Below are positions 1 to 64,000 of a stretch of 64,000 nt of DNA, piece by piece. The DNA is from Thermoplasmata archaeon. Lineage in GTDB: Archaea; Thermoplasmatota; Thermoplasmata; Lutacidiplasmatales; UBA184. The translations under genes and the position numbers were made by a program. Under the pieces are notes generated by a model. It was not told the DNA's origin, did no database searches, and worked only from the letters and a program-made list of their open reading frames with translations. Position 1 is the first letter of the stretch, and every line of letters starts with the position of its first letter. Location of the stretch: positions 1-64,000 of the forward strand of contig DASPVQ010000005.1 of the NCBI GenBank assembly GCA_035622275.1, given 5' to 3'.

Positions 1-19
1 CCACTTCCGCCCACCGTAC

Positions 20-28
20 CGTTAATCG
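20..28 (+). promoter_or_regulatory. Putative TATA box for amrS
   Basis: CGTTAATCG is the only AT-rich spot upstream of the first gene and lies about 40 nt before its ATG. It resembles the archaeal box A, so a short 5' leader is expected. Confidence 0.4.
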
Positions 29-65
29 CTCCTCCGGCGGTACATCCTGCGGAGGACGCACGGTC

Positions 66-1121
66 ATGGCGCATCCGGCAACCCTGTACCGTCCACTGGC
101 GGGCGGCCGGGTACAGTGCACGGCGTGCGCCCGGTACTGTATCATCCCGGCCGGCTCGCACGGATTCTGCTTCGTGCGGAAGAACGTCGACGGGCATCTC
201 GAGCTCCTCTCGTACGGGAAGGCGGCGGCGACCCAGGTCGATCCGGTCGAGAAAAAGCCGCATTCGCACTTCCACCCGGGCGCCCGGGTCTTTTCGATCG
301 GAACGGTCGGATGCAACTGGCGCTGCCTCTATTGCCAGAACGCGGAGATCTCGCAGGAGCACGAGGTCGGTGGTCGGCCGTTGTCGCCCCGGGCCGCGGT
401 TGACGGGGCGCGCCGCTACGGCTGCGCCGGCGTGACGTTCACCTACAACGAACCCACGATCTTCATCGAGTACGCGCTCGACGTGATCGCCGAGGCGCAC
501 CGCGCCGGCCTCTTCGCGAACTTCGTCACCAACGGCTACATGACGCCGGAGGCGGTGGCCGCGCTCGGCCCCCACCTCGACGCGGTGAGCGTCGACTTCA
601 AGGGCAGCGGGGAACCCGGGTTCATGCGCAAGTACATCACCGCGAAGGGTCCGGACCCGATCCTCTCCACGATCCGGGACCTGAAGGAGCGCGGCGTCCA
701 CGTGGAGGTCACCGACCTCATCGTGCCCCAGGTCGGCGACTCGGCGGACGCGACGCGACAGCTGGCCCGCTTCGTCGTCGACGAGCTGGGGCCGGCGACG
801 CCGTTCCATCTGCTGCGCTTCCACCCGGACTACCACATGATGGATCTGCCCGAGACGCCGATCCCGACGCTCGAGCGCCTCCACGGCATCCTCAAGGAGG
901 AGGGCCTCGAGTACGCCTACCTGGGGAACGTCTGGGGCCATCCGCTCGAGCACACGTACTGCCCCGCGTGCGGCGCGATCGCCGTGCGGCGCTTCGGCTT
1001 CACGATCCAGGCCTGGAACCTCGACGAGCAGAACCGCTGCCGCGCCTGCGGCCACGGTATCCCGATCGTCGGCCGGCTCGCCGAGGACTACGTGCCGACG
1101 TTCGCGACGCCGATCGCGTAG
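66..1121 (+). CDS. amrS: AmmeMemoRadiSam system radical SAM enzyme
   Basis: This 351-residue protein belongs to the pyruvate-formate-lyase-activase-like radical SAM family (COG1180). The cluster-binding motif CNWRCLYC is at residues 83-90, so Cys83, Cys87 and Cys90 should hold the SAM-cleaving 4Fe-4S cluster. Extra cysteine pairs sit at both ends: C-x2-C-x3-C near residues 18-25, and two CxxC pairs in the last 60 residues. This layout is typical of AmrS, the partner of Memo and AMMECR1 proteins. Neither partner gene is in the window, which begins just upstream. The substrate of the family is not settled. The ATG follows a weak TATA box. The 3' end overlaps the convergent methyltransferase frame by about 120 bp. 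Confidence 0.88.
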   Translation: MAHPATLYRPLAGGRVQCTACARYCIIPAGSHGFCFVRKNVDGHLELLSYGKAAATQVDPVEKKPHSHFHPGARVFSIGTVGCNWRCLYCQNAEISQEHEVGGRPLSPRAAVDGARRYGCAGVTFTYNEPTIFIEYALDVIAEAHRAGLFANFVTNGYMTPEAVAALGPHLDAVSVDFKGSGEPGFMRKYITAKGPDPILSTIRDLKERGVHVEVTDLIVPQVGDSADATRQLARFVVDELGPATPFHLLRFHPDYHMMDLPETPIPTLERLHGILKEEGLEYAYLGNVWGHPLEHTYCPACGAIAVRRFGFTIQAWNLDEQNRCRACGHGIPIVGRLAEDYVPTFATPIA

Positions 1122-1899
1122 GCCGGGCGGAGGCCGGAGGCCCGCGGATCGCCTCGACCACGAGGTGGAGCGGGATCTCGGCCAGGAACGGTCCCTGCGG
1201 GCTCGCGCGGACCATCGTAGCGTCCGGCGCGGGTTCGTCCATGCGCCGGATCGCCAGGCCGGCCTCGGCGAGATAGGCCGAGTAGCTCGAGAGGGTCCGG
1301 TGGTAGCCGGCGGTCGTGACGACCCGATCGCCCGGGAGCCGCCAGGGGCCGTGCTGGCGATCCTCGCGGCGGTAACCGCTCACCTTGCGCCAGACGACGC
1401 TTGCGAGGCCCGTGCGCTCGACGACCCACCCCGAGCGATCGTTGAGGTCGAAGCACGGGTGGCAGATCGAGAAGACGAGCCGGCCGCCGGGCCGGAGGAC
1501 GCGACCGACCTCCCGGAGCGCCCCCCGCGCGTCCGCGATGTCCATCAGCGCCATGTTGCACAGCACGACGTCGAAGCGCGCGCTCGCGACGCCGCGCAGC
1601 GCGGCCGCGTCGCGCACGAGGTATCGGATCCCGAGCGGTCGTGCCGCCTCGCGCTGCCGGGCGCGGGCGATGATCGGCGCGGAGGCGTCGACGCCCAGCA
1701 CCTCGCGCGCCCCGGCCCGTTTGATCCGACGGGAAAGGTAGCCATTGCCGCAGGCAAGGTCGAGCACCGCCAGGCCCCGGACGGATCCGAGGCGACGCAG
1801 GACCACCGGGTCGATGAGGTGTCGGTGCCACAGGTCGCCCCGGTCGCCCTGCTTCGCGTCATAGAATTCGGCGAGCTGGGCCCAGGGAATGTCCGCCAT
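1000..1899 (-). CDS. Class I SAM-dependent methyltransferase
   Basis: The protein has a Rossmann-type methyltransferase fold. SAM-binding motif I, VLDLACGNG, is near residue 45. An acidic residue closes strand 2 (VLGVDAS), and a motif II-like stretch (FDVVLCNMAL) is followed by LRPGGRLVFSICHP. That series resembles the UbiE/Methyltransf_11 families, but the substrate cannot be read from sequence. Recognisable similarity ends near residue 245. The last 50 residues are Arg/Ser-rich and are antisense to the end of amrS, so they look like read-through of a frame without stop codons. The true C-terminus could be shorter if there is a sequence error. The ATG gives a sensible N-terminus. Confidence 0.8.
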   Translation of the reverse strand: MADIPWAQLAEFYDAKQGDRGDLWHRHLIDPVVLRRLGSVRGLAVLDLACGNGYLSRRIKRAGAREVLGVDASAPIIARARQREAARPLGIRYLVRDAAALRGVASARFDVVLCNMALMDIADARGALREVGRVLRPGGRLVFSICHPCFDLNDRSGWVVERTGLASVVWRKVSGYRREDRQHGPWRLPGDRVVTTAGYHRTLSSYSAYLAEAGLAIRRMDEPAPDATMVRASPQGPFLAEIPLHLVVEAIRGPPASARPTRSASRTSARSPRRAGRRSGYRGRRRGSGSARRGSRPGS

Positions 1900-2205
1900 C
1901 TCGATGCGCGGGCGAACGCACCCGGCACTTATCGCTGCCGGCGAGCGACCGGATCCGTCGTGAGGAGGGGTCCAACTGGCCCGGCCGAAGCGGGCGCCGG
2001 GGGTGCGCCGGCTCTCGACCGTCGGTTCGGGTCGGCGTTCCGCTGATCCGGCGCGGCGTTTCCCGGTCCGGGGGCGTCCGCACCGCCGCGGACCGAGCGA
2101 CAGCGGTCGGCGGGACGGTGCACGCCACGTCCGCGCGGCGGTCTGGCGTGGACCGTTTCATTCCCTCCCGGATGGGTCTTACGGGGGCGCGGGCTTGCCA
2201 GCGCC

Positions 2206-3039
2206 ATGGCCGAGACCGCGGACACGAAGACGCTGGAAGTATCCGGGGGCGCGATCGCCTTCGAGGACAGCGGTCGCGGGCCGGCGGTCGTGCTGCTCCA
2301 CGAAGGGATCGCGGACCGGCGCATGTGGCACCGTGAGTTCGGGGCGCTCGCCCATGATCACCGCGTGCTCCGCTACGATTTCCGGGGGTACGGAGGCTCG
2401 CGCCCGGCGTCCTCCTCCTTCTCCCCGGTCGATGACCTGTTGGCGCTGCTCGATCACGCTCGCCTCGAGCGCCCGCTCCTCGTGGGCCCGAGCATGGGCG
2501 GAAAGGTCGCGCTCGACCTCACCCTGGCCCATCCCGATCGGGTCGGCGGTCTGTTGCTCGTCGCGCCGGGGTACTCGGGCATGGACTACGAGCACGTCCC
2601 GGGCGGAAAGGCGACCTTCGAGCGCGACGAGCGGCTCTCCCAAGCCGCGGTCGAGGCCTGGACCGCCGGACATCTGGAAGAGGCCACGGAGCGGCTGCGC
2701 GAGTTGTGGGCCTCCGCGCTCAGCGGTCGAGAGCTCGAGCTCTTCCGCACGATGGTCCGGGACAACGCGCCGGAAGTCTTCGAGGAGCGCTCCGGCCGGT
2801 TCGAGACGCGCGCGGGGCCACCGGCGGCCGGCCGGCTCGCGCAGATCCGGGTGCCGACCGTCCTGCTGGTCGGGGATCGGGACAATCCCGCGATGCCCCA
2901 CCTCGCGAACTATCTCGCGCGGGGAATCCCCGGCGCCCAGCTAGAACTCGTCGCGGGCGCGGACCATCTGCTGAACCTCTCGAGGCCGGACGCGTTCGAC
3001 GCCGGGCTCGCGCGCGCGATGGCTCGAGTCCGGGCCTGA
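2206..3039 (+). CDS. Alpha/beta hydrolase
   Basis: This 277-residue protein has the alpha/beta hydrolase core. The oxyanion region is LLHEG near residue 31. The nucleophile elbow is GPSMGG with Ser96. The likely acid is Asp224 or Asp226 (VGDRDNP) and the general base is His254 (AGADHLLNL). The length and single-domain layout match haloalkane-dehalogenase- or esterase-like members (MhpC/COG0596). Substrate specificity is not predictable. It has its own upstream region, and no neighbour suggests a pathway. The ATG at 2206 puts the first beta strand at the usual distance from the start. Confidence 0.85.
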   Translation: MAETADTKTLEVSGGAIAFEDSGRGPAVVLLHEGIADRRMWHREFGALAHDHRVLRYDFRGYGGSRPASSSFSPVDDLLALLDHARLERPLLVGPSMGGKVALDLTLAHPDRVGGLLLVAPGYSGMDYEHVPGGKATFERDERLSQAAVEAWTAGHLEEATERLRELWASALSGRELELFRTMVRDNAPEVFEERSGRFETRAGPPAAGRLAQIRVPTVLLVGDRDNPAMPHLANYLARGIPGAQLELVAGADHLLNLSRPDAFDAGLARAMARVRA

Positions 3040-3206
3040 GGTCGGCATCGGCCGCTCGTCGACGCGGCGCGGACCTCCGCTCGAAACCACCGACGACGGA
3101 AGCCAGGACCCAGGCGTGCCCCGCCCGGAGCTTGCCGGGCCGCCGCGGACGGAACGCGCCGGCTCGGGCGGACCGCCGGGGTGCGGAACGTCGGCCGCAG
3201 GGCGGC

Positions 3207-4085
3207 CTACACGGCGCGGCGCTTCCGAATCCCGGAGCGGCGGCTCGCCGGCCTATTCACCGGACGGGATCGCCGGAAGGAACGCTGCCCCGCCCGGCCG
3301 GCCGCTCGCGGCGCGTAGCGCTTGCGTCCGACCAGCAGCCCCCGACCCGAGGGCAACCCCTTGCGGAGGAAGCGGGCCGTCAGCCCGGCGCGACGCATGA
3401 GGGCGCACAACCGAGCGCGGGGGACCAGGAGCCCGAGGTCGACCTCCTCGAAGTGCTGCACCCGGCGGCCTGGCGCCCCGATGAGGTAGTGGAAGTGGAC
3501 GAGCGAGCGCCGCCCCTGGCGCGAGGAGAAGGCCATCCGGACGACCGAGGCCGACGGGCTCTCCCGCGCCATCGCGTGCACGAACCCCGGGCGGAAGTCG
3601 GCCGGATCGATCCACGGCTCGACGATCACGATGCCTCCCGGCTTCAGGTGGCGCTGGAAGTTCGCGAAGGTGGCCCCGAGCTCGCGTTCGCTTCGCAGGT
3701 GACCGATCGCGCTGAAGAGGCAGCTCACGACGTCGAACTCCGCGTTCAGACGGAAGGTTCGCATGTCACCCACCTCGAGGCGGACCCCGGGCAGGCGTCG
3801 GCGCGCGACGCGCAGCATCTCCGGGCTGCGGTCGATGCCCCGGACCTCGAAGTGCCGGCGCAGGTAGCTGAGGTGCCGGCCCGTCCCGCACGCCACATCG
3901 AGCCATCGCCGGCCCGTCGAGCGCCGGAGCCGGCCGGCGAGGGCCTCGAGGTGACGCGCCTCCAGCGCGTAGTCCTTCCCGCCGACCAGGTCGTCGTAGT
4001 AGGCGGCCAGACGATGGAACATCAGCGGACGAGCGGCGGGCGTGCCCGCGCGTCGCGACTTCCGGCCGAGCTCGGATCGATTCAC
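3207..4085 (-). CDS. Class I SAM-dependent methyltransferase (paralogue of the gene at 22892)
   Basis: A Rossmann methyltransferase with motif I LDVACGTG near residue 63, then IDRSPEML, FDVVSCLFSAIGHL and LKPGGIVIVEPW. It is closely similar across its length to the gene at 22892-23707, including the signature CLFSAIG and the IVEPW/IVEPF segment, so the two are paralogues. The family resembles glycine/sarcosine- and DesVI-type N-methyltransferases, but the substrate is unknown. An internal Met at residue 22 (base 4022), just before FHRLAAYYDDL, matches the family N-terminus and is an alternative start. The Arg-rich last 30 residues are probably unstructured. Confidence 0.82.
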   Translation of the reverse strand: MNRSELGRKSRRAGTPAARPLMFHRLAAYYDDLVGGKDYALEARHLEALAGRLRRSTGRRWLDVACGTGRHLSYLRRHFEVRGIDRSPEMLRVARRRLPGVRLEVGDMRTFRLNAEFDVVSCLFSAIGHLRSERELGATFANFQRHLKPGGIVIVEPWIDPADFRPGFVHAMARESPSASVVRMAFSSRQGRRSLVHFHYLIGAPGRRVQHFEEVDLGLLVPRARLCALMRRAGLTARFLRKGLPSGRGLLVGRKRYAPRAAGRAGQRSFRRSRPVNRPASRRSGIRKRRAV

Positions 4086-4376
4086 GGTCCCTCTGCTGGA
4101 GCGGTGCCGCGGCGCAGTCGCTCGAGCTCCTTACCGTCTGCTCCGAGCGCTCGCCCGCCGGACGGGTCGCTCCGGATCCCGCTCGAGCCACGGAAGCGCC
4201 CGGTCCGCAGCGCCGTTCTTCGGGAAAGGTTCCCGCTAGCGTGGTCCGGATCGCGGCCCCGAGGCTCGTCCGAGGCCGTACCGGCCTTGCGCCGCGGGCA
4301 CGAATAGGATACTGACGCCGACTCCGCCCTCCCTTAAGACCGAGGCCCGCGTCCGCGGCGGCGCGGGTGAAGTGAG

Positions 4377-4826
4377 ATGTCCGTGCGCTTTCAGATCGTG
4401 ATCGATTGTCGGGATCCGGATCGGGTGGTTGCGTTCTGGTCGTCGGCCCTTCGTTACCAACCGGAGCCACCACCGGACGGCTTTGCCGGTTGGCGCGAAT
4501 ACTGGCAGAGCATGGGTATCGCCGACACGGAGCTCCGGGCGGTGACCGGTCCGGAGTCGATCGTCGATCCGAAGGGAGCGGGGCCGCGCATCTGGTTTCA
4601 CGCGGTGCCGGAGGCGAAGACCGGCCACAATCGACTCCATTTTGATATCAAGGCGAGCGGGGGCCGCGAACTCCCGCTGGCGATGCGGAAGGACCAGGTG
4701 GAGGCGGAGGTGTCCCGCCTCGAGGACCTGGGGGCGACTCGACTCGAGACGCTGTACGAGGAGGGCGTGGACCACTACGCGGTCGCCATGCTGGACCCCG
4801 AGGGCAACGAGTTCGACATCAACTGA
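4377..4826 (+). CDS. VOC superfamily (glyoxalase-like) protein
   Basis: This 149-residue protein has two beta-alpha-beta-beta-beta modules of the vicinal oxygen chelate fold. It opens with a VxF-type strand and the VVAFWSSAL helix and closes with AMLDPEGNEFDI, the usual end of Glyoxalase_6-like proteins. Candidate metal ligands are His in HNRLHFDI and the Glu in the final EFDI. The family includes dioxygenases, isomerases and antibiotic-resistance proteins, so no reaction is assigned. TTAAGACC at 4333 could be its TATA box, which would leave a short leader before the ATG. Confidence 0.8.
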   Translation: MSVRFQIVIDCRDPDRVVAFWSSALRYQPEPPPDGFAGWREYWQSMGIADTELRAVTGPESIVDPKGAGPRIWFHAVPEAKTGHNRLHFDIKASGGRELPLAMRKDQVEAEVSRLEDLGATRLETLYEEGVDHYAVAMLDPEGNEFDIN

Positions 4827-5520
4827 GGGCCGTCCTGCCCAAGGAGGAGGTCGCCCTCCGTCCTGTACAGGGCAAGGGGCGGCACCCCGACCCGGCGCGA
4901 CGACCCTTCCCCCAACGGGAGGGTCTCCGAGCGCTCTCAAGATCCGCGTCCGAGGCCGGCCGGGCGCGGTCGATGGGTTCGCGTGACCCTTCGATCGGAA
5001 GCCTTCGGACCGATCCGGACTCGCGGCCGGGACGCCTCCGGACCCGACGGCCGCCCTCCGGTCCGATCCGATTTCGGGCCCACCTGCCCCTGCGCACGGG
5101 CCCGGCATGCGTCGAGGCGGCCCGGAAATGCTCAAGCGAGATCCGTCTAGAGGATGGACGAATCCCAGGGTGCCGGGGCCAGAACTAGCCCTCACACTTC
5201 GGATCCGGGACATTGCCCGGATCCACTATCTGCCACCGAGCCGTGTGAGCCGCTCCTCGGAGGGATCGCAGCCACCTGAGGGCCCAGTCGCCACCCCTCT
5301 ACCGCGGTCAAACTCGGTCACGGGGAACGATGGGACGCATTCGGGAGCTCCCGCGCGAGCGGGAGATCTCCCGTAACGTGGGCTCATCTCGGAGTCAACG
5401 CCGACGACCGCATCGAACCGTCGGAACCCTGCGCATCCTGAACGCCATTCCGTTTTCTCTTCGAACCGGCGATCGGCCGGAGTCCTGGTCGCCTCCTTCG
5501 GCACTGGTACCAAGGACGAA
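4827..5520. other. Long non-coding stretch with structured-RNA potential
   Basis: About 700 bp separate the VOC gene from the convergent amidohydrolase. No frame here resembles a known protein. The conspicuous content is nested inverted repeats at 5191-5249, listed separately. I looked for RNase P RNA, SRP RNA and 5S rRNA landmarks and did not recognise any. Confidence 0.5.
5191..5249. ncRNA. Candidate structured RNA or hairpin element
   Basis: An inner perfect hairpin pairs GGATCCGGG (5201-5209) with CCCGGATCC (5216-5224) around a 6-nt loop. It is enclosed by CTCACAC (5191-5197), which pairs with GTGTGAG (5243-5249). Two nested perfect stems in a non-coding stretch are unlikely to be coincidence. 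It could be a small RNA or the 3' structure of either convergent transcript. No poly-T tract follows on the plus strand. The transcribed strand is unknown. Confidence 0.4.
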
Positions 5521-6777
5521 CTAATCGAGAGCAGCGCGGTCGACGGCCAGCTTTCCATCCTTCCACACCTTGAGGACGTGCTCCGGCTCACCGAGGACTG
5601 CAATCCGCTTCAAAGGATCTTCTCGGAGGGCAATCACATCCGCGGCGAAACCCGGCTGAAGCCGCCCCGATCTGGGTGCTTGGGGACCGAGAGTCATCGG
5701 ACCCAGCGCCGTGCTGGATCGGATGGCCTCCAGCGGCGACATCCCCATCTGCTCGACCATCAAGGCCAGCTCGTGGCCGTTGCGGCCCCAACGGAGCGGG
5801 CCCACCTCGCCGGAGAGGCCGATGTCGGTCCCCATCGCGATGGGGACCTTCTTCCGAACCGCCAGCCGCATGGCGCGCTGAGCCTCGGCGGAGACCTTCC
5901 GTCCCTTCTCAAGCTTGTGCTCCGGCATTCCTTCTCCCGCTCCCGATGTCGCGAGGGCCTGGACCGAGAGGGTGGGGACCAGGATTGCCCCCTTCTCCAC
6001 CATGAGATCGGCGGCCTCCTCGTCAAGATACGTCCCATGTTCGATGGTCCTGGCTCCGGCTCGGAGCGCCGCCATAATGCCGGCCTTGCCATGACAATGC
6101 GCCGCCACAATTCGCTCGGCCCGAGCGGCCTCGTCGACAATCGCCCGTAGCTCCTCGTCAGAGAACTGCTGATGCCTTGGATCGTCGAGGTCGCTCATCA
6201 CCCCTCCGGAGGCACAAACTTTGACGACGGAAGCGCCCAATCGAAGTACCTTCCGCACCGCGAGTAGACACTCGGGAACGCCATCACACGGCCCCGGCAG
6301 TTCGAGCTGGTGCCGCAGATAGTTCACGTACTCGATCGGGAAGGCGTGCGCATCTCCGTGCCCGCCGGTGGTGCTGAGGATCGTACCCGAGGCGTAGATC
6401 TTCGGACCGGGGATCGAGCCTTCGTTCACACCGCGGCTGAGGAAGATGCCGAGTCCTCCGAGCTCGCGAATCGACGTGAATCCGGCACGAAGGACCCTCT
6501 CGGCATCCGCGACCGAACGTATGAGGGCCACGGGATGCGAAGTGTAGATGGTTTCCTCCATCGAGAGCTTGCGGCGCCCGGCGAAGTGAGTGTGACAATC
6601 CCATAATCCGGGCATGACCGCCGGAACCGACACGGTAGTGTCCGAAGGTCCGGCGGCTGGGGACCCCTCTACCGGTCCAGCATAGGTGATCGTTGGCCCT
6701 TCAATTATCACACAGCCGCCCCGAATCGGGTCACCCGATCCGGGGATCACGACGTCCGCCTCGATCCGAATGCCCAT
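5521..6777 (-). CDS. Metal-dependent amidohydrolase, prolidase/imidazolonepropionase-like
   Basis: This 418-residue amidohydrolase-superfamily protein (COG1228-like) carries the complete binuclear metal set. His62 and His64 are in CHTHF, the bridging Lys186 is in VVKVCASGG, His227 is in AAHCHG, His247 is in EHGTY and Asp318 is in GTDIG. This combination is found in Xaa-Pro dipeptidases and related Sgx9260-type enzymes that hydrolyse dipeptides or acylated amino acids. There is no signal peptide, so it should act in the cytoplasm. With the M2 and M3 peptidases elsewhere in the window it suggests peptide breakdown. Codon use appears slightly less GC-biased than in its neighbours. Confidence 0.88.
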   Translation of the reverse strand: MGIRIEADVVIPGSGDPIRGGCVIIEGPTITYAGPVEGSPAAGPSDTTVSVPAVMPGLWDCHTHFAGRRKLSMEETIYTSHPVALIRSVADAERVLRAGFTSIRELGGLGIFLSRGVNEGSIPGPKIYASGTILSTTGGHGDAHAFPIEYVNYLRHQLELPGPCDGVPECLLAVRKVLRLGASVVKVCASGGVMSDLDDPRHQQFSDEELRAIVDEAARAERIVAAHCHGKAGIMAALRAGARTIEHGTYLDEEAADLMVEKGAILVPTLSVQALATSGAGEGMPEHKLEKGRKVSAEAQRAMRLAVRKKVPIAMGTDIGLSGEVGPLRWGRNGHELALMVEQMGMSPLEAIRSSTALGPMTLGPQAPRSGRLQPGFAADVIALREDPLKRIAVLGEPEHVLKVWKDGKLAVDRAALD

Positions 6778-7011
6778 ACCGGCCTGAGGCCTTCGGCGCG
6801 GTAAATCCTTGGCCGACGCCGCATGGAGCGGTTCGTATCAGACACTGCCCACGGTGCGGCCACGAATGAAATGCGGTCTTCGCCAACCGCGGGTAAGCTC
6901 CACGTGACTTGGTCGTCCCACGCCCGGCTCAGAAGAACTCGCTGGTTTCCCGTGGCGACGGGCGCTCCTTTGCTCGAGAACGCGCGACGCGCCGGCCCGA
7001 GTCGAGATGTC

Positions 7012-7094
7012 TGCCGGGGCCAGGATTCGAACCTGGGAACTCCTGCGAGAGCAGATCTTGAGTCTGCCGCCTTTGGCCGCTCGGCCACCCCGGC
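7012..7094 (-). tRNA. tRNA-Leu (anticodon CAA)
   Basis: Read on the minus strand, the acceptor GCCGGGG pairs with CCCCGGC, followed by discriminator A. The anticodon stem GCAGA/TCTGC encloses loop CTCAAGA, giving anticodon CAA (UUG codon). A long class II variable arm (about TCTCGCAGGAG) and a normal T arm with GGTTCGAATCC confirm a leucine tRNA. There is no intron and CCA is not encoded. An AT-rich box at 7121-7131 (GGAATAATGA on the minus strand) sits at the right distance for a promoter, overlapping the end of rnp4. Confidence 0.95.
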
Positions 7095-7121
7095 GCGCTA
7101 CTCCGAAGGAGCAGCGGGTCA

Positions 7122-7538
7122 TTATTCCACCGGCGACTCGTCGTCCTCGAGCGCATCGAGTCGGTCGTCATCCCCCGCGTCGTCGACTAGCGCCGGCTCG
7201 TCCGGTGTGGCGGTCGGCGGACCAACCTCGAGCGCGCCGGACGGCGCGCGCACCGGTCCGCGGAGGCGCGTTCGGCGGGCGCGTCCGCACGCGAGACAGG
7301 TCCGCACCCGCCGGCCGGCCCTCAGGCGCGTGCGCACGGTCCGTCCCTCGATCCAGTACGTCGAGCAACCGCGGCAGTACAGTTCTCGGAATTCCGGGAG
7401 GAGACGGACGTTGTAGCGAGTTCCGATGCGACGGGCGAGCCGGACGTACCGGTCGGCCAGGGCCGGCCGTCCCGCCGAGGCTTCGCTATCCGCCAGCGCG
7501 AAGAGCGTCGTGACTCGCTCTCGCGCGATCCGGACCAT
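7122..7538 (-). CDS. rnp4: Ribonuclease P protein component 4 (Rpp21/Rpr2)
   Basis: This 138-residue protein is the archaeal Rpp21 homologue, which forms a pair with Rpp29 on RNase P RNA in tRNA 5' maturation. The helical N-terminal half (RERVTTLFALADSEA, ADRYVRLARRIGTRYNVRL) is followed by the zinc ribbon Cys55-x2-Cys58 and Cys81-x2-Cys84, with the basic segment RTRLRAGRRVRT between. The Met at base 7538 begins exactly at the family start. The longer upstream open frame is only an out-of-frame shadow of the zinc-ribbon gene. The acidic tail (DDAGDDDRLDALEDDE) is an extension beyond the core. It follows the zinc-ribbon gene by 35 bp, probably co-transcribed, and tRNA-Leu lies just downstream on the same strand. 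Confidence 0.9.
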   Translation of the reverse strand: MVRIARERVTTLFALADSEASAGRPALADRYVRLARRIGTRYNVRLLPEFRELYCRGCSTYWIEGRTVRTRLRAGRRVRTCLACGRARRTRLRGPVRAPSGALEVGPPTATPDEPALVDDAGDDDRLDALEDDESPVE

Positions 7539-7573
7539 GGCCGAACTTCGGCGTCCGCGCCGGCCGCCCCGCC

Positions 7574-7942
7574 TCACGGTGTTTGCGGTTGCTGGCATAC
7601 CGGGCAGTACACGGCGGCGCGAGAGATGATCGTGCCGCAACGGATGCAGTACTTTCCACTCGGCGGAGGCGGCATCGCCGGCGTCGCCGCCGCGATCGTT
7701 CCGGGCGCGAGCGGGTACGCCCCGGGGCCGGCCGAGGCGGGCGGCGGCGGGATCGGCACCCCGGGCCGAGCGGGCGCGGCCGCGACGGGCGCGAGCCGGG
7801 GCGGGGGAGGCGGTGGGAGGCTCGTGTCGACCTGCGGCAGGGTGTAGCCGCACTTCGGGCAGAAGAGCGCACCATCCGCGGCGAGCTCGCCGCAGTGCTG
7901 GCACGCCGGCACGTCGGGGGCAAGGTTAATGGCGTATATCAT
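7574..7942 (-). CDS. Double zinc-ribbon protein with Pro/Ala linker
   Basis: Two CxxC...CxxC zinc ribbons (Cys14/17/28/31 and Cys99/102/113/116) flank a low-complexity Pro/Ala-rich linker of about 60 residues. Such short archaeal zinc-ribbon proteins are common and mostly uncharacterised. Its position directly before rnp4 hints at RNA-related work, but this is only context. The ATG lies five bases from the GTG of the divergent gene at 7948, so the two 5' ends must be leaderless or overlapping. Confidence 0.75.
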   Translation of the reverse strand: MIYAINLAPDVPACQHCGELAADGALFCPKCGYTLPQVDTSLPPPPPPRLAPVAAAPARPGVPIPPPPASAGPGAYPLAPGTIAAATPAMPPPPSGKYCIRCGTIISRAAVYCPVCQQPQTP

Positions 7943-7947
7943 CGTCC

Positions 7948-8778
7948 GTGCGGCCGGTGAGACCCCGGTCGGTAGCGCTGATCACCCGGGACCCGGTGCT
8001 CTACAGCGAGCTCGCGGGTTTTCTGCGGGAGCGCCGCCTTCCGTCGGTGAGCCTCCTGCCCGGGCAGCGTATCCCGGACCGGGTCGCCGTGGTGCTGACC
8101 TCGCGGGCCGAGGCCGCGTCCATCTCTCATCCGAACGTCCTCGCGGTCGCCGAGGATGGGGATCGCCGCGCCCTCAGCGCCGCTGTCTCGCACGCGCTGG
8201 AGCCCGGCCGCTCGGAGGAGGAGCTCGTCGTCGGCCTCGATCCCGGTCCCCGGCCGGGGTACGCGATCCTCTCGGGCCGCCGATGCCTGGGCGAGGGAGT
8301 GCTCGAGTCCCCCGAGGCGGCCGGCCCGTTCGCCGTCCACCTGCGGCGGCAGTTCCCGTCGCGTCACGTTGTCTTCCGCGTCGGCTCGGGCGACCCGCCC
8401 CGACGCAATCGTCTCGTCAACGAGCTCCTGGCCCACCACCGCTGGGTGGAGCTCGTCGACGAGCAGGGGACCACGCCCCGGGGCCACCGACGGCCGCGGG
8501 ACCCGGCGGCGGCGCGATCGATCGCGGCCGGGCTCGGACGGGAGGTCCGCGCCGCGCTCCCCACGACGTTCACGCCCGGTGAGGTCGCCAACCTCCAGCG
8601 ACTCAGCCGGGAGGGGAGCGGCGGGCTCGTGACGATCCCGCGCGCGTCCGCCCACCGCGTTCTCCGAGGCGAGATCTCGCTCGCCGACGCGGTCGCCGAG
8701 ACGATCGCGCGACGTGGGCCAGGGGGCCCCACCGCGGGGCGGGCCGCCGAAGCGCGCTCGCGCGGAGAACGGCTTTAA
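7948..8778 (+). CDS. Conserved-looking protein with RuvC/RNase H-like core, function unknown
   Basis: I do not recognise a named family. The N-terminal 80 residues look like a small alpha/beta domain (VALITRDPVLYSELAGFLRERRLPSV). At about residue 95 the string VVGLDPGPRPGYAIL resembles the first strand of RuvC/YqgF-type RNase H folds, where the Asp binds metal. The C-terminal part contains a helical stretch with TFTPGEVANLQRLSREGS. GTG at 7948 is the first start. GTG at 7957 is an alternative. It lies upstream of gltX by 23 bp and may be read with it, although gltX has its own TATA box inside this gene's 3' end. Confidence 0.6.
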   Translation: MRPVRPRSVALITRDPVLYSELAGFLRERRLPSVSLLPGQRIPDRVAVVLTSRAEAASISHPNVLAVAEDGDRRALSAAVSHALEPGRSEEELVVGLDPGPRPGYAILSGRRCLGEGVLESPEAAGPFAVHLRRQFPSRHVVFRVGSGDPPRRNRLVNELLAHHRWVELVDEQGTTPRGHRRPRDPAAARSIAAGLGREVRAALPTTFTPGEVANLQRLSREGSGGLVTIPRASAHRVLRGEISLADAVAETIARRGPGGPTAGRAAEARSRGERL

Positions 8779-8779
8779 T
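8773..8779 (+). promoter_or_regulatory. TATA box for gltX
   Basis: CTTTAAT is centred about 26 nt before the GTG start of gltX. That places transcription initiation at or next to the start codon, so a leaderless mRNA is predicted. Confidence 0.6.
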
Positions 8780-8801
8780 CCACACCGCGGTCGCGCCGGG
8801 C

Positions 8802-10532
8802 GTGACGCTGCCGCCGGACCTCGCCACGCGGGCGCGGCGGCTGGCGCTGGAGAACGCGATCGCGCACAGCGACGCGCCGCGGGCCGGGCCGATCGTCGCG
8901 CGCCTCCTTTCCTCCGAACCCGCGCTGCGCTCGGAGGCGGCGGCGGTCACCACGCTGGTCGATGGGCTCGTCGCCGAGGTCGCCCGGCTGGCGCCCGAGG
9001 CGCGCGCGGGCGAGCTCGCGAGACTCGGAGGACCGATGGCTGCCCCTCCGCGGGAGGCCCGCCACGAGGGCGCGGACTTCCCGGAGCTGCCGGGGGCCGA
9101 GTCGGGCCGGGTCGTGCTGCGGATGGCCCCGTTCCCGAGCGGTGTCCTGCACATCGGCCACGGCCGGATGCTCTTCGCGCACCAGTACTACCGGGAGCGC
9201 TACGACGGCCGGTTGCTCCTCGTCTTCGACGACACCGTCGGCTCGGAGGAAAAGCGCGTCGAGACCGAGTTCTTCGACCTCATCCTCGGCGACTGCGAGC
9301 TCGCGGGGGTCCGCCCGGATTCGGTCGTCTACAAGTCGGACCGCATCGCGCGATTCTATCCGTGGGCCGAGCGGGTCATCGAGCGGGGCCGCGCCTACGT
9401 CTGCCGGTGCGCGCCCGAGCTGCTCCGCGAGCGGCGGGCGGCCGGCGTCGCCTGCCCGGAGCGCGGGCAGACGCCCGAGGAGGCCCGGGCGGAGTGGGAT
9501 CGGATGCTCGCGGGGGAGTTCGCCCCCGGCGAGGCGGTGCTGCGACTGAAGACCGACCTCGCCGACCCCGATCCCGCGTTCCGGGACCGCGTGCTGTTCC
9601 GGCTCAGCGATCTCGACCACCCGCGCGTCGGTCACCGATTCAAGGTCTGGCCCCTGCTCGAGTTCTCGTGGGCCGTGGACGACATTGAGCTCGGGGTGAC
9701 CCATGTACTCCGGGGCAAGGACCTGGTGATGGAGGACCGGATGCAGCGGTACATCTGGGACCTGCTCGGGATCACCGGTCCGCCGTTCGTCCACTGGGGG
9801 ATCCTGCGGGTGCGCGAGGCGAAGGTCGCGAAATCGAAGGCCTACCGCGAGGTGAAGTCCGGTCTCTACGACGGGTGGGCCGACCCCCGGACCTGGTCGT
9901 TGCGCTCCCTCGACCGTCGCGGGATCTCGATGGAGTCGCTGAAGGCGTTCATCCTCTCCTTCGGAATGAGCCTCGCCGACATCGAGGTGCCGGCCGAAAC
10001 GCTCTACGCGGAGAATCGCAAACGCATCGACCGTCTGGCGATCCGACGGGCGTTCGTCGCGGATCCGGTCCGGCTCGAGGTCGATGGCTTCCCCGAGGAC
10101 CTGCGGACCGCGCGCCTGGCCAACCATCCGGACCGCCCCGAGCTCGGAACCCGAGAGGTCCCCGCCGGACCGGCGTTCTTCCTGGCCGCGACGGACCTCG
10201 CCCCACGCTCGGGCGCCGAAGTGCGCCTCAAGGACCTCGCCAACATCCGACTGCCGGAGTCGATCCCGCCGGTCGGCGGCACGCTGCGCGCGCGGTTCAC
10301 GGGCCGGGAGAACCGCAAGCTTCCGCGACTCCAGTGGGTCGGAGCGGACGGCGCGGTGCCGGTCGATCTGCTCGACGTCGAGGGGGCGCACCGCGCCGGG
10401 CTCGGTGAGCATGCCCTCGCTGCCGCGCTCCCGGGCGAGATCCTGCAGTTCGAACGCGTTGGCTTCGTGCGCGTCGAGCGCGACCAGGTGCCGGGTGCGT
10501 CCCCGATCCGGGTCGTCTTCGGACACCCGTAG
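8802..10532 (+). CDS. gltX: Glutamyl-tRNA synthetase, archaeal type
   Basis: This 576-residue class I synthetase charges tRNA-Glu, and in archaea it is usually discriminating. The HIGH signature is at residues 117-120 within APFPSGVLHIGHGR. The KMSKS-like loop is VAKSKAYR near residue 345. The archaeal/eukaryotic-type beta-barrel anticodon-binding domain occupies the C-terminal part (about 400-576). The 105-residue extension before the Rossmann fold is typical of archaeal GluRS and distinguishes it from bacterial enzymes. The GTG start is supported by the TATA box 26 nt upstream. Confidence 0.95.
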   Translation: MTLPPDLATRARRLALENAIAHSDAPRAGPIVARLLSSEPALRSEAAAVTTLVDGLVAEVARLAPEARAGELARLGGPMAAPPREARHEGADFPELPGAESGRVVLRMAPFPSGVLHIGHGRMLFAHQYYRERYDGRLLLVFDDTVGSEEKRVETEFFDLILGDCELAGVRPDSVVYKSDRIARFYPWAERVIERGRAYVCRCAPELLRERRAAGVACPERGQTPEEARAEWDRMLAGEFAPGEAVLRLKTDLADPDPAFRDRVLFRLSDLDHPRVGHRFKVWPLLEFSWAVDDIELGVTHVLRGKDLVMEDRMQRYIWDLLGITGPPFVHWGILRVREAKVAKSKAYREVKSGLYDGWADPRTWSLRSLDRRGISMESLKAFILSFGMSLADIEVPAETLYAENRKRIDRLAIRRAFVADPVRLEVDGFPEDLRTARLANHPDRPELGTREVPAGPAFFLAATDLAPRSGAEVRLKDLANIRLPESIPPVGGTLRARFTGRENRKLPRLQWVGADGAVPVDLLDVEGAHRAGLGEHALAAALPGEILQFERVGFVRVERDQVPGASPIRVVFGHP

Positions 10533-10600
10533 GGGCGGCGGCCCCGATCCGGGCGAAGGTTTAGATGGACGAGCCACGGCTCCGGGGCTAGGAGGGGGCC

Positions 10601-10987
10601 GTGCGGTTCCTGCACACCTCGATCACCGTGCGCAACATGGCCGAGAGCCTCGCCTTCTACACCGAGGTGCTCGGCCTCGAGTTCGAGCGGCGACGCACGA
10701 TCCCCGAGAACCACGCCGAGATCGCCTTCGTTCGCGATCCGGCCTCCGGGGCGCGGATCGAGCTCACTCACTGGGACGGGAAGGACGCGTTCGAAGCGGG
10801 CGAGCAGCTCGACCACCTCGCCTTCGAGGTCGCGGAGATGGACGCGTTCCTGATGCGGGTCCGCACGAAGGGCGTCCGCGTCGCGAAGGAGCCGTACCGC
10901 CTCTCGGGCGGCTCGTCGCGGATCGCCTTCCTCCTCGATCCCAACGACGTCTGGATCGAGCTGATCGAGCGGCCGCACTCGGCCTGA
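10601..10987 (+). CDS. VOC family protein, lactoylglutathione-lyase-like
   Basis: This 128-residue single VOC unit is close to glyoxalase I. It has FLHTSITVRNMAESLAFYTEVLGLEF at the N-terminus and LLDPNDVWIELIER at the end. Candidate metal ligands are His5, Glu near residue 52 (IELTH), His in LDHLAFEV and Glu in IELIE, the H-E-H-E pattern of glyoxalase I and methylmalonyl-CoA epimerase. It may detoxify an alpha-oxoaldehyde, but the thiol cofactor is unknown. GTG start. A TTTAGATG box lies about 38 nt upstream. The MFS gene starts 8 bp after its stop, suggesting an operon. Confidence 0.85.
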   Translation: MRFLHTSITVRNMAESLAFYTEVLGLEFERRRTIPENHAEIAFVRDPASGARIELTHWDGKDAFEAGEQLDHLAFEVAEMDAFLMRVRTKGVRVAKEPYRLSGGSSRIAFLLDPNDVWIELIERPHSA

Positions 10988-10995
10988 TCGCAGCC

Positions 10996-12249
10996 GTGGT
11001 CGCCCCTGCTGCGCCGATCGACGAGACCGTCCACCGCCGGTCGCTCGGCGCCGTCTTCGGTGCGACGTTCTTCGTTCGCTTCGCCTTCGGCATCACCCTC
11101 GCGGTGTTCGCGACCTACATCGCCGGCCACGCGAGCGGCAACCTCAACGCGAACGATACCGCGACGGTCGGGCTCGTGACCGCGATGGCGTCGGTCGGGG
11201 AGTTCTCGACGGTCCTCGCCTCGGGGATCGTCGCCGACCGGATCGGTCGCTTCCCCGTGCTCTTCGGCGGGATGATCACCGCGGCGGTGCTGTTCGCGCT
11301 GGTCGCCACCACCCGTTCGCCGCTCGCGCTCGGCGCGATCGATTTCGTCTTCGGGATCGCGAGCGGCGCGATCCTGGCCGCGAGCCTCGCCGTCATCGCC
11401 GACCGCTCGGGGAGCGGCGAGCGCGGCTTCGAGATGGGGCGGTTCGATGCGATGAACCTCGCCGGCTGGCTCGGCGGCTACGCCTTCGGGATCGCGATCC
11501 TCGGGACGCTCGCCGTCGGGGAGCTCGGCCTCGTTTTCCTCGCGGGGGCGGCGATCCTGCTCGTCGGCCTGCTCGTCGCGCTGGCGCTCGTCCGCCACCT
11601 GCCACCGGGGCCGGCATTCCCGCGATCGTCGCCGGCGGAAATCTTGGGCCAGGCCTTCCGCCGCAACGTGCTGCTCGTCACGCTGCCCTGGCTCGTGATC
11701 TACATGCTGATCGGCTACGTCCTGGTCTTCTTCGGCTCCGCGGCGAAGAGTACCGGCTATCCCCTGACCTGGATCGCGGCGGGGATCGCCGTCGCGAGCG
11801 TCTTCCTCGTGCTCTCCCAGCCTCAGTTCGGTCGCCTCGCCGACCGCTTCGGCCGCATGCGGCTGATGACCGTCGGCGTGACCGGATTCGTCGGCACGAT
11901 GACTTCGGCCGCCGCGCTGCTCGCCTACGGGCCGTCGATCCCACTGATCGGCGCCCTCGGGGTGAGCGCCGTCGCGGCGCTGGCCTACGGGCCCGCGGCC
12001 CTCGCGGCGCTCGCCGATCTCGCCCGGACGATGAGCCGGGCGACGACGATGGCGATCTACTCGCTTACGATCTCGCTCGGGATGGTCCTGGGCCTCGTCG
12101 GGGCGACGCAGCTCACGGCGCGCTGGGGGAACCCGGGGCTCTTCGTGTTCTTTGCCGGCATCGCCGTCGCGCTCGTCGGCCTCACGTTCGCGCGCTACCG
12201 GGACCTGCGTCGCGTCGGACGCGCGTCCGCTACGACTCCGGCTCGATGA
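10996..12249 (+). CDS. Major facilitator superfamily transporter
   Basis: About 417 residues with twelve predicted membrane helices in two six-helix bundles. The MFS loop motif between helices 2 and 3 appears as GIVADRIGRFPVLFGG, and the equivalent in the second half is GRLADRFGRMRLM. The pattern suggests a drug/metabolite:H+ antiporter, with the substrate unknown. The frame is open far upstream (antisense to nothing, but in the wrong frame for gltX). GTG at 10996, just after the VOC stop, is the best start. The last 20 bp overlap the convergent CDF transporter gene. Confidence 0.85.
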   Translation: MVAPAAPIDETVHRRSLGAVFGATFFVRFAFGITLAVFATYIAGHASGNLNANDTATVGLVTAMASVGEFSTVLASGIVADRIGRFPVLFGGMITAAVLFALVATTRSPLALGAIDFVFGIASGAILAASLAVIADRSGSGERGFEMGRFDAMNLAGWLGGYAFGIAILGTLAVGELGLVFLAGAAILLVGLLVALALVRHLPPGPAFPRSSPAEILGQAFRRNVLLVTLPWLVIYMLIGYVLVFFGSAAKSTGYPLTWIAAGIAVASVFLVLSQPQFGRLADRFGRMRLMTVGVTGFVGTMTSAAALLAYGPSIPLIGALGVSAVAALAYGPAALAALADLARTMSRATTMAIYSLTISLGMVLGLVGATQLTARWGNPGLFVFFAGIAVALVGLTFARYRDLRRVGRASATTPAR

Positions 12250-13114
12250 CGATGTGGCGCAGGATCGGGTAGGCCGAGCGCAGGGTGTGCGTCACCTGGT
12301 CGATCGCCGCCTCGATCTGGTCGGTCGTGAGCCCATCGTGGAAGTTGATCTTCAGCGCGAGCAGCGCGTCGTCGGGCCCGAGCAGCATCGACTGGAGGCT
12401 CCGCACCTTCGCGACGTTCGGGTTCTGCTCGATCAGCGCCAGCATCCGACGGCCGTACTCGGGCGCGAGCGCTCGCCCGATGAGGTACTCGCGGCTCTCG
12501 GCCGCGAGCACGAAACCGGTCCCGAGGAGGATCAGGCCCTCCGTGGCCGCCCCGATGCCGTCCGGGACCGCGCTCCCGGTCTGGTGGACGAGGAAGAGGC
12601 CTAGGAAGGCCGCCGCGCTGGCGCCGGCCGTGACGACGTCCTGGTAGAAGATCGACTTCAGCCCCTGGTTCGCCGACTCCAATAGCGCGGAGAGGGTGAC
12701 CCTGCCCAGGCGCAGCTCGCGTAAGGTGACCAGGATGCTCGCGATGCTGACGCCGAGCGTGGCGGCGACCACCGCGAGGGCGTAGAGCACGTGGACGATC
12801 GGCCGGGGCGAGACGATCTGGTCGATGCCCTCCGTCAGCGCCAGCACGCCCGCGACGGTGAACGTGATCACGATCGAGACGAACGCCCAGAAGAAGCGCT
12901 CCTTGCCGCGTCCGAACGGGTACTCGTGCGAGGCGGGTCGCCGCGACAGATACAGCCCCCACAGGAGCAGGCCGCTCCCGACGATGTCGGTGATCGTGAA
13001 GATCGCCTCGGCGAGGACCGAGCGGCTGCCGGTGAGTACGGCGACGGACAGATTGAACAGGAAGAGGGCCGCGTTGAGCAGGAGGGTGGCGATGATGATG
13101 ACCTGCGGTCGCAT
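12230..13114 (-). CDS. Cation diffusion facilitator (CDF) family transporter
   Basis: Starting at the Met of MRPQVIIIATLL, this is a protein of about 294 residues with six membrane helices and a C-terminal cytoplasmic domain of about 90 residues. The CDF signature region is NLSVAVLTGSRSVLAEAIFTITDIVGSG, followed by SHEYPFGRGKERFFWAF. The usual HxxxD metal site in helix 2 reads AIFTITD here, so specificity may differ from Zn transporters such as CzcD. A longer frame begins at a TTG (13213), but its first 33 residues are not membrane-like, and AACCCTTAACC upstream of the Met fits a TATA box. Confidence 0.8.
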   Translation of the reverse strand: MRPQVIIIATLLLNAALFLFNLSVAVLTGSRSVLAEAIFTITDIVGSGLLLWGLYLSRRPASHEYPFGRGKERFFWAFVSIVITFTVAGVLALTEGIDQIVSPRPIVHVLYALAVVAATLGVSIASILVTLRELRLGRVTLSALLESANQGLKSIFYQDVVTAGASAAAFLGLFLVHQTGSAVPDGIGAATEGLILLGTGFVLAAESREYLIGRALAPEYGRRMLALIEQNPNVAKVRSLQSMLLGPDDALLALKINFHDGLTTDQIEAAIDQVTHTLRSAYPILRHIVIEPES

Positions 13115-13215
13115 CGAACGCCCGGACCGGCCGGGGTGCCCACCTACCGACGGCCGAAGGTTAAGGGTTCCGGCCGCCGCGCGCCGCCGCGGACCCGCGC
13201 CGGTGCGCGCCAACC

Positions 13216-13222
13216 GTTAAAT
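13216..13222 (+). promoter_or_regulatory. TATA box for fructose-bisphosphate aldolase
   Basis: GTTAAAT lies about 36 nt before the GTG of the aldolase gene. A GC-rich purine stretch (GAGAGGGG) between box and start could serve as a ribosome-binding site for the short leader. Confidence 0.5.
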
Positions 13223-13254
13223 CGGCGCGCCCGGTCGAGCGAGAGGGGTACGCC

Positions 13255-14229
13255 GTGAGCGAGTCCGCCGCGCGTCCGCCGACGGCCGATGCGGCGCCCG
13301 GTGGCGCGGCCGCGCGCGGCCGGCGCTATCCGCGCCCGCCTCTGGGACAGCTTGGCCTCGGGCCGGGCAAGCGCACGCGCCTCAAGCGGCTCCTCTACGA
13401 CCACGGACCCGGAGGAGGGACGCTGCTCGTCCTCCCGATCGACCAGGGGCTCGAGCACGGGCCGGTCGACTTCTTCGCGAACCCGGAGGCGCTCGACCCG
13501 CGCTATCAGTACGAGCTCGCGCGGGAGGGCCGCTTCAGCGCGATCGCGTTGCACGTCGGCCTCGCCGAGAAGTACTTCCACGAGTACGCGGGCGACGTCC
13601 CGCTGATCCTCAAGCTCAACGGCAAGACGGCGATCCCCTCGGACGCGGAAGCGTTCAGCCCGCTCACGGGCACCGTCGAGGACGCGGTGCGCCTGGGCGC
13701 GGACGCCGTCGGCTACACGATCTACGTGGGCTCGCCGAGCCAGGACCGGGACCTCCGCCAGTTCACCGAGGTCCGACTCGCGGCCGAGCGCTTCGGGATG
13801 CCGGTGATCGTCTGGGCCTACCCGCGGGGGGAGGCGGTCGCAAAGAAGGGCGGGAAGGAGAGCCTCTACGCGATCGACTACGCGGCGCGCGTCGCGCTCG
13901 AGCTCGGGGCCGACATCGTGAAGGTGAACTATCCGGTGGTCTCGAGCAAGGACGCGGACAGCCCCCCGCCGTACAACTCCCTGCGGCTGTCGCCGACGGA
14001 GGCGTTCCGCAAGGTCGTCGAGAGCGCGGGCCGTGCCCTGGTCCTCGTCTCGGGCGGCGAGAAGGTCGGCGACGAGGACCTCGTCGAAAAGGTCCGCTCC
14101 TCGATGGACGCGGGCGCGACGGGGATCATCTTCGGGCGGAACCTCTGGCAGCGGCCGAAGGTCGAAGCGCTCCGCCTGACCCGCGAGCTCCATGCGATCT
14201 TTCGGGAGTACGCCCAGCCCGCCGCCTAG
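13255..14229 (+). CDS. Fructose-bisphosphate aldolase class I, archaeal DhnA/DeoC-LacD type
   Basis: This 324-residue TIM-barrel aldolase cleaves fructose 1,6-bisphosphate or, in gluconeogenesis, makes it. The family signature [14 protein letters not shown] follows an N-terminal linker. The Schiff-base lysine is Lys223 in DIVKVNYP, and the phosphate loop is [12 protein letters not shown] with GIIFGRN at the end of the barrel. These match archaeal class I FBPA (COG1830). The GTG start follows a TATA box. The first 35 residues are Ala/Pro/Arg-rich and poorly conserved. It overlaps the 5' end of tsr3 by 38 bp. Confidence 0.92.
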
Positions 14230-14773
14230 CGGGGCGGTCCCGCTCTTCCTCGTCCTCGTTGGGGACGACCATCCGCGCGCGTGCACGGGCCGGCGGCTGG
14301 TCCGCCACGGCCTCGTCCGCGAGTTCCGGGCCCGCGAGCGCGGGGGGCCGGCCCCCGTGCTGCTCGACCCGTACGCGCCCCGTCCCCTCAGCCCGGCGGA
14401 CGCCCCGCGGGCCGAGCGGGCCGGGATCGTGGCGGTCGATTGCTCCTGGAACCGGCTCGCCGACCGGGGCCGGCTCCTGCCGCCGGCGGCGCCGGGGTCG
14501 TCTCCGCTCGCGCGCCGTCGCTTGCCGCTCCTCATCGCCACCAACCCGCAGCACTACGGTCGGCTGGCGGAGCTCAACACGGTCGAGGCACTCGCCGCGG
14601 CCCTCGCCCTGACGGGCCGTCCCCGGGAGGCCGAACGCCTCCTCGCCGGCTTCCGCGGCAGCGAGCAGTTCCTCGTCGTCAATGCCGAGCGGCTGAGCGC
14701 CTACCGGGCCGCGACGAGCGCGGAGGAGGTGCGCGCCGCCGAACGGCGGCTCTTCGGGGGCGCGCCCGCCTAG
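14192..14773 (+). CDS. tsr3: 16S rRNA aminocarboxypropyltransferase Tsr3 (DUF367)
   Basis: This enzyme of 193 residues transfers the aminocarboxypropyl group from SAM to a modified uridine in the small-subunit rRNA P-site region. Family landmarks are [12 protein letters not shown] near residue 30, [36 protein letters not shown], and [12 protein letters not shown] at the end. The core begins at [13 protein letters not shown]. The only in-frame start upstream is ATG 14192, which overlaps the aldolase gene by 38 bp. The two genes are therefore probably transcribed together. Its stop overlaps that of the convergent phosphatase gene by 4 bp. Confidence 0.9.
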
Positions 14774-15669
14774 TCCACCGGGGGGTAGCGCTGGCCCTCG
14801 GTGGGCAGGTGCTCGACGCGCAGCTCCGCGACCGAGGAGAGCGGGCGATCGAGCGGGACGTGCGCGACGATGACGCCTCCGAATCGCTCGAAGACGCGCG
14901 TGGTGTGGAGCGTGAGGCACCGCTCCCCGTAGAGCGGCCGGCCGGTGAGGTCCGGGTCGTGGCCGCGCAGGAAGAGGCTCAGGTGCGCCTGAGCCAGGAA
15001 CGAGGCCAGTTCGCGTGCCCCCCAGGCGTCGGAGACGCCGCGCCGGCTGCGCGAGGCGTCGCACTCGGCCCAAACGAGCTCGGCGAGACGCTCGTCGTCG
15101 AGGTGCTCGAACGACTCGCGCCAGTTGGGGGCCAGCGCCCCGCGGGGGAAGCCAGCATGCGCGAAGTAGACGCCGTTCGAGCTCGTCGCGGCGAGGGGCC
15201 CCCGCTCGAGCAGGGCGAGCAGTCGAACGTAACGACGGACCTGCGGGCCCCAGAGCTGGTCGACCTCCTCGGGCAGCGTCTGCGGGATGACCGGGATCCG
15301 GCGCGTCGTCTCGTGGTTGCCCTGCAGGAGGAACACCCGATCCGGGTATCGCGCCACGAGCCCGAGCAGCCGCAGGGCGTTCGCGACCGAGCCTTCGCCG
15401 CAGTCGGCCGGATGGCGGTCGACGTAGTCCCCGAGCCCCACGAGGCACCGCGGCCCTCCGCCGTCTGACAGGAAGCGCCGTTCGATCTCGAGGGTGGACC
15501 GCCAGTCCCCGTGCGTGTCCCCGAAGACGATCGCCTCGGTGAACCCGAGCGACGGGATCGCCGCGAGCGCGGGGCGCACCGGGACCTTGCGCTCGAGGCG
15601 GTCGAGGAGGCGGTCGGCGTCCTCCGGCGACGACCGCAGCACGTCCGGTGGGTTGGGCAGATCGTCCAT
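14770..15669 (-). CDS. PPP-family serine/threonine phosphatase (metallophosphoesterase)
   Basis: A 299-residue calcineurin-fold enzyme with the three PPP signatures in order: GDTHGD at 50-55, GDYVDR at 80-85 and GNHE at 117-120, plus downstream His in YFAHAGFP and LRGHDPD. These residues build the dinuclear metal site of PP1/PP2A-type protein phosphatases, which remove phosphate from Ser/Thr. No partner kinase is in the window. ATG start. A 200-bp gap separates it from tRNA-Gln. Confidence 0.88.
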   Translation of the reverse strand: MDDLPNPPDVLRSSPEDADRLLDRLERKVPVRPALAAIPSLGFTEAIVFGDTHGDWRSTLEIERRFLSDGGGPRCLVGLGDYVDRHPADCGEGSVANALRLLGLVARYPDRVFLLQGNHETTRRIPVIPQTLPEEVDQLWGPQVRRYVRLLALLERGPLAATSSNGVYFAHAGFPRGALAPNWRESFEHLDDERLAELVWAECDASRSRRGVSDAWGARELASFLAQAHLSLFLRGHDPDLTGRPLYGERCLTLHTTRVFERFGGVIVAHVPLDRPLSSVAELRVEHLPTEGQRYPPVD

Positions 15670-15875
15670 GCGAGGCTCGCGATCAGACGGGCCGTCGGGA
15701 TGCGGGGGGCCGGAGTTTCCGGCGAGCGGCCGACGCGGCCGCTCGGCCCTTTGAACCGGCGCATGCCCTGGGCAACAGGGTCCTAGGCCCTGCCTCGCTG
15801 GCCCGGTCCGCGCGCGCGGACCGTTTGGCCGAGCTGGAGCACCCCCGCACCGGAAGTGGAACGCGGCCCGCGAAG

Positions 15876-15982
15876 TAGCCCCGGCAGGAGTTCCGGCCGG
15901 CGGGGTCGCGGACCCCCGCGGCGTTCGAACCTGCGTCGCGAGATCCAGAGTCTCGCATGATTGGCCACTACACCACGGGGCT
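15876..15982 (-). tRNA. tRNA-Gln (anticodon CTG) with an intron in the T loop
   Basis: On the minus strand the gene starts AGCCCCG and has a normal D arm, an anticodon stem CGAGA/TCTCG with loop CTCTGGA (anticodon CTG), and a 5' T-stem GCAGG followed by TTCGAA. The matching 3' T-stem CCTGC, acceptor CGGGGCT and discriminator A appear only after a 34-nt insert (about 15890-15923). Removing the insert leaves exactly 73 nt with a complete cloverleaf. The insert holds a GGGGTC-CGC-GACCCC hairpin and ends in GAAC, which can pair with exon GTTC, as in a bulge-helix-bulge splice site. Exact cut sites are uncertain by 1-2 nt. Confidence 0.85.
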
Positions 15983-16007
15983 ACGCGTCCACGAGCCGGG
16001 GTCGATT

Positions 16008-16015
16008 GATAAACG
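16008..16015 (-). promoter_or_regulatory. TATA box for tRNA-Gln
   Basis: CGTTTATC on the minus strand is centred about 29 nt before the first tRNA nucleotide, the expected archaeal spacing. It supports the tRNA being expressed despite its interrupted T arm. Confidence 0.6.
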
Positions 16016-16127
16016 TTGCCGCGCGCGGGCGCCCCCGGCGCGCGACCGGACGCCGGTCACCGCCGGCGCACCGTCCTCTCCAAATAGCCGTGGGCGGTCC
16101 GACCCCGGTCCGCGCAGCGGAGGGCGC

Positions 16128-17912
16128 ATGGCCGAGTCAGGCACGATCGCCCCCACCGAGCCGCGCGTCCGGCCCGCGCCCGATCCGTTCCGCCCGTCCG
16201 CCTGGCGCTCCGCACTCCTCTACGCCGCGATCCCGCTCGTCGTCGGGCTGAGCATCGCCGCCACGGCGGCCTCCTCGCTGGGGAGCTTCGCCGCGTACCT
16301 GCCGACAGCCGGCCTCGACGTCAGTTACTCGTTCCTTCGGATGAGCGCGGCCTACGCGCTGTCGCTCGGCTTCGCGCTCGCCTACGGTTACTACGCGGCC
16401 ACCCACCGCACGGGCGAGCGCGTCATGATCCCGATCCTCGACATCCTCCAATCGGTCCCCATCCTCGGATTCTTTCCCATCGCGATCGTCTTCTTCGCCT
16501 CGCTCACGCCGAACAGCTGGCCGGGCCCGAACCTCGCCTCCGTGTTCCTCATCTTCACGTCGATGGCCTGGAACATGGTCTTCGGCGTCTACGAGTCGCT
16601 GAAGACGCTGCCGGCCGAGCTCAAGGAGGCGGCGGCGACCTTCCGGCTGCGCGGATGGCTCCTCTTCCGCCGGGTGCTCTACCCGGCGACGATCAACCGC
16701 CTCGTCTACAACACCGTGCTGTCGTGGACCGCCGGCTGGTTCTTCCTGGTCGAGGCGGAGATCTTCACGACGAACTCGTCCTCGAGCTCGTCGATCCTGC
16801 CGGGCATCGGCAGCTACCTCTACTTCGCGTCGCTCAACCACGAGACCGCCGCGTTCCTCGCCGGGATCCTGGTGCTCGTCATCGTGATCGCCGCGCTCGA
16901 CTTCGCGGTCTGGCGACCGCTGAGCAAGTGGGCCGAGCGGTTCCGCTACGACACCTCCCCGAGCGGTGAGGTCGAGATCGGCTCGTCCAGCGTCGCCGGC
17001 GCCGCCCCGAACCCGTTCCGCCGGGCCGCGGCGTACGTGACGCGGGGCGTCCGCACCGGCGTCACGCGGATCAGCACCCCGCTCGTCCAGCTCGCGGCCA
17101 TCACGGTCCGCCCGGCCCGCCCGGACAGCCACCGGCGCGACTACGTGAACGTCGTCGCCGTCGGCGTGATCCTCGTCGTCGCCTGGCTGATGCTGATCGC
17201 GATCGTCGTCGGCGTCTACCACGTGTTCTCCCACCCAATCGTGCCGAGCGTGCTCCGCTCGATCGAGCTGCTGCCGCTCGCGATGGGCGCCTCGGCCCTG
17301 CGCGTCGTCGCGGCCTACGCGCTGTGCCTGGCGATCTCGCTGCCGCTCGCGCTGTACTTCGCCCGTCGCGGCCAGAGCTCGCGCGTCGGGATGCCGATCG
17401 TGGAGGTGATCGCTTCGTTCCCGGCGACGGCGCTGTTCCCGGTGATCATCTTCGAGCTGATCCCGTACATCTCGGCGGAGGGCGCGGCGGTCCTGATGCT
17501 GATGACCGGCATGATCTGGTACCTGTTCTTCAACGTCCTCTCCGGCATCCGCGGCCTGCCGCCCGACCTCGAGGAAGCCGCGCGGTCGTTCGGTATCCGG
17601 GGCCGGGCGTTCCTGACCCGGGTCCTGCTGCCGGGGATCTTCCCGGCCCTCATCACCGGTTCGATCACGGCGTTCGGGGGCGGATGGAACACGCTGATCG
17701 TCGCGGAGTACCTCACCGGCAGCGGCGCGCACACGCTCAGCCTGTTCGGGATCGGCCAGGCGATCGACCTCGGCTACACGCTCCCGAACAACGAGGGCTG
17801 GCCGCTGATGGTCGCCGCGATCCTCACGCTCGTCGCGACGGTGGTCGCCATCAACGAACTCATATGGAAGCCGCTCTACCGCCGGGCGGTCGACAAGTAC
17901 CGGTACGATTGA
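16128..17912 (+). CDS. ABC transporter permease with duplicated NitT/TauT-type domains
   Basis: This membrane protein of about 594 residues holds two tandem BPD_transp_1 permease domains (roughly 20-270 and 330-590). Each half has the EAA-like loop: ELKEAAATFRLRGWLLFRRVLYPA in the first and DLEEAARSFGIRGRAFLTRVLLPG in the second. The architecture matches the duplicated permease component of anion ABC transporters (COG4986). The pair of domains would supply a complete translocation pore from one gene. ATG 16128 follows an AT-rich CCAAATAG box. The open frame extends upstream, but that part lies across tRNA-Gln. The ATPase gene follows after 32 bp. Confidence 0.88.
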   Translation: MAESGTIAPTEPRVRPAPDPFRPSAWRSALLYAAIPLVVGLSIAATAASSLGSFAAYLPTAGLDVSYSFLRMSAAYALSLGFALAYGYYAATHRTGERVMIPILDILQSVPILGFFPIAIVFFASLTPNSWPGPNLASVFLIFTSMAWNMVFGVYESLKTLPAELKEAAATFRLRGWLLFRRVLYPATINRLVYNTVLSWTAGWFFLVEAEIFTTNSSSSSSILPGIGSYLYFASLNHETAAFLAGILVLVIVIAALDFAVWRPLSKWAERFRYDTSPSGEVEIGSSSVAGAAPNPFRRAAAYVTRGVRTGVTRISTPLVQLAAITVRPARPDSHRRDYVNVVAVGVILVVAWLMLIAIVVGVYHVFSHPIVPSVLRSIELLPLAMGASALRVVAAYALCLAISLPLALYFARRGQSSRVGMPIVEVIASFPATALFPVIIFELIPYISAEGAAVLMLMTGMIWYLFFNVLSGIRGLPPDLEEAARSFGIRGRAFLTRVLLPGIFPALITGSITAFGGGWNTLIVAEYLTGSGAHTLSLFGIGQAIDLGYTLPNNEGWPLMVAAILTLVATVVAINELIWKPLYRRAVDKYRYD

Positions 17913-17944
17913 CCGGTCCCGGACCGGGTCGGGCGGAGCCTGCG

Positions 17945-18760
17945 ATGTCGCTGATCCAGGTCGAGCATGTCGACAAGTCGTTCGCGGGCCGCCACGGCTC
18001 GATCAGCATCATGCAGGACATCTCCTTCGACGTCAAGGACTCCGACTTCCTCGCGATCGTCGGCCCGTCGGGGTGCGGTAAGTCGACGCTGCTGCGGCTG
18101 ATCCAGGGGCTCGACCGGCCCAGCGCCGGCCGGATCCTGTTCCGCGACGCGCCGGTGACCTCGGTCTGCTCGAAGATGGCGATGGTGTTCCAGAGCTTCG
18201 CCCTGTTCCCCTGGCTGACGGTCGCGCAGAACGTCGGCTTCGGTCTCGAGGCCCTTGGCTGGGCGCCCGATCGGATCCACAACCAGGTGGAGCGATACAT
18301 CTCGGTCACCGGCCTCGACGGCTTCCAGGAGGCCTACCCACGCGAGCTGTCCGGCGGGATGCGCCAGCGCGTCGGCCTCGCGCGCGCGCTCGCCGTGGAG
18401 CCGGCGGTGCTGCTCATGGACGAGCCGTTCAGCGCGCTCGATCCGCTGACCGCGGAGGGCCTCCGCGAAGAGGTGCTGCAGCTCTGGCGCGACCCCGAGC
18501 TGCCGCCCGAGGCCGTCCTGCTCGTCAGCCACAACATCGAGGAAGCGATCCAGCTCGCCGACCGCATCCTCGTGCTCTCGCGCCGTCCCGCGCACCTGCT
18601 CGCCCAGGTGCCGGTCGATCTGCCCCGACCGCGCGACCGAAAGAGCAGCGCGTTCTACGAGCTCACGGACCGCGTCTACTCCCTGATCACCGAGGGCGGC
18701 GCCGCGTCACCGGCCGCCAGTGCATCGCAGAGCGACGCCGCCGCGCGACAAGCCTTATAG
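17945..18760 (+). CDS. ABC transporter ATP-binding protein, NitT/TauT family
   Basis: This 271-residue ABC ATPase drives the adjacent duplicated permease. Walker A GPSGCGKST is at 40-48, the Q-loop is VFQSFALFPWLT, the signature is LSGGMRQR, Walker B is VLLMDEPFSALD and the H-loop is VSHNIEEA. Similarity is to TauB/SsuB/NrtD ATPases (COG1116) for sulfonate, nitrate or other anions. The long open frame upstream is antisense-free but overlaps the permease in another frame, so ATG 17945 is chosen. No substrate-binding protein gene is adjacent. Confidence 0.9.
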   Translation: MSLIQVEHVDKSFAGRHGSISIMQDISFDVKDSDFLAIVGPSGCGKSTLLRLIQGLDRPSAGRILFRDAPVTSVCSKMAMVFQSFALFPWLTVAQNVGFGLEALGWAPDRIHNQVERYISVTGLDGFQEAYPRELSGGMRQRVGLARALAVEPAVLLMDEPFSALDPLTAEGLREEVLQLWRDPELPPEAVLLVSHNIEEAIQLADRILVLSRRPAHLLAQVPVDLPRPRDRKSSAFYELTDRVYSLITEGGAASPAASASQSDAAARQAL

Positions 18761-18797
18761 GAGGTCTCCCGGTAGGTGGAATCCTCCGGATTCGGAC

Positions 18798-19418
18798 GTG
18801 CCGACCACCTATCCCAAGTGTAGCCCGACCGAGATGCAGGGCCTCTTGGTGCTGCTCAGCGGCCACAAGGGCTCCGAGGACGTCGCGCTGCTCGCGGACG
18901 ACCTCGACCTGGAGATCGACGAGATCCTGCCGGCCCTCGACTTCGCGAGCGTGCTGGGCCTCGTCCGCGTCAAGGACGGGCGGGCGACCTTCACCGAGCT
19001 CGGCCAGCGCTACCTGGGCGACTCGATCCGCGAGCGCAAGTCCCTCCTGCGCGAGCAGCTGAAGAGGACGACGCTCTTCCGCACGCTGCTGCGCGCGCTC
19101 GAGAGCGCGCCGGACCACCGGCTCACCGACGAGCAGTTGACGCAGCTCGTCTCGGTCACCTCCGCCACCGCGGACGAGGCGGTCCAGAACATCGTGAACT
19201 GGGGTCGCTACACCGGCCTCGTGCGCTACGATCCCGAGGAGCACGTGCTGATCGCGGTCCGCGCCCCGCCGTCCGCGCCCAAGCCGCCGGCGGGCAGCCG
19301 CCCGCCCCCCTCCGCCGCCACGCCGCCCCCGGGCGGGCCGGCCGGCGGCCGCAAGCCGCCGACGCGCGGCCCGGGCCAGGAGCCCGAGAGCCCGCCCCTC
19401 GCCACGGTCGTGGCCTAG
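18798..19418 (+). CDS. AAA-associated (AAA_assoc_C) regulatory protein of the ABC transporter
   Basis: This 206-residue protein starts at GTG 18798, just before the conserved PTTYPKCSPTEMQGLLVLL. It resembles the AAA-associated C-terminal domain (COG4754/PF09821) that in many bacteria is fused to nitrate/sulfonate ABC ATPases. Here it is a separate gene 37 bp after the ATPase. The predicted structure is a pair of winged-helix-like units (about 1-130). The last 50 residues are Pro/Gly-rich and likely disordered. CTTATAG at 18754-18760 could provide an internal promoter. A role in regulating or coupling the ATPase is inference. Confidence 0.78.
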   Translation: MPTTYPKCSPTEMQGLLVLLSGHKGSEDVALLADDLDLEIDEILPALDFASVLGLVRVKDGRATFTELGQRYLGDSIRERKSLLREQLKRTTLFRTLLRALESAPDHRLTDEQLTQLVSVTSATADEAVQNIVNWGRYTGLVRYDPEEHVLIAVRAPPSAPKPPAGSRPPPSAATPPPGGPAGGRKPPTRGPGQEPESPPLATVVA

Positions 19419-19483
19419 CCCGCACGATCTTCGCGCGCTCCGGCGCGCCGGACGCTTCGCGCCGGCCGATCGTTTTCCAAAGC

Positions 19484-19490
19484 GCTTAAG
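19484..19490 (+). promoter_or_regulatory. TATA box for tRNA-Ala
   Basis: GCTTAAG, embedded in AAAGCGCTTAAGG, lies about 28 nt upstream of the tRNA-Ala 5' end, the expected archaeal promoter position. Confidence 0.55.
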
Positions 19491-19515
19491 GCGGGGCTCG
19501 ACTCCCCGCCCGCGC

Positions 19516-19587
19516 GGGCACGTAGATCAGCGGAAGATCGCTGCTTTCGCAAAGCAGAGGTCGGGGGTTCAAATCCCCCCGTGTCCA
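19516..19587 (+). tRNA. tRNA-Ala (anticodon CGC)
   Basis: A complete cloverleaf: the acceptor GGGCACG pairs with CGTGTCC, including the G3-U70 identity pair of alanine tRNAs, with discriminator A. The anticodon stem CTGCT/AGCAG holds loop TTCGCAA, anticodon CGC. The T arm is GGGGG-TTCAAAT-CCCCC. There is no intron and no encoded CCA. A TATA box precedes it. Confidence 0.96.
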
Positions 19588-19707
19588 TCCTGGGTGGTCC
19601 CGCGACGACCGGATCGAGGGCGGCGGATCCACCTCCACCGAGGTCAGCGCGGCGGATTGCGCGCCCCGGCCGCTCGCCCGTGGCTCGCGGTCCGGGCGGC
19701 GCGCGGC

Positions 19708-20298
19708 TCACGGGTCCGGGCGCGGCCGGTCATCCTTCCAAGAATATCCACAGAGCGCGAGGACGTCCCCATGCCCGCGCGCGATCTGGCTCCGAGCGAG
19801 CGAGGGGGTGGGATGGAACACCAACTCACGCCAAGCGGGCGGGCGACCGAGTTCGCTTTCCGGCAGGTCCAGTCGAAAAACGAAATCGATGTCCCAGTGC
19901 AGACCCGACTCCGGATCGATCATGGAAGGATAGGTCTCGGAGAGGACATCCGGACCGCGCAGCCGATGTGGCGGGAGCCCTAGTTGCTCGAGCGCGACTC
20001 GCTCCGCGCCATCCTTCGGTGACTCCCACTCGAGCAGGTGGGACGCGGGCAAGATCCACCGGTCGTCCATCGCCGCGATGTGTTCCGGCTCCAGGCTCGC
20101 CATGGACTCCCACGGAGCTCGAGGGTCCGGACGACCGAGAAGCACTCGCTCGGGCTCGCCCGGCGGAGTGGCGATGAGGAATACGGACAGGCAGATGCCT
20201 CCCTCGGGAACGGCCCAGAAGTGCCGTCCCCGAATGTTCCTCTCGGAAGGTCGATAGCGCGCAAATCGAGCTCTTGCGCCGGGCGCGGCGTTCACCAT
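19708..20298 (-). CDS. Nudix-like protein with a degenerate Nudix box
   Basis: This 196-residue protein shows a Nudix-type outline. A beta-rich N-terminal part (GICLSVFLIATP) leads to WILPASHLLEWESPKDGAERVALEQLGLPPHRL, which sits where the Nudix box (GX5EX7REUXEEXGU) should be. The first Gly and most of the REUXEE glutamates are missing or displaced, so pyrophosphohydrolase activity is doubtful. The C-terminal WDIDFVFRLDLPESEL resembles the strand that follows the box. The start lies below a TTAAC box near 20322 on the minus strand. Assignment is tentative. Confidence 0.6.
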   Translation of the reverse strand: MVNAAPGARARFARYRPSERNIRGRHFWAVPEGGICLSVFLIATPPGEPERVLLGRPDPRAPWESMASLEPEHIAAMDDRWILPASHLLEWESPKDGAERVALEQLGLPPHRLRGPDVLSETYPSMIDPESGLHWDIDFVFRLDLPESELGRPPAWRELVFHPTPSLARSQIARGHGDVLALCGYSWKDDRPRPDP

Positions 20299-20712
20299 GA
20301 CCCGCCCGAAGACCTGGGTCCGTTAACCATTAGCTCGGCGCGGAGTAGGACGCACCACCGGACGCGGTGACCGGCCGATCCGGGATCGTTCCTAACGCCC
20401 TCTTCGACCGGAGGCCGCCGGCTCACCGTGCTGGGATCGCTGACATGCGACCCCCGAGGTGGATCATCATCAGCGGTTGCCCACCACCGCTACCGGGCCC
20501 AGCATGACCGCAGCGTGGCTCATCCCGCGCGCTTCCGGTAACCCACCCCGAACTCTGATGGCAGGTTGGGTCGTACCGGCTCTTGAGAATCCCTGTCGGG
20601 GTGCGGTATGGAGCTTCCGAGAGATTCGGCCCGCAGCGGCACGGCGGTCCAGCTCGTCCTGGCGTCCGGGCTTCCCTCCTACCATCCCGTCCCTCCGGCG
20701 CCGGGCTGAAGA
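20299..20712. other. Intergenic stretch of about 400 bp, no supported gene
   Basis: It contains the minus-strand promoter of the Nudix-like gene near 20322. Several short plus-strand frames occur, the clearest being a 33-codon frame at 20608-20709 that shares the reading frame of the next gene and ends in TGA four bases before its GTG. None resembles a known protein. Confidence 0.4.
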
Positions 20713-21345
20713 GTGGGCTTCCTGGCCCTTCCGTTCGGAGGGCCCGCCCTGTTCTTCCTCTACGTGGGCATCGCTGGTTTCCTGCACCGGTGCGTAGTGG
20801 TGGGCGCCCTGCTCACCGGGTTCAGCGGCCTACTGCTCGTGGGCACCGCGCTGCTTCTGCTCATTGGCTGGGTGCCTCGGCGGCCCGCCTATCCGACGCG
20901 GCTAACGGCGGATGCTCCCGGCCTGGGGATCGAATGCTCGTCCGGTCTCGTCCGTGTCGTGGATTGGCGAGGAGCCCGCGCGACGGTCTACCTCATCGAC
21001 GCCGGAGGCTCCTTGCCTTCGGTGCTCGGTTTGGCCGGCATCCGGCCGGACGTACTGCTCTACGCGTTCCCCCTCCTCGGCCCCGTGCCCCTCAGCGGGG
21101 ACGAGGCCGGTCACGTCACCGCTGCCGGACAGCGAGCGGGGCTGGACGCGGTCACCCGCCCCCTCGGCGATCTACGGGAGATCCCTGCCAGCGCTCGAGA
21201 GGGGCTGCCGGACACGGCCCGGGTGACGATCCTGAGGCGCCCACGGCTCCTCGAGCGCCTCTGGACCTCGGCGCGGAACCGAGGAAGTAGCGGGAGCGCG
21301 GCGCAATCGCGGATGGCTCCGCGACGCGCCGGCGCGAGCACCGGT
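20713..21345 (+). CDS. Predicted membrane protein of unknown function, 3' end uncertain
   Basis: GTG 20713 opens a frame whose first 55 residues form two hydrophobic helices (ALFFLYVGIAGFL, GLLLVGTALLLLIGW). A soluble part of about 150 residues follows, with beta-strand character (GLVRVVDWRGARATVYLIDAGG). I do not recognise a family. The frame stays open to 22152, but from about 21346 it runs antisense to the OsmC gene, so the true stop is probably lost through a frameshift or the gene is decayed. An in-frame TGA at 20707 separates it from a short upstream frame. Confidence 0.4.
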
Positions 21346-21870
21346 CTACTCGGGAACGCTACCGTCCTCGGAACGGATCTCCGGCACGCATCGGATCGGG
21401 AAGTTCAGCGAGCTCGCGATGAAGCACTTCTCGTGCGCCGCCGCGTGGAGTCGCCGCGCGGTCTCGAGCGACCCCTCCCGCACGGTGACCTCGGGCCGCA
21501 GGGTCGCCTGCGTGAACCGGCCGCCGCCGTCCGGGTCGAGTTCGAGCGTCGCCTCGGCGTGGTCAACGTAGCCGCTCACCACGACGCCCGAGGTCGAGCA
21601 AAGGTGCAGGTACCAGAGCATGTGGCAGGAGGCGATGGCCGCCACCAACAGGTCGTCCGGATTCAGCCGGGAGGGATCGCTGCGGGGGCTGAGTCCCGAC
21701 GTGAGCCGCAGGGTAGGTCGGCCCTCGACCTCGGCGGTGTGGTCGCGGGAATAGCCGGCGTATTCCCGGGTGCCGTGCCCGAGGTCACCGGTCCATCGGA
21801 TCGTGACGCGATAGTCGTGGGTTCGCCGCGCCCGGGTGGACTCGGTCGCGCGGACCTCGGCGGGGCTCAC
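21346..21870 (-). CDS. OsmC family peroxidase-like protein
   Basis: This 174-residue OsmC/Ohr-fold protein reduces organic hydroperoxides or related electrophiles with a cysteine pair. The reactive cysteines are Cys82 (AIASCHMLWY) and Cys149 (HEKCFIASSLNFPI), both in the usual family contexts. NPDDLLVAAIASCHM is the canonical OsmC helix. GTG 21870 is chosen because it overlaps the upstream gene's stop in a GTGA arrangement, showing translational coupling. The longer open frame is a shadow. It sits within a group of redox-repair genes. Confidence 0.88.
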   Translation of the reverse strand: MSPAEVRATESTRARRTHDYRVTIRWTGDLGHGTREYAGYSRDHTAEVEGRPTLRLTSGLSPRSDPSRLNPDDLLVAAIASCHMLWYLHLCSTSGVVVSGYVDHAEATLELDPDGGGRFTQATLRPEVTVREGSLETARRLHAAAHEKCFIASSLNFPIRCVPEIRSEDGSVPE

Positions 21871-22220
21871 GCTCGCTCCGTTCCAGCGCCGGGCGCCTCC
21901 GACGCCTCGGCCTCGCGTCGGAGCCGGGGAAGATTGGCCGACCAGTCGCGCGGAGGCGCGACGCCCGCCTCGCGGATCTCGGAGAGCAATCGGCGGACCA
22001 TCCCGTCGGTCCATAGGCCGCGGACGTCCTCGCCGTCCCCGGCATCGCCCGGGGACGGCTCCCACACGTACACGGGATCCGGGATCTCGCCCTCCCCACG
22101 GATCGGAACCATGGAGCCGTGCGGGCGGATGCAGATGTGGACGCCGGGGTGACCGTCCCGGAAGATGCACCGGGCGTTCTCCGAGCGGAACTCGCACTGG
22201 CTCGCCGGACCCGCTGGCAC
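21867..22220 (-). CDS. Small Cys/His-containing hypothetical protein coupled to osmC
   Basis: A 117-residue protein of unknown function. The N-terminal segment [27 protein letters not shown] has three Cys and three His in a compact arrangement that could bind a metal. The rest is acidic and helical ([14 protein letters not shown]). Its stop overlaps the GTG of osmC by 4 bases, so the two are an operon. A GCATATATCGGC box upstream on the minus strand near 22251-22262 is the likely promoter. I do not recognise the family. Confidence 0.65.
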
Positions 22221-22301
22221 GTCCCGCGCCTCCCGCGTCCCGAGGCGAGCGCCGATATATGCCTCCGGTCATGTCATAACGACCCGAACGCTCGCTCCGG
22301 T

Positions 22302-22694
22302 ATGCCCAGCGAGCCCGCGCCCGCCCTACGCCCGCTGACCCCGGCCGAGGCCCGGGTCATCCTGCACGCCGGCACCGAACCTCCGTTCTCGGGCGAGTAC
22401 GAGCACGACCACCGTCGCGGCACGTACGTCTGCCGACAGTGCGGCGCTCCGCTCTACCGGTCCGACGACAAGTTCGATTCGGGCTGCGGCTGGCCGAGCT
22501 TTGACCAGGAGATCCCCGGGGCGGTCGAGCGACGGCCCGACCGCGACGGCGAGCGGGTCGAGATCCGCTGCCATCGCTGCGGCGGCCACCTCGGCCACGT
22601 GTTCGAGGGCGAGCGGTTCACACCGAAGAACACGCGCCACTGTGTGAACTCGATCTCGCTCCTCTTCGTCCCCGCCGCGGTCGGTTCCCCGTAG
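22302..22694 (+). CDS. msrB: Peptide methionine (R)-S-oxide reductase
   Basis: This 130-residue MsrB repairs the R epimer of methionine sulfoxide. The structural zinc site is Cys44/Cys47 (CRQC) and Cys90/Cys93 (CHRC). Cys114 in RHCVNSISL is the catalytic cysteine, and Cys62 in SGCGWPSF may resolve it. ATG 22302 gives the normal N-terminus; an in-frame extension upstream overlaps the promoter of the divergent gene. Together with msrA (24559), osmC and the CDGSH gene it forms an oxidative-damage repair neighbourhood. Confidence 0.93.
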
Positions 22695-22758
22695 CCCGCG
22701 GGTGGCCGCCGCTTCAGCAGAACGTTATGCGCGGGCAGCGACGTGGGGGCCACGCCCC

Positions 22759-22935
22759 ATGGTGAAGGTCGTCGTCCAGTCGATCGAGAACGGTCCGAAC
22801 CTCGTGCTCGTCGACGGCAAGGCACAGGTCGCGCTGTGCCGGTGCGGCCACTCCGAGCACAAGCCGTTGTGCGATGGGTCGCACCGCCGGGTCAGCTTCC
22901 GCGCGGCCGCCGCCCAGACCGTGATCCTCGAGTAG
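22759..22935 (+). CDS. CDGSH-type iron-sulfur protein
   Basis: A 58-residue protein consisting of a single zf-CDGSH domain. The 2Fe-2S ligands are Cys27, Cys29, Cys38 and His42 in CRCGHSEHKPLCDGSH, the three-Cys-one-His set of mitoNEET-like proteins. It probably works as a small electron or Fe-S carrier. ATG 22759 is chosen over the longer frame because the family starts close to this point. It ends 44 bp inside the convergent methyltransferase frame. Confidence 0.88.
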   Translation: MVKVVVQSIENGPNLVLVDGKAQVALCRCGHSEHKPLCDGSHRRVSFRAAAAQTVILE

Positions 22936-23707
22936 CGACGCGGACCGACTCCCCGCCCGGCCCGGGCGCGAGCACGCCGACGAGCAGCCCTCGGTCGCGC
23001 GTGAACCCGTGGGCGAGATATCGGCCGCGAAGACCGGCGCGCCGGAACGACCGCAGGTACTCCGGGACGGAGTACAGGGCGAGGTCGTGGTGCTCCACCC
23101 AGTAGCGGACGCCCTGCGGGGTCCCGATGAGATGGTGCATGTCCATGATCGCGCGGTCGCCCCTCCGCTCCGAGAGATTCATCCGGGCGATCGGTTGGTC
23201 CGTCGAGCCCAGGAGCTGCGCGTGCACGGTGCCCGCCCGATAGCGGTTGGGACGGACGAACGGCTCGACGATCGCGACACCGCCCGGGCGAAGGTGCCGC
23301 GCGAAGTTGCGCAGGGTCCTCTCGAGCTCCCGCGGGCTGCGCACGTAGCCGATGGCCGAGAACAGGCAGGTGATGACGTCGAAGCGCCGACCGAGATCGA
23401 ACCGGTCCATCGGCGCCTGAGTGAACCGGAGGTCGGGTAGCTTGGCCCGCGCGACGCGGAGCATGCGCTCGTCGCGATCGACACCCTGGGTCCGGAAGTG
23501 GCGCGCGAGGTGGGCCAGGTGGCTTCCCGTACCGCAGCCGACGTCGAGGAGCGTCCGGGCGCCTGGCGGCCCGAAGCGTCGGACGAGGGCGCGCAGCCGC
23601 TGCGACTCGGACCGGTAGTCCTTCCAGGCGTAGATCGAGTCGTAGAGGCGCGCGGAGAACGTGTACGCCGCGGCCGGTGCCGAGGAGCCGCGTCGCGGAC
23701 CGGCCAT
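22892..23707 (-). CDS. Class I SAM-dependent methyltransferase (paralogue of the gene at 3207)
   Basis: This 271-residue methyltransferase has motif I LLDVGCGTGSHLAHL near residue 57, VDRDERML for the ribose contact, FDVITCLFSAIGYVRSP and LRPGGVAIVEPFV. These blocks match the gene at 3207-4085 almost position by position. The substrate is unknown. The C-terminal 20 residues (GESVRVATRGSRSGRRPRGS) are antisense to the CDGSH gene and probably not part of the fold. The N-terminal YTFSARLYDSIYAWKDYRSE matches the family start. Confidence 0.83.
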   Translation of the reverse strand: MAGPRRGSSAPAAAYTFSARLYDSIYAWKDYRSESQRLRALVRRFGPPGARTLLDVGCGTGSHLAHLARHFRTQGVDRDERMLRVARAKLPDLRFTQAPMDRFDLGRRFDVITCLFSAIGYVRSPRELERTLRNFARHLRPGGVAIVEPFVRPNRYRAGTVHAQLLGSTDQPIARMNLSERRGDRAIMDMHHLIGTPQGVRYWVEHHDLALYSVPEYLRSFRRAGLRGRYLAHGFTRDRGLLVGVLAPGPGGESVRVATRGSRSGRRPRGS

Positions 23708-23756
23708 CGCGTCGGGCTAGCGGCCGCGCATTATCAACGAGACTCCGGCGCTCGGC

Positions 23757-24440
23757 TCACTCGCGCGGCCGACGGCGGCGGCGCCGCGGATCGTCCGGAC
23801 CCCCGCGGTCCGGCCCCCCGCGGGCCGCCGGCCCCCGATCCCCTCCGAACCGGGGCCGTCCCCGAGAGAAGCCGCCCGGACGCCGTCCGTAGCGGGGCGG
23901 TCCTCGGGGCGGATATCGGCCTCGCCCCTCGGAACGTGGCCCATCGCGACGCGGCGGCAAGGTGAAGCGATTCCCGCAGGCGGCGCACTCGCCGACCAGG
24001 TTGCCCTCCTCGTCGGTGGAGAAACTGAGCGGCGAGCCGCACTGACGACAGGGCCGGCCCGGTGGCGGGCGGGCGGGGCCGGACCGAGGCTCGAATCGGG
24101 GCCGATATCGCTCGGGGCCGCGTTCCGCTCGCTCGCCGGCGGCCGCGTCGTCGCGAACGAAGCGGGCCACGCTCTCGCACTCCGAGCAGTGCAGCTCGAG
24201 CGAACCGTCCTCCTGCGGCTCGATCACGAGGGCCGAGCCGCACTCCGAGCACTCGAGGCCGGCGACTCGTGGCGCCTCCGCGGGCGCCGGGCTCCCCGTC
24301 GGCGGACCGGGCGTACCGGCGGCCACCGCCCCCTCGACGATCGTCGAGACTCGATGGCACGACGGGCAGGTACCGGTGAGCAGCCGGGCCTCGTGCGACT
24401 CGAACTCCACCTCAGCGCCGCAGCCGGGACACATCCCCAT
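23757..24440 (-). CDS. Triple zinc-ribbon protein with Arg/Gly-rich tail
   Basis: This 227-residue protein has three zinc-ribbon units: CPGC...CPSC at about 4-29, CSEC...CSEC at about 64-87, and CRQC...CAAC at about 131-155. A tail of about 60 residues is dense in Arg, Gly and Pro (GGFSRGRPRFGGDRG and similar), like RGG-type RNA-binding tails. The domain order suggests a nucleic-acid-binding protein, possibly linked to RNA. That is inference, and no named family is recognised. It diverges from msrA, sharing a 118-bp intergenic region. Confidence 0.7.
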   Translation of the reverse strand: MGMCPGCGAEVEFESHEARLLTGTCPSCHRVSTIVEGAVAAGTPGPPTGSPAPAEAPRVAGLECSECGSALVIEPQEDGSLELHCSECESVARFVRDDAAAGERAERGPERYRPRFEPRSGPARPPPGRPCRQCGSPLSFSTDEEGNLVGECAACGNRFTLPPRRDGPRSEGRGRYPPRGPPRYGRRPGGFSRGRPRFGGDRGPAARGGPDRGGPDDPRRRRRRPRE

Positions 24441-24558
24441 CCGGAGCCCTCGGCCCTCGGCATCCTCGGCTCCCTAAAAGGAGGCGCCCGAGCGGCCGAT
24501 CCCCGATGGCCCCACAAGACGGTTTATGCGCCGCGCGCGTCGGCGAGCTCGAGGGAAG

Positions 24559-25113
24559 ATGGCGGCGTCGTCCGGGGAGAGCGAGATAGCCACGCTCGGC
24601 GGCGGCTGCTTCTGGTGCACCGAGGCGGTGTTCGACAACCTCAGAGGGGTGCGGCAGGTCGAGCCCGGCTACGCGGGCGGGACGACGACACACCCCTCCT
24701 ACGAGCAGGTCTGCACCGGGCGAACCGGTCATGCGGAGGTGGTCCAGCTGCGCTTCGATCCGAAGGCGATCAGCTTCCACGACCTCCTCATGATCTTCTT
24801 CACGGTGCACGATCCGACGACGCTGAACCGCCAAGGCAACGACTCCGGGACCCAGTACCGGTCGGTGATCTTCTATCATGATGAGGCGCAGCGAGCCGTA
24901 GCGGAGGCGGTGATCCGGGAGTTGGAATCCGAGAAGCTCTATCGGGGCAAGTTCGTCACGGAGTTGGCACCGTTCACCGCCTTCTATCCGGCCGAGGAGT
25001 ACCACAAGGACTACTATCGGCGCAACCCGGAGCGCGGTTACTGCCAGCTCGTCATCGCTCCGAAGGTCGCTAAGTTCCGCGCGAAGTTCTCGGATCGGCT
25101 CAAGTCGGCCTAG
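24559..25113 (+). CDS. msrA: Peptide methionine (S)-S-oxide reductase
   Basis: This 184-residue MsrA repairs the S epimer of methionine sulfoxide. The active-site motif GCFWC is at residues 16-20, with Cys17 catalytic. VEPGYAGGTTTHPSYEQVCTGRTGHAEVV and FFTVHDPTTLNRQGNDSGTQYRS are diagnostic. A further Cys near the end (GYCQLVI) may recycle it. An upstream ATG at 24526 belongs to GGTTTATGCG, which looks like the TATA box, so ATG 24559 is chosen. Its partner msrB is 1.9 kb away. Confidence 0.93.
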   Translation: MAASSGESEIATLGGGCFWCTEAVFDNLRGVRQVEPGYAGGTTTHPSYEQVCTGRTGHAEVVQLRFDPKAISFHDLLMIFFTVHDPTTLNRQGNDSGTQYRSVIFYHDEAQRAVAEAVIRELESEKLYRGKFVTELAPFTAFYPAEEYHKDYYRRNPERGYCQLVIAPKVAKFRAKFSDRLKSA

Positions 25114-25122
25114 GCGCGGCAA

Positions 25123-25701
25123 TCAGGCGATCGCGAGCAGGGCGAAGTAGGCCGCGAATCCCAGCAGGATCGCGCCCGAGACGAGCGGGACGAGCCGCGC
25201 GAGCTTCGGACGCGAGCGCGTGCCCAGGTGGATCGCGTACGGGAAGGCGATCACCCAGACGAGGACTGCCGCGAACAGCGCGGCGTACAGCACGAGCCCG
25301 CCGAGGTAGGCGAAGGCGATCCCGGCCGACAGCCACCAGACGATCTGGAACGGGTTCGACAGACCGACGCCCAGGGCCTGCGAATAGGTCCGCAGATCGG
25401 GGACCTCGCTCGGGCCGACCGGACCTCGAACTCGGAGGATGCGATAGGCGAGGAAGGCCATGACCGCGGCGCCGACGGCGTAGACGTACCGGACGACGGG
25501 GGCGATGTCGACCGCGTCGCGCAGCGCGTAGACGAGCGCGCCGAGGATCAGATCGGCGCTCATCGCCCCGAGTCCCGTGACGATCCCTCGGCGCAGGGAT
25601 CGCGCCGCCTGGGCTGCGATGAGCGCGTTCATCGGGCCGGGCGGGATCGTCAACGAGAAGCCGAGGGCCAGCCCGAAGAGGATCGCGTCGAGCAGCGGCA
25701 C
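25123..25701 (-). CDS. LysE/RhtB family exporter
   Basis: About 192 residues with six predicted membrane helices. The N-terminal signature GFSLTIPPGPMNALIAAQAARSLRRGIVTGLGA is the LysE-family motif with its conserved PPGP. Members export amino acids such as lysine, homoserine or cysteine; the substrate here is unknown. GTG 25701 precedes the first helix directly. A TTG at 25791 would add 30 non-membrane residues. The gene ends 9 bp after the convergent msrA stop. Confidence 0.82.
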   Translation of the reverse strand: MPLLDAILFGLALGFSLTIPPGPMNALIAAQAARSLRRGIVTGLGAMSADLILGALVYALRDAVDIAPVVRYVYAVGAAVMAFLAYRILRVRGPVGPSEVPDLRTYSQALGVGLSNPFQIVWWLSAGIAFAYLGGLVLYAALFAAVLVWVIAFPYAIHLGTRSRPKLARLVPLVSGAILLGFAAYFALLAIA

Positions 25702-25816
25702 CGACTCCGGCCCCCTGCTCCGAGGGCAGGCACCCGGGCACTTACGCTCGAATGGCGGCGGACGACGCGCTCGGGTCGGCGGAAGGTTCAACTGGCGGCA
25801 GCTTTACCGCTGGCCG

Positions 25817-26191
25817 ATGGCCGCCGCCTCCTGCCCGAGCTGCGGCAAGCCGGTCGCGGCGAACATGACGTTCTGCAGCGCCTGCGGAGCGCGCCTGAGC
25901 GCCCCCGGACCGGGTCCGGCGCCGGCGGCGGGCGCGAACGCGACACCGGCTCCGACGCCCGCCGTCGCCGCACCGGGCGTCGCGCACCCCGCCGGTCAGC
26001 TTCCGGGTCGCGCGTGCGGCAACTGTCGCACGCCGATGGGCCACATGGGTCAGGTGCAATTCCGAACGGTCGGCTGGGTCGGCACCACCAGCCTGATCGG
26101 CGATTACGGCCCCGGGGATGTGCTGCGCGTGTTCAGCCTGTACTATTGCCAGCGCTGCGGCAAGTTCGACCTGTACTACCCGGGGACGTAG
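25817..26191 (+). CDS. Zinc-ribbon protein with two CxxC modules
   Basis: This 124-residue protein has an N-terminal zinc ribbon (CPSC...CSAC at about 6-22), an Ala/Pro-rich linker and a second domain. The second domain has CGNC near residue 67 and CQRC near 111 around a beta-rich core (VQFRTVGWVGTTSLIG). It resembles archaeal zinc-ribbon proteins of unknown role, with a layout similar to the protein at 7574. ATG 25817 follows a GCTTTAC box. Confidence 0.68.
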   Translation: MAAASCPSCGKPVAANMTFCSACGARLSAPGPGPAPAAGANATPAPTPAVAAPGVAHPAGQLPGRACGNCRTPMGHMGQVQFRTVGWVGTTSLIGDYGPGDVLRVFSLYYCQRCGKFDLYYPGT

Positions 26192-26242
26192 GCCGTCCCG
26201 CCCGGGAGCCTATCTGCCGAGCCCGCCTAGGTACGGATCGGC

Positions 26243-26674
26243 ATGGACGAGGATCCGGGCTCCCCCTTCATCGTGATCCGTGGGCGGGTCCTTTCCCGCT
26301 CGGCGTACCGTCCGTCCTCGACGATCGAGCTCGCCGACACCCCTGCCTGGTGGTCTTCCCTCGCGCTTCTGGGCGCGCTCCTGGCCGGCGCCGGCCTCGC
26401 GATCGTGGCGGGCGGTGGTGAGACGACCGCCATCGCCGGGGTGGCGCTGTTCCTCCTGACGGCGATCGTCGCGGGCGCCGAGCGCACCGAAGCGGCGACC
26501 GCCCTCGCGGTCGGGGCGATCGTCTGGACCGCCGCCGGGATCTCGGTCACCGTCGGGACGGACGGCGCGCTGGCCGCCTCGGGGATCGGCCTGGGGCTCG
26601 CGGGCGGGCTGGCGGCACTGCTCGGCACCCTCGGGGCCCGGCGCTCCGGCGCGCGCGAACGAGGAGGATCGTGA
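26243..26674 (+). CDS. Small multi-helix membrane protein
   Basis: 143 residues with about four hydrophobic helices between residues 36 and 128 (SSLALLGALLAGAGLAIVAGG, AIAGVALFLLTAIVAG, TALAVGAIVWTAAGISV, LAASGIGLGLAGGLAALLG). No family is recognised. Its stop overlaps the GTG of the MOSC gene (GTGA), so the two are translationally coupled. Confidence 0.65.
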   Translation: MDEDPGSPFIVIRGRVLSRSAYRPSSTIELADTPAWWSSLALLGALLAGAGLAIVAGGGETTAIAGVALFLLTAIVAGAERTEAATALAVGAIVWTAAGISVTVGTDGALAASGIGLGLAGGLAALLGTLGARRSGARERGGS

Positions 26675-27180
26675 GCCCTCTTGGTAGCGGCCGCGACGCC
26701 GGCCGGGTGTTCCAGTTGAACCGCAAGTCGGAGGTGCCCGGAGAGCGGGGGCTCCCGAAGCGCCCCGTTCCCGAGGCCCGCTTCACGGCCGCGGGAGTCG
26801 AGGGTGACTTCAACGTCTACCGCCACGAGGTGTCTCACGACGATCCGGCGATGGCGATCCTCATCGTTCCGCTCGAGACCCTTCAGCAGCTCGGGCGGGA
26901 GGGTTGGCCGGTCCGGCCCGGGGATCTGGGAGAGAACGTGACCTCGGCGGAGATACCGTACGACGCCATCGGGCCCGGCGACGTGTTCCGGATCGGCGGG
27001 GCGGTCGTCGAGATCTCGAAGCCGTGCACGCCGTGCGACAACCTCTTCCAGCTCCCGTACGTCGGCGAGCGCCGGGGCCCCGAGTTCCTGCGCGTGATGC
27101 TCGATCGGCGGGGCTGGTATGCCCGCGTGCTCGAAGAGGGCGTCGTGCGCGTCCGGGACCCGATCGAACGGCGCCGTTGA
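26671..27180 (+). CDS. MOSC domain protein
   Basis: This 169-residue MOSC (molybdenum cofactor sulfurase C-terminal) beta-barrel protein resembles stand-alone YiiM-type members. Landmarks are RFTAAGVEGDFNVYRHE near the start, WPVRPGDLGENVTSAEI, GPGDVFRIGGAVVEISKPCTPCDNL with the conserved Cys, and the final GWYARVLEEGVVRVRDPIE. Members transfer sulfur or reduce N-hydroxylated compounds with Moco. It is coupled to the membrane protein gene upstream. Confidence 0.85.
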   Translation: MSPLGSGRDAGRVFQLNRKSEVPGERGLPKRPVPEARFTAAGVEGDFNVYRHEVSHDDPAMAILIVPLETLQQLGREGWPVRPGDLGENVTSAEIPYDAIGPGDVFRIGGAVVEISKPCTPCDNLFQLPYVGERRGPEFLRVMLDRRGWYARVLEEGVVRVRDPIERRR

Positions 27181-27227
27181 TCCGTCGGAGGAGCGGGGTT
27201 ACATAGGCCGGATCGGTCGCGAACGCG

Positions 27228-27593
27228 ATGGCACGCGCCGTCGCCCGACCGCGCTCGCAGCCTCTCGGCCAGGACCCCGAGCGCGTCGCGAGCGCGGTCC
27301 GCGAGCTGCTGCGGGGGATCGCCCCCCAGCTGAAGGTCGAGCGCCGCTGGGGGATGCCCTGGTACGTCGGCAACGACTTGGTCGTTCTGGTCGGCGCGTT
27401 CTCCCACCACGCGTCGGCCGAATTCTGGCGGGGCTCGACCCTGAAGGACCCGGCGGGGCTGCTCGAGGGGACCGGCAAGAACCTGCGCCACGTCAAGCTG
27501 CGGTCGATCGAAGCGGCGACCCGGCCGGAGTTCGTCGCGCTGCTGCGCGAGGCGATCGCGCTGGATGCGGTCTCGCCGCCCCGGGCCCGGTAG
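27228..27593 (+). CDS. DUF1801 (YdhG-like) domain protein
   Basis: A 121-residue protein of the DUF1801 family. The family segments are ERRWGMPWYVGNDLVVLVGAFSHHASAEFWRGSTLKDPAGLLEGTGKNLRHVKLRS. The fold is CyaY/frataxin-like with no established activity. ATG start. It stands alone between the MOSC gene and the next operon. Confidence 0.8.
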   Translation: MARAVARPRSQPLGQDPERVASAVRELLRGIAPQLKVERRWGMPWYVGNDLVVLVGAFSHHASAEFWRGSTLKDPAGLLEGTGKNLRHVKLRSIEAATRPEFVALLREAIALDAVSPPRAR

Positions 27594-27664
27594 AGGGCGC
27601 ACTGGGTCGGGTGCGGAAACGTCTTAGAGGAGAACGCCGGCTAGCGGGACAGCGAGAGGGTTTC

Positions 27665-28093
27665 ATGCCGAAGGCTCCCACCTGGCAGGACGCCGACCTC
27701 CTGCTCCGATTCGACGACCTGGCCGCACGGGAAGAGACCCGCAAGGCGATCGACTGGTTCCGGGTCATGCACCTCGGCTCGGACGACCCGAACTACCACC
27801 CGATCCTGCGCGACGCACCGGAGTTCGTCTACGTGAGTCGCTTCCTCGAGCTGTTCGAGTCGATGGGCTCGCTCGTGAAGATGGGCCTGCTCAACGAGGA
27901 GCTGGTCCACGAGCGCTGGATGGTGCGCGCGGTCTGGGACTTCCTCAAGCCGACGATCGAGCGCGAGCGACGCACGATCAAGGCGCCGACGCTCGGCGAG
28001 AACTTCGAGTGGCTCGCCGAGCGCAACCGGAGCTGGGCCGAGAAGCGCGCGAACGCCCGGGACCGCCCGTCCAAGGACGCGACGCGCAAGTGA
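27665..28093 (+). CDS. DUF4760-like helical protein
   Basis: 142 residues, all-helical, without membrane segments. FVYVSRFLELFESMGSLVKMGLLNEELVHERWMVRAVWDFLKPTIERERR resembles the DUF4760 pattern and the protein at 38982, which adds a membrane anchor. The function is unknown. ATG 27665. Its stop overlaps the GTG of the following prenyltransferase-like gene by 4 bases, so the two are co-translated. Confidence 0.65.
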   Translation: MPKAPTWQDADLLLRFDDLAAREETRKAIDWFRVMHLGSDDPNYHPILRDAPEFVYVSRFLELFESMGSLVKMGLLNEELVHERWMVRAVWDFLKPTIERERRTIKAPTLGENFEWLAERNRSWAEKRANARDRPSKDATRK

Positions 28094-29202
28094 CAGGCGC
28101 GCCGGACCCCGAGCGGTGGATCCGGCAGTCGGACGAACCGGCGCTGCGGTGGCGCTGGCTGGTCGAGGTGGAGGGCCGCCCCGAGGGGGATCGCGAGCGG
28201 GAAGCGGCGCGGGCGAAGATCCCGCGCTCCGGATGGGCGAAGGCGATCCTGGACGAGCAGCTCCCCGATGGGGCCTGGGTCGGATCGAAGGACCTCTACC
28301 GCCCCAAGTACATCGCCACGAACTGGCGGCTGCTCGTCCTCTGCGACCTCGGCCTGACGCGCCGCACTCCCGGCATCGCGAGGGCGGCGGAGCTGATCTT
28401 CGCCCGCTACGGGGGTCGCGACGGCGACCTCGGGGGGCGGGACAGCGAGGCCTGCTTCACCGGCAACGCGGTGCGCATGCTCGCCCGCTTCGGCTACGCG
28501 GACGACCCCCGGCTGGCCGAGGCGATCGACTGGCTCGTCACCTCGCAGAAGCGCGACGGGGGATGGTACTGCTGGCGGCGCGCCACGGGTTCCCTCGACT
28601 GCTGGGAGCCGCTGGCGGCGCTCGCCGCGCTCCCGCCGGCCGCTCGGACGCCCGCGGTCGAACGCGCCATCGCCTCGGGCGCGGAGTTCTATCTCTCCCG
28701 CCGGCTCCTCGACGACGGCGGCCCCGCCTACGCGCCCTGGCGGCGGACGCACTATCCGGTCCACTACTACTACGACTTCCTCGTCGGACTCGAGCTGCTC
28801 TCGCGACTGGGCTACGGTCGCGATCCGCGGCTGGGCCCGGCCCTCGACCTGCTCGAGTCCAAGCGGAACCCGGACGGCACGTGGAACCTCGACGCGCTCC
28901 ACCCGGACTTCGGGACCGAAGAGGAGTCCCAGTACGGGATCGGCACGCCGTTCTACCCGTTCGCGCTCGAGCGTCCGGGCGGCCCGAGCCGCTGGATCAC
29001 CCTGACGGCGCTCGCGGTCCTGCGTCGCGCCGGACGCGTCGGACGCGCGGCGGCCGTCCCTACGGCCGGACGCGCGGCGCCGCGGGGACCGGCGCGTTCG
29101 CCGGCCGAAGCGGCCGGTCGCCGGCGATCTGCTCGCGGTCGACCACGACCCACTGCCAGCCCTCCTCGAGCTCGACCGGGGCGACGACGAGCCCCCGACT
29201 GA
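28090..29202 (+). CDS. Prenyltransferase/squalene-cyclase-repeat (alpha-alpha toroid) protein
   Basis: GTG 28090 overlaps the upstream stop. The protein has repeated helical units with QW/PFT-like motifs: LDEQLPDGAWVGS, TSQKRDGGWYCWRRA and LESKRNPDGTWNLDA. These are seen in terpenoid cyclase and protein prenyltransferase beta folds. The DxDD motif of squalene cyclases is absent, so it may be a non-cyclase toroid protein that binds a lipid or other ligand. After about residue 320 the sequence is Arg/Ala/Pro-rich and antisense to the next gene. The frame simply lacks a stop there, so the real C-terminus is uncertain. Confidence 0.7.
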   Translation: MTGAPDPERWIRQSDEPALRWRWLVEVEGRPEGDREREAARAKIPRSGWAKAILDEQLPDGAWVGSKDLYRPKYIATNWRLLVLCDLGLTRRTPGIARAAELIFARYGGRDGDLGGRDSEACFTGNAVRMLARFGYADDPRLAEAIDWLVTSQKRDGGWYCWRRATGSLDCWEPLAALAALPPAARTPAVERAIASGAEFYLSRRLLDDGGPAYAPWRRTHYPVHYYYDFLVGLELLSRLGYGRDPRLGPALDLLESKRNPDGTWNLDALHPDFGTEEESQYGIGTPFYPFALERPGGPSRWITLTALAVLRRAGRVGRAAAVPTAGRAAPRGPARSPAEAAGRRRSARGRPRPTASPPRARPGRRRAPD

Positions 29203-29977
29203 CGAGATCGATGTGGTAGCGCAGCAGCGACGCGAAGACGGTCTCCGGGTCGTCGCCGGTCCGGCGGCCGATCTCTTGGATCGGTCCGATCCAGGTGCCG
29301 TCGCGGACGAGCTCGCGCAGGGCCCCCAGGTAGCGCGTTAGGTCGCCGTCCGCCGACGGTGCTTCGCGCCGCCCTCCCGAGACGGACGCTTGCCAGCGAT
29401 GCGGCAGACGGCTGTGCAGCGGAACCGGATGGCCGAACTCGCTCCACCAGGGGGGCGACGCGCGCCCCTCGGCGTCCTCCGCCGGGTGCCGCCCCTGGAT
29501 CTCGTCGACCTCGCGCATGAGCCGGTCGAGACGCTCGACCGCGCTCGCGGGCTCGGAGCGCGCCTCGGGGCTCGGCGGGTCCGTAGCGACCGCATCCTCC
29601 TCGGGCCCGGGGGCGTCCTCGGGAGGATCGAGCGTCGGGATGACCGCATCCGGGTCCGTGATCCGCGCCTCCACCACCCGAACGAACTCCTCGAGGTCCG
29701 GCGCCGGCAGCGGGCGGACGCCCCGGCGCAGCCGGAACCGGTCGATCGCTCCCCGCATCTCGGCGCTCGGCACGGAGATCCGCCGGCGTTGCTCGCCGTC
29801 CTTCATCTCGATCCAAGGGCGCCCCTCGTCGTCCCGCAGGAGACGCATCCCGGCGTGGGCGACCAGTTCGTGGTACAGCTCGAGGGCGGCCGGCCCACCG
29901 AGCGGACCGACCGGCGGCTCCCATTCGCGCGCCGGCCGCGGTCCCGGGACGGTCTCGGGCTCAGTTCCGTTCGTCAC
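29060..29977 (-). CDS. Hypothetical protein with acidic linker
   Basis: From GTG 29977 this is a protein of about 305 residues. It has a compact N-terminal domain (AALELYHELVAHAGMRLLRDDEGRPWIEMKDG, then a helical RFRLRRGVRPLP segment), a Pro/Glu/Asp-rich linker, and a C-terminal helical domain (LTRYLGALRELVRDGTWIGPIQEIGRRTGDDPETVFASLLRYHIDLVSRGLVV) that looks like a winged helix. I do not recognise the family. An upstream Met at 30109 lies beyond a likely promoter. Its 3' end overlaps the prenyltransferase-like frame by about 140 bp. Confidence 0.6.
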   Translation of the reverse strand: MTNGTEPETVPGPRPAREWEPPVGPLGGPAALELYHELVAHAGMRLLRDDEGRPWIEMKDGEQRRRISVPSAEMRGAIDRFRLRRGVRPLPAPDLEEFVRVVEARITDPDAVIPTLDPPEDAPGPEEDAVATDPPSPEARSEPASAVERLDRLMREVDEIQGRHPAEDAEGRASPPWWSEFGHPVPLHSRLPHRWQASVSGGRREAPSADGDLTRYLGALRELVRDGTWIGPIQEIGRRTGDDPETVFASLLRYHIDLVSRGLVVAPVELEEGWQWVVVDREQIAGDRPLRPANAPVPAAPRVRP

Positions 29978-30142
29978 ACGCGGTCCAACCCTCCGGATCG
30001 AACGATTCTCGCAGGCCGGCTCCGCCGGGGAATGCCGGCGATTTCTCCGTATAGTTCTTTGTGGGGAGAGGAAGCCCGGCCTCGCGGCGTCCGTCGCGCC
30101 CGTCGACAAGCTTCTTGACGGCCGCAGCGCTGGCCGGCGGCG

Positions 30143-30301
30143 ATGTGCGACTTCGATGAGGGAGAGCGGGCCGAGTACGAGGCCTGGCGGGCCGCGGCCC
30201 TGGCGCGGGCGCTCCGACCGCGCGAGTCACTCGGGCGGTCGACGCGACGGTCGCTCCGGGAGGAGATCCCGGTCCTCGAACCGATCGCGGCGACGGGCTG
30301 A
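30143..30301 (+). CDS. Small ORF, 52 residues
   Basis: ATG 30143 to TGA 30301 encodes a charged, helix-prone peptide (MCDFDEGERAEYEAWRAAAL at the N-terminus, then REEIPVLEPIA). Composition and codon pattern look like real coding sequence. It lies in an otherwise empty stretch between divergent neighbours. No homologue is recognised. Confidence 0.4.
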   Translation: MCDFDEGERAEYEAWRAAALARALRPRESLGRSTRRSLREEIPVLEPIAATG

Positions 30302-30527
30302 CCCGGTCCTCGCCCGATCCGCCGCAGCCGCGGCGGGGGGTGCGCCTGCGGACCCGGGACCGGGGATCGCGCGAGGTCGGGGCGCCCCGCCCGGACCGAA
30401 GGTTCGACAATCGAGGAACTCGCAGCGATTCTGCCTCGGCGATTGCCGACGAAATCGACCCCCGTGGACAAAGCTACTTGAACGGTGCCGGGCGACCGAG
30501 AGATGCCGAAGGGCGCGGAAGAGAAAC

Positions 30528-30779
30528 ATGTCGGAGGAATGCGCGGACTGCGGGACCCACTTCGCGTCGCGGAGCGAGCTGGCGCAGCATAGGCGCAAGT
30601 CGCACGCCGGCGGGGACCGAGGCGCCTCGCTGAGCATGAACCCTGCGTCCGGTACCCCCGGTCTCGTCTGCGGACGCTGCGGCCGGCGCTTCCACACTCG
30701 GGAGGCCCTCGCGGAGCACAGCGTGTCGCCGCATTACCAGTCCAATCAACGGCCTCGGAGGGCGCCGGACCCGGCGTGA
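30528..30779 (+). CDS. C2H2-type zinc-finger protein
   Basis: This 83-residue protein has two C2H2 fingers: CADCGTHFASRSELAQHRRKSH near residues 5-26, and CGRCGRRFHTREALAEHSVSPH near 48-69. Both keep the Cys-x2-Cys...His spacing with Phe and Leu core residues. C2H2 fingers in archaea occur in small DNA-binding regulators. A related two-finger gene is at 38662. ATG 30528 follows a purine-rich stretch (GGAAGAGAAAC). Confidence 0.78.
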   Translation: MSEECADCGTHFASRSELAQHRRKSHAGGDRGASLSMNPASGTPGLVCGRCGRRFHTREALAEHSVSPHYQSNQRPRRAPDPA

Positions 30780-30932
30780 GCGGGGCGGTCCGCGCCACGC
30801 GTCGCGCCGTTCACGAGGGCGGATGAGGGAGCAACCCCCCCGGGCCGATGCGCTCCGCGGCTCCATCGTCCCCGTCGTCTTGGATCGCATGGCCTCATTA
30901 CGGGCCCTGCGCTCCTCCCGCCGGAGCGACCG

Positions 30933-31148
30933 ATGACGAACCCCGCCCTGGACGACGCCGTGCGGGACGCCAAGCGCGCCGCGAAGCAGCTCGCGTCGGC
31001 CACCGCCGAGCTGTCGAAGCACCTCGGCCGGACGGCGAAGGAGGCGGCGAGGTCGCCGTCCGCCTCGGCGCGGAAGGCCGCCGGCCGGGTCGCGCGCGAG
31101 CTCGACCGGGCCGGTCGGGAGATCGAACGGATCCTGCGAAACCTTTGA
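30933..31148 (+). CDS. Small basic helical protein
   Basis: 71 residues, rich in Ala, Lys and Arg, predicted as two amphipathic helices (DDAVRDAKRAAKQLASATAELSKHL and ARKAAGRVARELDRAGREIERIL). The pattern could be a DNA- or ribosome-associated protein. No family is recognised and this reading is inference. ATG start. Confidence 0.55.
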   Translation: MTNPALDDAVRDAKRAAKQLASATAELSKHLGRTAKEAARSPSASARKAAGRVARELDRAGREIERILRNL

Positions 31149-31229
31149 GCCGCCGGGCCGTGCCCTGGCCTCGCCGGAGCGCCGGGGGCCTCGCTAAGGT
31201 CTCGGACGACTGAGGTCCGGGACCGTCCG

Positions 31230-32165
31230 ATGACCCGACCACCTCTCTCGCCACACTTCCGGCTCCAACGGGTCGCCCCCGGCGTCCACGTCGCGATCGC
31301 GAGCCTCGACGGCGCCGGCCTGTGCAACGCAGGGATCGTCGACCTGGGAGGTGCGACCCTCGTCTTCGATTCGATGCTCACTCCGGCCGCGGGGGCCGAC
31401 CTGGCTCGGGCCGCGCTCCGTCTGACGGGGCGACGCGCCGCCTGGGTCGTCAACAGCCACTGGCATGGGGACCACATCTGGGGCAACGGCGCCTTCCCGA
31501 CGAGCCACGTCGTTTCCTCGCGCCTCGTCCGCCTCACCATCCGACGACGGAGCCGTCGCCAGTTCGATCTCGACCGCCACGAGTTCCGCCGCCGACGCGA
31601 CGACGGCAACCGCTTCGGGGACGGGCTCAGCGAGGTCGACCGGCGCACCCTGCTCGGATGGTCGCGGGGACTCCTCGGCGCACCGCCCCGGATGCCGATC
31701 GTTGCCCCGGATGTGACCTTCAGCGAGGAGCTGAACCTCGAGGGTTCGCGCCGGCAGGCACGCCTCATCACCTACGGCGGCGGCCACTCGCCCAGCGACG
31801 TCTTCGCGTATCTCCCGGACGACGGCCTGCTCCTGGTCGGAGACCTATCGAACTCCGGCATGCATCCGTCGGTCTCGGACGGCGATCCACGCTCGTGGGC
31901 TCGGATCCTCCAACGGATCGACCGGCTCTCGTCGGACTCGGTGCTGCCGGGCCATGGGCCGTTCGGGCCGAGAAGCATGCTCGCGTCGACGCGACGGTAC
32001 CTCGAGTATCTCGACCGGATCGCCCGGACCGCGGTCCGGCGACGCGCCGCCCTTCGTGAGCTCCTGGGGCGGCCACTTCCGAGAGAGTTCCGGGACTGGA
32101 ACTTCCGGATGATGTACCCCGGCAACGTCCGGCGGGCTTTCCAGCTCGCCCGACGCTCGCCCTAG
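31230..32165 (+). CDS. Metallo-beta-lactamase-fold hydrolase
   Basis: This 311-residue MBL-superfamily protein has HxHxDH as SHWHGDHIWGN (about residues 74-84), a further ligand in TYGGGHSPSD, Asp in LLVGDLSNS and His in VLPGHGPFG. That is the complete dinuclear zinc set. It resembles the class-B-lactamase-like/SoxH-type subfamily, with the substrate unknown. The C-terminal 60 residues are helical and basic. ATG start. Confidence 0.86.
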   Translation: MTRPPLSPHFRLQRVAPGVHVAIASLDGAGLCNAGIVDLGGATLVFDSMLTPAAGADLARAALRLTGRRAAWVVNSHWHGDHIWGNGAFPTSHVVSSRLVRLTIRRRSRRQFDLDRHEFRRRRDDGNRFGDGLSEVDRRTLLGWSRGLLGAPPRMPIVAPDVTFSEELNLEGSRRQARLITYGGGHSPSDVFAYLPDDGLLLVGDLSNSGMHPSVSDGDPRSWARILQRIDRLSSDSVLPGHGPFGPRSMLASTRRYLEYLDRIARTAVRRRAALRELLGRPLPREFRDWNFRMMYPGNVRRAFQLARRSP

Positions 32166-32214
32166 CCGAGCGCTCCGGGCCGAGACTGCACGACGGCGAA
32201 AGGCTCAAAAGTCG

Positions 32215-32781
32215 GTGCAAGTCGCGAACGCTCCGGCGGGTACGTCGTTGGCGCGGGAGTCAAAGCTCGGCGTGCACATCGAGCGGGCAGTCCCGGTCTC
32301 ACTGCGACCGTTCCGACGGTACTTCCGCGGTTTTGAGCGCGTCCCGCTCGTCCGCGAGCTCTTCGGCCGCTCCACCGAGCGGGTGCTGCGCGAGCTCAAG
32401 GTCGAGTTTTTCTCCGCGCGCTTTGGCTACATGGGCACGAGCGACATCGACGGCCACCTGCTGATCAGCTCGCGCCATCTCGCCGGCGGCGAGTTCCGGA
32501 CCCTGTACCTCGATGTGGTCCACGAGCTCTGCCACGTGCGACAGTTCCGCCAGGGCCGGCCTCTGTTCTACCCCCGGCTGAGCTACGTGGACGCGCCGTC
32601 CGAGATCGAGGCCTACCGCCTCACGGTGAAGGAAGGTCGCCGGATCGGCCTGTCCGATCGCGAGCTGTTCGACTACCTCGGGACCGAGTGGATGTCGCCG
32701 GCGGAGCATCGCCGCCTCGCCCGACACACCGGAGTTCGGCCCGTGCCCGCGCGCACCCGACCCCGCCGAAAGCGATCGTAG
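32215..32781 (+). CDS. Zinc metallopeptidase-like protein (HExxH)
   Basis: This 188-residue protein has the gluzincin-type motif HELCH in YLDVVHELCHVRQFRQGRPLF near residue 103. A downstream acidic stretch (DAPSEIEAYRLT) supplies a likely third ligand about 25 residues on. The N-terminal part is basic. It is not clearly a member of a named peptidase family. The GTG start lies about 13 nt after an AAAAG run that could be a weak TATA element. Confidence 0.65.
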   Translation: MQVANAPAGTSLARESKLGVHIERAVPVSLRPFRRYFRGFERVPLVRELFGRSTERVLRELKVEFFSARFGYMGTSDIDGHLLISSRHLAGGEFRTLYLDVVHELCHVRQFRQGRPLFYPRLSYVDAPSEIEAYRLTVKEGRRIGLSDRELFDYLGTEWMSPAEHRRLARHTGVRPVPARTRPRRKRS

Positions 32782-32809
32782 GGCGCGCGCCCGCCGTCGC
32801 CCTCGCACC

Positions 32810-32816
32810 GTTTATC
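32810..32816 (+). promoter_or_regulatory. TATA box for the alpha-hydroxy-acid oxidase gene
   Basis: GTTTATC is centred 28 nt before ATG 32841 and so decides this start over the GTG at 32829 and the longer upstream frame. A leaderless transcript is predicted. Confidence 0.55.
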
Positions 32817-32840
32817 TTCCGAACGACCGTGGCGACCCCG

Positions 32841-34016
32841 ATGCGGGAGAATTACGGGGGTTTCGGCGCGGAGCGCCAGGGCGCGATTTATCGGGCGGGC
32901 GCCACGGGGCAGCCCCCGCGTCTGCCGATCTCTCCCGAACAGCTCGAGGCCGAGGCGACCAAGGGGCTGCCGGCCGAGACCGCCGACTACGTCGCGGGCG
33001 GAGCCGGCGCGGGTTCGACCGTCGGCGCCAACCGGGCGGAGTTCGACCGCTGGCACCTCCTGCCGCGCATGCTGCGCGACGTCCACGCGCGCGACCTCAC
33101 GCGGGAGCTCTTCGGCGTCGTCCTGCCGGCCCCGGTGCTACTCGCCCCGATCGGTGGGCTCGCGACCGTGCGGACCGACGGCGAGCTCGCCGTGGCGCGG
33201 GCGGCCGCCTCGCTGGGCGTGCCGTTCGTCGCGAGCACGCTCACCAGCGCTTCGCTGGAGGAGATCGCGGCGGCGTCCGGGACCGGACGGCGCTGGTTCC
33301 AGCTCTACTGGGGGCCCGACCGTGACCTGAACCTCAGCCTGGTCCAGCGGGCCGAGGCCGCCGGCTACTCCGCGATCGTCGTGACGGTCGACACGCGCCT
33401 GCTCGCCTGGCGGGAGCGGGACCTGACGCGCGGCTACCTGCCGTTCCTCACCGGCGCAGGGCTCGGGAACTATCTGTCCGACCCGATCTTCCGCGCGCGG
33501 CTCGAGCGGCCGCCCGGGGAGGACCCGGTGGCGGCCGCCCGGCTCGCGATCGCCCAGATCGGCGATCCCACCTTCGTCTGGTCGGACGTTCAGTTCTTGG
33601 CGGACCGGGTCCGGGTGCCGATCGTCGTGAAGGGCATCCTGCACCCGGAGGACGCGAGCGCCGCGATGGAGGCGGGGGCCAACGGCCTCATCGTCTCCAA
33701 CCACGGCGGGCGGCAGGTCGACGGGAGCGTGCCCGCGCTCCGGGCGCTGCCCGCCGTCGTCGCCGAGGTGGGCGGCCGGGTGCCGGTGCTGTTCGACAGC
33801 GGGATCCGACGGGGGTCCGACGCGCTGAAGGCGCTCGCGCTCGGCGCACAGGCCGTCCTGCTGGGAAGGCTCTATGCGTGGGGGCTCGCCCTGGACGGCG
33901 AGTCGGGGGTTCGCGAGGCCGTTGAGAACTTCCTCGCGGATCTCGACCTGACCCTTGCGGAGATCGGCTGCGCTCGCCTCTCGGACCTCGGCCGGCAGTC
34001 GATCGCGCCGGCGTGA
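32841..34016 (+). CDS. FMN-dependent alpha-hydroxy-acid dehydrogenase/oxidase (lactate-oxidase-like)
   Basis: This 391-residue TIM-barrel flavoprotein of the LldD/glycolate oxidase family oxidises L-2-hydroxy acids such as lactate. The catalytic base is His288 in SNHGGRQVDG. The FMN site includes FQLYWGPDRD, VVTVDTRLLAWRERDL, IVVKGILHPEDA and FDSGIRRGSDALKALALGAQAVLLGR. The closest character is lactate 2-monooxygenase-like, because of the Ala/Thr-rich N-terminal half, but the electron acceptor cannot be decided. The gene follows the peptidase-like gene by 59 bp with its own promoter. Confidence 0.88.
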   Translation: MRENYGGFGAERQGAIYRAGATGQPPRLPISPEQLEAEATKGLPAETADYVAGGAGAGSTVGANRAEFDRWHLLPRMLRDVHARDLTRELFGVVLPAPVLLAPIGGLATVRTDGELAVARAAASLGVPFVASTLTSASLEEIAAASGTGRRWFQLYWGPDRDLNLSLVQRAEAAGYSAIVVTVDTRLLAWRERDLTRGYLPFLTGAGLGNYLSDPIFRARLERPPGEDPVAAARLAIAQIGDPTFVWSDVQFLADRVRVPIVVKGILHPEDASAAMEAGANGLIVSNHGGRQVDGSVPALRALPAVVAEVGGRVPVLFDSGIRRGSDALKALALGAQAVLLGRLYAWGLALDGESGVREAVENFLADLDLTLAEIGCARLSDLGRQSIAPA

Positions 34017-34047
34017 TCGCCGGGCGGGACTCGACCGGGCGGTCGCG

Positions 34048-34587
34048 ATGCCGGGCGATCTAGCGCTCAACCTCCGGGATCTCGCGCCGGACGAGCGGGC
34101 CGCCGCCGTGCCGATCCTGATCGATTCGTTCGTCGGCATCTACCGCTGGCACGCGAAACGCACGCTGCGCGAGATCGAGCGGGTCCGGGGGGCGGACGCC
34201 GGAGGCCAGCTGCTCGGGATCTCGATGCTCGAGCGCCTCGTGCCCGAGGTCGGATACGTCTACTACATCGCCGTGGCCTCGGCCGCGCGACGACAGGGCG
34301 TCGGGGCCCGCCTGCTCGACGACGCCCTGAGCCTGTTCCGCGGCGCCGGCGTCCGGATCGTCTACGCGGCCGCGGAGGAGGACAACCGGGCGTCGCTCTC
34401 GCTCTTCCGGAGCCGCGGCTTCCGACCGGTGGACCGCGACGAGCCGGGCTGGCGCGAGGGTGGGCTCGGGGCCTGGGGGCTCCGCAGCCGGATGCGCGTG
34501 GTCCACGGCGAGGTGCTCCTCGGGCGCCGGTTCGCTCCGGAGCCCGTGGCTCCGCCGCCGACGGGGCCCGGCGCCCCCGGTCGCTGA
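34048..34587 (+). CDS. GNAT family N-acetyltransferase
   Basis: This 179-residue protein has the GNAT fold. Acetyl-CoA motif A is AVASAARRQGVGARLLDDAL near residue 74, preceded by EVGYVYYI and followed by RIVYAAAEEDNRASLSLFRSRGFRPVDRD. It may acetylate a small amine or a protein N-terminus. The C-terminal 25 residues are Pro-rich. The M3 peptidase gene follows after 32 bp. Confidence 0.83.
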   Translation: MPGDLALNLRDLAPDERAAAVPILIDSFVGIYRWHAKRTLREIERVRGADAGGQLLGISMLERLVPEVGYVYYIAVASAARRQGVGARLLDDALSLFRGAGVRIVYAAAEEDNRASLSLFRSRGFRPVDRDEPGWREGGLGAWGLRSRMRVVHGEVLLGRRFAPEPVAPPPTGPGAPGR

Positions 34588-34619
34588 GATTATCCGAGGG
34601 GGCGCGGTGACCGCCTCCC

Positions 34620-36665
34620 GTGGCGCCGCCCGACGTCCCCGGCCCGTCGGACGTGGTCACGCTGGGAGAGATGCCGTTCTCGCTCGACGCCGGCGAGCTG
34701 CGGCGACGCGGGCTGGCCATCCTGCGGCGGGCGGACGAGGAGATCGAGGGCCTCGCCCACGATGAGTCGACGCCGACCGTCCGCTCGCTGCTCGTCCCGC
34801 TGAACGCCCTCCTCGTCCGAGTCATCGACGTCTCGCACCATGGCCAGCTGCTCTTCCAGGTCCATCCGGACGGGGAGACCCGAACCGCCGCACGCGAGAT
34901 CCTCGAGGCGGCGGACCGATTCTTCCACGCCTTCCAGCTCAGCGCTCCGCTCTACGCCCGGCTCCGGGCGATCGACCTCAGCCGCGCCGACGATCTCGTC
35001 CGGTTCGCCGTCGAGAAGACCCTGCGACGCATGCGGCGGGCCGGCGTCGAGAAGGATGCCACCACGCGCCAGCGCCTCCAGGAGCTGAACGAGGAGATCG
35101 ACCGCGTCGAGAACCAGTTCGGGGAGAACATCGCGCGCCTCGTGCGGTCGATCGAGATCACCTCCGCCGAGGACCTCGCCGGGGTTCCGGCGGACTACCT
35201 CGCCTCGCATCCGCCGGACGAGCGTGGTCGCATCCGCATCACCACGCGCTACCCCGACTTCTTCCCGGTGATGGCCTACGCGGACCGTGAGGACGTGCGC
35301 CGCCGCCTCCTCTTCGAGTTCATGAACCGGGCGTATCCCGAGAACGAGCCCGTCCTCGATCGACTCCTTCAGCTGCGCTACGATTTCTCCCGCGGCCTCG
35401 GCTACTCGAGCTACGCGGCGTTCGCGATCGAGGACAAGATGATGGGCACGCCCGAGGCGGCGCGGGCGTTCCTCGAACGGAGCGCCGGCCTGCTCAGCGG
35501 GCCGGCCCGCGAGGTTCTCGCCCGGTACCTCCAGCGCCGTCGGCGCGACGATCCCGCCGCGAGCCGTCTCGAGCCCTGGGACGGCGCGTTCTTCGGTCCG
35601 GGCTACTACGACGAGAAGGTCCGCGCCGAGGAGTTCGGGGTGGACCTGCGGGTCGTGCGGAAGTACCTGGCCTATGGCCCGGTCCGCGACGGCCTCTTCG
35701 CCCTCTGCCAGGAGCTCTTCGGCCTCGAGTTTCGCCGTGCGCGCGAGGCCGAGGTCTGGCACCCGTCGGTCGAGGCCTACGACGTGCGACAGCGCGGCGT
35801 CCCGCTCGGGCGCGCCTACCTCGACATGGTGCCACGCCCGGGCAAGTTCTCGCACGCCGCCTGCTTCGGGGTCCGCGAAGGTGTCGCGGGCATCCAGCTC
35901 CCCCAGGCCGCGCTCATCTGCAACTTCGTCGACGCGGCCGAGTCGATCGAACGGGCCCGGATGGAGTACCAGCAGGTCGTGACCTTCTTTCACGAGTTCG
36001 GCCACCTCGTGCACGACCTGCTCTCCGGTCGAAATCGCTGGGTCTACCACCGGGCGTCCGAGCTGGAGTGGGACTTCATCGAGGCCCCGTCGCAGCTGTT
36101 CGAGGAGTGGGCCCGGGACCCCGACACGCTCGCCCGATTCGCGCGCGACCCCGACACGGGCGCCACGATCCCGACGGAGCTGGTCGAGCGACTGGTCGGC
36201 TCCCTCGCGCTCGGTCGGTCGATCTTCTGGATCCGCCAGGTCGCGCTCGCGGCGGTGTCGCTGGAGTTGTACGACCATCCCCCCGACGGCCGCAGCGTCC
36301 CGGCGGCCGCGCGCGCGGCGTTCGGGCGCTACGCGCTCCTGGAACTCCCGGCGGACTACCACTTCGAGACGGCGTTCGGCCACCTCACCGGTTACTCCGC
36401 CTTCTACTACACCTACGCCTGGTCGCTCGCGATCGCCCGGGACCTGTTGAGCCCATTCCTCGAGCGGAAAGCGCTCACCGACCCCGCGCTCGCCGAGCGA
36501 TACGCACGCGAGATCCTCGCCCCCGGCAGCGAGCGACCGGCCGCCGAGCTCGTGCGGTCGTACCTGGGCCGCGACTTCACGTTCGAGGCGTTCGAGCGGT
36601 GGCTGGGGGCGGTCCCGAGGGCGCCGGGCGCACCGGCCCACGCCGAGACTAGGCCTGGATCGTGA
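34620..36665 (+). CDS. M3 family (thimet oligopeptidase-like) zinc metallopeptidase
   Basis: This 681-residue cytoplasmic oligopeptidase degrades short peptides. The zinc motif is HEFGH at 458-462 in VVTFFHEFGHLVHDLLSG, with the third ligand Glu in FIEAPSQLFEEW about 28 residues on. Substrate-site residues near the C-terminus (FGHLTGYSAFYYTYAWSLAIARDL) match M3A enzymes. The GTG start follows the GNAT gene by 32 bp. The last 17 bp overlap the convergent ssDNA-binding protein gene. Confidence 0.92.
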   Translation: MAPPDVPGPSDVVTLGEMPFSLDAGELRRRGLAILRRADEEIEGLAHDESTPTVRSLLVPLNALLVRVIDVSHHGQLLFQVHPDGETRTAAREILEAADRFFHAFQLSAPLYARLRAIDLSRADDLVRFAVEKTLRRMRRAGVEKDATTRQRLQELNEEIDRVENQFGENIARLVRSIEITSAEDLAGVPADYLASHPPDERGRIRITTRYPDFFPVMAYADREDVRRRLLFEFMNRAYPENEPVLDRLLQLRYDFSRGLGYSSYAAFAIEDKMMGTPEAARAFLERSAGLLSGPAREVLARYLQRRRRDDPAASRLEPWDGAFFGPGYYDEKVRAEEFGVDLRVVRKYLAYGPVRDGLFALCQELFGLEFRRAREAEVWHPSVEAYDVRQRGVPLGRAYLDMVPRPGKFSHAACFGVREGVAGIQLPQAALICNFVDAAESIERARMEYQQVVTFFHEFGHLVHDLLSGRNRWVYHRASELEWDFIEAPSQLFEEWARDPDTLARFARDPDTGATIPTELVERLVGSLALGRSIFWIRQVALAAVSLELYDHPPDGRSVPAAARAAFGRYALLELPADYHFETAFGHLTGYSAFYYTYAWSLAIARDLLSPFLERKALTDPALAERYAREILAPGSERPAAELVRSYLGRDFTFEAFERWLGAVPRAPGAPAHAETRPGS

Positions 36666-36936
36666 TCTTGCCGGAGCGGCCCGTCGAGATCTGCAGCTTC
36701 CCGCGGAAGTCCTTCACCCAGCCGTCCGTGATCCGGATCGACTGACCGACGCTGTAGCGCGCGATGTCCTCGCCCCACAGGGTGAGGGTGATCGTCCCGG
36801 TCTCGTCCTGCAGCGTCGCGTCGGCGACCTGCGCGGGACCGCGGGCGGTCGTGACGTTGCGGACCGCGCTGATGGCGGTGATCTTCGCGTCGATCGTCGC
36901 GTTCTGGTTCGGTTTCAGGCTGGCGATGCCGGCCAT
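36649..36936 (-). CDS. ssb: OB-fold single-stranded DNA-binding protein (RPA/SSB-like)
   Basis: A 95-residue single OB-fold: ATIDAKITAISAVRNVTTARGPAQVADATLQDETGTITLTLWGEDIARYSVGQSIRITDGWVKDF is the typical archaeal OB domain with an aromatic Trp in strand 3. It lacks the acidic tail of larger SSBs. Related short proteins bind ssDNA in replication and repair. ATG start with a TATA box 27 nt upstream. Confidence 0.85.
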   Translation of the reverse strand: MAGIASLKPNQNATIDAKITAISAVRNVTTARGPAQVADATLQDETGTITLTLWGEDIARYSVGQSIRITDGWVKDFRGKLQISTGRSGKITIQA

Positions 36937-36959
36937 GGCGGCGGGGCAAGAGCGTTCGG

Positions 36960-36968
36960 CATTAAACG
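36960..36968 (-). promoter_or_regulatory. TATA box for ssb
   Basis: CGTTTAATG on the minus strand lies about 27 nt before the ssb ATG, indicating a leaderless transcript. Confidence 0.6.
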
Positions 36969-36987
36969 CTCTAGGTCGCGGCCGGAA

Positions 36988-37695
36988 CTAGCTTCCGGGC
37001 CCGGCGGGGTCCGGCAGCTCCTCCTCCTGCTCGAGGTCGAGGAGGTGGCCGAGCTTGCGCTGCTTGGTGGCCATGTACGCCCGGTCGTACGGGTTCGGCG
37101 GGACGATGACCGGGATCCGGCCGACGATCCTCACCCCGTGCGACTCTAGGTCAGCGACCTTGTTCGGGTTGTTCGTCATGACCCGGATCGACCGCACCTT
37201 CAGCGTCGCCAGCATGTGCGCGGCGATCTCGTAGTCCCGCTCGTCCGCCCGAAACCCGAGGATCTCGTTGGCCTGCACCGTATCGTAGCCGGCGTCCTGG
37301 AGCTGGTAGGCGCGGATCTTGTTCACGAAGCCGATGCCGCGGCCCTCCTGCCGGAGGTACAGGACGATCCCCCGCTCCATCTGGCCGATCCGGGTGAGGG
37401 ACTCGAGCAGCTGATCGCGGCAGTCGCAGCGCAGGGACCCGACGGCGTCGCCCGTCAGGCACTCGGAGTGGATGCGGACCGGCACCCCCTCGGCTCCGAT
37501 CACGTTGCCGTGGATGAACGCCGCGTGCTCCTTCTTGTCGTAGGAGTTCCAGAACGCGGCCACCTGATAGTCGCCGAATCGCGTCGGCAGGTCCGCGATC
37601 GCGAGTACCTTGACGCAGATCTCCGGCGCGTCCGGACAGACGTGGGTCTCGTTCTCCTTGAGGAGCGTGTCCACCTCGGTGCGAGGGATCCCCAT
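36988..37695 (-). CDS. ribA: GTP cyclohydrolase II, bacterial RibA type
   Basis: This 235-residue enzyme opens GTP to 2,5-diamino-6-ribosylamino-4(3H)-pyrimidinone phosphate, the first step of riboflavin synthesis. The zinc ligands are Cys79, Cys90 and Cys92 in SECLTGDAVGSLRCDCRDQ, and the catalytic region is RQEGRGIGFVNKIRAYQLQDAG. Most archaea use the unrelated GCH III (ArfA), so the bacterial-type enzyme suggests lateral transfer. ATG 37695 fits both the family N-terminus and a TATA box at 37719; a longer frame upstream is a shadow. Confidence 0.92.
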   Translation of the reverse strand: MGIPRTEVDTLLKENETHVCPDAPEICVKVLAIADLPTRFGDYQVAAFWNSYDKKEHAAFIHGNVIGAEGVPVRIHSECLTGDAVGSLRCDCRDQLLESLTRIGQMERGIVLYLRQEGRGIGFVNKIRAYQLQDAGYDTVQANEILGFRADERDYEIAAHMLATLKVRSIRVMTNNPNKVADLESHGVRIVGRIPVIVPPNPYDRAYMATKQRKLGHLLDLEQEEELPDPAGPGS

Positions 37696-37718
37696 CGCCC
37701 GGTGGGAGCCGGAACCCC

Positions 37719-37727
37719 GATTAAAGG
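37719..37727 (-). promoter_or_regulatory. TATA box for ribA
   Basis: CCTTTAATC on the minus strand is centred 28 nt before the ribA ATG, implying a leaderless mRNA. Confidence 0.6.
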
Positions 37728-37817
37728 CGACGGTTGCCTCTCGGTGAGCGAACGGGGCGCTGGGCGCGGCGAACCGTTTTGGCGCCCCGGGGCCTGGGCG
37801 CCCCGAGGCGGGTGACG

Positions 37818-37955
37818 ATGGCCGAGACGTGGGACCGGGTCCCGTGCTCCGGGTGCGGCGCATCGATCTCCGTGCCGCCGGACTGGCGCCTCGTGGAGTG
37901 CCCGAGTTGCGGCGCCATCGTGACGCGGATGGCGTCGGACCCGCGCTACGACTGA
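37818..37955 (+). CDS. Small zinc-ribbon protein, 45 residues
   Basis: ATG 37818 starts MAETWDRVPCSGCGASI, followed by a second CPSC pair near residue 28, making a single zinc ribbon. It is the size of several archaeal one-domain zinc ribbons of unknown role. It overlaps the convergent acetyltransferase by 10 bp. Confidence 0.65.
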   Translation: MAETWDRVPCSGCGASISVPPDWRLVECPSCGAIVTRMASDPRYD

Positions 37956-38515
37956 CGGCGCTCGGCCATCGGGGCCGGTCCGATCGCGGAGAGTCGGAGC
38001 TCGAGCAGGGCGACATCGATCCGTCGCCCGAACTTCAGGCCCACTTCGTGCATGACCCCCACGACGCGAAAGCCCCGCGACGCGTGGAGTCGATGGCTCG
38101 CGGGATTGCTGTCGGCGATCCGGGCGAGCAGCATGTGGAACGGCACCGAGCGGGCGTGGACGATCAACCCGTCCAGGAGAGCCGTCCCCACCCCCGCGCC
38201 GCGGTGGCCTTGGCCGACGTACTCGGAGACCTCGGCGGTCTCGGCGTAGGCGCGGCGATCCGACCACGGGCTCAGGGAGGCCCAGCCGACGACGCGGGCC
38301 GCGGCCACGGCGACCAGGACGACGTAGGGAGCGTGGTGCTCGGCGAGCCACTCGCGCTGGGCCGCCAGGGACCGGGCCTCGGTGTCGAAGGTCGCCGTCG
38401 TGGTGACGACCGCGTCGTTGTAAATCGCCGCGATCGCCTCGGCATCGGCGTCGACCGCCGGCCGTAGCGTCGCGACCGGACCCGAGCTCGGGTGCGGCGT
38501 CGGAACGGAAGGCAT
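37946..38515 (-). CDS. GNAT acetyltransferase, phosphinothricin-acetyltransferase-like
   Basis: 189 residues starting at the Met of MPSVPTPHPS. The layout matches Pat/MddA-type enzymes: LRPAVDADAEAIAAIYNDAVVTTTATFDTEARS at the N-terminus, then WASLSPWSDRRAYAETAEVSEYVGQGHRGAGVGTALLDGLIVHA with the acetyl-CoA loop QGHRGAGVG, and SNPASHRLHASRGFRVVGVMHEVGLKFGR. Such enzymes acetylate methionine sulfone/sulfoximine and similar amines. The longer upstream frame is a shadow. Confidence 0.86.
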   Translation of the reverse strand: MPSVPTPHPSSGPVATLRPAVDADAEAIAAIYNDAVVTTTATFDTEARSLAAQREWLAEHHAPYVVLVAVAAARVVGWASLSPWSDRRAYAETAEVSEYVGQGHRGAGVGTALLDGLIVHARSVPFHMLLARIADSNPASHRLHASRGFRVVGVMHEVGLKFGRRIDVALLELRLSAIGPAPMAERRQS

Positions 38516-38661
38516 CGGCGTGCCTCCCGGCCCCGGAGCGCGGGGGGCCGTAAGGATGGCGGGCGGCGGGCGGTCTCCCAAAGACCTTAGGGATGCGACG
38601 CCCTCGGGAGGGGGCGCACGCGGCCCCCGGGGGTCGGGACCGCGGTCGATCGGGGGACGCG

Positions 38662-38898
38662 ATGCCGTACGTCGAGTACGACGAGGTCGAGGCGATCTGC
38701 TCGGACTGCGGCCGGATCTTCCGGTCCGAGGAAGCGCTCTCCGCCCACCGGGAGGAAGCGCACGCGGGGCTCGAGGCCTCGCCACGGCCGGCTCGACCGG
38801 TGGCCGCGGCCGTCGGGGTTCGCTGCCCGGTCTGCGGGCGAGGGTTCGACTCGGCGACGACTCTGCGGGCGCACCGGGCGCGGGCCCACGCTCGCTGA
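38662..38898 (+). CDS. C2H2-type zinc-finger protein
   Basis: 78 residues with two C2H2 fingers: CSDCGRIFRSEEALSAHREEAH (about 13-34) and CPVCGRGFDSATTLRAHRARAH (about 54-75). The arrangement is the same as in the gene at 30528, so the two are paralogous small regulators or adaptors. ATG 38662. Confidence 0.78.
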   Translation: MPYVEYDEVEAICSDCGRIFRSEEALSAHREEAHAGLEASPRPARPVAAAVGVRCPVCGRGFDSATTLRAHRARAHAR

Positions 38899-38981
38899 AG
38901 GACGCGCCCGGCCGCCGCGGAGCGCAACGCTATCCCAATCCTCGCTTGTCGCGTCCCGGGCGCGCGTCGGGGGTCGGGAAG

Positions 38982-39527
38982 ATGGTCGAGATCGATTGGC
39001 CGAGCGTCACGCTGTTGACCGCCTTCAGCACCTGGGCGCTCGCGACGGGCACGCTGCTCTTCCTCTACCTGCAGACGCGGCAGGCGGCCGTGCTCAACTC
39101 GGCGAACGCCGTGCTGAACCTGCGCGACAAGTTCGACTCGACCCGCATGCGCGCGGTCCGACGCCACATCTCCGAGCGGCTGCTGAAGCAGGCCCACGGC
39201 GACATCGCGAGCATCGAGGTCGTGACCTTCTTCGAGCTGATCGGCACGCTCACCCACCGCAAGATTCTCGACGAGGATCTGGTCTGGGAAGCGTTCGGCT
39301 CGTGGATCACCTCGTACTGGTGGAGCCTGCGCCATCCGGTCGACTGGGTCGCCCAGCTGCGCGGCGACCTCGGCGATCCGCTCGTCTTCCACGAGTTCGA
39401 GTGGCTCAACCACCGCGTGCTCGAGCTCGACCGCCGGGCGCTTTCGAAGGTGCACGCGCTCCCCGGTGACGCGGAGGAAGAGGCGCGTCGGATCCTCTCG
39501 CGCGAGTCGCTGCTCGAGTCGCTGTAG
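38982..39527 (+). CDS. DUF4760-like membrane-anchored protein
   Basis: This 181-residue protein has one N-terminal membrane helix (VTLLTAFSTWALATGTLLFLYLQ) followed by a helical cytoplasmic region. That region contains VLNLRDKFDSTRMRAVRRHISERLL and VVTFFELIGTLTHRKILDEDLVWEAFGSWI. It resembles DUF4760 and, more loosely, the soluble protein at 27665. The function is unknown. ATG 38982. Confidence 0.72.
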   Translation: MVEIDWPSVTLLTAFSTWALATGTLLFLYLQTRQAAVLNSANAVLNLRDKFDSTRMRAVRRHISERLLKQAHGDIASIEVVTFFELIGTLTHRKILDEDLVWEAFGSWITSYWWSLRHPVDWVAQLRGDLGDPLVFHEFEWLNHRVLELDRRALSKVHALPGDAEEEARRILSRESLLESL

Positions 39528-39569
39528 GCGCGGGCTAGCTTAACTCGCGGGGGCCGCTGGCCGACACCC

Positions 39570-40226
39570 GTGGCACCCTCCGATCCCAGCGCGCCGTGGC
39601 CGGCGTCGGCGCCCGACCTCGTCGGTCCGGTCTCGATTCTGAACTGGCCGGCCGCGGCGGCCGGGCGGGGGCGCCTTCGGCGGGCCCGAGCGCTCTCGCA
39701 CGTCGCGCTCGAGATCGACCTGCGGCACGAGCGGCTCGAAGAGCCGTCGATCCCGGTCCTCCGCCAGCTGGAGGCGCTGCTGCGCGAGCGCGAGGTCGTC
39801 GAGCACGGCGACCTGTTGCGCATCACCGCCGGGGCGCTGCACGCGTTCTCCTCGATCGGCTTCCACCACGTCGACCACTGGGAGATGACGCCGGGCGGCT
39901 GGCTACCACTGCCCGAGGCGACGCACGCGAGCCTCGTCGAGCCGGTCGGCCACCTTCTTCGAGCGCTGGCGAGCGACGCCTGGCGACCGCACGCGAGCGC
40001 GCGCGAGTTCGCGGTTCGACTGTCCGGCCCCCCGCGGATGCGCGCCGACCTGATCGTGCGCCGGGTCCACCGCGAGCGCGGCCACTCGATGTCGATCGAC
40101 CTCCGCGGGAGGATCGCGCCGGGCGAGGTGCTCGGGATCGTGCGGGCGATCCGGGAGCGCGTGCCCGTCCTCCGCTCGAGCGTCGTACGATACGCCTACG
40201 CCGGGCCCATCGTGCGCCGGCGGTGA
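39570..40226 (+). CDS. Hypothetical protein
   Basis: 218 residues, GTG start 39570, 42 bp after the previous gene. It has a mixed alpha/beta composition with strands LSHVALEIDLRHE and MRADLIVRRVHRERGHSMSIDLRGRI. The clear amphipathic pattern supports real coding. I do not recognise a family or catalytic motif. It may be co-transcribed with the DUF4760-like gene. Confidence 0.6.
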   Translation: MAPSDPSAPWPASAPDLVGPVSILNWPAAAAGRGRLRRARALSHVALEIDLRHERLEEPSIPVLRQLEALLREREVVEHGDLLRITAGALHAFSSIGFHHVDHWEMTPGGWLPLPEATHASLVEPVGHLLRALASDAWRPHASAREFAVRLSGPPRMRADLIVRRVHRERGHSMSIDLRGRIAPGEVLGIVRAIRERVPVLRSSVVRYAYAGPIVRRR

Positions 40227-40301
40227 GCGCCCGCCCGACCGGTGGGCCGCGATGCCTAGATAACCGAGGACCGATTGCCCTACGGTCGGAGCCCGCGCGC
40301 G

Positions 40302-41030
40302 ATGACGATGTCCCCGTCCATCCAGGTCCGCGTCATGGACGAGAAGGGCGTCGGGCGCATCCGCATCGCGGCCGCCTTTGGTTTCGCGGGGGCGTTCATC
40401 GCCGTCGTCGTCCCGATCCTCTTCCTCCTGCTGGTGACCGACTTCCCGGGAGGGTTCTTCACGCTGAACCCGCTCCTGGTCGATCTGACCAGCATCCTCG
40501 TGATCCTGGGCGCCGTCTTCCTGTTGCTCTCGCTGTTCTTCTACCGGCGCAGCTTCGCCGCGCTTCGAAAGGTCGATGGCAAGTTCGTGGCCGCGTCGGT
40601 GCTGTGCATCATCGGGTCGATCGGCTTCCTGCTGATCCTGGTGACGGCGGCGCTCGTGGTCGGCGAATCCTCGAGCCTGCTCAACTGCGCGCACGGCCAG
40701 CCCACCAAGGCGCTGTCCTGTCTGGGGTCGGTCGCGCCGTTCGGTGCGGCGACCGCCGCGGTAGGGTTCCTGCTCGGCTGGCTCGGTGGCCTCGGGATCG
40801 TGCTCGGTCTGTTCCTGGCGGGCTCCCGCTTCCGGGCGGGCGCGATCACGGTCGCCGCGGTGGCCTACGCGCTCCTGTTGATCGTCCTCGCGCTTCCGTT
40901 CGTGGGGCTGCTCGTCACGGTGCCCGGGATCGCGCTGTTGATCATCGCGGCGCCGATCCTCGGGCTCGTCGCGCCGGCGGCGGCCCTCGTGGGCAGCCGG
41001 CGCATCCACCACGTCCTGAGTCCGCGCTGA
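40302..41030 (+). CDS. Multi-pass membrane protein (DUF973-like layout)
   Basis: 242 residues with about six membrane helices and two cysteines in a loop (NCAHGQPTKALSCLG) that could form an external disulfide. The repeating small-residue helices resemble archaeal DUF973-type proteins, but the assignment is weak. ATG 40302 lies after a CCTAGATAACC box. The convergent GyrI-like gene ends 8 bp downstream. Confidence 0.65.
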   Translation: MTMSPSIQVRVMDEKGVGRIRIAAAFGFAGAFIAVVVPILFLLLVTDFPGGFFTLNPLLVDLTSILVILGAVFLLLSLFFYRRSFAALRKVDGKFVAASVLCIIGSIGFLLILVTAALVVGESSSLLNCAHGQPTKALSCLGSVAPFGAATAAVGFLLGWLGGLGIVLGLFLAGSRFRAGAITVAAVAYALLLIVLALPFVGLLVTVPGIALLIIAAPILGLVAPAAALVGSRRIHHVLSPR

Positions 41031-41037
41031 GCGTCCG

Positions 41038-41490
41038 CTACTTGCGGACCACGACCTGCACGTCGGTCCGGGCCCAGGCGGCCGGGTGGCGCCAGGGGTC
41101 GGCGCGGTAGACCTCTCGGTACGTCCCGACGGCGCGGATCGTCTTGTCCTTGCGTCGCCAGCGCAGCCAGTCGGTGATCCCGTGGTAGACGACCGCCGGC
41201 GAGACCCGCCGCGGGTCGAAGACGACGCTCGCCACGGTGGCCGCCGGGTAGTGCCGGACGCGGACCGACCCCTCGGAGCGAGCGGTGCCGCGGATCTCGA
41301 GCGCGACCTCCCAGGTGCGATGCGCCGGCTCGCGAAAGATCCACTGGCCCGTGCGCAGCCGGTGCGAATGCGCCCAGGCGACCAGGCGGCCGAACTGCGC
41401 GCGGATCCGCCGCTCGCTCCAAGGACCTTTCCACTTTAGCGCCGCGACGCGCATGGCGCGGGTTCGCTTCAGCCGGAACTCGACGACCAC
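41038..41490 (-). CDS. GyrI-like small-molecule-binding domain protein
   Basis: This 150-residue protein begins VVEFRLKRTRAMRVAALKWKGPWSERRI, the usual opening of GyrI-like/AraC effector-binding domains, and ends YREVYRADPWRHPAAWARTDVQVVV. Such stand-alone domains bind or hydrolyse small aromatic molecules. GTG 41490 is used. ATG at 41454 would remove the first strand. Confidence 0.75.
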   Translation of the reverse strand: MVVEFRLKRTRAMRVAALKWKGPWSERRIRAQFGRLVAWAHSHRLRTGQWIFREPAHRTWEVALEIRGTARSEGSVRVRHYPAATVASVVFDPRRVSPAVVYHGITDWLRWRRKDKTIRAVGTYREVYRADPWRHPAAWARTDVQVVVRK

Positions 41491-41578
41491 GAGCCCTCCC
41501 CGTGGACCCGAGGCACCGCGGGTTCTTATCCGCCGCGCCGGGACCCGACCGGGATCTCCGGCGCCGGCGGGAAGGGGT

Positions 41579-42547
41579 TCACTCCGGGGCGGGCACCGCC
41601 TCGGGGGCCTCCTGCAGCGGCACGCTCGTCGCGTAGGCGGTGCCGCGACGGCGGTAGCCGATCGTGACGTCCGCCCCGACCGGGAAGTTCGATAGCGCGC
41701 CCACCAGATCGCGAACGCTCCGGACCTCGGAGGGTCCGACGCGGGTCACGACGTCCCCGGCCTTGAGGCCCGCCCGATGGGCCGGCGAGCGCGGGACGAC
41801 CTCGCCGATGAGGAGCCCCGAGTTCGGCTCCAGACCGTAGCGCGTGGCGACGTCGGCCCGCAGCTCCGCGACCGTCACGCCCATCCACGGCCGCACGACG
41901 CGACCCTTGGAACGCAGCTCGTCCGCGATGCGGCTGACGGCGTGGATCGGGATCGCGAAGCCGACCCCCTGCGCGAACGGGATCATCGCGGTGTTCACGC
42001 CGACGACCGAGCCCGAGAGGTCGACGAGCGGACCGCCGCTGTTGCCCGGGTTGATCGCGGCATCGGTCTGGATGAGGCCTTCGAAGACGAAGTCCGAGCC
42101 TGGGAGCGGCCGGCCCAGCGCGCTCACGACCCCCGAGGAGACCGTGGGACCGCCCGGGAGGCCGAGAGCGTTGCCGATCGCAAGCACGATCTGGCCGACC
42201 CGCAGCTCCTCGGACCGGCCGAGGGCCGCCGACCGGAGCCCCTGGGCATCGACCTTGACCAGCGCGAGATCCGTGACGGCGTCGCCGCCGACGACCTCGC
42301 CGGAGAGCTCCTGACCGTCCGAGAGGCGCACCTGGAGGCGGGCGGCCCCGTCGACGACGTGCTGGTTCGTCACGAGGTACCCGCTCGGGTCGATCACCAC
42401 CGCCGTCGCCTGGGCTTGGGCCCCGAACGGGGCTCCCCAACGGCTGCGGCGCGCGAGTCGGAGGCTCTCGACCGAGGCGACGGCCGGGCCGATCGCGTCG
42501 ACCGCCGAGATGATCCGGCCCTCGAGCTCCGTCGCGGCGAGCGGCAT
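41579..42547 (-). CDS. HtrA/DegP-type serine protease with one PDZ domain
   Basis: This 322-residue trypsin-fold protease has the catalytic triad His63 (TNQHVVD), Asp93 (VTDLALVKV) and Ser170 (INPGNSGGPL), followed by one PDZ domain (about 210-305, with the GLLIGEVVPRSPAHRAGLKAGDV loop). There is no signal peptide or membrane helix, so a cytoplasmic location is expected, unlike bacterial DegP. The ATG is preceded by AGGAGGT and by a perfect 12-bp hairpin. The upstream helical gene and a tiny Pro-rich frame form a probable operon with it. Confidence 0.9.
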   Translation of the reverse strand: MPLAATELEGRIISAVDAIGPAVASVESLRLARRSRWGAPFGAQAQATAVVIDPSGYLVTNQHVVDGAARLQVRLSDGQELSGEVVGGDAVTDLALVKVDAQGLRSAALGRSEELRVGQIVLAIGNALGLPGGPTVSSGVVSALGRPLPGSDFVFEGLIQTDAAINPGNSGGPLVDLSGSVVGVNTAMIPFAQGVGFAIPIHAVSRIADELRSKGRVVRPWMGVTVAELRADVATRYGLEPNSGLLIGEVVPRSPAHRAGLKAGDVVTRVGPSEVRSVRDLVGALSNFPVGADVTIGYRRRGTAYATSVPLQEAPEAVPAPE

Positions 42548-42554
42548 GGACCTC

Positions 42555-42659
42555 CTAGCCGACCGAGGGCCGTGGGCCCTCGGTCGCCCGCCCCGGATGC
42601 GGGCCGGCGGGCGGGGAGATCGGCAGCGGATCGAGCGGGAGCGGCAGCGGTACGTCCAT
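42555..42659 (-). CDS. Possible small Pro-rich ORF, 34 residues
   Basis: ATG 42659 begins 5 bases after the stop of the upstream gene, with a GGAG motif in place, and ends 7 bases before the htrA ATG. The product is strongly Pro-rich (MDVPLPLPLDPLPISPPAGP). It could be a real small protein. It could also be only a spacer that carries the hairpin ahead of htrA, since the hairpin lies inside its last third. Confidence 0.35.
   Translation of the reverse strand: MDVPLPLPLDPLPISPPAGPHPGRATEGPRPSVG
42560..42586 (-). promoter_or_regulatory. Perfect hairpin next to the htrA ribosome-binding site
   Basis: CGACCGAGGGCC (42560-42571) and GGCCCTCGGTCG (42575-42586) form a 12-bp perfect stem with a 3-nt loop. 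In the transcript it ends only a few nucleotides before the AGGAGGT of htrA. It might affect translation of htrA or act as an mRNA-processing site. Confidence 0.5.
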
Positions 42660-42664
42660 GTCGC

Positions 42665-42928
42665 TCACTCCTCGAGGAGCGCGTCGAGCTTGTGGAAGAG
42701 CTGCTCGAGCTCCTTTTCCTTCTGCCGGCCACCCTGCCAGCGCGCGTCAACGATCTCGACAAGCAGGTCGGCGACCTTCTCCATCCACGGACCCTCTCGG
42801 GCCTCGAACCGCTTCTTCACCTTCTCGCGCAACAGCTCGTTGTAGGCCCGGTAGGCCGACCAGACCCACGGACCGTAGCGGCCCCGTTCCTCGTCATCGC
42901 CCCAGTTCCGTCCCTCTCCGTGCGTCAT
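42665..42928 (-). CDS. Small helical protein upstream of htrA
   Basis: From ATG 42928 the product is 87 residues. It is mainly helical (SAYRAYNELLREKVKKRFEAREGPWMEKVADLLVEIVDA and KEKELEQLFHKLDALLEE) and could form a coiled coil or bind a partner. The upstream open frame lacks protein-like character. A GGAAGG ribosome-binding site precedes the ATG. No family is recognised. The operon position suggests a link to HtrA. Confidence 0.6.
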   Translation of the reverse strand: MTHGEGRNWGDDEERGRYGPWVWSAYRAYNELLREKVKKRFEAREGPWMEKVADLLVEIVDARWQGGRQKEKELEQLFHKLDALLEE

Positions 42929-43092
42929 CCGTTCCTTCCGCGAACCCAACGGTTCGGATCCACCTACGGACGGGAGGAGGATATTGACCGGGTCGCGACG
43001 CGACCGGTCACAGCCGCCGCGCTCACGACCGATCCGCGCGTGCGGAGCGAGGTGGCGACGGGGCAAGCGACGAGCTAAATCGACCTCCGCCG

Positions 43093-43743
43093 ATGTTGAG
43101 GTCGATGACCCGCGAGGAGGATCTGATCGGGGCACCCCCGGGCGGCCGGCTGGACGATCGCGTGATCGTCACGCTCCAGGAGCTGGGAGGTCGCATCGCC
43201 TTCAGCGGGCTGCGCCGCGCGCTCGGCGCCCATCCCGAGGCGCTCGCGCGGGCCCTGCGTCGCCTCGAGCGGGAGGGCCTAGTCGAACGTTCGGCCTCCG
43301 GCTATCGCGCGCTCCTCGGGACCCCACGCCTCGATCGCGCGCTGACCGACGACCTGCGGCCGATCGCGCGCGTGCAGCTACCGCTCGGCGTGACCAGCGA
43401 CCAGGTGCTTGGCCGCCTGGCCGGTCGATGGTTCGGCAGCCTGCGGTGGGTCGGCGTGATCGACGGGCCGTCCGGCCGTCTCCTGGGCTGGGCCCGCCGG
43501 GACGGCTCGGGCTATGTCCTCCTCGGCATCGCCGAGCGAAGCCTGCGCGTCTATGTTCCCGGCGGCGAGGAGGCGGGCGAGCTTGGCGAAGCCGAGGACG
43601 CGGCCTACGAGGTCCTTGCGCAGGCGATCGAGGCGCTGAGGCCGCTCGCGCCGACCGGCTCCGTGGCGCGCTTCGCCGCGGGTGTGCCGCCGCCGGAGGC
43701 ATGGCGCTCCCCCTTCGCGATCGATCCCGGACGCGCAGGCTAA
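43093..43743 (+). CDS. Winged-helix transcriptional regulator
   Basis: This 216-residue protein has an N-terminal HTH (VIVTLQELGGRIAFSGLRRALGAHPEALARALRRLEREGLVERSASGYRALL), typical of MarR/ArsR-like winged helices, and a ligand-binding-like C-terminal part (LLGWARRDGSGYVLLGIAERSLRVYVPG). It ends 25 bp before the ABC operon and probably regulates it. ATG 43093 or 43105 (MTREED) could be the start. A GCTAAAT box sits just upstream. Confidence 0.72.
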   Translation: MLRSMTREEDLIGAPPGGRLDDRVIVTLQELGGRIAFSGLRRALGAHPEALARALRRLEREGLVERSASGYRALLGTPRLDRALTDDLRPIARVQLPLGVTSDQVLGRLAGRWFGSLRWVGVIDGPSGRLLGWARRDGSGYVLLGIAERSLRVYVPGGEEAGELGEAEDAAYEVLAQAIEALRPLAPTGSVARFAAGVPPPEAWRSPFAIDPGRAG

Positions 43744-43768
43744 AGCGCGCGGCTCGCTCCGCCCGCGA

Positions 43769-44578
<810 letters not shown>

Positions 44579-44585
44579 GCCGGCG

Positions 44586-46184
44586 GTGGACCTCCACAAG
44601 GTCCGACGGCTCGCCGGGGTGCTCGTCGCGTCCCAGTTGCGCAGCGGGCGCTCGACCTCGAATCCCCGCAGCCTCTTCGGCCAGCCCCGGATCCTGTGGG
44701 TCGCCGACCTCGTGCTGTTCCTCGCGCCGGTCGCGCTGCTCGGCCAGTCGTTCCTCGCGCGAGCCCCGCCCGTCGCGACCGCCGCGGCGATCCTGAACGG
44801 GCTCGCTCCGTTCCTCCCCCTGAGCGCGGTCGGCGTCGTCCTGGTGGCGGGCACGCTCTTCGAGCTGTCCGCGACCGCCCGCTTCTCGGGCAGCGACGCG
44901 GCCAACTGGCTTCCGATCACCCCCGGCGAATACGTCGCGGGCTCGACGAGCGCGATCGCCTTCTCCTACTCGCCGGCGGTCGCCCTTCTGCTCGGCATTG
45001 CGCTTCCGTTCGCGGCCCGGCTCGACGCCTGGCCGCTCTACTTGGTGTGTGCGCTCCTGAGCGCGGTGGCGCTCTACGAGGGGGCGTTCCTGGTCGAGAT
45101 GGTTCGGGCCGCCTCCCAGCGCATCGGTGCGGCGGCCTCCGGGCGCCGGGGGACCGCCTCGTTCGTCCTGCGTGCGGTCGTCCTCGTGCTCGTCATCCTC
45201 GCCTTCGACCTCGCGCTCAACCCGGTCTTCCTGTTCGCGGCCGTCCACGGGCTGGCCACGCTGCCAGCGATCACGGCGGCGATCCCCCTGCTCTGGGCGT
45301 CGCAGGCGCTCGACGCCGTGGCGTCGGGTGCCCCGTTCCTGGCCGCCGCCTTCGCGCTCGGTCAACTCGCGTTCGTCGCCGGTCTCGGGGTCCTCGCGGC
45401 GCGGCTGCGGTCCCGCTACTGGGCACCCGCGCCGGTGGAGGTCCGCCTCGCCGAGCACGTGTACGCGAGCCCCCACCCCTGGTTGGCCGCCCTCGGTCTC
45501 AGCCGGACCGAGTCGGCGCTCGCCGCCAAGGACCTGCGGGGCTTGCTGCGCCGCCGCGAGCTCCTCCCGGTCCTGGTCGTGCCGATCGTGCTCGTCCTGC
45601 TGCTCGCGATCGAGGGCGGTGCGTTCGGGACCTTCGGGGTCATCCTGTGGATCGGCTGGGTCGCCGGCTTCTTCGGCCTCCTGGTCGGGGCCTCGTCGGT
45701 CGGCCAGGAGCGGCGGGGCCTGCAGCTGCTCTTCGCGCTCCCGGTCACCGACCGGGATGTCTTTCGCGCCAAGACCGTCGCCGCGCTGATCCCCGTGGTC
45801 CTCGGGTCCGCACTGATGGCGGTCGCCATCGACACCTGGTTCCGAATGCCGCCGGTGGAGATCGCGGCGAGCCTCGCGCTGACCGTTTCGGTCGCGGTCT
45901 GCCTCGTGCTGTGGGGGCTCGTCTTCGCCAGCCGCTTTTCCGACTTCCAGGAGCGGCCGCGCCCGCAGTTCGTCCGGCCGGGACCGATGCTCGCCGCGAC
46001 CGGCAGCGGGATCGTGCTGCTCGCCGCGATCGCAGTCCCGGGGGCCCTCGCGATCACCGGCCCGGTCTCCGCCGCGCTCCTGCCGGCGACCGGCGCGGCC
46101 GTCGCGGCCGTGGCGATCGGCACGCTCGCCTACCGGTTCGCCCGGACCGGCTTCGCCCGACTGTTCCGAGAGCTGCCGTTCTAG
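44586..46184 (+). CDS. ABC-2 type membrane permease
   Basis: This 532-residue protein has about twelve hydrophobic helices in two sets. The first is around 35-250 and the second around 315-520, separated by a cytoplasmic region (ESALAAKDLRGLLRRRELLP) typical of ABC-2 permeases. It follows the ATPase gene by 7 bp with GGAGGTGAG as ribosome-binding site and GTG start. The substrate is unknown. Confidence 0.82.
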   Translation: MDLHKVRRLAGVLVASQLRSGRSTSNPRSLFGQPRILWVADLVLFLAPVALLGQSFLARAPPVATAAAILNGLAPFLPLSAVGVVLVAGTLFELSATARFSGSDAANWLPITPGEYVAGSTSAIAFSYSPAVALLLGIALPFAARLDAWPLYLVCALLSAVALYEGAFLVEMVRAASQRIGAAASGRRGTASFVLRAVVLVLVILAFDLALNPVFLFAAVHGLATLPAITAAIPLLWASQALDAVASGAPFLAAAFALGQLAFVAGLGVLAARLRSRYWAPAPVEVRLAEHVYASPHPWLAALGLSRTESALAAKDLRGLLRRRELLPVLVVPIVLVLLLAIEGGAFGTFGVILWIGWVAGFFGLLVGASSVGQERRGLQLLFALPVTDRDVFRAKTVAALIPVVLGSALMAVAIDTWFRMPPVEIAASLALTVSVAVCLVLWGLVFASRFSDFQERPRPQFVRPGPMLAATGSGIVLLAAIAVPGALAITGPVSAALLPATGAAVAAVAIGTLAYRFARTGFARLFRELPF

Positions 46185-46191
46185 CGCGAGC

Positions 46192-46671
46192 TCACAGCGG
46201 TGCCCCGCAGGCCGCGCATCGGGGGTCCGACTCGCGCGCGAGCGAGCCGCAGTACCGGCAGCGCACGCGCACTACCTCCCGCTCCACCACCGGCGAGAAC
46301 GCGGGAGCGCCGGGCACCGCGGTCGGCGGGGCCGAGCGCTTGGCGCTCGCGATCGCCGCCGCCCAGTCCTCCGGCGCGAGCAGATCGAACGCGGGGCGGC
46401 CCTCGGTCAGCTCGACCACGAGACGGGGTCGACCCAGCCTCGGCCGTCGTACGGAGAGGTTGCGCACCTGGCTGAGGGATGCATCGAGGACCGTCGTCGT
46501 CTCGCGGCCCCGGACGATCGCGCGCACGCCGCCGCGCGGCAGCGTCGTCTCGAAGACCAGGCGGTGGCTCGTCAGATAGAGCACTCCCGGCCCGCGGGTT
46601 CCCTCGGGGCTCTCCCCTTCGAGGACCGCGTAGGCACTGCGCAGCCGGCTCTCCCCCGGATGCAGGAGCAT
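46192..46671 (-). CDS. PH/GRAM-like domain protein with C-terminal zinc ribbon
   Basis: 159 residues. The N-terminal half has strands GPGVLYLTSHRLVFETTLPRGGVRAIVRGRETTTVLDASLSQVRNLSVRR, the pattern of bacterial PH/GRAM domains that bind lipid or peptide. The C-terminus carries a zinc ribbon CRYCGSLARESDPRCAACGAPL. The combination is seen in several archaeal and actinobacterial proteins of unknown role. A CTTAAG box on the minus strand near 46701 precedes the ATG. Confidence 0.7.
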   Translation of the reverse strand: MLLHPGESRLRSAYAVLEGESPEGTRGPGVLYLTSHRLVFETTLPRGGVRAIVRGRETTTVLDASLSQVRNLSVRRPRLGRPRLVVELTEGRPAFDLLAPEDWAAAIASAKRSAPPTAVPGAPAFSPVVEREVVRVRCRYCGSLARESDPRCAACGAPL

Positions 46672-46741
46672 CGACGAACGTGGTATCGGCCCGACCGGTC
46701 CTTAAGACGATGGGCGACGGGCCCTGACCCCGCGAGGAGCG

Positions 46742-48484
46742 CTACCAGCCCACGGGATAGCCGCGGCGCTGCTCGTCGAGCCACCGGCGCAGCGGCTCGA
46801 AGTACTCGAGCAGGCCGCCCGCATCCATCCGGCGCTCACCGGTCAGGGCTTCGAGGGCGTCCGGCCACGGCCGGCTCGCCCCCATGGCCATCATGCGCTC
46901 CAGGCGTTCGCCGGCCGCCCGCGAACCGTAGATCGAGGCGCGATGGAGGGGCCCCGGGACCCCGGCCTCGCGCACGAGCGCACGGTGGAACTGGAACTGG
47001 AGCACGTGGGCGAGGAAGTAGCGGACGTACGGCACGTTCGCCGGGACGTGGTATTTCGCGCCCGGGTCGAACTCCTCCTCGCCGCGCGGAGCGGGCGGGG
47101 CGATCCCCTGGTAGCGTTCCCGCATCTCCCACCAGCTACGGTTGTATTCGTCGGGCCCGACCTCACCGGAGAACACCTTCCAGCGCCAGCGGTCGATCAC
47201 GAGGCCAAAGGGGAGGAACGCGACCTTCTCGAGCGCTCGCGCGAGCAGCTGGCCGGTGTCGTCCGGCATCGGGTCGTCCTCGGTCGCGAGCCCGAGCCGC
47301 CGCAGGTAGTCCGGTGTGATCGAGAGCGCGATCGTGTCCCCGAGCGCCTCGTGAAAGCCGTCGTGGGCGCTGTCGCGGAAGAGGAACGGCTGTCGAGCGT
47401 AGGCGCGCTGGTAGTAATTGTGGCCGAGCTCGTGGTGGACGACCCCGAAGTCCTCGGCGCTGATCTCCGTACACATCTTGATCCTCAGATCGCTCTCGAA
47501 GTCGAGGTCCCAGGCGCTCGCATGGCAGACGACCTCGCGGTCGCGCGGTCGGCTCAAGAGCGACCGCTCCCAGAAGGTCGACGGCAGCCTCTCGAGCCCC
47601 AGCGAGGCGAAGAACGACTCGCCGAAGCGGACCATGTCGACCGCGGTCGTCCCGCGCGCGACCAGGGCGTTCGTGAGATCGAACGTGGGGCCCGAGCCGG
47701 GGGGTGCGAGCAGCGGATAGATGCCATCCCACTGCTGCGCCCACATGTTGCCGAGGAACGGCGCGGGAATGGGGCCCCGCTCCGGGACCCGTTCGGGACC
47801 GTAGACCGATCGAAGGCGGTCCCGCACGTACGCGTGCAGCGAGCGGTAGAGCGGTTCGACCTGCTTCCACAGCCGCTCGACCTCTCGCTCGAATTCCTCG
47901 GGGTCCATATCGTACTTCGAACGCCACATCTCCCCGGTGTCGCGGAAGCCGAGCTCCCGCGCCCCCCGGTTCGCGAGCGAGACGTACTGGGTGAAGTCCG
48001 AGCGAATCCCCCGCCCGATCCGATGCCAGCCGGTCCAGGCGTCCTCGAGCGCGACCGGCGCGCGGCTCTCGGTGAGGATCCTCGACAAGCCCTGGAGGTC
48101 GGTCGGTTCGCTAGCGCCGACGGGTTGGTACCGGCCCTTCGCGTAGGTCCCCTGCATCGCGGCCACGAGCCGGGTCAGCTCCCGCGCCTCGGCCGGATCC
48201 GAGGGTGCGACGAGCGGCAGGCACAGCCTCAGCAGGTGGGACTTGCGACGCTCCTCGGGCGGTAGGGCACCGTCCGGCCAGCGACGCGACGCCTTCGCCA
48301 GCTCGACCGTCGTTCCGATCAGGCGCGCGGAGGCCCGGGCGGCGAGCGCCTCGGTGTCGGCGGTGATGTACGTCGCATGGACCCAGTCCGCCTGACTGGA
48401 CTCGATCGAGAGGTCGAGCAGACGTGACTCTGCGTCGTCGAGGAACTCCCGGACACCGTCCGCCTCGTCGCGCGCCGCCCTCAT
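46742..48484 (-). CDS. Peptidase family M2 (angiotensin-converting-enzyme-like) dipeptidyl carboxypeptidase
   Basis: A 580-residue protein with the family M2 fold. The zinc motif is HELGH at 351-355 and the third ligand is Glu379 in DGFHEALGD. The 28-residue distance from His351 to Glu379 equals the spacing in ACE. Further signatures are KMCTEISAEDFGVVHHELGHNYY and LPFGLVIDRWRWKVFSGE. It should remove dipeptides from peptide C-termini. There is no signal peptide, so it acts in the cytoplasm. M2 peptidases are mostly animal and bacterial, so this is unusual for an archaeon. ATG start. Confidence 0.92.
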   Translation of the reverse strand: MRAARDEADGVREFLDDAESRLLDLSIESSQADWVHATYITADTEALAARASARLIGTTVELAKASRRWPDGALPPEERRKSHLLRLCLPLVAPSDPAEARELTRLVAAMQGTYAKGRYQPVGASEPTDLQGLSRILTESRAPVALEDAWTGWHRIGRGIRSDFTQYVSLANRGARELGFRDTGEMWRSKYDMDPEEFEREVERLWKQVEPLYRSLHAYVRDRLRSVYGPERVPERGPIPAPFLGNMWAQQWDGIYPLLAPPGSGPTFDLTNALVARGTTAVDMVRFGESFFASLGLERLPSTFWERSLLSRPRDREVVCHASAWDLDFESDLRIKMCTEISAEDFGVVHHELGHNYYQRAYARQPFLFRDSAHDGFHEALGDTIALSITPDYLRRLGLATEDDPMPDDTGQLLARALEKVAFLPFGLVIDRWRWKVFSGEVGPDEYNRSWWEMRERYQGIAPPAPRGEEEFDPGAKYHVPANVPYVRYFLAHVLQFQFHRALVREAGVPGPLHRASIYGSRAAGERLERMMAMGASRPWPDALEALTGERRMDAGGLLEYFEPLRRWLDEQRRGYPVGW

Positions 48485-48615
48485 GCTGCCGCCGCCGAGG
48501 CGCGATGTGGTTATGAGGTCGAGTCGGCGGGTCCTCCGTTCGGTCAGCGCCGTGTCCGCCAGCGTTCTCCGTCAGAGAATAGCGCCGGACCCCTGCGTTT
48601 CCTGTCGAGGCTTCG

Positions 48616-48623
48616 GATTTATG
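48616..48623 (+). promoter_or_regulatory. TATA box for the small-protein operon
   Basis: GATTTATG lies about 37 nt before ATG 48656, the first of two coupled small genes, leaving a leader of roughly 10 nt. Confidence 0.5.
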
Positions 48624-48655
48624 TACGACGTGCGTCTGACAAACTCGCCCGGACG

Positions 48656-48817
48656 ATGTCGAACACCGCGTCCCGACGCGAGCTGCTCGCGGCGGCCCCG
48701 CTGCGGACCTGGGCGACGAGCACCGAGCGCGTGCCGCTTGCCATCCTCCCCTGCCTGGGACGGCGCTACGATCGCAACGGATTCCCGACCTACCCGGCCC
48801 GGGGCGAACGCAAGTGA
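48656..48817 (+). CDS. Small ORF, 53 residues, first of a coupled pair
   Basis: ATG 48656 to TGA 48817 encodes an Arg-rich peptide (SNTASRRELLAAAPLRTWAT, then GRRYDRNGFPTYPARGERK). Its TGA overlaps the GTG of the next frame (GTGA) and a TATA box precedes it. These arrangements support a real gene. No family is recognised. Confidence 0.5.
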   Translation: MSNTASRRELLAAAPLRTWATSTERVPLAILPCLGRRYDRNGFPTYPARGERK

Positions 48818-49032
48818 CGCCGACCTTGCGAAAGCTCGCACCCCCGGAGTCTCCGGCGTCCCCGGTGCCCTCGTCACGGTTGTTCCTGGGCCAAGCGACC
48901 CCGCGCGGCTACGGGGTCCGCCCCAAGCTCTCGCCGGAGGCGGCCGCCGCCTTCGCGACGTACGTCGACTCGGCACGCGTGCGGGCCGCGATCGAGGGTC
49001 GGACCCTCGTGTACACCGTGCGCTGGGGCTAG
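48814..49032 (+). CDS. Small ORF, 72 residues, second of a coupled pair
   Basis: GTG 48814 overlaps the stop of the preceding small gene. The product is a compact, Ala/Pro-containing protein (GYGVRPKLSPEAAAAFATYVDSARVRAAIEG, ending LVYTVRWG). No family is recognised. The translational coupling is the main evidence that it is real. It converges on rnhA with a 4-bp overlap. Confidence 0.5.
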   Translation: MTPTLRKLAPPESPASPVPSSRLFLGQATPRGYGVRPKLSPEAAAAFATYVDSARVRAAIEGRTLVYTVRWG

Positions 49033-49517
49033 GGCGCTCGCACGTCGGGCCGGTGGTCGTCGGGCCGTCGGGCCGGCCGGGTCCCCTGGTAGCGTCGCGC
49101 ATCGGGCTGCGCGTCGGCGAGGGCCTGCTTGGAGAGGGCATCCGCCCGCGCGTTCTCCTCCCGTGGTACCCAGCGCCACTCGACGTGGACGAAGGCGTGG
49201 GCGAGCTGGAGCAGCCGGTCGTGGTAGGCACTCAGGTGCCCGGCACGGACCTCGTACTCTCCGAGCATCTGGCGGATGACGAGCTGACTGTCGCCCGCGA
49301 CGATCAGCGGACCGCGGTACCCCTCGCGGTGCAGCCGCTCGAGGGCCCGGATCGCCCCGACGTACTCCGCCACGTTGTTGGTCGAGTGTTCCGAGTACGG
49401 TCGGGTGGCGAGGCCACATTCCTCGACGGCGATCCCGGGTCCATCGATCGTGAACCCGAACGCCGCGATCCCGGGGCCGGTGGGTGGCTGGCAGGCCCCG
49501 TCGAAGTGCACGAGCAC
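49029..49517 (-). CDS. rnhA: Ribonuclease HI
   Basis: This 162-residue RNase H type 1 cleaves the RNA strand of RNA-DNA hybrids. The four catalytic carboxylates are Asp6 (HFDGAC), Glu51 (NNVAEYVGAIRAL), Asp76 (VAGDSQLVIRQ) and Asp126 (NARADALSK). The basic protrusion of E. coli RNase HI is missing, as in other archaeal and RBD-less types. The last 25 residues are Arg/Asp/Pro-rich. GTG start. Confidence 0.9.
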   Translation of the reverse strand: MLVHFDGACQPPTGPGIAAFGFTIDGPGIAVEECGLATRPYSEHSTNNVAEYVGAIRALERLHREGYRGPLIVAGDSQLVIRQMLGEYEVRAGHLSAYHDRLLQLAHAFVHVEWRWVPREENARADALSKQALADAQPDARRYQGTRPARRPDDHRPDVRAP

Positions 49518-49575
49518 GGGCGGGGCGTCGCCGCTGGCGATGCCGCGGGGGATCTCGGCGTCGGAGAGCGGCAGG

Positions 49576-50082
49576 CTAGACCCTCCGGCCGCGGGCGACC
49601 GTGGGGATCGGCCGCAGCGTGATGCGGATGCAGTGGCACCGGGATTCGGGCCGGGCGCACGTCGGGCAGGTGGCGCGATCGAGCACCAGCCCCAGCGGGC
49701 GGTTGCAGGTACGGCACTCCCGGGCGCGAGCGCAGCGAGGGCACTGGGCGTACTCGGCGAGGATGATCGAGCCGCAGTAGCGGCACCGGGCGGGCTCGTG
49801 CGGGTTGTAGCGCGGGCCGGTCACGTCCGGAGCCGGTCGCTCGCCCGCCCGCCGATCGAGGTCGGCATCCGGGTTGCCGAACCGTCCACCGATCGTCGTC
49901 CCCCGCGGGTCCGTCGAGATCGACCCGACGAGGAGAACCGCGAGCGCCGGCGGGATCAGGTAGATCCCCGCCTCCTGCTCGAGGTCGAACGCCTCCTGGC
50001 CGGTGGTCGCGATCGGGTAGGCGATGAGAGCGAAAGCGAACAGGAGGATCCCAACGCCCAGAAGAATGATCGAGCGGTTCAT
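49576..50082 (-). CDS. Membrane-anchored zinc-ribbon protein
   Basis: 168 residues from ATG 50082, with two N-terminal membrane helices ([21 protein letters not shown] and [16 protein letters not shown]). A cytoplasmic tail follows with three closely spaced CxxC pairs (CRYC, CPRC, CRTC, then CPTC), probably two zinc ribbons. The function is unknown. A GTTTATC box on the minus strand at 50139-50145 is the likely promoter, which leaves a leader of about 30 nt. Confidence 0.7.
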
Positions 50083-50193
50083 CGCCAGGAGTTCGAGCCG
50101 CCGCGCGTGCGCGTCGCCGGGCCGACTCGGCCCTTGGAGATAAACGCGCGCGCCCTCGCGCACTCGCACTCGGGCCCTCGCGCTCGGGACGCC

Positions 50194-50200
50194 GTTTTAG
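50194..50200 (+). promoter_or_regulatory. TATA box for the cyclophilin gene
   Basis: GTTTTAG is centred 26 nt before ATG 50223, predicting a leaderless transcript. Confidence 0.55.
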
Positions 50201-50222
50201 CCCCGCACGCCGTCCGGGCCCC

Positions 50223-50693
50223 ATGGCGAACCCGACCGCGACGTTCCGAACGACGCTCGGCGACATCCGGATCGAACTGTACTCGGACCGCGCGCCGAAG
50301 ACGGTGGCGAACTTCGTCGGCCTGGTCAAGAAGGGTTTCTACAACGGGGTGACGTTCCACCGGGTGATACCGGGCTTCATGATCCAGGGCGGCGACCCGT
50401 CCGGAGACGGCACCGGGGGCCCCGGCTACACGGTCCCCGACGAGTTCCATCCCACCCTCCGGCACGACGGTCCGGGCGTGCTGTCGATGGCGAACGCCGG
50501 ACCGAACACCGGCGGCAGCCAGTTCTTCATCACCCTCGCGCCGACGGCGTGGCTGGACGGCAAGCACGCGGTGTTCGGCCGGGTGCGGGGGGGACAGGAG
50601 GTCGTCGAGAAGATCGCCGCCGTCCCGCGCGACGCGCGGGATCGTCCCCGGAACCCCGTTCGGATCGTCGAGGCGACGGTCACGGGCGCCTGA
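50223..50693 (+). CDS. Peptidyl-prolyl cis-trans isomerase, cyclophilin type
   Basis: This 156-residue cyclophilin catalyses proline isomerisation in protein folding. Active-site residues align with human CypA: Arg47 in [16 protein letters not shown], Gln55, Phe102 in SQFFITL, Trp110 and His115 in [10 protein letters not shown]. There is no signal peptide, so it is cytoplasmic. ATG with a TATA box at -26. Confidence 0.93.
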
Positions 50694-50701
50694 CCCGTCG
50701 C

Positions 50702-51214
50702 CTAGGCCGGATAGTCGAACGGGAGGCGTTCCTTCGAGTCCCTCGCGTCCTCGATCGCGATCAGGACCCCGGCGCCGAGCGCGAGGGCGGGACCGATCAT
50801 GAGGAGCAGGATCAGGCGGGCGTAGTCGACGGAGATCGAAAGGCCGACCGACCCGATCGAGATCACGTAGATGGCGTTGACGAGGATCAGGTAGAGATAC
50901 AGGATCCCGACGCCGGCCGTCGCGATCGCGAGCGGTCCGTAGGCGGCGGTCGGCTTCAGGATGTAGCGGAGCGTGACGAGGACGGTGATCGCGACGCCGG
51001 CGTACTCGACCAGCGCGATCGGGACCGGCGGCGAGATGCCGTGGGCGCTGAGGAACGTGAGCAGCGCGACGGGGAGTCCGATCAGCAGCACCATGAGGCC
51101 GATCAGTCGCAACCCTCCGCCGAGGATCCGCCAGCCGAGCGACGGCACGACGTAGCCCGGCGGCGCCGCGACGCTCGCGGGAGGCGCGACGGCGGGGGTA
51201 GCGCCGGCGCTCAC
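50702..51214 (-). CDS. Predicted membrane protein
   Basis: 170 residues from GTG 51214, which overlaps the upstream gene's TGA (GTGA). There are four to five membrane helices (ILGGGLRLIGLMVLLIGLPVALL, IALVEYAGVAITVLVTLRYIL, LAIATAGVGILYLYLILVNAIYV, ARLILLLMIGPALALGAGVLIAI) after a Pro/Ala-rich N-terminus. No family is recognised. It forms an operon with the surface-type protein upstream. Confidence 0.68.
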   Translation of the reverse strand: MSAGATPAVAPPASVAAPPGYVVPSLGWRILGGGLRLIGLMVLLIGLPVALLTFLSAHGISPPVPIALVEYAGVAITVLVTLRYILKPTAAYGPLAIATAGVGILYLYLILVNAIYVISIGSVGLSISVDYARLILLLMIGPALALGAGVLIAIEDARDSKERLPFDYPA

Positions 51215-52032
51215 GGGATCGGCTCCGAGGGCAACGGGATCGTCGCACCGTCCTCGACGTACTGGGCCTCCACCGCGCCGCCGGCCGGGTTGCAGTCGCT
51301 CGCGAGGTCGATGTTCTGGGTCGATTGATAGGGCTGGCCGGGCGGCACGTCCACGGCGAACGAGCCGCTGCCGCAGATGGTGGCGGTCGAGGAGACGACC
51401 TCGAAGTCGAGGGCACCATCGTCGGCAAAGTCGGCGTTGTTGGAGAAGGCGACGGTGACCGGAACCTGGACGATCCCTCCCATCAGGGCCGGCGCGCCCA
51501 GGCTCACCGTCAGGTTCGCGAAGGGAGCCCCCCACGATCGGTTGGCGTCGACCCCGATCGAGACGGGGAACAGGTAGCCGAACGTTGCGTTCCCCCACAC
51601 GTCCCAGCGGAGGTACTGGTCGTTCACGAGGAGCGACTCGCCGCTCGAGGTGAGGGGAACGAAGATCGAGACGGGGACGACCTCGCTCCCGCCCGAGGCG
51701 ACCGTCACGGCGGGCGTGGCCGAGTCGAGGAGGAGCTGGCCGGTCGCGTTGAGGATCCGGAACTGGAGGGAGAAGTCCTGAATCGGAAGGTCGCTCGGGT
51801 CCGACAGCGTGAACGAGGTCGTCACCCCAACGGTCCCGTTCGGCTCCAGCGTCGTGGTCGAGGTGCCGACGCCCGGTCGCGTCTTCACCACCTGGAACGC
51901 GGAGTACCCGACGAAGCCGACGTAGACGATCACGAGCACGAGGGCGATGACGCCCGCCCGCCGAAGCGCACGGGCCGCGCGGTAGATGCCGGGCGGAACG
52001 CGACTGGACGGACGGGGGTACGGACTCGACAC
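51211..52032 (-). CDS. Membrane-anchored extracellular beta-rich protein
   Basis: 273 residues from GTG 52032. A single N-terminal membrane helix (GVIALVLVIVYVGFVGYSAFQ) is followed by a beta-strand-rich, Thr/Ser/Asn-rich region (NGTVGVTTSFTLSDPSDLPIQDFSLQFRILN) that resembles LEA14/WHy-like or archaeal surface domains. Two cysteines near the end (ATICGSG, ASDCNPAGG) may form a disulfide. It is expected to face outside. A TATTCAAAG box on the minus strand near 52066 is the promoter. It is coupled to the next membrane gene. Confidence 0.68.
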   Translation of the reverse strand: MSSPYPRPSSRVPPGIYRAARALRRAGVIALVLVIVYVGFVGYSAFQVVKTRPGVGTSTTTLEPNGTVGVTTSFTLSDPSDLPIQDFSLQFRILNATGQLLLDSATPAVTVASGGSEVVPVSIFVPLTSSGESLLVNDQYLRWDVWGNATFGYLFPVSIGVDANRSWGAPFANLTVSLGAPALMGGIVQVPVTVAFSNNADFADDGALDFEVVSSTATICGSGSFAVDVPPGQPYQSTQNIDLASDCNPAGGAVEAQYVEDGATIPLPSEPIP

Positions 52033-52359
52033 GGCGCCGCCCCCAACTCTACGTCGGCGTCGCCTTTGAATACCCTTCGCCGCGACGGCGAGCGACCGCG
52101 AGGGAGCCCGGCGACCGCCCGAACGAGGTCGACGGTCGACTCCCCGTCGGACGCACCCTTCGGCCGGGCCGGGCTCGCAGAATTCTGCTAGCCGATGGCG
52201 CCGGGTCATCACCGAAATCGCGGCCCACGCCACCGGGATCCTGCCGGGGCGCACCGAACGGTCCGAGATCCCGACGCGCATCTGCGGCGTCGCCACCGTC
52301 AGGAAAACGTCGCCTCGTCGGGTAGGGTTCTATGAACCCCGGCTCGCCTGTAGACCATC

Positions 52360-53118
52360 ATGCGTGCGCGCGCTTCGGAAGACGAGCAGTGGTCGCCCCT
52401 GACCGACCCCGACGGAAGGTTCTCGAGCGGCGTCCCCGACTTCGACCGACTGCTGGGGGGAGGGTTCGCCCGCGGGAGTCTCGCGCTCTTCACCATGGAC
52501 GAGACGGTCGGGCTGGACGACCTCGACCTGCTGCTGCTCCCGACCTACCTCAATTTCCTCTACCAGTCCCGCGGGATCCTCGCGGTCCTCCCTTCTCGGG
52601 ACTCCCCGCACGATTTCCGCGCCCGGCTCACCCGCTATGCCACGCGCCGCCGCTTCGACACGCGGGTCCGGGTGATCGACTACATCGGGGAGGATCACGG
52701 CCTGTCCTACGTGGCGAACCTCGCGGACGCGGAGGCGAATCCGCTTAGCAGGAAGGTGGCGATCCAGAAGGTCGTCGCCGCCGAGCGCGCCGTGCGAGGC
52801 CAGCGCCAGCGCCCGTTCATCGAGCTCAACGCGTTCGAGGTGTTCGACACGCTGATGGGCAGCGAGAAGGCGCTGAAGATGTTCTACTACGGCATCAAGC
52901 GCGCCCGACATCTCGGCAACCTGGTGATCGGGCTCCTCGGACCCGGGGTCGGGTGCGCGGCGGGCGTGCGCCGCATGTCGGACGCCGAGTTCGTCCTGCA
53001 CCGGGACGAGGTCGGGCTCGTGGTGCGCGGCGCCCGCCCTCCCTTCCCGAGCTGCGTCGTGACGGTGGACCCCGTGGCCGGTCCCCCGCACGTCGCCTTC
53101 GTTCCCCGCCCGTCGTAG
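52360..53118 (+). CDS. KaiC/RecA-like protein lacking Walker A
   Basis: This 252-residue protein has a KaiC-like opening, FSSGVPDFDRLLGGGFARGSLALF (21-44), the same strand-loop layout as KaiC, RadA and GvpD. The Walker A site that should follow (GxxxxGK[ST]) is replaced by TMDETVGLDDLD at about 45-56, so ATP binding is doubtful. The remaining alternating strands (GILAVLPSRDSP, VRVIDYIGE, LGNLVIGLLGPG) fit the RecA core. A Roadblock gene follows after 8 bp. The pair may form a regulatory complex rather than an enzyme. Confidence 0.65.
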   Translation: MRARASEDEQWSPLTDPDGRFSSGVPDFDRLLGGGFARGSLALFTMDETVGLDDLDLLLLPTYLNFLYQSRGILAVLPSRDSPHDFRARLTRYATRRRFDTRVRVIDYIGEDHGLSYVANLADAEANPLSRKVAIQKVVAAERAVRGQRQRPFIELNAFEVFDTLMGSEKALKMFYYGIKRARHLGNLVIGLLGPGVGCAAGVRRMSDAEFVLHRDEVGLVVRGARPPFPSCVVTVDPVAGPPHVAFVPRPS

Positions 53119-53126
53119 GAGAGGCG

Positions 53127-53486
53127 ATGTGGGGCTGGGCCGATGCGGCGGCCGTGCTGCGCGATCTGCGCTCCCGAATCTCGAGCCCGGTGGTCGCGCT
53201 CGCGGGCCGGGATGGCCGGCTGATCGCCGCCGCGGCCCTCTCGGAGCTCCCCGCGGAGACGATCGCGGTCCTCTGCGCGACGATTGTCGGAGCGGCCGGA
53301 GCCGTGAGCGAGGGACTCGCGCGCTCCCCGCCGACGCGCGTCGTCGTAGAGGGCTCGGATTCCTGCGTCCTGATGATCGCCGTCGGCCGGGAACGGTTCC
53401 TCACCGTCGTGGCCGATCGCGCCGACGAGGTCGGGCCGATGCTCGGTGAGATCGAACGGTTTGCCGGCGTTCTCGCCTCGATCTGA
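53127..53486 (+). CDS. Roadblock/LC7 domain protein
   Basis: 119 residues with the Roadblock/LC7 pattern. The helix AAVLRDLRSRI is followed by strands VVALAGRDGRLIAAAALSEL and a long helix AETIAVLCATIVGAAGAVSEGLA. Then come VVVEGSDSCVLMIAVGRERFLTVVAD and a C-terminal helix. MglB-type proteins of this family regulate small GTPases or form scaffolds. RBS GGAGAGG, ATG 53127. No GTPase gene is adjacent. Confidence 0.75.
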   Translation: MWGWADAAAVLRDLRSRISSPVVALAGRDGRLIAAAALSELPAETIAVLCATIVGAAGAVSEGLARSPPTRVVVEGSDSCVLMIAVGRERFLTVVADRADEVGPMLGEIERFAGVLASI

Positions 53487-53507
53487 CCCGGCGCCCGTTG
53501 CGCGGCG

Positions 53508-54260
53508 CTAGGCGAGGGACCCGGCGCTCAACACGCTCTCTACGAGCTTCTTCTCGATGATCGCGATCCCCTCGGAGACCGCGGACTTGCTCCGGTTCAG
53601 CTTGCGCGAGAGCTCCGTGAGCGTGATCCCTCGCGGGACAGCGAAGTAGCCGGCCGTCATGGCCTGCGTCAGCAGGGCCTGCTGTGCGTCCGTCAGCATC
53701 GGAAGGTGGCTGCGAAGGGGACCGCGACGCAGTGACGCCACCTGAACTCCCGCGTCGGCCGCGCGAGCGTGCTCCAGGATGCGCCGGAACTCCGCGAACC
53801 GGCTGACGATCTCCCAGGTCAGGACCCCGGCCTGGATGCGGAGCGGGAACTGGAGCGGGAGTCGGAGCCGCCGGTAAAGGTAGATCACGGGGGGGTTCCG
53901 GTACTTGATTCGGTAGAGGCATCCGCCTCCGACCGCCGCGAGGGGCTCCGCCCGAACGACGTCCGCGAAGCCACCGATCTCCTCGGTCCACTCCCCGGGA
54001 ACGCCTCCACCGATCCAGTAGTCCGAGACCGAGATGTCCGCGCTGACGTCGGTCCGGTTGAGCACCTCGAGCCGCAGCGAGGGGTGACGGGTGGAGAATG
54101 GGCCGGTCCAGATCGCCGGCGGGATGCGGACACGCAGCGTGGCGACGAGGATCCGCGGCGGGGTCCCCTCCTCCTCGCGCAAGCGCAGCCCGCGGAATCG
54201 TTCGTCGGAAGAGCGGGGGGAAGGGGAACGGACCGGAGCGCGCGCTCCTCGCCGAACCAT
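53508..54260 (-). CDS. Bat-type HTH transcriptional regulator
   Basis: 250 residues from ATG 54260. An N-terminal sensor-like domain (RILVATLRVRIPPAIWTGPFSTRHPSLRLEVLNR...) is followed by the C-terminal HTH_10 (Bat) domain (LTDAQQALLTQAMTAGYFAVPRGITLTELSRKLNRSKSAVSEGIAIIEKKLVESVL). It is paralogous to the regulator at 55370 along its full length. The TATA-centred palindrome at 54331 is about 75 bp upstream of its start and is a candidate autoregulatory operator. Confidence 0.82.
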   Translation of the reverse strand: MVRRGARAPVRSPSPRSSDERFRGLRLREEEGTPPRILVATLRVRIPPAIWTGPFSTRHPSLRLEVLNRTDVSADISVSDYWIGGGVPGEWTEEIGGFADVVRAEPLAAVGGGCLYRIKYRNPPVIYLYRRLRLPLQFPLRIQAGVLTWEIVSRFAEFRRILEHARAADAGVQVASLRRGPLRSHLPMLTDAQQALLTQAMTAGYFAVPRGITLTELSRKLNRSKSAVSEGIAIIEKKLVESVLSAGSLA

Positions 54261-54330
54261 CCTCCGATCCCGGGCACCCTCCGGTCGACGGCCCTCGACG
54301 CCCGGAGGGCCGGTGGCCGGCATGCCGCCC

Positions 54331-54349
54331 CGCAGGGATATACCCTGCG
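54331..54349. promoter_or_regulatory. TATA-centred palindromic operator between divergent genes
   Basis: CGCAGGG-ATATA-CCCTGCG is a perfect 7-bp inverted repeat with the TATA element at its centre. A factor bound here would block both orientations of TBP loading, so it is a likely repression site for the Bat-type gene and the divergent KaiC-like gene. Confidence 0.55.
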
Positions 54350-54351
54350 CC

Positions 54352-54405
54352 GGCGACGGGTGCGCGTCGTTCGCGCGAGGCGAACGGTAGCGCGCACCCG
54401 TCGCC
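54352..54405. repeat. Long imperfect inverted repeat (hairpin)
   Basis: GGCGACGGGTGCGCG (54352-54366) pairs with CGCGCACCCGTCGCC (54391-54405). Inside it CGTTCGC (54368-54374) pairs with GCGAACG (54380-54386) around a 5-nt loop. The total is 22 bp, with only 1 nt unpaired on the left and 4 on the right. It lies between divergent genes and directly beside the TATA palindrome. Confidence 0.7.
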
Positions 54406-54490
54406 CGGCGGACCGAACCCGTTCGGTGGGACGAAGGAGTTCGGCACGAGCCTATGCTGTCGAAGATCGCTGGACCGAGCGAAACGCACC

Positions 54491-55345
54491 ATGCCCGAAC
54501 CCATCGATCGTCGCGTCCCCGCCCGAGGGTCACCCGGTCCCTCGACGCTCGGGGGAGGTCGGCCGAGCGCCCGGAGATCGATTCGCTCCGCGCCCGCGAC
54601 CGCGGGTTCCCGGCCCGCAGAGGAATTCCTCCCCTCCCCGCCCGACGCCGCCGGCCGATCGGGTCCGGAGTCGGGTGCGTTTCCTCCGCCCGGGGCGGTC
54701 TTGGTCCACGGGACCAGCCGGCCGGTCGTCAATCTGGTGCTCTACGCGCTCGCCGAGAGGGCGAACCCGCGCTTCCAGTGGCTCGAGATACGGCCCGAGG
54801 AGGAGGCACGCGACCGCTTCGACCCGGTTCACCTGGGATGGCTGGAGGAGCGACGCGTCTGGCGGGTCGATCCGAGCCATGGCCTTTCGCCCGACAACCC
54901 CCGGGCGAACGCCGCGATCTTCCACCTCGTCCGGGAGGACGAGCCGCCGACGCTCCTCGCCCGGCTCGCGGACTTTCTTCGGCTGCCGCCGACGATCCAG
55001 GAGATCATCGGTTCCACGCCCAGCTCGGGCGAGCCGATCCTGTTGGCGGTCGCGGACGTCGACCGGATCTCGGGGGCGATCGCGGATGCGGCCCTCGCCC
55101 CGATCCTCGCGGCGTTCGCCTGGATGCGATGCTCGGTCTTCGTCGGCTACAGCGGGGGCCACGCTCCGTCTCGCACGCCGTTCACCCATGTCCTCCGGGT
55201 CGAGGGCCCGTCCGCCGAGCGGTGGGCCCAGGCGCGGATCCATGTCGAGAAGGGTACGGTGGACGAGTGGCCGACGGCCGCCGCCGGCCTCCTGCTCTCC
55301 GACCTCCCGTTCCTTCGGGAGACGTTCCGGCGCGCGATCCGATAG
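54491..55345 (+). CDS. RecA/KaiC-fold-like protein without Walker A, second member
   Basis: 284 residues from ATG 54491. After a Pro/Arg-rich N-terminus of about 70 residues comes GAVLVHGTSRPVVNLVLYALAERANPRFQWLEIRP. This aligns with the Walker A strand-loop-helix of KaiC-like ATPases, but the glycine-lysine loop reads GTSRPVV. Later strands (PILLAVADVDRISG, MRCSVFVGYSGGH, THVLRVEG) match a RecA core, and a helical tail ends the protein. It is divergent from the first Bat-type regulator and 24 bp before the second, so it probably belongs to the same regulatory system. No exact family is recognised. Confidence 0.6.
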   Translation: MPEPIDRRVPARGSPGPSTLGGGRPSARRSIRSAPATAGSRPAEEFLPSPPDAAGRSGPESGAFPPPGAVLVHGTSRPVVNLVLYALAERANPRFQWLEIRPEEEARDRFDPVHLGWLEERRVWRVDPSHGLSPDNPRANAAIFHLVREDEPPTLLARLADFLRLPPTIQEIIGSTPSSGEPILLAVADVDRISGAIADAALAPILAAFAWMRCSVFVGYSGGHAPSRTPFTHVLRVEGPSAERWAQARIHVEKGTVDEWPTAAAGLLLSDLPFLRETFRRAIR

Positions 55346-55369
55346 GAGCCCATCGCCGTGGAGTGACCG

Positions 55370-56239
55370 ATGAGGGGTTCTCCGCCCGCTCGGACGGCAG
55401 GGGTCCAGGGTGCCCGGGGGCGTACCCGCTCCTCGTGCGAGACTCCGCTTCCCCCGGGCATCGGGGGGATGGCGGTCCCTTCCGAAGGGCGGGCGGAGCC
55501 GGAGCGGTTGCTGCTTGCCACGCTGACGGTCCGACTGCCGGATCGGACGTGGACCGGGCCGTTCTCCCGGCGCCATCCCTCGCATCCGATCGAGGTTCTG
55601 GCCCGGGGCGACGCGGGCCGGTCGGTCATGGTGGCCGATCACTGGATCCGGGGCCGCCCGGCGGGAGTCTGGGTTCGCGAGATCGCGAGCTTCCCGGACG
55701 TCGTGCGGGTCGAGAGCCTGGCCGAGATCGGCGAAGGTTCGCTCTACCGCGTGAAGTTCCGTGCTCCACCCATCATCGAACTGTATCGGCGGCTCGGACT
55801 GCCGCTCCCGTTCCCGATCCGCATCCAGGCCGGTTACGCACGGTGGGAGGTGGCCGCGCGTGTCCCGGACTTCGCGACACTCGTTCGCTTCGCGCGCGAT
55901 GTCGACCCCGGAACGCGCATCAGCTGGACTCGCACGCCGCCGCTCAGGGACCACCTTGCGCGGCTCTCGGCGAGCCAGCTCGCCCTGCTCCACCGGGCCA
56001 TCGTCGCCGGCTACTTCGCCGTGCCGCAGCCGATCACGCTCGTTGAGCTGGCGCGCGCTTGCGGAGAGGGCAGGGCCGCCGTCTCCGGGGCACTCGCGAC
56101 GATCGAGCGCAAGCTGCTCGGGACGGCTCTTCGGGAACCGCTACGGGGGACCGCGAGGACCCACGGCACCCGCCACGGCGAGGAGCGCCGACCACGGGCC
56201 CGCGCCCGGCCGCGCCCGTCGGTACGGACGACCCGGTGA
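55370..56239 (+). CDS. Bat-type HTH regulator, paralogue of the gene at 53508
   Basis: 289 residues. The core RLLLATLTVRLPDRTWTGPFSRRHPSHPIEVLARGD, SLYRVKFRAPPIIELYRRLGLPLPFPIRIQAGYARWEV and the C-terminal HTH (LSASQLALLHRAIVAGYFAVPQPITLVELARACGEGRAAVSGALATIERKLLGTAL) match the other regulator segment by segment. The first 35 residues are poorly conserved, and Met34 (base 55469) is an alternative start. The tail after the HTH is Arg-rich. It follows the KaiC-like gene by 24 bp, probably in one operon. Confidence 0.78.
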   Translation: MRGSPPARTAGVQGARGRTRSSCETPLPPGIGGMAVPSEGRAEPERLLLATLTVRLPDRTWTGPFSRRHPSHPIEVLARGDAGRSVMVADHWIRGRPAGVWVREIASFPDVVRVESLAEIGEGSLYRVKFRAPPIIELYRRLGLPLPFPIRIQAGYARWEVAARVPDFATLVRFARDVDPGTRISWTRTPPLRDHLARLSASQLALLHRAIVAGYFAVPQPITLVELARACGEGRAAVSGALATIERKLLGTALREPLRGTARTHGTRHGEERRPRARARPRPSVRTTR

Positions 56240-56597
56240 GCCCCAACTCGCGGCCAGCGGGTCTCGGCGTGGAGCATCTGCGCACCCGCGGTGGAAGGGT
56301 CGCGACGGCGCTGTCGCCACCCGCGATAGACCGGACGGGGAATCGCCAGCTCGAGGCGGCTGTTCCGCCCACGCGAGCCCCTTGCCCGGAGCCATGGGAG
56401 GGACCGGAACGAGGGGCCACCTCGCTTCAGCAATTGGCCGCCCGGTCCGATTCGGAACCGGTGGAACCCTTCGCCCCTGCGGCGTCGGGAAACGGAAGGG
56501 CCGGACCCGCTCCCGGTCGGTGGACCAAAATATCCAACACGAAGTCGGGCCGTCCGTTTCGAAGGCCCGAGAGGTTGGGTCGGATCCGCTGGGAACC
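56240..56597. other. Non-coding stretch of about 360 bp
   Basis: No convincing frame. AAAATATCC near 56527 is a likely TATA box for the next gene, leaving a leader of about 40 nt. I see nothing else recognisable. Confidence 0.4.
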
Positions 56598-57218
56598 ATG
56601 CCGGAGCACCGAGGAATCGTGTTGACGAAGCCTGCGCTCTCGGACGACATCGTTTGGAGTTTCGTGGTTGCCGAGCTGGATAGCCCTCGTTGGCGACCAC
56701 GCCTTGAGTCGATCCTGGACCCGGCGACCGTCCAGCGACTTCGTTCTAGCTCATCGAAAGCGGCCCGCGAGGAGGATCTAGAGCGAGCGCGGCAAGCGTT
56801 GCTCGCGCACCGCGGCCGATTCGTCGGCTTTCTCCTCTCGGGATCGACGACATGGCAGTTCGGCCGCATGTCGATCGCACATCTCAGTCGACTTCGAGTC
56901 ATCTCGGAAAAGGACTTTGTAGAGCGGGCCCCGACACGGCGACTGACGGACTTCGCCCGGGAAACCGACCGGGGGACGCGGCCGATTCCCGACTTCGACG
57001 CGGGCTACGCCGCCCTACGGTCCCATTTCCGGGTGACCCGGTCTCGGGGACTGCCCATCCTGGTGGCCGAATCGAACCGCGGTCCCTACATCATCGCCGA
57101 GGGACTTTCCCGCTTGACCTGCCTCGCCTCTCTCGTGCGGGAGGGCCGTGCCGTACCGAGCCAGGTCGGGGTAATCGCGGGCACGAACCCCGATCTCTCG
57201 CATTGGGGCTGGGCATAA
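56598..57218 (+). CDS. Hypothetical protein
   Basis: 206 residues from ATG 56598. An N-terminal helical part with many Ser and Arg (QRLRSSSSKAAREEDLERARQALLAHR) is followed by an alpha/beta region. That region includes TDFARETDRGTRPIPDFDAGYAALRSHF and LPILVAESNRGPYIIAEGLSRLTCLASLVREG. The latter vaguely recalls ParB-like or RelA-like small domains, but not enough to assign. Codon use is less GC-biased than the upstream genes. Confidence 0.55.
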   Translation: MPEHRGIVLTKPALSDDIVWSFVVAELDSPRWRPRLESILDPATVQRLRSSSSKAAREEDLERARQALLAHRGRFVGFLLSGSTTWQFGRMSIAHLSRLRVISEKDFVERAPTRRLTDFARETDRGTRPIPDFDAGYAALRSHFRVTRSRGLPILVAESNRGPYIIAEGLSRLTCLASLVREGRAVPSQVGVIAGTNPDLSHWGWA

Positions 57219-57503
57219 TGCACCGGATCGCGCGTTCGTCCCCGACCCGGCAGCTCCTCGACGGCGGGACCTCTTCGACCCGGAGCAGTGGTTCGCACTC
57301 CCGCGACGGATCCTTGCCGATCCGTGGCGAGCTCGACCAAGCGCTCGTCGCGTGTTCCGAGAGAGAGCCGCCGCTGGACGGACCTGAACTGGGGGTTCAA
57401 GTCCTCGCCCTGGAGGCGAGCTCGAAGGTCCGACTGGCGACCCACCCGGGTCAGGAAGGTCCGGACCGCGTTCGGCACGAGCCCGGGTCGCTCGGTTGGG
57501 GTG
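57219..57503. other. Non-coding stretch carrying inverted repeats
   Basis: About 285 bp between two convergent genes. It contains a 7-bp hairpin ACGGATC-6-GATCCGT near 57306 and one copy of the T-arm-like palindromic element at 57380. Confidence 0.4.
57380..57404. repeat. T-arm-like palindromic element, copy 1
   Basis: GGACCTGAA-7-TTCAAGTCC: arms of nine bases that pair except for one position, with a T-arm-like GGGTTCAAGTCC half. Preceding sequence CCGCC..GGACGG is shared with the other two copies at 61851 and 62607. Confidence 0.6.
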
Positions 57504-58133
57504 TCACTTCGTCGCGCGCTCGTAGTGCAGGAAGACGGCGCCTCCACCCCGTTGGAAGGGCCGTGCTTCCACGAGGCTGAAATCGTGCCTCAGTGGGCTG
57601 CCCATAGGAATGAAATCATCGGGGTTGTCCGGTAACCTCTCGACATCGAACAAGGGCTTCCCTCGTCCGAGCACGCTGGGAAATACCGCCAAACGGAGCT
57701 CATCGACCAGTCCCTGACGCAGAAACTCCTGAAAGAGTCGCGGACCACCCCCGAGCAGCATGTCCCCACCGGGATGCGATTTCAGTCGATTCATCTCCGT
57801 CGAGATCTCCCCTCGTATCACACGGGACTTTTCCCAGGGAGCAGAGTCCAACGTTCGGGAAAATACGATCTTCTGCGCGCGGTCCGCGAACTCTGAAAAT
57901 TTGCGAGGGTACTTTCCCGCGTCTTGGCTCTTCCGGACGCCGGGCCAGAAGCTCGACCACTTCTGGTAGGTGTGCCGGCCGAGCAGCAGGGTGTCGACCG
58001 AATCCCAGTAACGGGCGTGCAGAGTTTCCCAGTAATCTGAATCATCCGGATCACTCTTGTCGCCGTTGGCGGGCCATTCGGCGACCCCGTCAATGGTCAT
58101 CTGCATCACCGCTAGCACCTTTCGCGTCGCCAT
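57504..58133 (-). CDS. Dihydrofolate-reductase-family protein (RibD C-terminal-like)
   Basis: 209 residues from ATG 58133. It has the DHFR/RibD_C fold: RKVLAVMQMTIDGVAEWP near the start, TLLLGRHTYQKWSSFWP, KIVFSRTLDSAPWEKSRVIRGEI, GGDMLLGGGPRLFQEFLRQGLVDELRLAVFPSVLGRGKPLF. Proteins of this type reduce unknown substrates with NADPH. The TATA palindrome GGGTATATACCC is centred at -27, so the mRNA is leaderless. The longer frame upstream is not supported. Confidence 0.86.
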   Translation of the reverse strand: MATRKVLAVMQMTIDGVAEWPANGDKSDPDDSDYWETLHARYWDSVDTLLLGRHTYQKWSSFWPGVRKSQDAGKYPRKFSEFADRAQKIVFSRTLDSAPWEKSRVIRGEISTEMNRLKSHPGGDMLLGGGPRLFQEFLRQGLVDELRLAVFPSVLGRGKPLFDVERLPDNPDDFIPMGSPLRHDFSLVEARPFQRGGGAVFLHYERATK

Positions 58134-58154
58134 GCCGGCGGCGACCGGCAGATC

Positions 58155-58166
58155 GGGTATATACCC
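58155..58166 (-). promoter_or_regulatory. TATA palindrome GGGTATATACCC upstream of the DHFR-like gene
   Basis: A perfect 12-bp palindrome that is also the TATA box, centred 27 nt before ATG 58133. It is nearly the same as the core of the palindrome at 54331 (GGGATATACCC), so the two promoters may share a regulator. Confidence 0.55.
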
Positions 58167-58365
58167 TCGCGCGGGCGCACTCGACCGCCCCCGTAGCCGG
58201 CGAAACTCAAGGTCCGAGGCGAGGAATTGGGGGCCCGCCAAGGGCCTCGCTTCCAATCAACGAGAGCCACTTGAGTCCCCTTAGCGGAGGGACCCTCTGG
58301 CACGGCGTTACGCTTGGAATCGCCCTCGGCTGTATTGCAAGATCCTCGAGGGCCGGACCTCGCTC

Positions 58366-61300
58366 CTAGGACTGATGAAGCCGGGCGAAAATCTCTGCCG
58401 ACTCCCTCTCGCTCGCCTCGGCCGGTTCGAGTTGACCCGCGTTTCGTCTAGCGTTCCCCAGTAGGTGGAGACCGCGCGCGAGTTCGGAGGCGTTTCCCGA
58501 CTTTCGCAACCAATCGACTGCTTCCCCGAGCAGAGTGGCAGCGTCGGCAGTACGTCCTTCCTGCATGGCGAGCTGGGCGCGTACCCTAAGGTCGAATCCA
58601 AGACCGATGGGGCTCTTCACACCGGTCGCGGCCCGGTGGAGCTCACCCGCGAGCTTCTCGATTTCCTCCGCCCCCCGCAGCTCAGCGGTCTGCTGGAAGA
58701 GCGCATCGAGAAGCGCCGCACGGACACGAAGATAATGAAAAGCGGAATTTGCCGGTACTTCGGCTAACGGGATCCTCTCTTGGCGGATCGCTTCCCGGAG
58801 CAGGCGAATCGCCTCGGTCAACTCACCCCGTTGCCGATGCAGCTCCGCGATGTCGGTGACCACATATCGGAAGAGACTACTGCCTTCCGACACACCGGCC
58901 TGAGCGAAATGGCGCGCCGCTCGCTCTAGCTGTCCCCGAGCTATCGCGAGACTACCGGAGTACCGCTCGATTCGATTGTCGTACGATCCTGGAGCCAAGT
59001 CGCGCAGTTCACGGGCTTCCTGGAGCTCCTCCTCGGCTCGCTGGACGTCCCCTCTCCACAGAAGCGCCATGGCCCTTCGGCACCGGCCAAGGACTTCCCA
59101 TCCGCGATTGCGAGCCTTCTGGGCCACCCGAATGGCCTCGTCCGCGAGGCGAAGAGAATCCGCGACATCGTTGGCGGTAGTGAGACGCTCAAAACTCAGG
59201 TTGCTCAAGCTGGAAAAGAGTTGATCCGGGACCTCCTTACCCGGTTGAGAAAAGTACTGAATCCCTTCGTTCAGTATGTCGAACATCCTATCTTTCTCGG
59301 TCAGCGGAAGGAGTTGGTAGAGCGATCCCTGGACCGCCATTTCTGCGTCCCGATCCCCGATTGACCGGGCGACCTCGATGCCCTTTTCGGCCATCGAGCG
59401 GGCTTCGGCGGGCCGATTCAGCTCGGCGAGTCGAGTGCCATACGTGTCGTAGACCCGGACAAGCTCGGGGCTCGGTGGAAGCCGTACAAGAAGGGATCGG
59501 CCCTTCTCGAGTATCTCGTCGACGAGTTGGGGACGGTCCGGGGCGAGTTCGGGATGCAGCCGGTAGACGTCCGACAGCCAGGAGCAGAGCCCCCCGGCCC
59601 TCTGCAGGTCGCCGGCCCTCTCATAGAGCTGGATCGCCTTCTCCCACTCGGTGATCGCGCTATCCAAGCGGCCGAGGGTGTAGTGGACACGTCCCAACCC
59701 GTCCAGGATCTGCGCACGCGCTTTTTCATCCGGCGCTTCTTCCTCGAGCTCGAGGGCCGTCCGATACTGGCGCTCGGCATCATCGAACCCATAGACCTTG
59801 ACCCATCGCTCCGCCGCGAGGGTCGCATACTCCCGAGCCTTGGCGACGTCGTGACCTTCCCGGAAGTGCACGGCGAGATCTCCCGCAAACTCCTCCCGAC
59901 GCTTTCCCGCGATCCTCTCGAGAGCCTCGGCCGCCTTGCGATGATACCGTACGCGGCGGGGGGAGAGCATCTCGCCGTAAAGCACCTGGCGAATCTGAGG
60001 GTCGGGGAAGTGGTAGGACAGCAGGCGCGTTGGGCGAGATGACTCCTCCAGCAGGCCCGCGCGAACCAAGCGCTCCAGCTGCTCGATCAAGCGTTCCTCG
60101 TCGATCTGGGCGACCTCGCCTAAGAGCTCGAATGGAAACTCAACGCCGAGAACTGCCGCGATGCGGAGCGTCGACTGGGTAGGTTCGTCCAGGCGGTTCA
60201 CCCGCTGCTTGACGACTTCCCGGACGGTCTTCGGGATCCCGATTTCCTGAATTTCCTTCCGCTCCCAAACGCCGTCAGGAGTTCGGTAGATCGACCCTTC
60301 CTCGACGAGGGAACGGAGGACCTCTTCGACGAAGAACGGGTTGCCACCGGTCCGTTCATGAACTAGCGCGGAGAACTCCTGGGAAATCTCGCCCCCTCCG
60401 AAGGTCTTCTGGATCAGCGCGCCGACTGCGGCCTGGTCCATCCGGCGAAGCGGAACGATTGTCAGCAGCCGGTTCTTGCCTAGGTACCGGTACACTTCGG
60501 AGAGCGTCGAGTCCCCGCCCGCTTCCGGCTCCTGAGAGGTCGCTAGCAGCAGCATGCGATGGTTAGCCACCGACCGGACCACGAACTCGAGCAAATGCAC
60601 GGAGGTGGCGTCGGCCCACTGTAGGTCATCGAAGAAGAGAAGGAGCGGAGCATCCTGCGACAGGTTGACGAAGAACTCCGTAACCGCCTCGTAGAACCGG
60701 GCCCGAGCGCTCTCCGGATCGGTGGGAGCGGTGTGCGACGCCGGCGCACCGACCTTTTGCGCGAAGGCCGGCGTAATCTTCGCCACCTCACCCGCGACCG
60801 ACCACCCGACCCTCTGGAGCAGCGCGGGAGGTGCGTCGTCCAGGAGTTCTCGGACCATCTCGGCCCAATGCGCGTAGGGCGTCGCGAGTTCCCCCGGAAA
60901 GGCGCGCCCCCTCAGAACCCGAAATCCGGATCGCTCCGCCGACTGAATCGTCTCCTCTGCGAGACGGGTCTTTCCCACCCCGGATTCTCCGAGGATGACG
61001 ATGACCGAACCTTCTCCCTTCGCCGCCCGGTCGAGTGCTTGATTGAGGCTCTGTTGCTCGATCGGCCGGTCGACCCAAGGCGTCTTCGAGGCGAGCGACG
61101 TGACCATCCACGGGAGCTCCACCCGATACAGGGGCACCGGAAACTCGACGTTCTTCAGGGCCGGGGCACCGAGTGGAACCAGGCTCACGTCGACCTTGTT
61201 ACGGATCTGGTCATAAAGCGCCCCCGAGACGCAGATCCCACCGGGCTCAGCCATCGGTTCGACGCGCGAGACGATGTTCACCGCGTCGCCGTAGATATCG

Positions 61301-61626
61301 CCGCTCTGCTGGACCACGTCGCCGACGTGCAGGCCGATCCGAAGCTCGATCTTCGAGCTCGAGATTTTTGAGTTGCGTTCGTGCAGCGATTTCTGAATCG
61401 TGATCGCGCACCGGATGGCGTCGAGCGCATTCGCGAATTCTACGAGAAAGGCGTCTCCGATGGTCTTGACCTCGCGCCCGGCGTGGTCACGCAGGAGCGG
61501 ACGGACGATCCGGCGATGCTCCTCCAGGAGACGCAGGGCGGCGGCCTCGTCCCGTTGGGTGAGGGACGTGTAACCCACGATGTCGGTGAGCATCACCGCA
61601 GAGAGGTGACGGCCGCCGTCGTCCAT
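58366..61626 (-). CDS. Class III nucleotidyl cyclase fused to a AAA/NACHT-like ATPase and TPR repeats
   Basis: 1086 residues. Residues 10-170 form a class III cyclase domain: metal Asp15 (LTDIVGYTSL) and Asp58 (KTIGDAFLVEF), adenine-contact Lys54, and transition-state Asn117 and Arg121 (YGDAVNIVSR). All are present, so it should make cAMP. Residues about 185-560 are an AAA-type ATPase with Walker A GESGVGKT (213-220) and Walker B LLLFFDDLQW, like the ATPase of LuxR/MalT-type proteins. From about 570 to 1080 there are many TPR-like helix pairs. There is no transmembrane segment and no DNA-binding domain. The layout is common in bacteria and rarer in archaea. ATG 61626 has a TATA box at -27. 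Confidence 0.9.
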   Translation of the reverse strand: MDDGGRHLSAVMLTDIVGYTSLTQRDEAAALRLLEEHRRIVRPLLRDHAGREVKTIGDAFLVEFANALDAIRCAITIQKSLHERNSKISSSKIELRIGLHVGDVVQQSGDIYGDAVNIVSRVEPMAEPGGICVSGALYDQIRNKVDVSLVPLGAPALKNVEFPVPLYRVELPWMVTSLASKTPWVDRPIEQQSLNQALDRAAKGEGSVIVILGESGVGKTRLAEETIQSAERSGFRVLRGRAFPGELATPYAHWAEMVRELLDDAPPALLQRVGWSVAGEVAKITPAFAQKVGAPASHTAPTDPESARARFYEAVTEFFVNLSQDAPLLLFFDDLQWADATSVHLLEFVVRSVANHRMLLLATSQEPEAGGDSTLSEVYRYLGKNRLLTIVPLRRMDQAAVGALIQKTFGGGEISQEFSALVHERTGGNPFFVEEVLRSLVEEGSIYRTPDGVWERKEIQEIGIPKTVREVVKQRVNRLDEPTQSTLRIAAVLGVEFPFELLGEVAQIDEERLIEQLERLVRAGLLEESSRPTRLLSYHFPDPQIRQVLYGEMLSPRRVRYHRKAAEALERIAGKRREEFAGDLAVHFREGHDVAKAREYATLAAERWVKVYGFDDAERQYRTALELEEEAPDEKARAQILDGLGRVHYTLGRLDSAITEWEKAIQLYERAGDLQRAGGLCSWLSDVYRLHPELAPDRPQLVDEILEKGRSLLVRLPPSPELVRVYDTYGTRLAELNRPAEARSMAEKGIEVARSIGDRDAEMAVQGSLYQLLPLTEKDRMFDILNEGIQYFSQPGKEVPDQLFSSLSNLSFERLTTANDVADSLRLADEAIRVAQKARNRGWEVLGRCRRAMALLWRGDVQRAEEELQEARELRDLAPGSYDNRIERYSGSLAIARGQLERAARHFAQAGVSEGSSLFRYVVTDIAELHRQRGELTEAIRLLREAIRQERIPLAEVPANSAFHYLRVRAALLDALFQQTAELRGAEEIEKLAGELHRAATGVKSPIGLGFDLRVRAQLAMQEGRTADAATLLGEAVDWLRKSGNASELARGLHLLGNARRNAGQLEPAEASERESAEIFARLHQS

Positions 61627-61647
61627 GGACCGCGCAACTTCTTCACC

Positions 61648-61657
61648 TATCTTAAGA
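61648..61657 (-). promoter_or_regulatory. TATA box for the cyclase gene
   Basis: TCTTAAGATA on the minus strand is centred 27 nt before the ATG of the cyclase gene, implying a leaderless transcript. Confidence 0.6.
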
Positions 61658-61850
61658 GCCCGGCGACCCGGAGACGAGCCGGCGGAGTGGAGGTCTCGGG
61701 GCGCTTTCCTCGTGGACTCGGCCTGTCCTCGGCGCCGTGATCTCTTCGCACCGAAGGATTAGTTCACACCCTAGCTATGGGCTTTCGTCACGCCACGGTC
61801 GACTCCTTTGAGAGAATGGACACAAGTTCGAGGTAAAGCAGCCTCCGGGA

Positions 61851-61875
61851 GGACCTGAACCAAGAGTTCAAGTCC
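61851..61875. repeat. T-arm-like palindromic element, copy 2
   Basis: GGACCTGAA-7-TTCAAGTCC, preceded by AAAGCAGCCTCCGGGA. It lies 16 bp beyond the vapC stop, in the position of a terminator or mRNA-end structure. Confidence 0.6.
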
Positions 61876-61890
61876 ACGTTCTCGCCCGGG

Positions 61891-62280
61891 TCATTCGTAG
61901 AACCGGACCGAAAGGCCCCGAACTCGTCCGAAAGCTCGATCCCGGGTGACGACCTCTTCGCCATGCCGCATCGAGATTCCCGCGATGAAGAGATCCCCCT
62001 CCGAAAGGCGTTCGCCTCGAGACATAAGGTCGGCGGCGATGTGAGCGATCGTGTCGATGGCGTCCTGATCGAAGGGCAAGAGAGGGAGGGAGGCCAGCAA
62101 ATCGCGAACTCGTTGTAGGTACGCACCTCCGAGTCGCTGACCGCCCGAGAGCACCTCGACCCCAGCCGGCGGAGAGATGCTCACTTGAGTCCCCTCGCGG
62201 TCGAATGCGGCGGCCATCTCGACCGCGGATGCTCGCCGCTTCAGGAGGTCGATGACGAAGGTCGAATCGAGAGAGACCAT
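61891..62280 (-). CDS. vapC: PIN-domain toxin VapC
   Basis: This 129-residue PIN-domain ribonuclease is the toxin of a VapBC pair. The acidic metal site is complete: Asp5 (MVSLDSTFVID), Glu42 (AGVEVL), Asp96 (SEGDLFIAG) and Asp114 (VVTRDRAFG). PIN toxins cut tRNA or rRNA when not held by their antitoxin. Its ATG overlaps the vapB stop by one base (TAATG), so the two are translationally coupled. Confidence 0.9.
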   Translation of the reverse strand: MVSLDSTFVIDLLKRRASAVEMAAAFDREGTQVSISPPAGVEVLSGGQRLGGAYLQRVRDLLASLPLLPFDQDAIDTIAHIAADLMSRGERLSEGDLFIAGISMRHGEEVVTRDRAFGRVRGLSVRFYE

Positions 62281-62531
62281 TACGCCGCTGGCTTCCTGCC
62301 CGCTCGACGCTTCAGCTGCGACCAGCCGAGCCGCCCTGAGGCCTCGAGGAACCGCTCAATCTCCTGTAGTCGATCCTTCGGAGCTCCTTCCCAGGCGCCG
62401 GCGAACTCGGAGAGGGGAACCGAATGTTCCGCCAGCCGGCGGACCGTCTCGCTGAAACTCTCATGGGGATGCTTTGCTCGGCTCAGGGCGTTATACGCCT
62501 CGACTGTGATCGTGATGGTCTTTACCGCCAT
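62280..62531 (-). CDS. vapB: Antitoxin VapB
   Basis: 83 residues. The N-terminal KTITITVEAYNALSRAKHPHESFSETVRRLAE is the ribbon-helix-helix DNA-binding pattern of archaeal DUF217/VapB antitoxins. The C-terminal helical part (LQEIERFLEASGRLGWSQLKRR) should wrap the toxin. It is followed by vapC with a one-base overlap. The promoter contains a TATA box and two direct repeats, a likely autoregulatory operator. Confidence 0.88.
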   Translation of the reverse strand: MAVKTITITVEAYNALSRAKHPHESFSETVRRLAEHSVPLSEFAGAWEGAPKDRLQEIERFLEASGRLGWSQLKRRAGRKPAA

Positions 62532-62549
62532 GGCGCCCCGACCGTGCGA

Positions 62550-62582
62550 TGGTCAGTTCACTTAAATGTATTGTGGTCAGTT
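62550..62582 (-). promoter_or_regulatory. vapBC promoter with two TGGTCAGTT repeats
   Basis: TGGTCAGTT occurs at 62550-62558 and again at 62574-62582 on the plus strand, one on each side of the TATA element CACTTAAAT (62559-62567). The TATA box is about 32 nt from the vapB ATG. Repeats bracketing the promoter fit binding by the VapB ribbon-helix-helix. Confidence 0.6.
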
Positions 62583-62606
62583 TATGGAGATAGGCAGCCA
62601 CGGGAG

Positions 62607-62632
62607 GGACCTGAATTCAGGGTTCAAGCTCC
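62607..62632. repeat. T-arm-like palindromic element, copy 3
   Basis: GGACCTGAA-8-TTCAAGCTCC. Its stem is extended outward by CCACGG (62599-62604) with CCGTGG (62635-62640). The upstream GGCAGCC..GGGAGG matches the other copies. Confidence 0.6.
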
Positions 62633-62746
62633 GTCCGTGGGGGCGTGATTCCCGACCTGACTGACTACAGCCGGCCCGGCGCGCGATCGCGAAATCGGGA
62701 TCCCGTTCAGAAATGGTCGACCCCGTCGAGCGGGCGTTCCTGCCCC

Positions 62747-62754
62747 CTTAAAGG
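62747..62754 (+). promoter_or_regulatory. TATA box for the M29-like gene
   Basis: CTTAAAGG is centred 28 nt before GTG 62778, predicting a leaderless transcript. Confidence 0.55.
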
Positions 62755-62777
62755 CCAGGGGGTTCTGTCTCCCGAAC

Positions 62778-63908
62778 GTGGCGCGGCACGCCTCCAGGAT
62801 CGAACGGGCGGCCGCCCGGAACATCCTCCGCCGCTGTCTCAACGTCAAGCGCGGCGAGAATGTCCTCATCGAGGTCTGGGATCACAACCTTCCGTTTGCC
62901 TCGGCGTTCGTCGACGAGGTCTGCCAGCTCGGCGCTCAACCGTACGTTCAGTACCAGGACCGGGATGCCTTCTGGTCGGAGTTCCGACGGGGGAGCCCTC
63001 GCTACTTCGGAAACGCCGGGGCGATCGAGCGGGCAGCTCTCGAAGCCGCCGACGCCTACGTCTACTTCATGGGGCCGGAGGATCTCTACCGGTCCTTCCA
63101 GAAGGCTCGGAAGTCTCCGAGGTTCTGGAAGGCGTTCGTCGCCTACCAAGAGCCGTTCTACGAGATCGCCCGTCGGACGGGATTGCGTGGGTCTCGGCTG
63201 AGCATCGCCTACGCCGACCGGGGCGACGCTCGGAAATGGAACGTGAAACGGTCGACCTGGCACCGCGAACTGATGCAGGCGTACCAGGTGGACCCCCGGT
63301 CGATGCTCCGCGACGCGTCCAGACTTTCCTACTCGTTGGTGAAGGGACGGCGACTCTCTATCCGCCACCCAAACGGGACGTCGCTCGACTTTCGACTCAA
63401 CGGGGCCCGGCCGTCCGTCTTCGCGGGGGTCCATGGGCGGGACGACGTCCGGCCCCGGACCCATGGGTGGGGCGACCCGACGGTGCTCAACGACCTCCCC
63501 TGGGGCGTCCTCTCCGTGAGGGTCGCCCCGCATTCTGGTAACGGAACATTGGTATCGAACCGACCGAGCTACTACGGGTGGGGCAAGACTGAGGGCGCGT
63601 GCTGGACTTTCCGTAGAGGCGCTCTGGTGGAGCGGCGATTCGAAGGAGGAGGCCGGGGGTTCTCCCGTCACTTTTCCTCCGCGCGCGGCGGCCCTGAGCG
63701 GTCGGGGTCGCTCCTGATCGGCTTGAACCCGGCCATCCACCGCGCACCCAACGTCCAGTTTTCTGAGCTGGCCGCGGTATCGGTTCAACTTGGGCAAGGC
63801 CAGATCTCGTCGGATTATCCATCCGCGCTCTACCCTAAGGCCACTCTCGCCGGGGGCACCGTCGTCCTGGACGACCGGCCGATCGTGCGAGCCGGGCGGA
63901 TCCTGTAA
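62778..63908 (+). CDS. M29 aminopeptidase-like protein, apparently lacking metal ligands
   Basis: 376 residues. The N-terminal domain (AARNILRRCLNVKRGENVLIEVWDHNLPFASAFVDEVCQLGAQPYV) is typical of the M29 (thermophilic metalloprotease, AmpS/AmpT) fold. In the C-terminal domain the usual ligand stretches are altered: NIPxEE reads NDLPWGVLSV, the ExxxGTN stretch reads SLLIGLNPAIHRAP, and the HxD near the end is not found. It is therefore probably not a zinc or cobalt aminopeptidase. GTG start with a TATA box at -28. The window ends 92 bp after its stop, with nothing recognisable in that tail. Confidence 0.72.
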   Translation: MARHASRIERAAARNILRRCLNVKRGENVLIEVWDHNLPFASAFVDEVCQLGAQPYVQYQDRDAFWSEFRRGSPRYFGNAGAIERAALEAADAYVYFMGPEDLYRSFQKARKSPRFWKAFVAYQEPFYEIARRTGLRGSRLSIAYADRGDARKWNVKRSTWHRELMQAYQVDPRSMLRDASRLSYSLVKGRRLSIRHPNGTSLDFRLNGARPSVFAGVHGRDDVRPRTHGWGDPTVLNDLPWGVLSVRVAPHSGNGTLVSNRPSYYGWGKTEGACWTFRRGALVERRFEGGGRGFSRHFSSARGGPERSGSLLIGLNPAIHRAPNVQFSELAAVSVQLGQGQISSDYPSALYPKATLAGGTVVLDDRPIVRAGRIL

Positions 63909-64000
63909 GGTCGAGGTCGCGCGCAGCCCCGGGTCCATTTCTCACCCACGAGCTTCCGGCGAGGAATCTCGCCTGGTCCATCGCCCCCCATCGAGCCGCA

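Follow-up and report, generated by a model that had tools for sequence, protein, structure and literature searches.

A predicted T-loop intron in tRNA-Gln(CUG), one of thirteen at position 59/60, in a Thermoplasmata archaeon encoding an apparent alpha'2-type splicing endonuclease

In Euryarchaeota with alpha4 or alpha'2 splicing endonucleases, tRNA introns are few, essentially one per gene and located at the canonical position, and non-canonical introns have been linked to enzymes of (alpha beta)2 or epsilon-2 type with special loops (PMC4090602, PMC4033280, PMC6379350). The alpha4 and alpha'2 enzymes are called narrow (PMC4033280, PMC6379350, PMC12397907). Position 59/60, within the T loop, is a listed non-canonical position in Crenarchaeota and Nanoarchaeota (Yoshihisa 2014 review, PMC4090602), and an intron burst is known from Thermoproteales (Sugahara 2008 and Fujishima 2010, as cited in PMC4033280). 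The introns described here share with those of Crenarchaeota and Nanoarchaeota the position, the bulge-helix-bulge (BHB) logic and the large number of genes per genome, but the host belongs to the Thermoplasmata, 13 introns sit at the single position 59/60, and the enzyme appears to be alpha'2-type, not (alpha beta)2. They resemble the Thermoproteales burst in being a large lineage-specific gain of non-canonical introns, here with up to two per gene, but without a CSL-bearing (alpha beta)2 enzyme. Position 59/60 itself is already known from other archaea. Our search of the open-licence literature for Thermoplasmata with non-canonical tRNA introns found nothing relevant, and as far as that literature goes the abundance of T-loop introns alongside a 'narrow'-type enzyme in Thermoplasmata is new.

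The window (the whole stretch of DNA analysed, 64,000 nt) contains a tRNA-Gln(CTG) gene of 107 nt including the intron, located on the minus strand at 15876-15982, exactly where the initial annotation had placed it. In our reading the tRNA-Gln(CUG) gene is functional and its intron, at position 59/60, is of the non-canonical archaeal kind, probably spliced by an alpha'2-type endonuclease and RtcB; we assign this reading a probability of about 95%. Read from 15982 to 15876, exon 1 is AGCCCCG TG GTGTAGTGGCCAATCAT G CGAGA CTCTGGA TCTCG CGAC GCAGG TTCGAA, the intron is CGCCGCGGGGGTCCGCGACCCCGCCGGCCGGAAC, and exon 2 is T CCTGC CGGGGCT A. The features of the locus and the evidence for each are as follows.

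15876..15982, minus strand: tRNA-Gln(CTG) gene, 107 nt with intron (gene scan, orthologue alignment)
15924..15982, minus strand: exon 1, tRNA positions 1-59, anticodon CTG (45 sequences with exon columns either unchanged or compensated; matches in outgroups stop at nt 59)
15890..15923, minus strand: 34-nt intron at position 59/60 (orthologue alignment; outgroup tRNA-Gln(CTG) genes without insert)
15876..15889, minus strand: exon 2, positions 60-73 (orthologue alignment)
16006..16013, minus strand: TATA-like promoter element TTTATCAA, -31 to -24 (A/T at -30 to -28 in 49 of 49 orthologues)

The failure of a plain cloverleaf, pointed out in the initial annotation, was reproduced with both gene finders: ARAGORN run without introns set the 3' end wrongly, at 15910, and a search of the window with the Rfam tRNA model gave no match at the locus. 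Removing the 34 nt yields, as had been proposed, a complete 73-nt tRNA-Gln(CTG), on which the ARAGORN score (125) and the cloverleaf fold agree. The spliced T loop TTCGAAT is identical to that of the intact, intron-free tRNA-Gln(TTG) gene of the same genome (C20:99705-99777). A second complete tRNA-Gln(CTG) gene, which had been named as a possible refutation, was looked for in the 97.4% complete draft, where the 2766-nt contig C11 is all N, and none was detected.

The 107-nt sequence is matched without length change in about 50 species of the window's genus (Lutacidiplasmatales-like Thermoplasmata). In all 45 distinct orthologous sequences, which come from this one genus, the intron is exactly 34 nt long. 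Invariant columns number 69 of 73 in the exons versus 3 of 34 in the intron, and the three intron columns (i2, i29 and i30) all belong to the motif described below; the anticodon stem shows a compensatory change. Upstream, the TATA-like TTTAT is kept at -31 to -24, with A/T at -30 to -28 in all 49 upstream regions, in the setting of a genome of 71.7% GC. Best matches in the other families examined stop at nt 59, the end of exon 1, and outgroup tRNA-Gln(CTG) genes from other families of the class (L190-L195) read TTCGAA followed directly by TC, with no insert. Among the families of the class that were compared, the Gln intron was found in the window's genus only.

Together the exon and intron sequences form a strict hBHBh' motif consisting of a 5-bp T stem (49-53/61-65), a 3-nt bulge, a 4-bp central helix, a second 3-nt bulge and a 4-bp distal helix. 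BHB motifs are cleaved after the second bulge nucleotide.

15926..15929, minus strand: central helix H, exon strand T54 T55 C56 G57 (99.4% of cells paired in the 45 distinct orthologues)
15892..15895, minus strand: central helix H, intron strand C29 G30 G31 A32 (alignment; also found de novo)
15923..15925, minus strand: 5' bulge, A58 A59 and C(i1), predicted cut after A59 (alignment and cut rule)
15889..15891, minus strand: 3' bulge, A(i33) C(i34) and T60, predicted cut before T60 (alignment)
15919..15922, minus strand: distal helix h', 5' strand GCCG, i2-i5 (both-sided changes in 3 of 4 pairs)
15896..15899, minus strand: distal helix h', 3' strand CGGC, i25-i28 (alignment)
15902..15916, minus strand: intron-internal hairpin GGGGTC/GACCCC, varying between species (folding, alignment)

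The central helix pairs TTCG (54-57) with CGGA (i29-i32), and of the 27 cells at i31 and i32 that differ across the orthologues from the most frequent base, 26 still pair with U; in the distal helix, the changes on both sides were likewise counted over these 45 sequences. RNAalifold, used de novo, recovered the T stem, the 3-nt interruption and the central helix in its consensus unprompted. The minimum-energy fold of the window sequence adopts the same 54-57/i29-i32 register, although the central helix reaches a pair probability of only about 0.4 in the thermodynamic ensemble of that sequence alone. The hairpin within the insert, already noted in the initial annotation, is present on folding. 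The pairing of GAAC with positions 53-56 that was suggested alongside it can be drawn in the window sequence but leaves C56 partnerless in 18 of the 45 orthologues, and this register was discarded as not conserved. A BHB-type intron outside Thermoproteales, which had seemed unusual, is upheld by the position and by the motif conserved in 45 sequences; the gene shows the marks of an archaeal non-canonical BHB intron in that removal of the insert gives back a standard tRNA, the position is not 37/38 and the hBHBh' motif is present. In the predicted pre-tRNA the T stem, the 54-57/i29-i32 helix and the distal helix of the intron would form this strict structure, the alpha'2-type endonuclease would cut after A59 and before T60, RtcB would ligate the exons to give the standard T loop TTCGAAU, and the cell would use the spliced tRNA-Gln(CUG).

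We then looked at the genome as a whole by splicing in silico at every TTCRA site, requiring T-stem pairing and scoring with ARAGORN, with the BHB motif not used as a criterion. Thirteen tRNA genes were found to have an insert at 59/60, 23-38 nt in length: Gln-CTG, Arg-TCG, Arg-TCT, Glu-CTC, Asp-GTC, His-GTG, Asn-GTT, Ala-GGC, Gly-TCC, Lys-TTT, Ser-GCT, Ser-CGA and Ser-GGA. Beyond the motif these inserts have no obvious sequence similarity, and they pair in 45 of 52 central helix positions (22.5 expected) and 49 of 52 distal ones (21.5 expected), a level reached by none of 10000 shuffles. The excess over the shuffles, together with the fixed 34-nt length in the 45 Gln orthologues, indicates that the motif is more than chance. 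A genome scan for the BHB motif alone returned 304,240 candidates, mostly chance, and the real set emerged only after splicing and tRNA scoring. The Rfam tRNA model finds 3 of the 13 genes, truncated or low-scoring, so that such genomes look tRNA-poor; standard gene finding loses tRNAs with T-loop introns. Canonical 37/38 introns occur in the Met, Tyr, Leu-TAA and Trp genes, and D-loop inserts in four genes, one of them the Lys-TTT gene that also has a T-loop insert:

C17:7023-7127: iMet
C20:198992-199099: Arg-GCG
C20:175055-175163: Pro-TGG
C13:11439-11581: Lys-TTT

By our count, introns interrupt about 20 of the 45 tRNA genes detected; a search of the draft genome for Glu-TTC and Leu-TAG genes, with double introns allowed, found neither. 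The Gln intron is part of a lineage-wide expansion of T-loop introns, 13 genes strong in this genome.

Two other accounts of the locus were considered. Were it a decayed tRNA-Gln(CTG) pseudogene split by an insertion, CAG would be read through wobble by tRNA-Gln(TTG), which is complete and able in principle to do so; yet the exons hardly vary across about 50 species and the intron drifts, the insert length is fixed, the anticodon stem changes in a compensatory manner, the promoter-like TATA-like box is conserved, and the same layout recurs in 12 other tRNA genes, of which those for Asp, His and Asn have no other copy detected in the genome. We regard decay as highly improbable, and place in the same class the possibility that the mature tRNA retains the 34 nt and so has an enlarged T loop. 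The insert does form a stable hairpin on the T stem, but both junctions lie within 3-nt bulges around a conserved 4-bp helix, 13 tRNAs have inserts at one position that range over 23-38 nt and show no obvious similarity outside the motif, outgroups lack the insert, and retention would cost the tRNA its contact between T loop and D loop.

A further question is why the introns are kept. T-loop introns may be maintained because they break the tRNA 3' end that integrating elements use as an attachment site, and on that account they would not be neutral passengers, an idea already published (Randau and Soll 2008, as cited in PMC3978253). We located five displaced copies of tRNA 3' ends, 17-26 nt long and running from T loop to discriminator, which are likely attachment-site remnants:

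C20:102245-102262: Gln-TTG
C7:144655-144673: Val-CAC
C17:12475-12495: Thr-GGT
C22:10528-10553: Arg-CCG
C8:743-759: a CAT tRNA

All five derive from genes free of T-loop introns and none from the 13, as a shielding role would predict, but the numbers are too small (by our calculation, the chance of none in five is about 0.16), inspection by eye showed no integrase beside the Gln-TTG copy, and exon 2 alone, at 14 nt, is too short for reliable copy detection. We consider such a role a tentative and rather unlikely explanation.

Returning to splicing of the Gln intron, we examined the endonuclease architecture of the genome, a check that had been recommended. A single endonuclease gene was found, with two PF01974-type (tRNA_int_endo) domains in one 384-aa open frame; no other domain match pointed to a second endonuclease gene in the draft genome, and an RtcB gene is present.

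C19:34563-35363: alpha'2-type splicing endonuclease (predicted)
C18:9539-10843: RtcB

The endonuclease is single-chain in 27 relatives too, and its nearest named relatives are Thermoplasmata MAGs, among them UBA184 and AcS/SubAcS MAGs; the Lutacidiplasmatales paper (PMC9287336) includes UBA184 and AcS MAGs. These protein hits are the basis on which the organism is placed in the Thermoplasmata. Residues Y292, H300 and K331 in the C-terminal unit align with the catalytic Y246, H257 and K287 of Archaeoglobus fulgidus; in 28 sequences neither they nor the bulge-binding R324 (R280 in A. fulgidus) vary. An insertion of the CSL/ASL type, the crenarchaeal and ARMAN loops to which relaxed specificity is ascribed (11-18 residues that include a conserved Lys and precede the strand entering the catalytic unit), is absent from the alignments and from an AlphaFold monomer model (mean pLDDT 92.8), in which a 4-residue turn joins helix 199-208 to strand 213-215; the site is only a few residues longer than in A. 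fulgidus and one longer than in M. jannaschii. Alignments and model thus point to an alpha'2-type enzyme without CSL or ASL.

The alpha'2 enzymes of A. fulgidus and Thermoplasma acidophilum (1RLV, 2GJW, 2OHC) likewise combine two endonuclease domains in one chain with the triad in the second, and the A. fulgidus enzyme superimposes on our model with a TM-score of 0.88-0.89 (by target). They are rated narrow in specificity (PMC6379350), whereas the same architecture would here have to serve about 20 intron-bearing tRNA genes. The best match in both sequence and structure is the (alpha beta)2 enzyme of Methanopyrus kandleri (5X89, a subunit fusion; E 1e-29, TM 0.87/0.91), rated 'constrained broad' (PMC6379350), which aligns without an insert at the loop site and whose subunits are separate in nature but correspond to a single chain here. 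The epsilon-2 endonuclease of ARMAN-2 (4FZ2, 9W2K) also serves a genome with non-canonical introns, but it has three units and an 11-residue ASL and fits poorly (TM 0.51-0.56).

The initial annotation had held that an intron at this position would require an endonuclease accepting relaxed motifs. For Gln this does not hold, as the motif is strict, of the kind that narrow alpha'2 enzymes reportedly cut, and the enzyme appears to be alpha'2-type without CSL or ASL; the requirement was dropped. The question of relaxed motifs falls instead on several other T-loop introns. Seven of the other 12 have one mismatch in the central helix: genes reading TTCGAA have a complete helix, except Asn with a C-C mismatch, and genes reading TTCAAA have an A57-G mismatch, except His with A-U. 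For Glu(CTC), compared in 29 genomes (L282-L311), A57 faces G in 25, U in two and A in two, and the mismatch would seem to be kept as if selected; for Asp and Lys, a G57-C pair is present in 59 of 59 cases. It is the introns with A57-G that truly challenge the rule.

Extending this to the whole genus, we consider it an even call whether more than a quarter of the tRNA genes bear T-loop introns at one position and an alpha'2 enzyme without CSL/ASL cuts both strict motifs and those with the A57-G mismatch. If true, this would break the rule by which relaxed introns go with enzymes of (alpha beta)2 or epsilon-2 type. With 13 introns in the T loop and four in the D loop, an alpha'2 lineage provides a clean natural test of whether the enzyme is limited by intron position or by how strict the motif is.

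The tRNA-Lys(TTT) gene with both D-loop and T-loop inserts is also found in several other Thermoplasmata families (L376-L383, L385), which indicates that its T-loop intron is old. Short T-loop inserts beside the canonical insert occur in the Glu and Asp genes of L386 and L374, from another family of the same order, and the Asp gene of L372 and L373 has no T-loop insert. As a separate observation, in L188, L189 and L387, which belong to another family of this order, large inserts follow the anticodon in tRNA-Gln(TTG) and tRNA-Glu(CTC).
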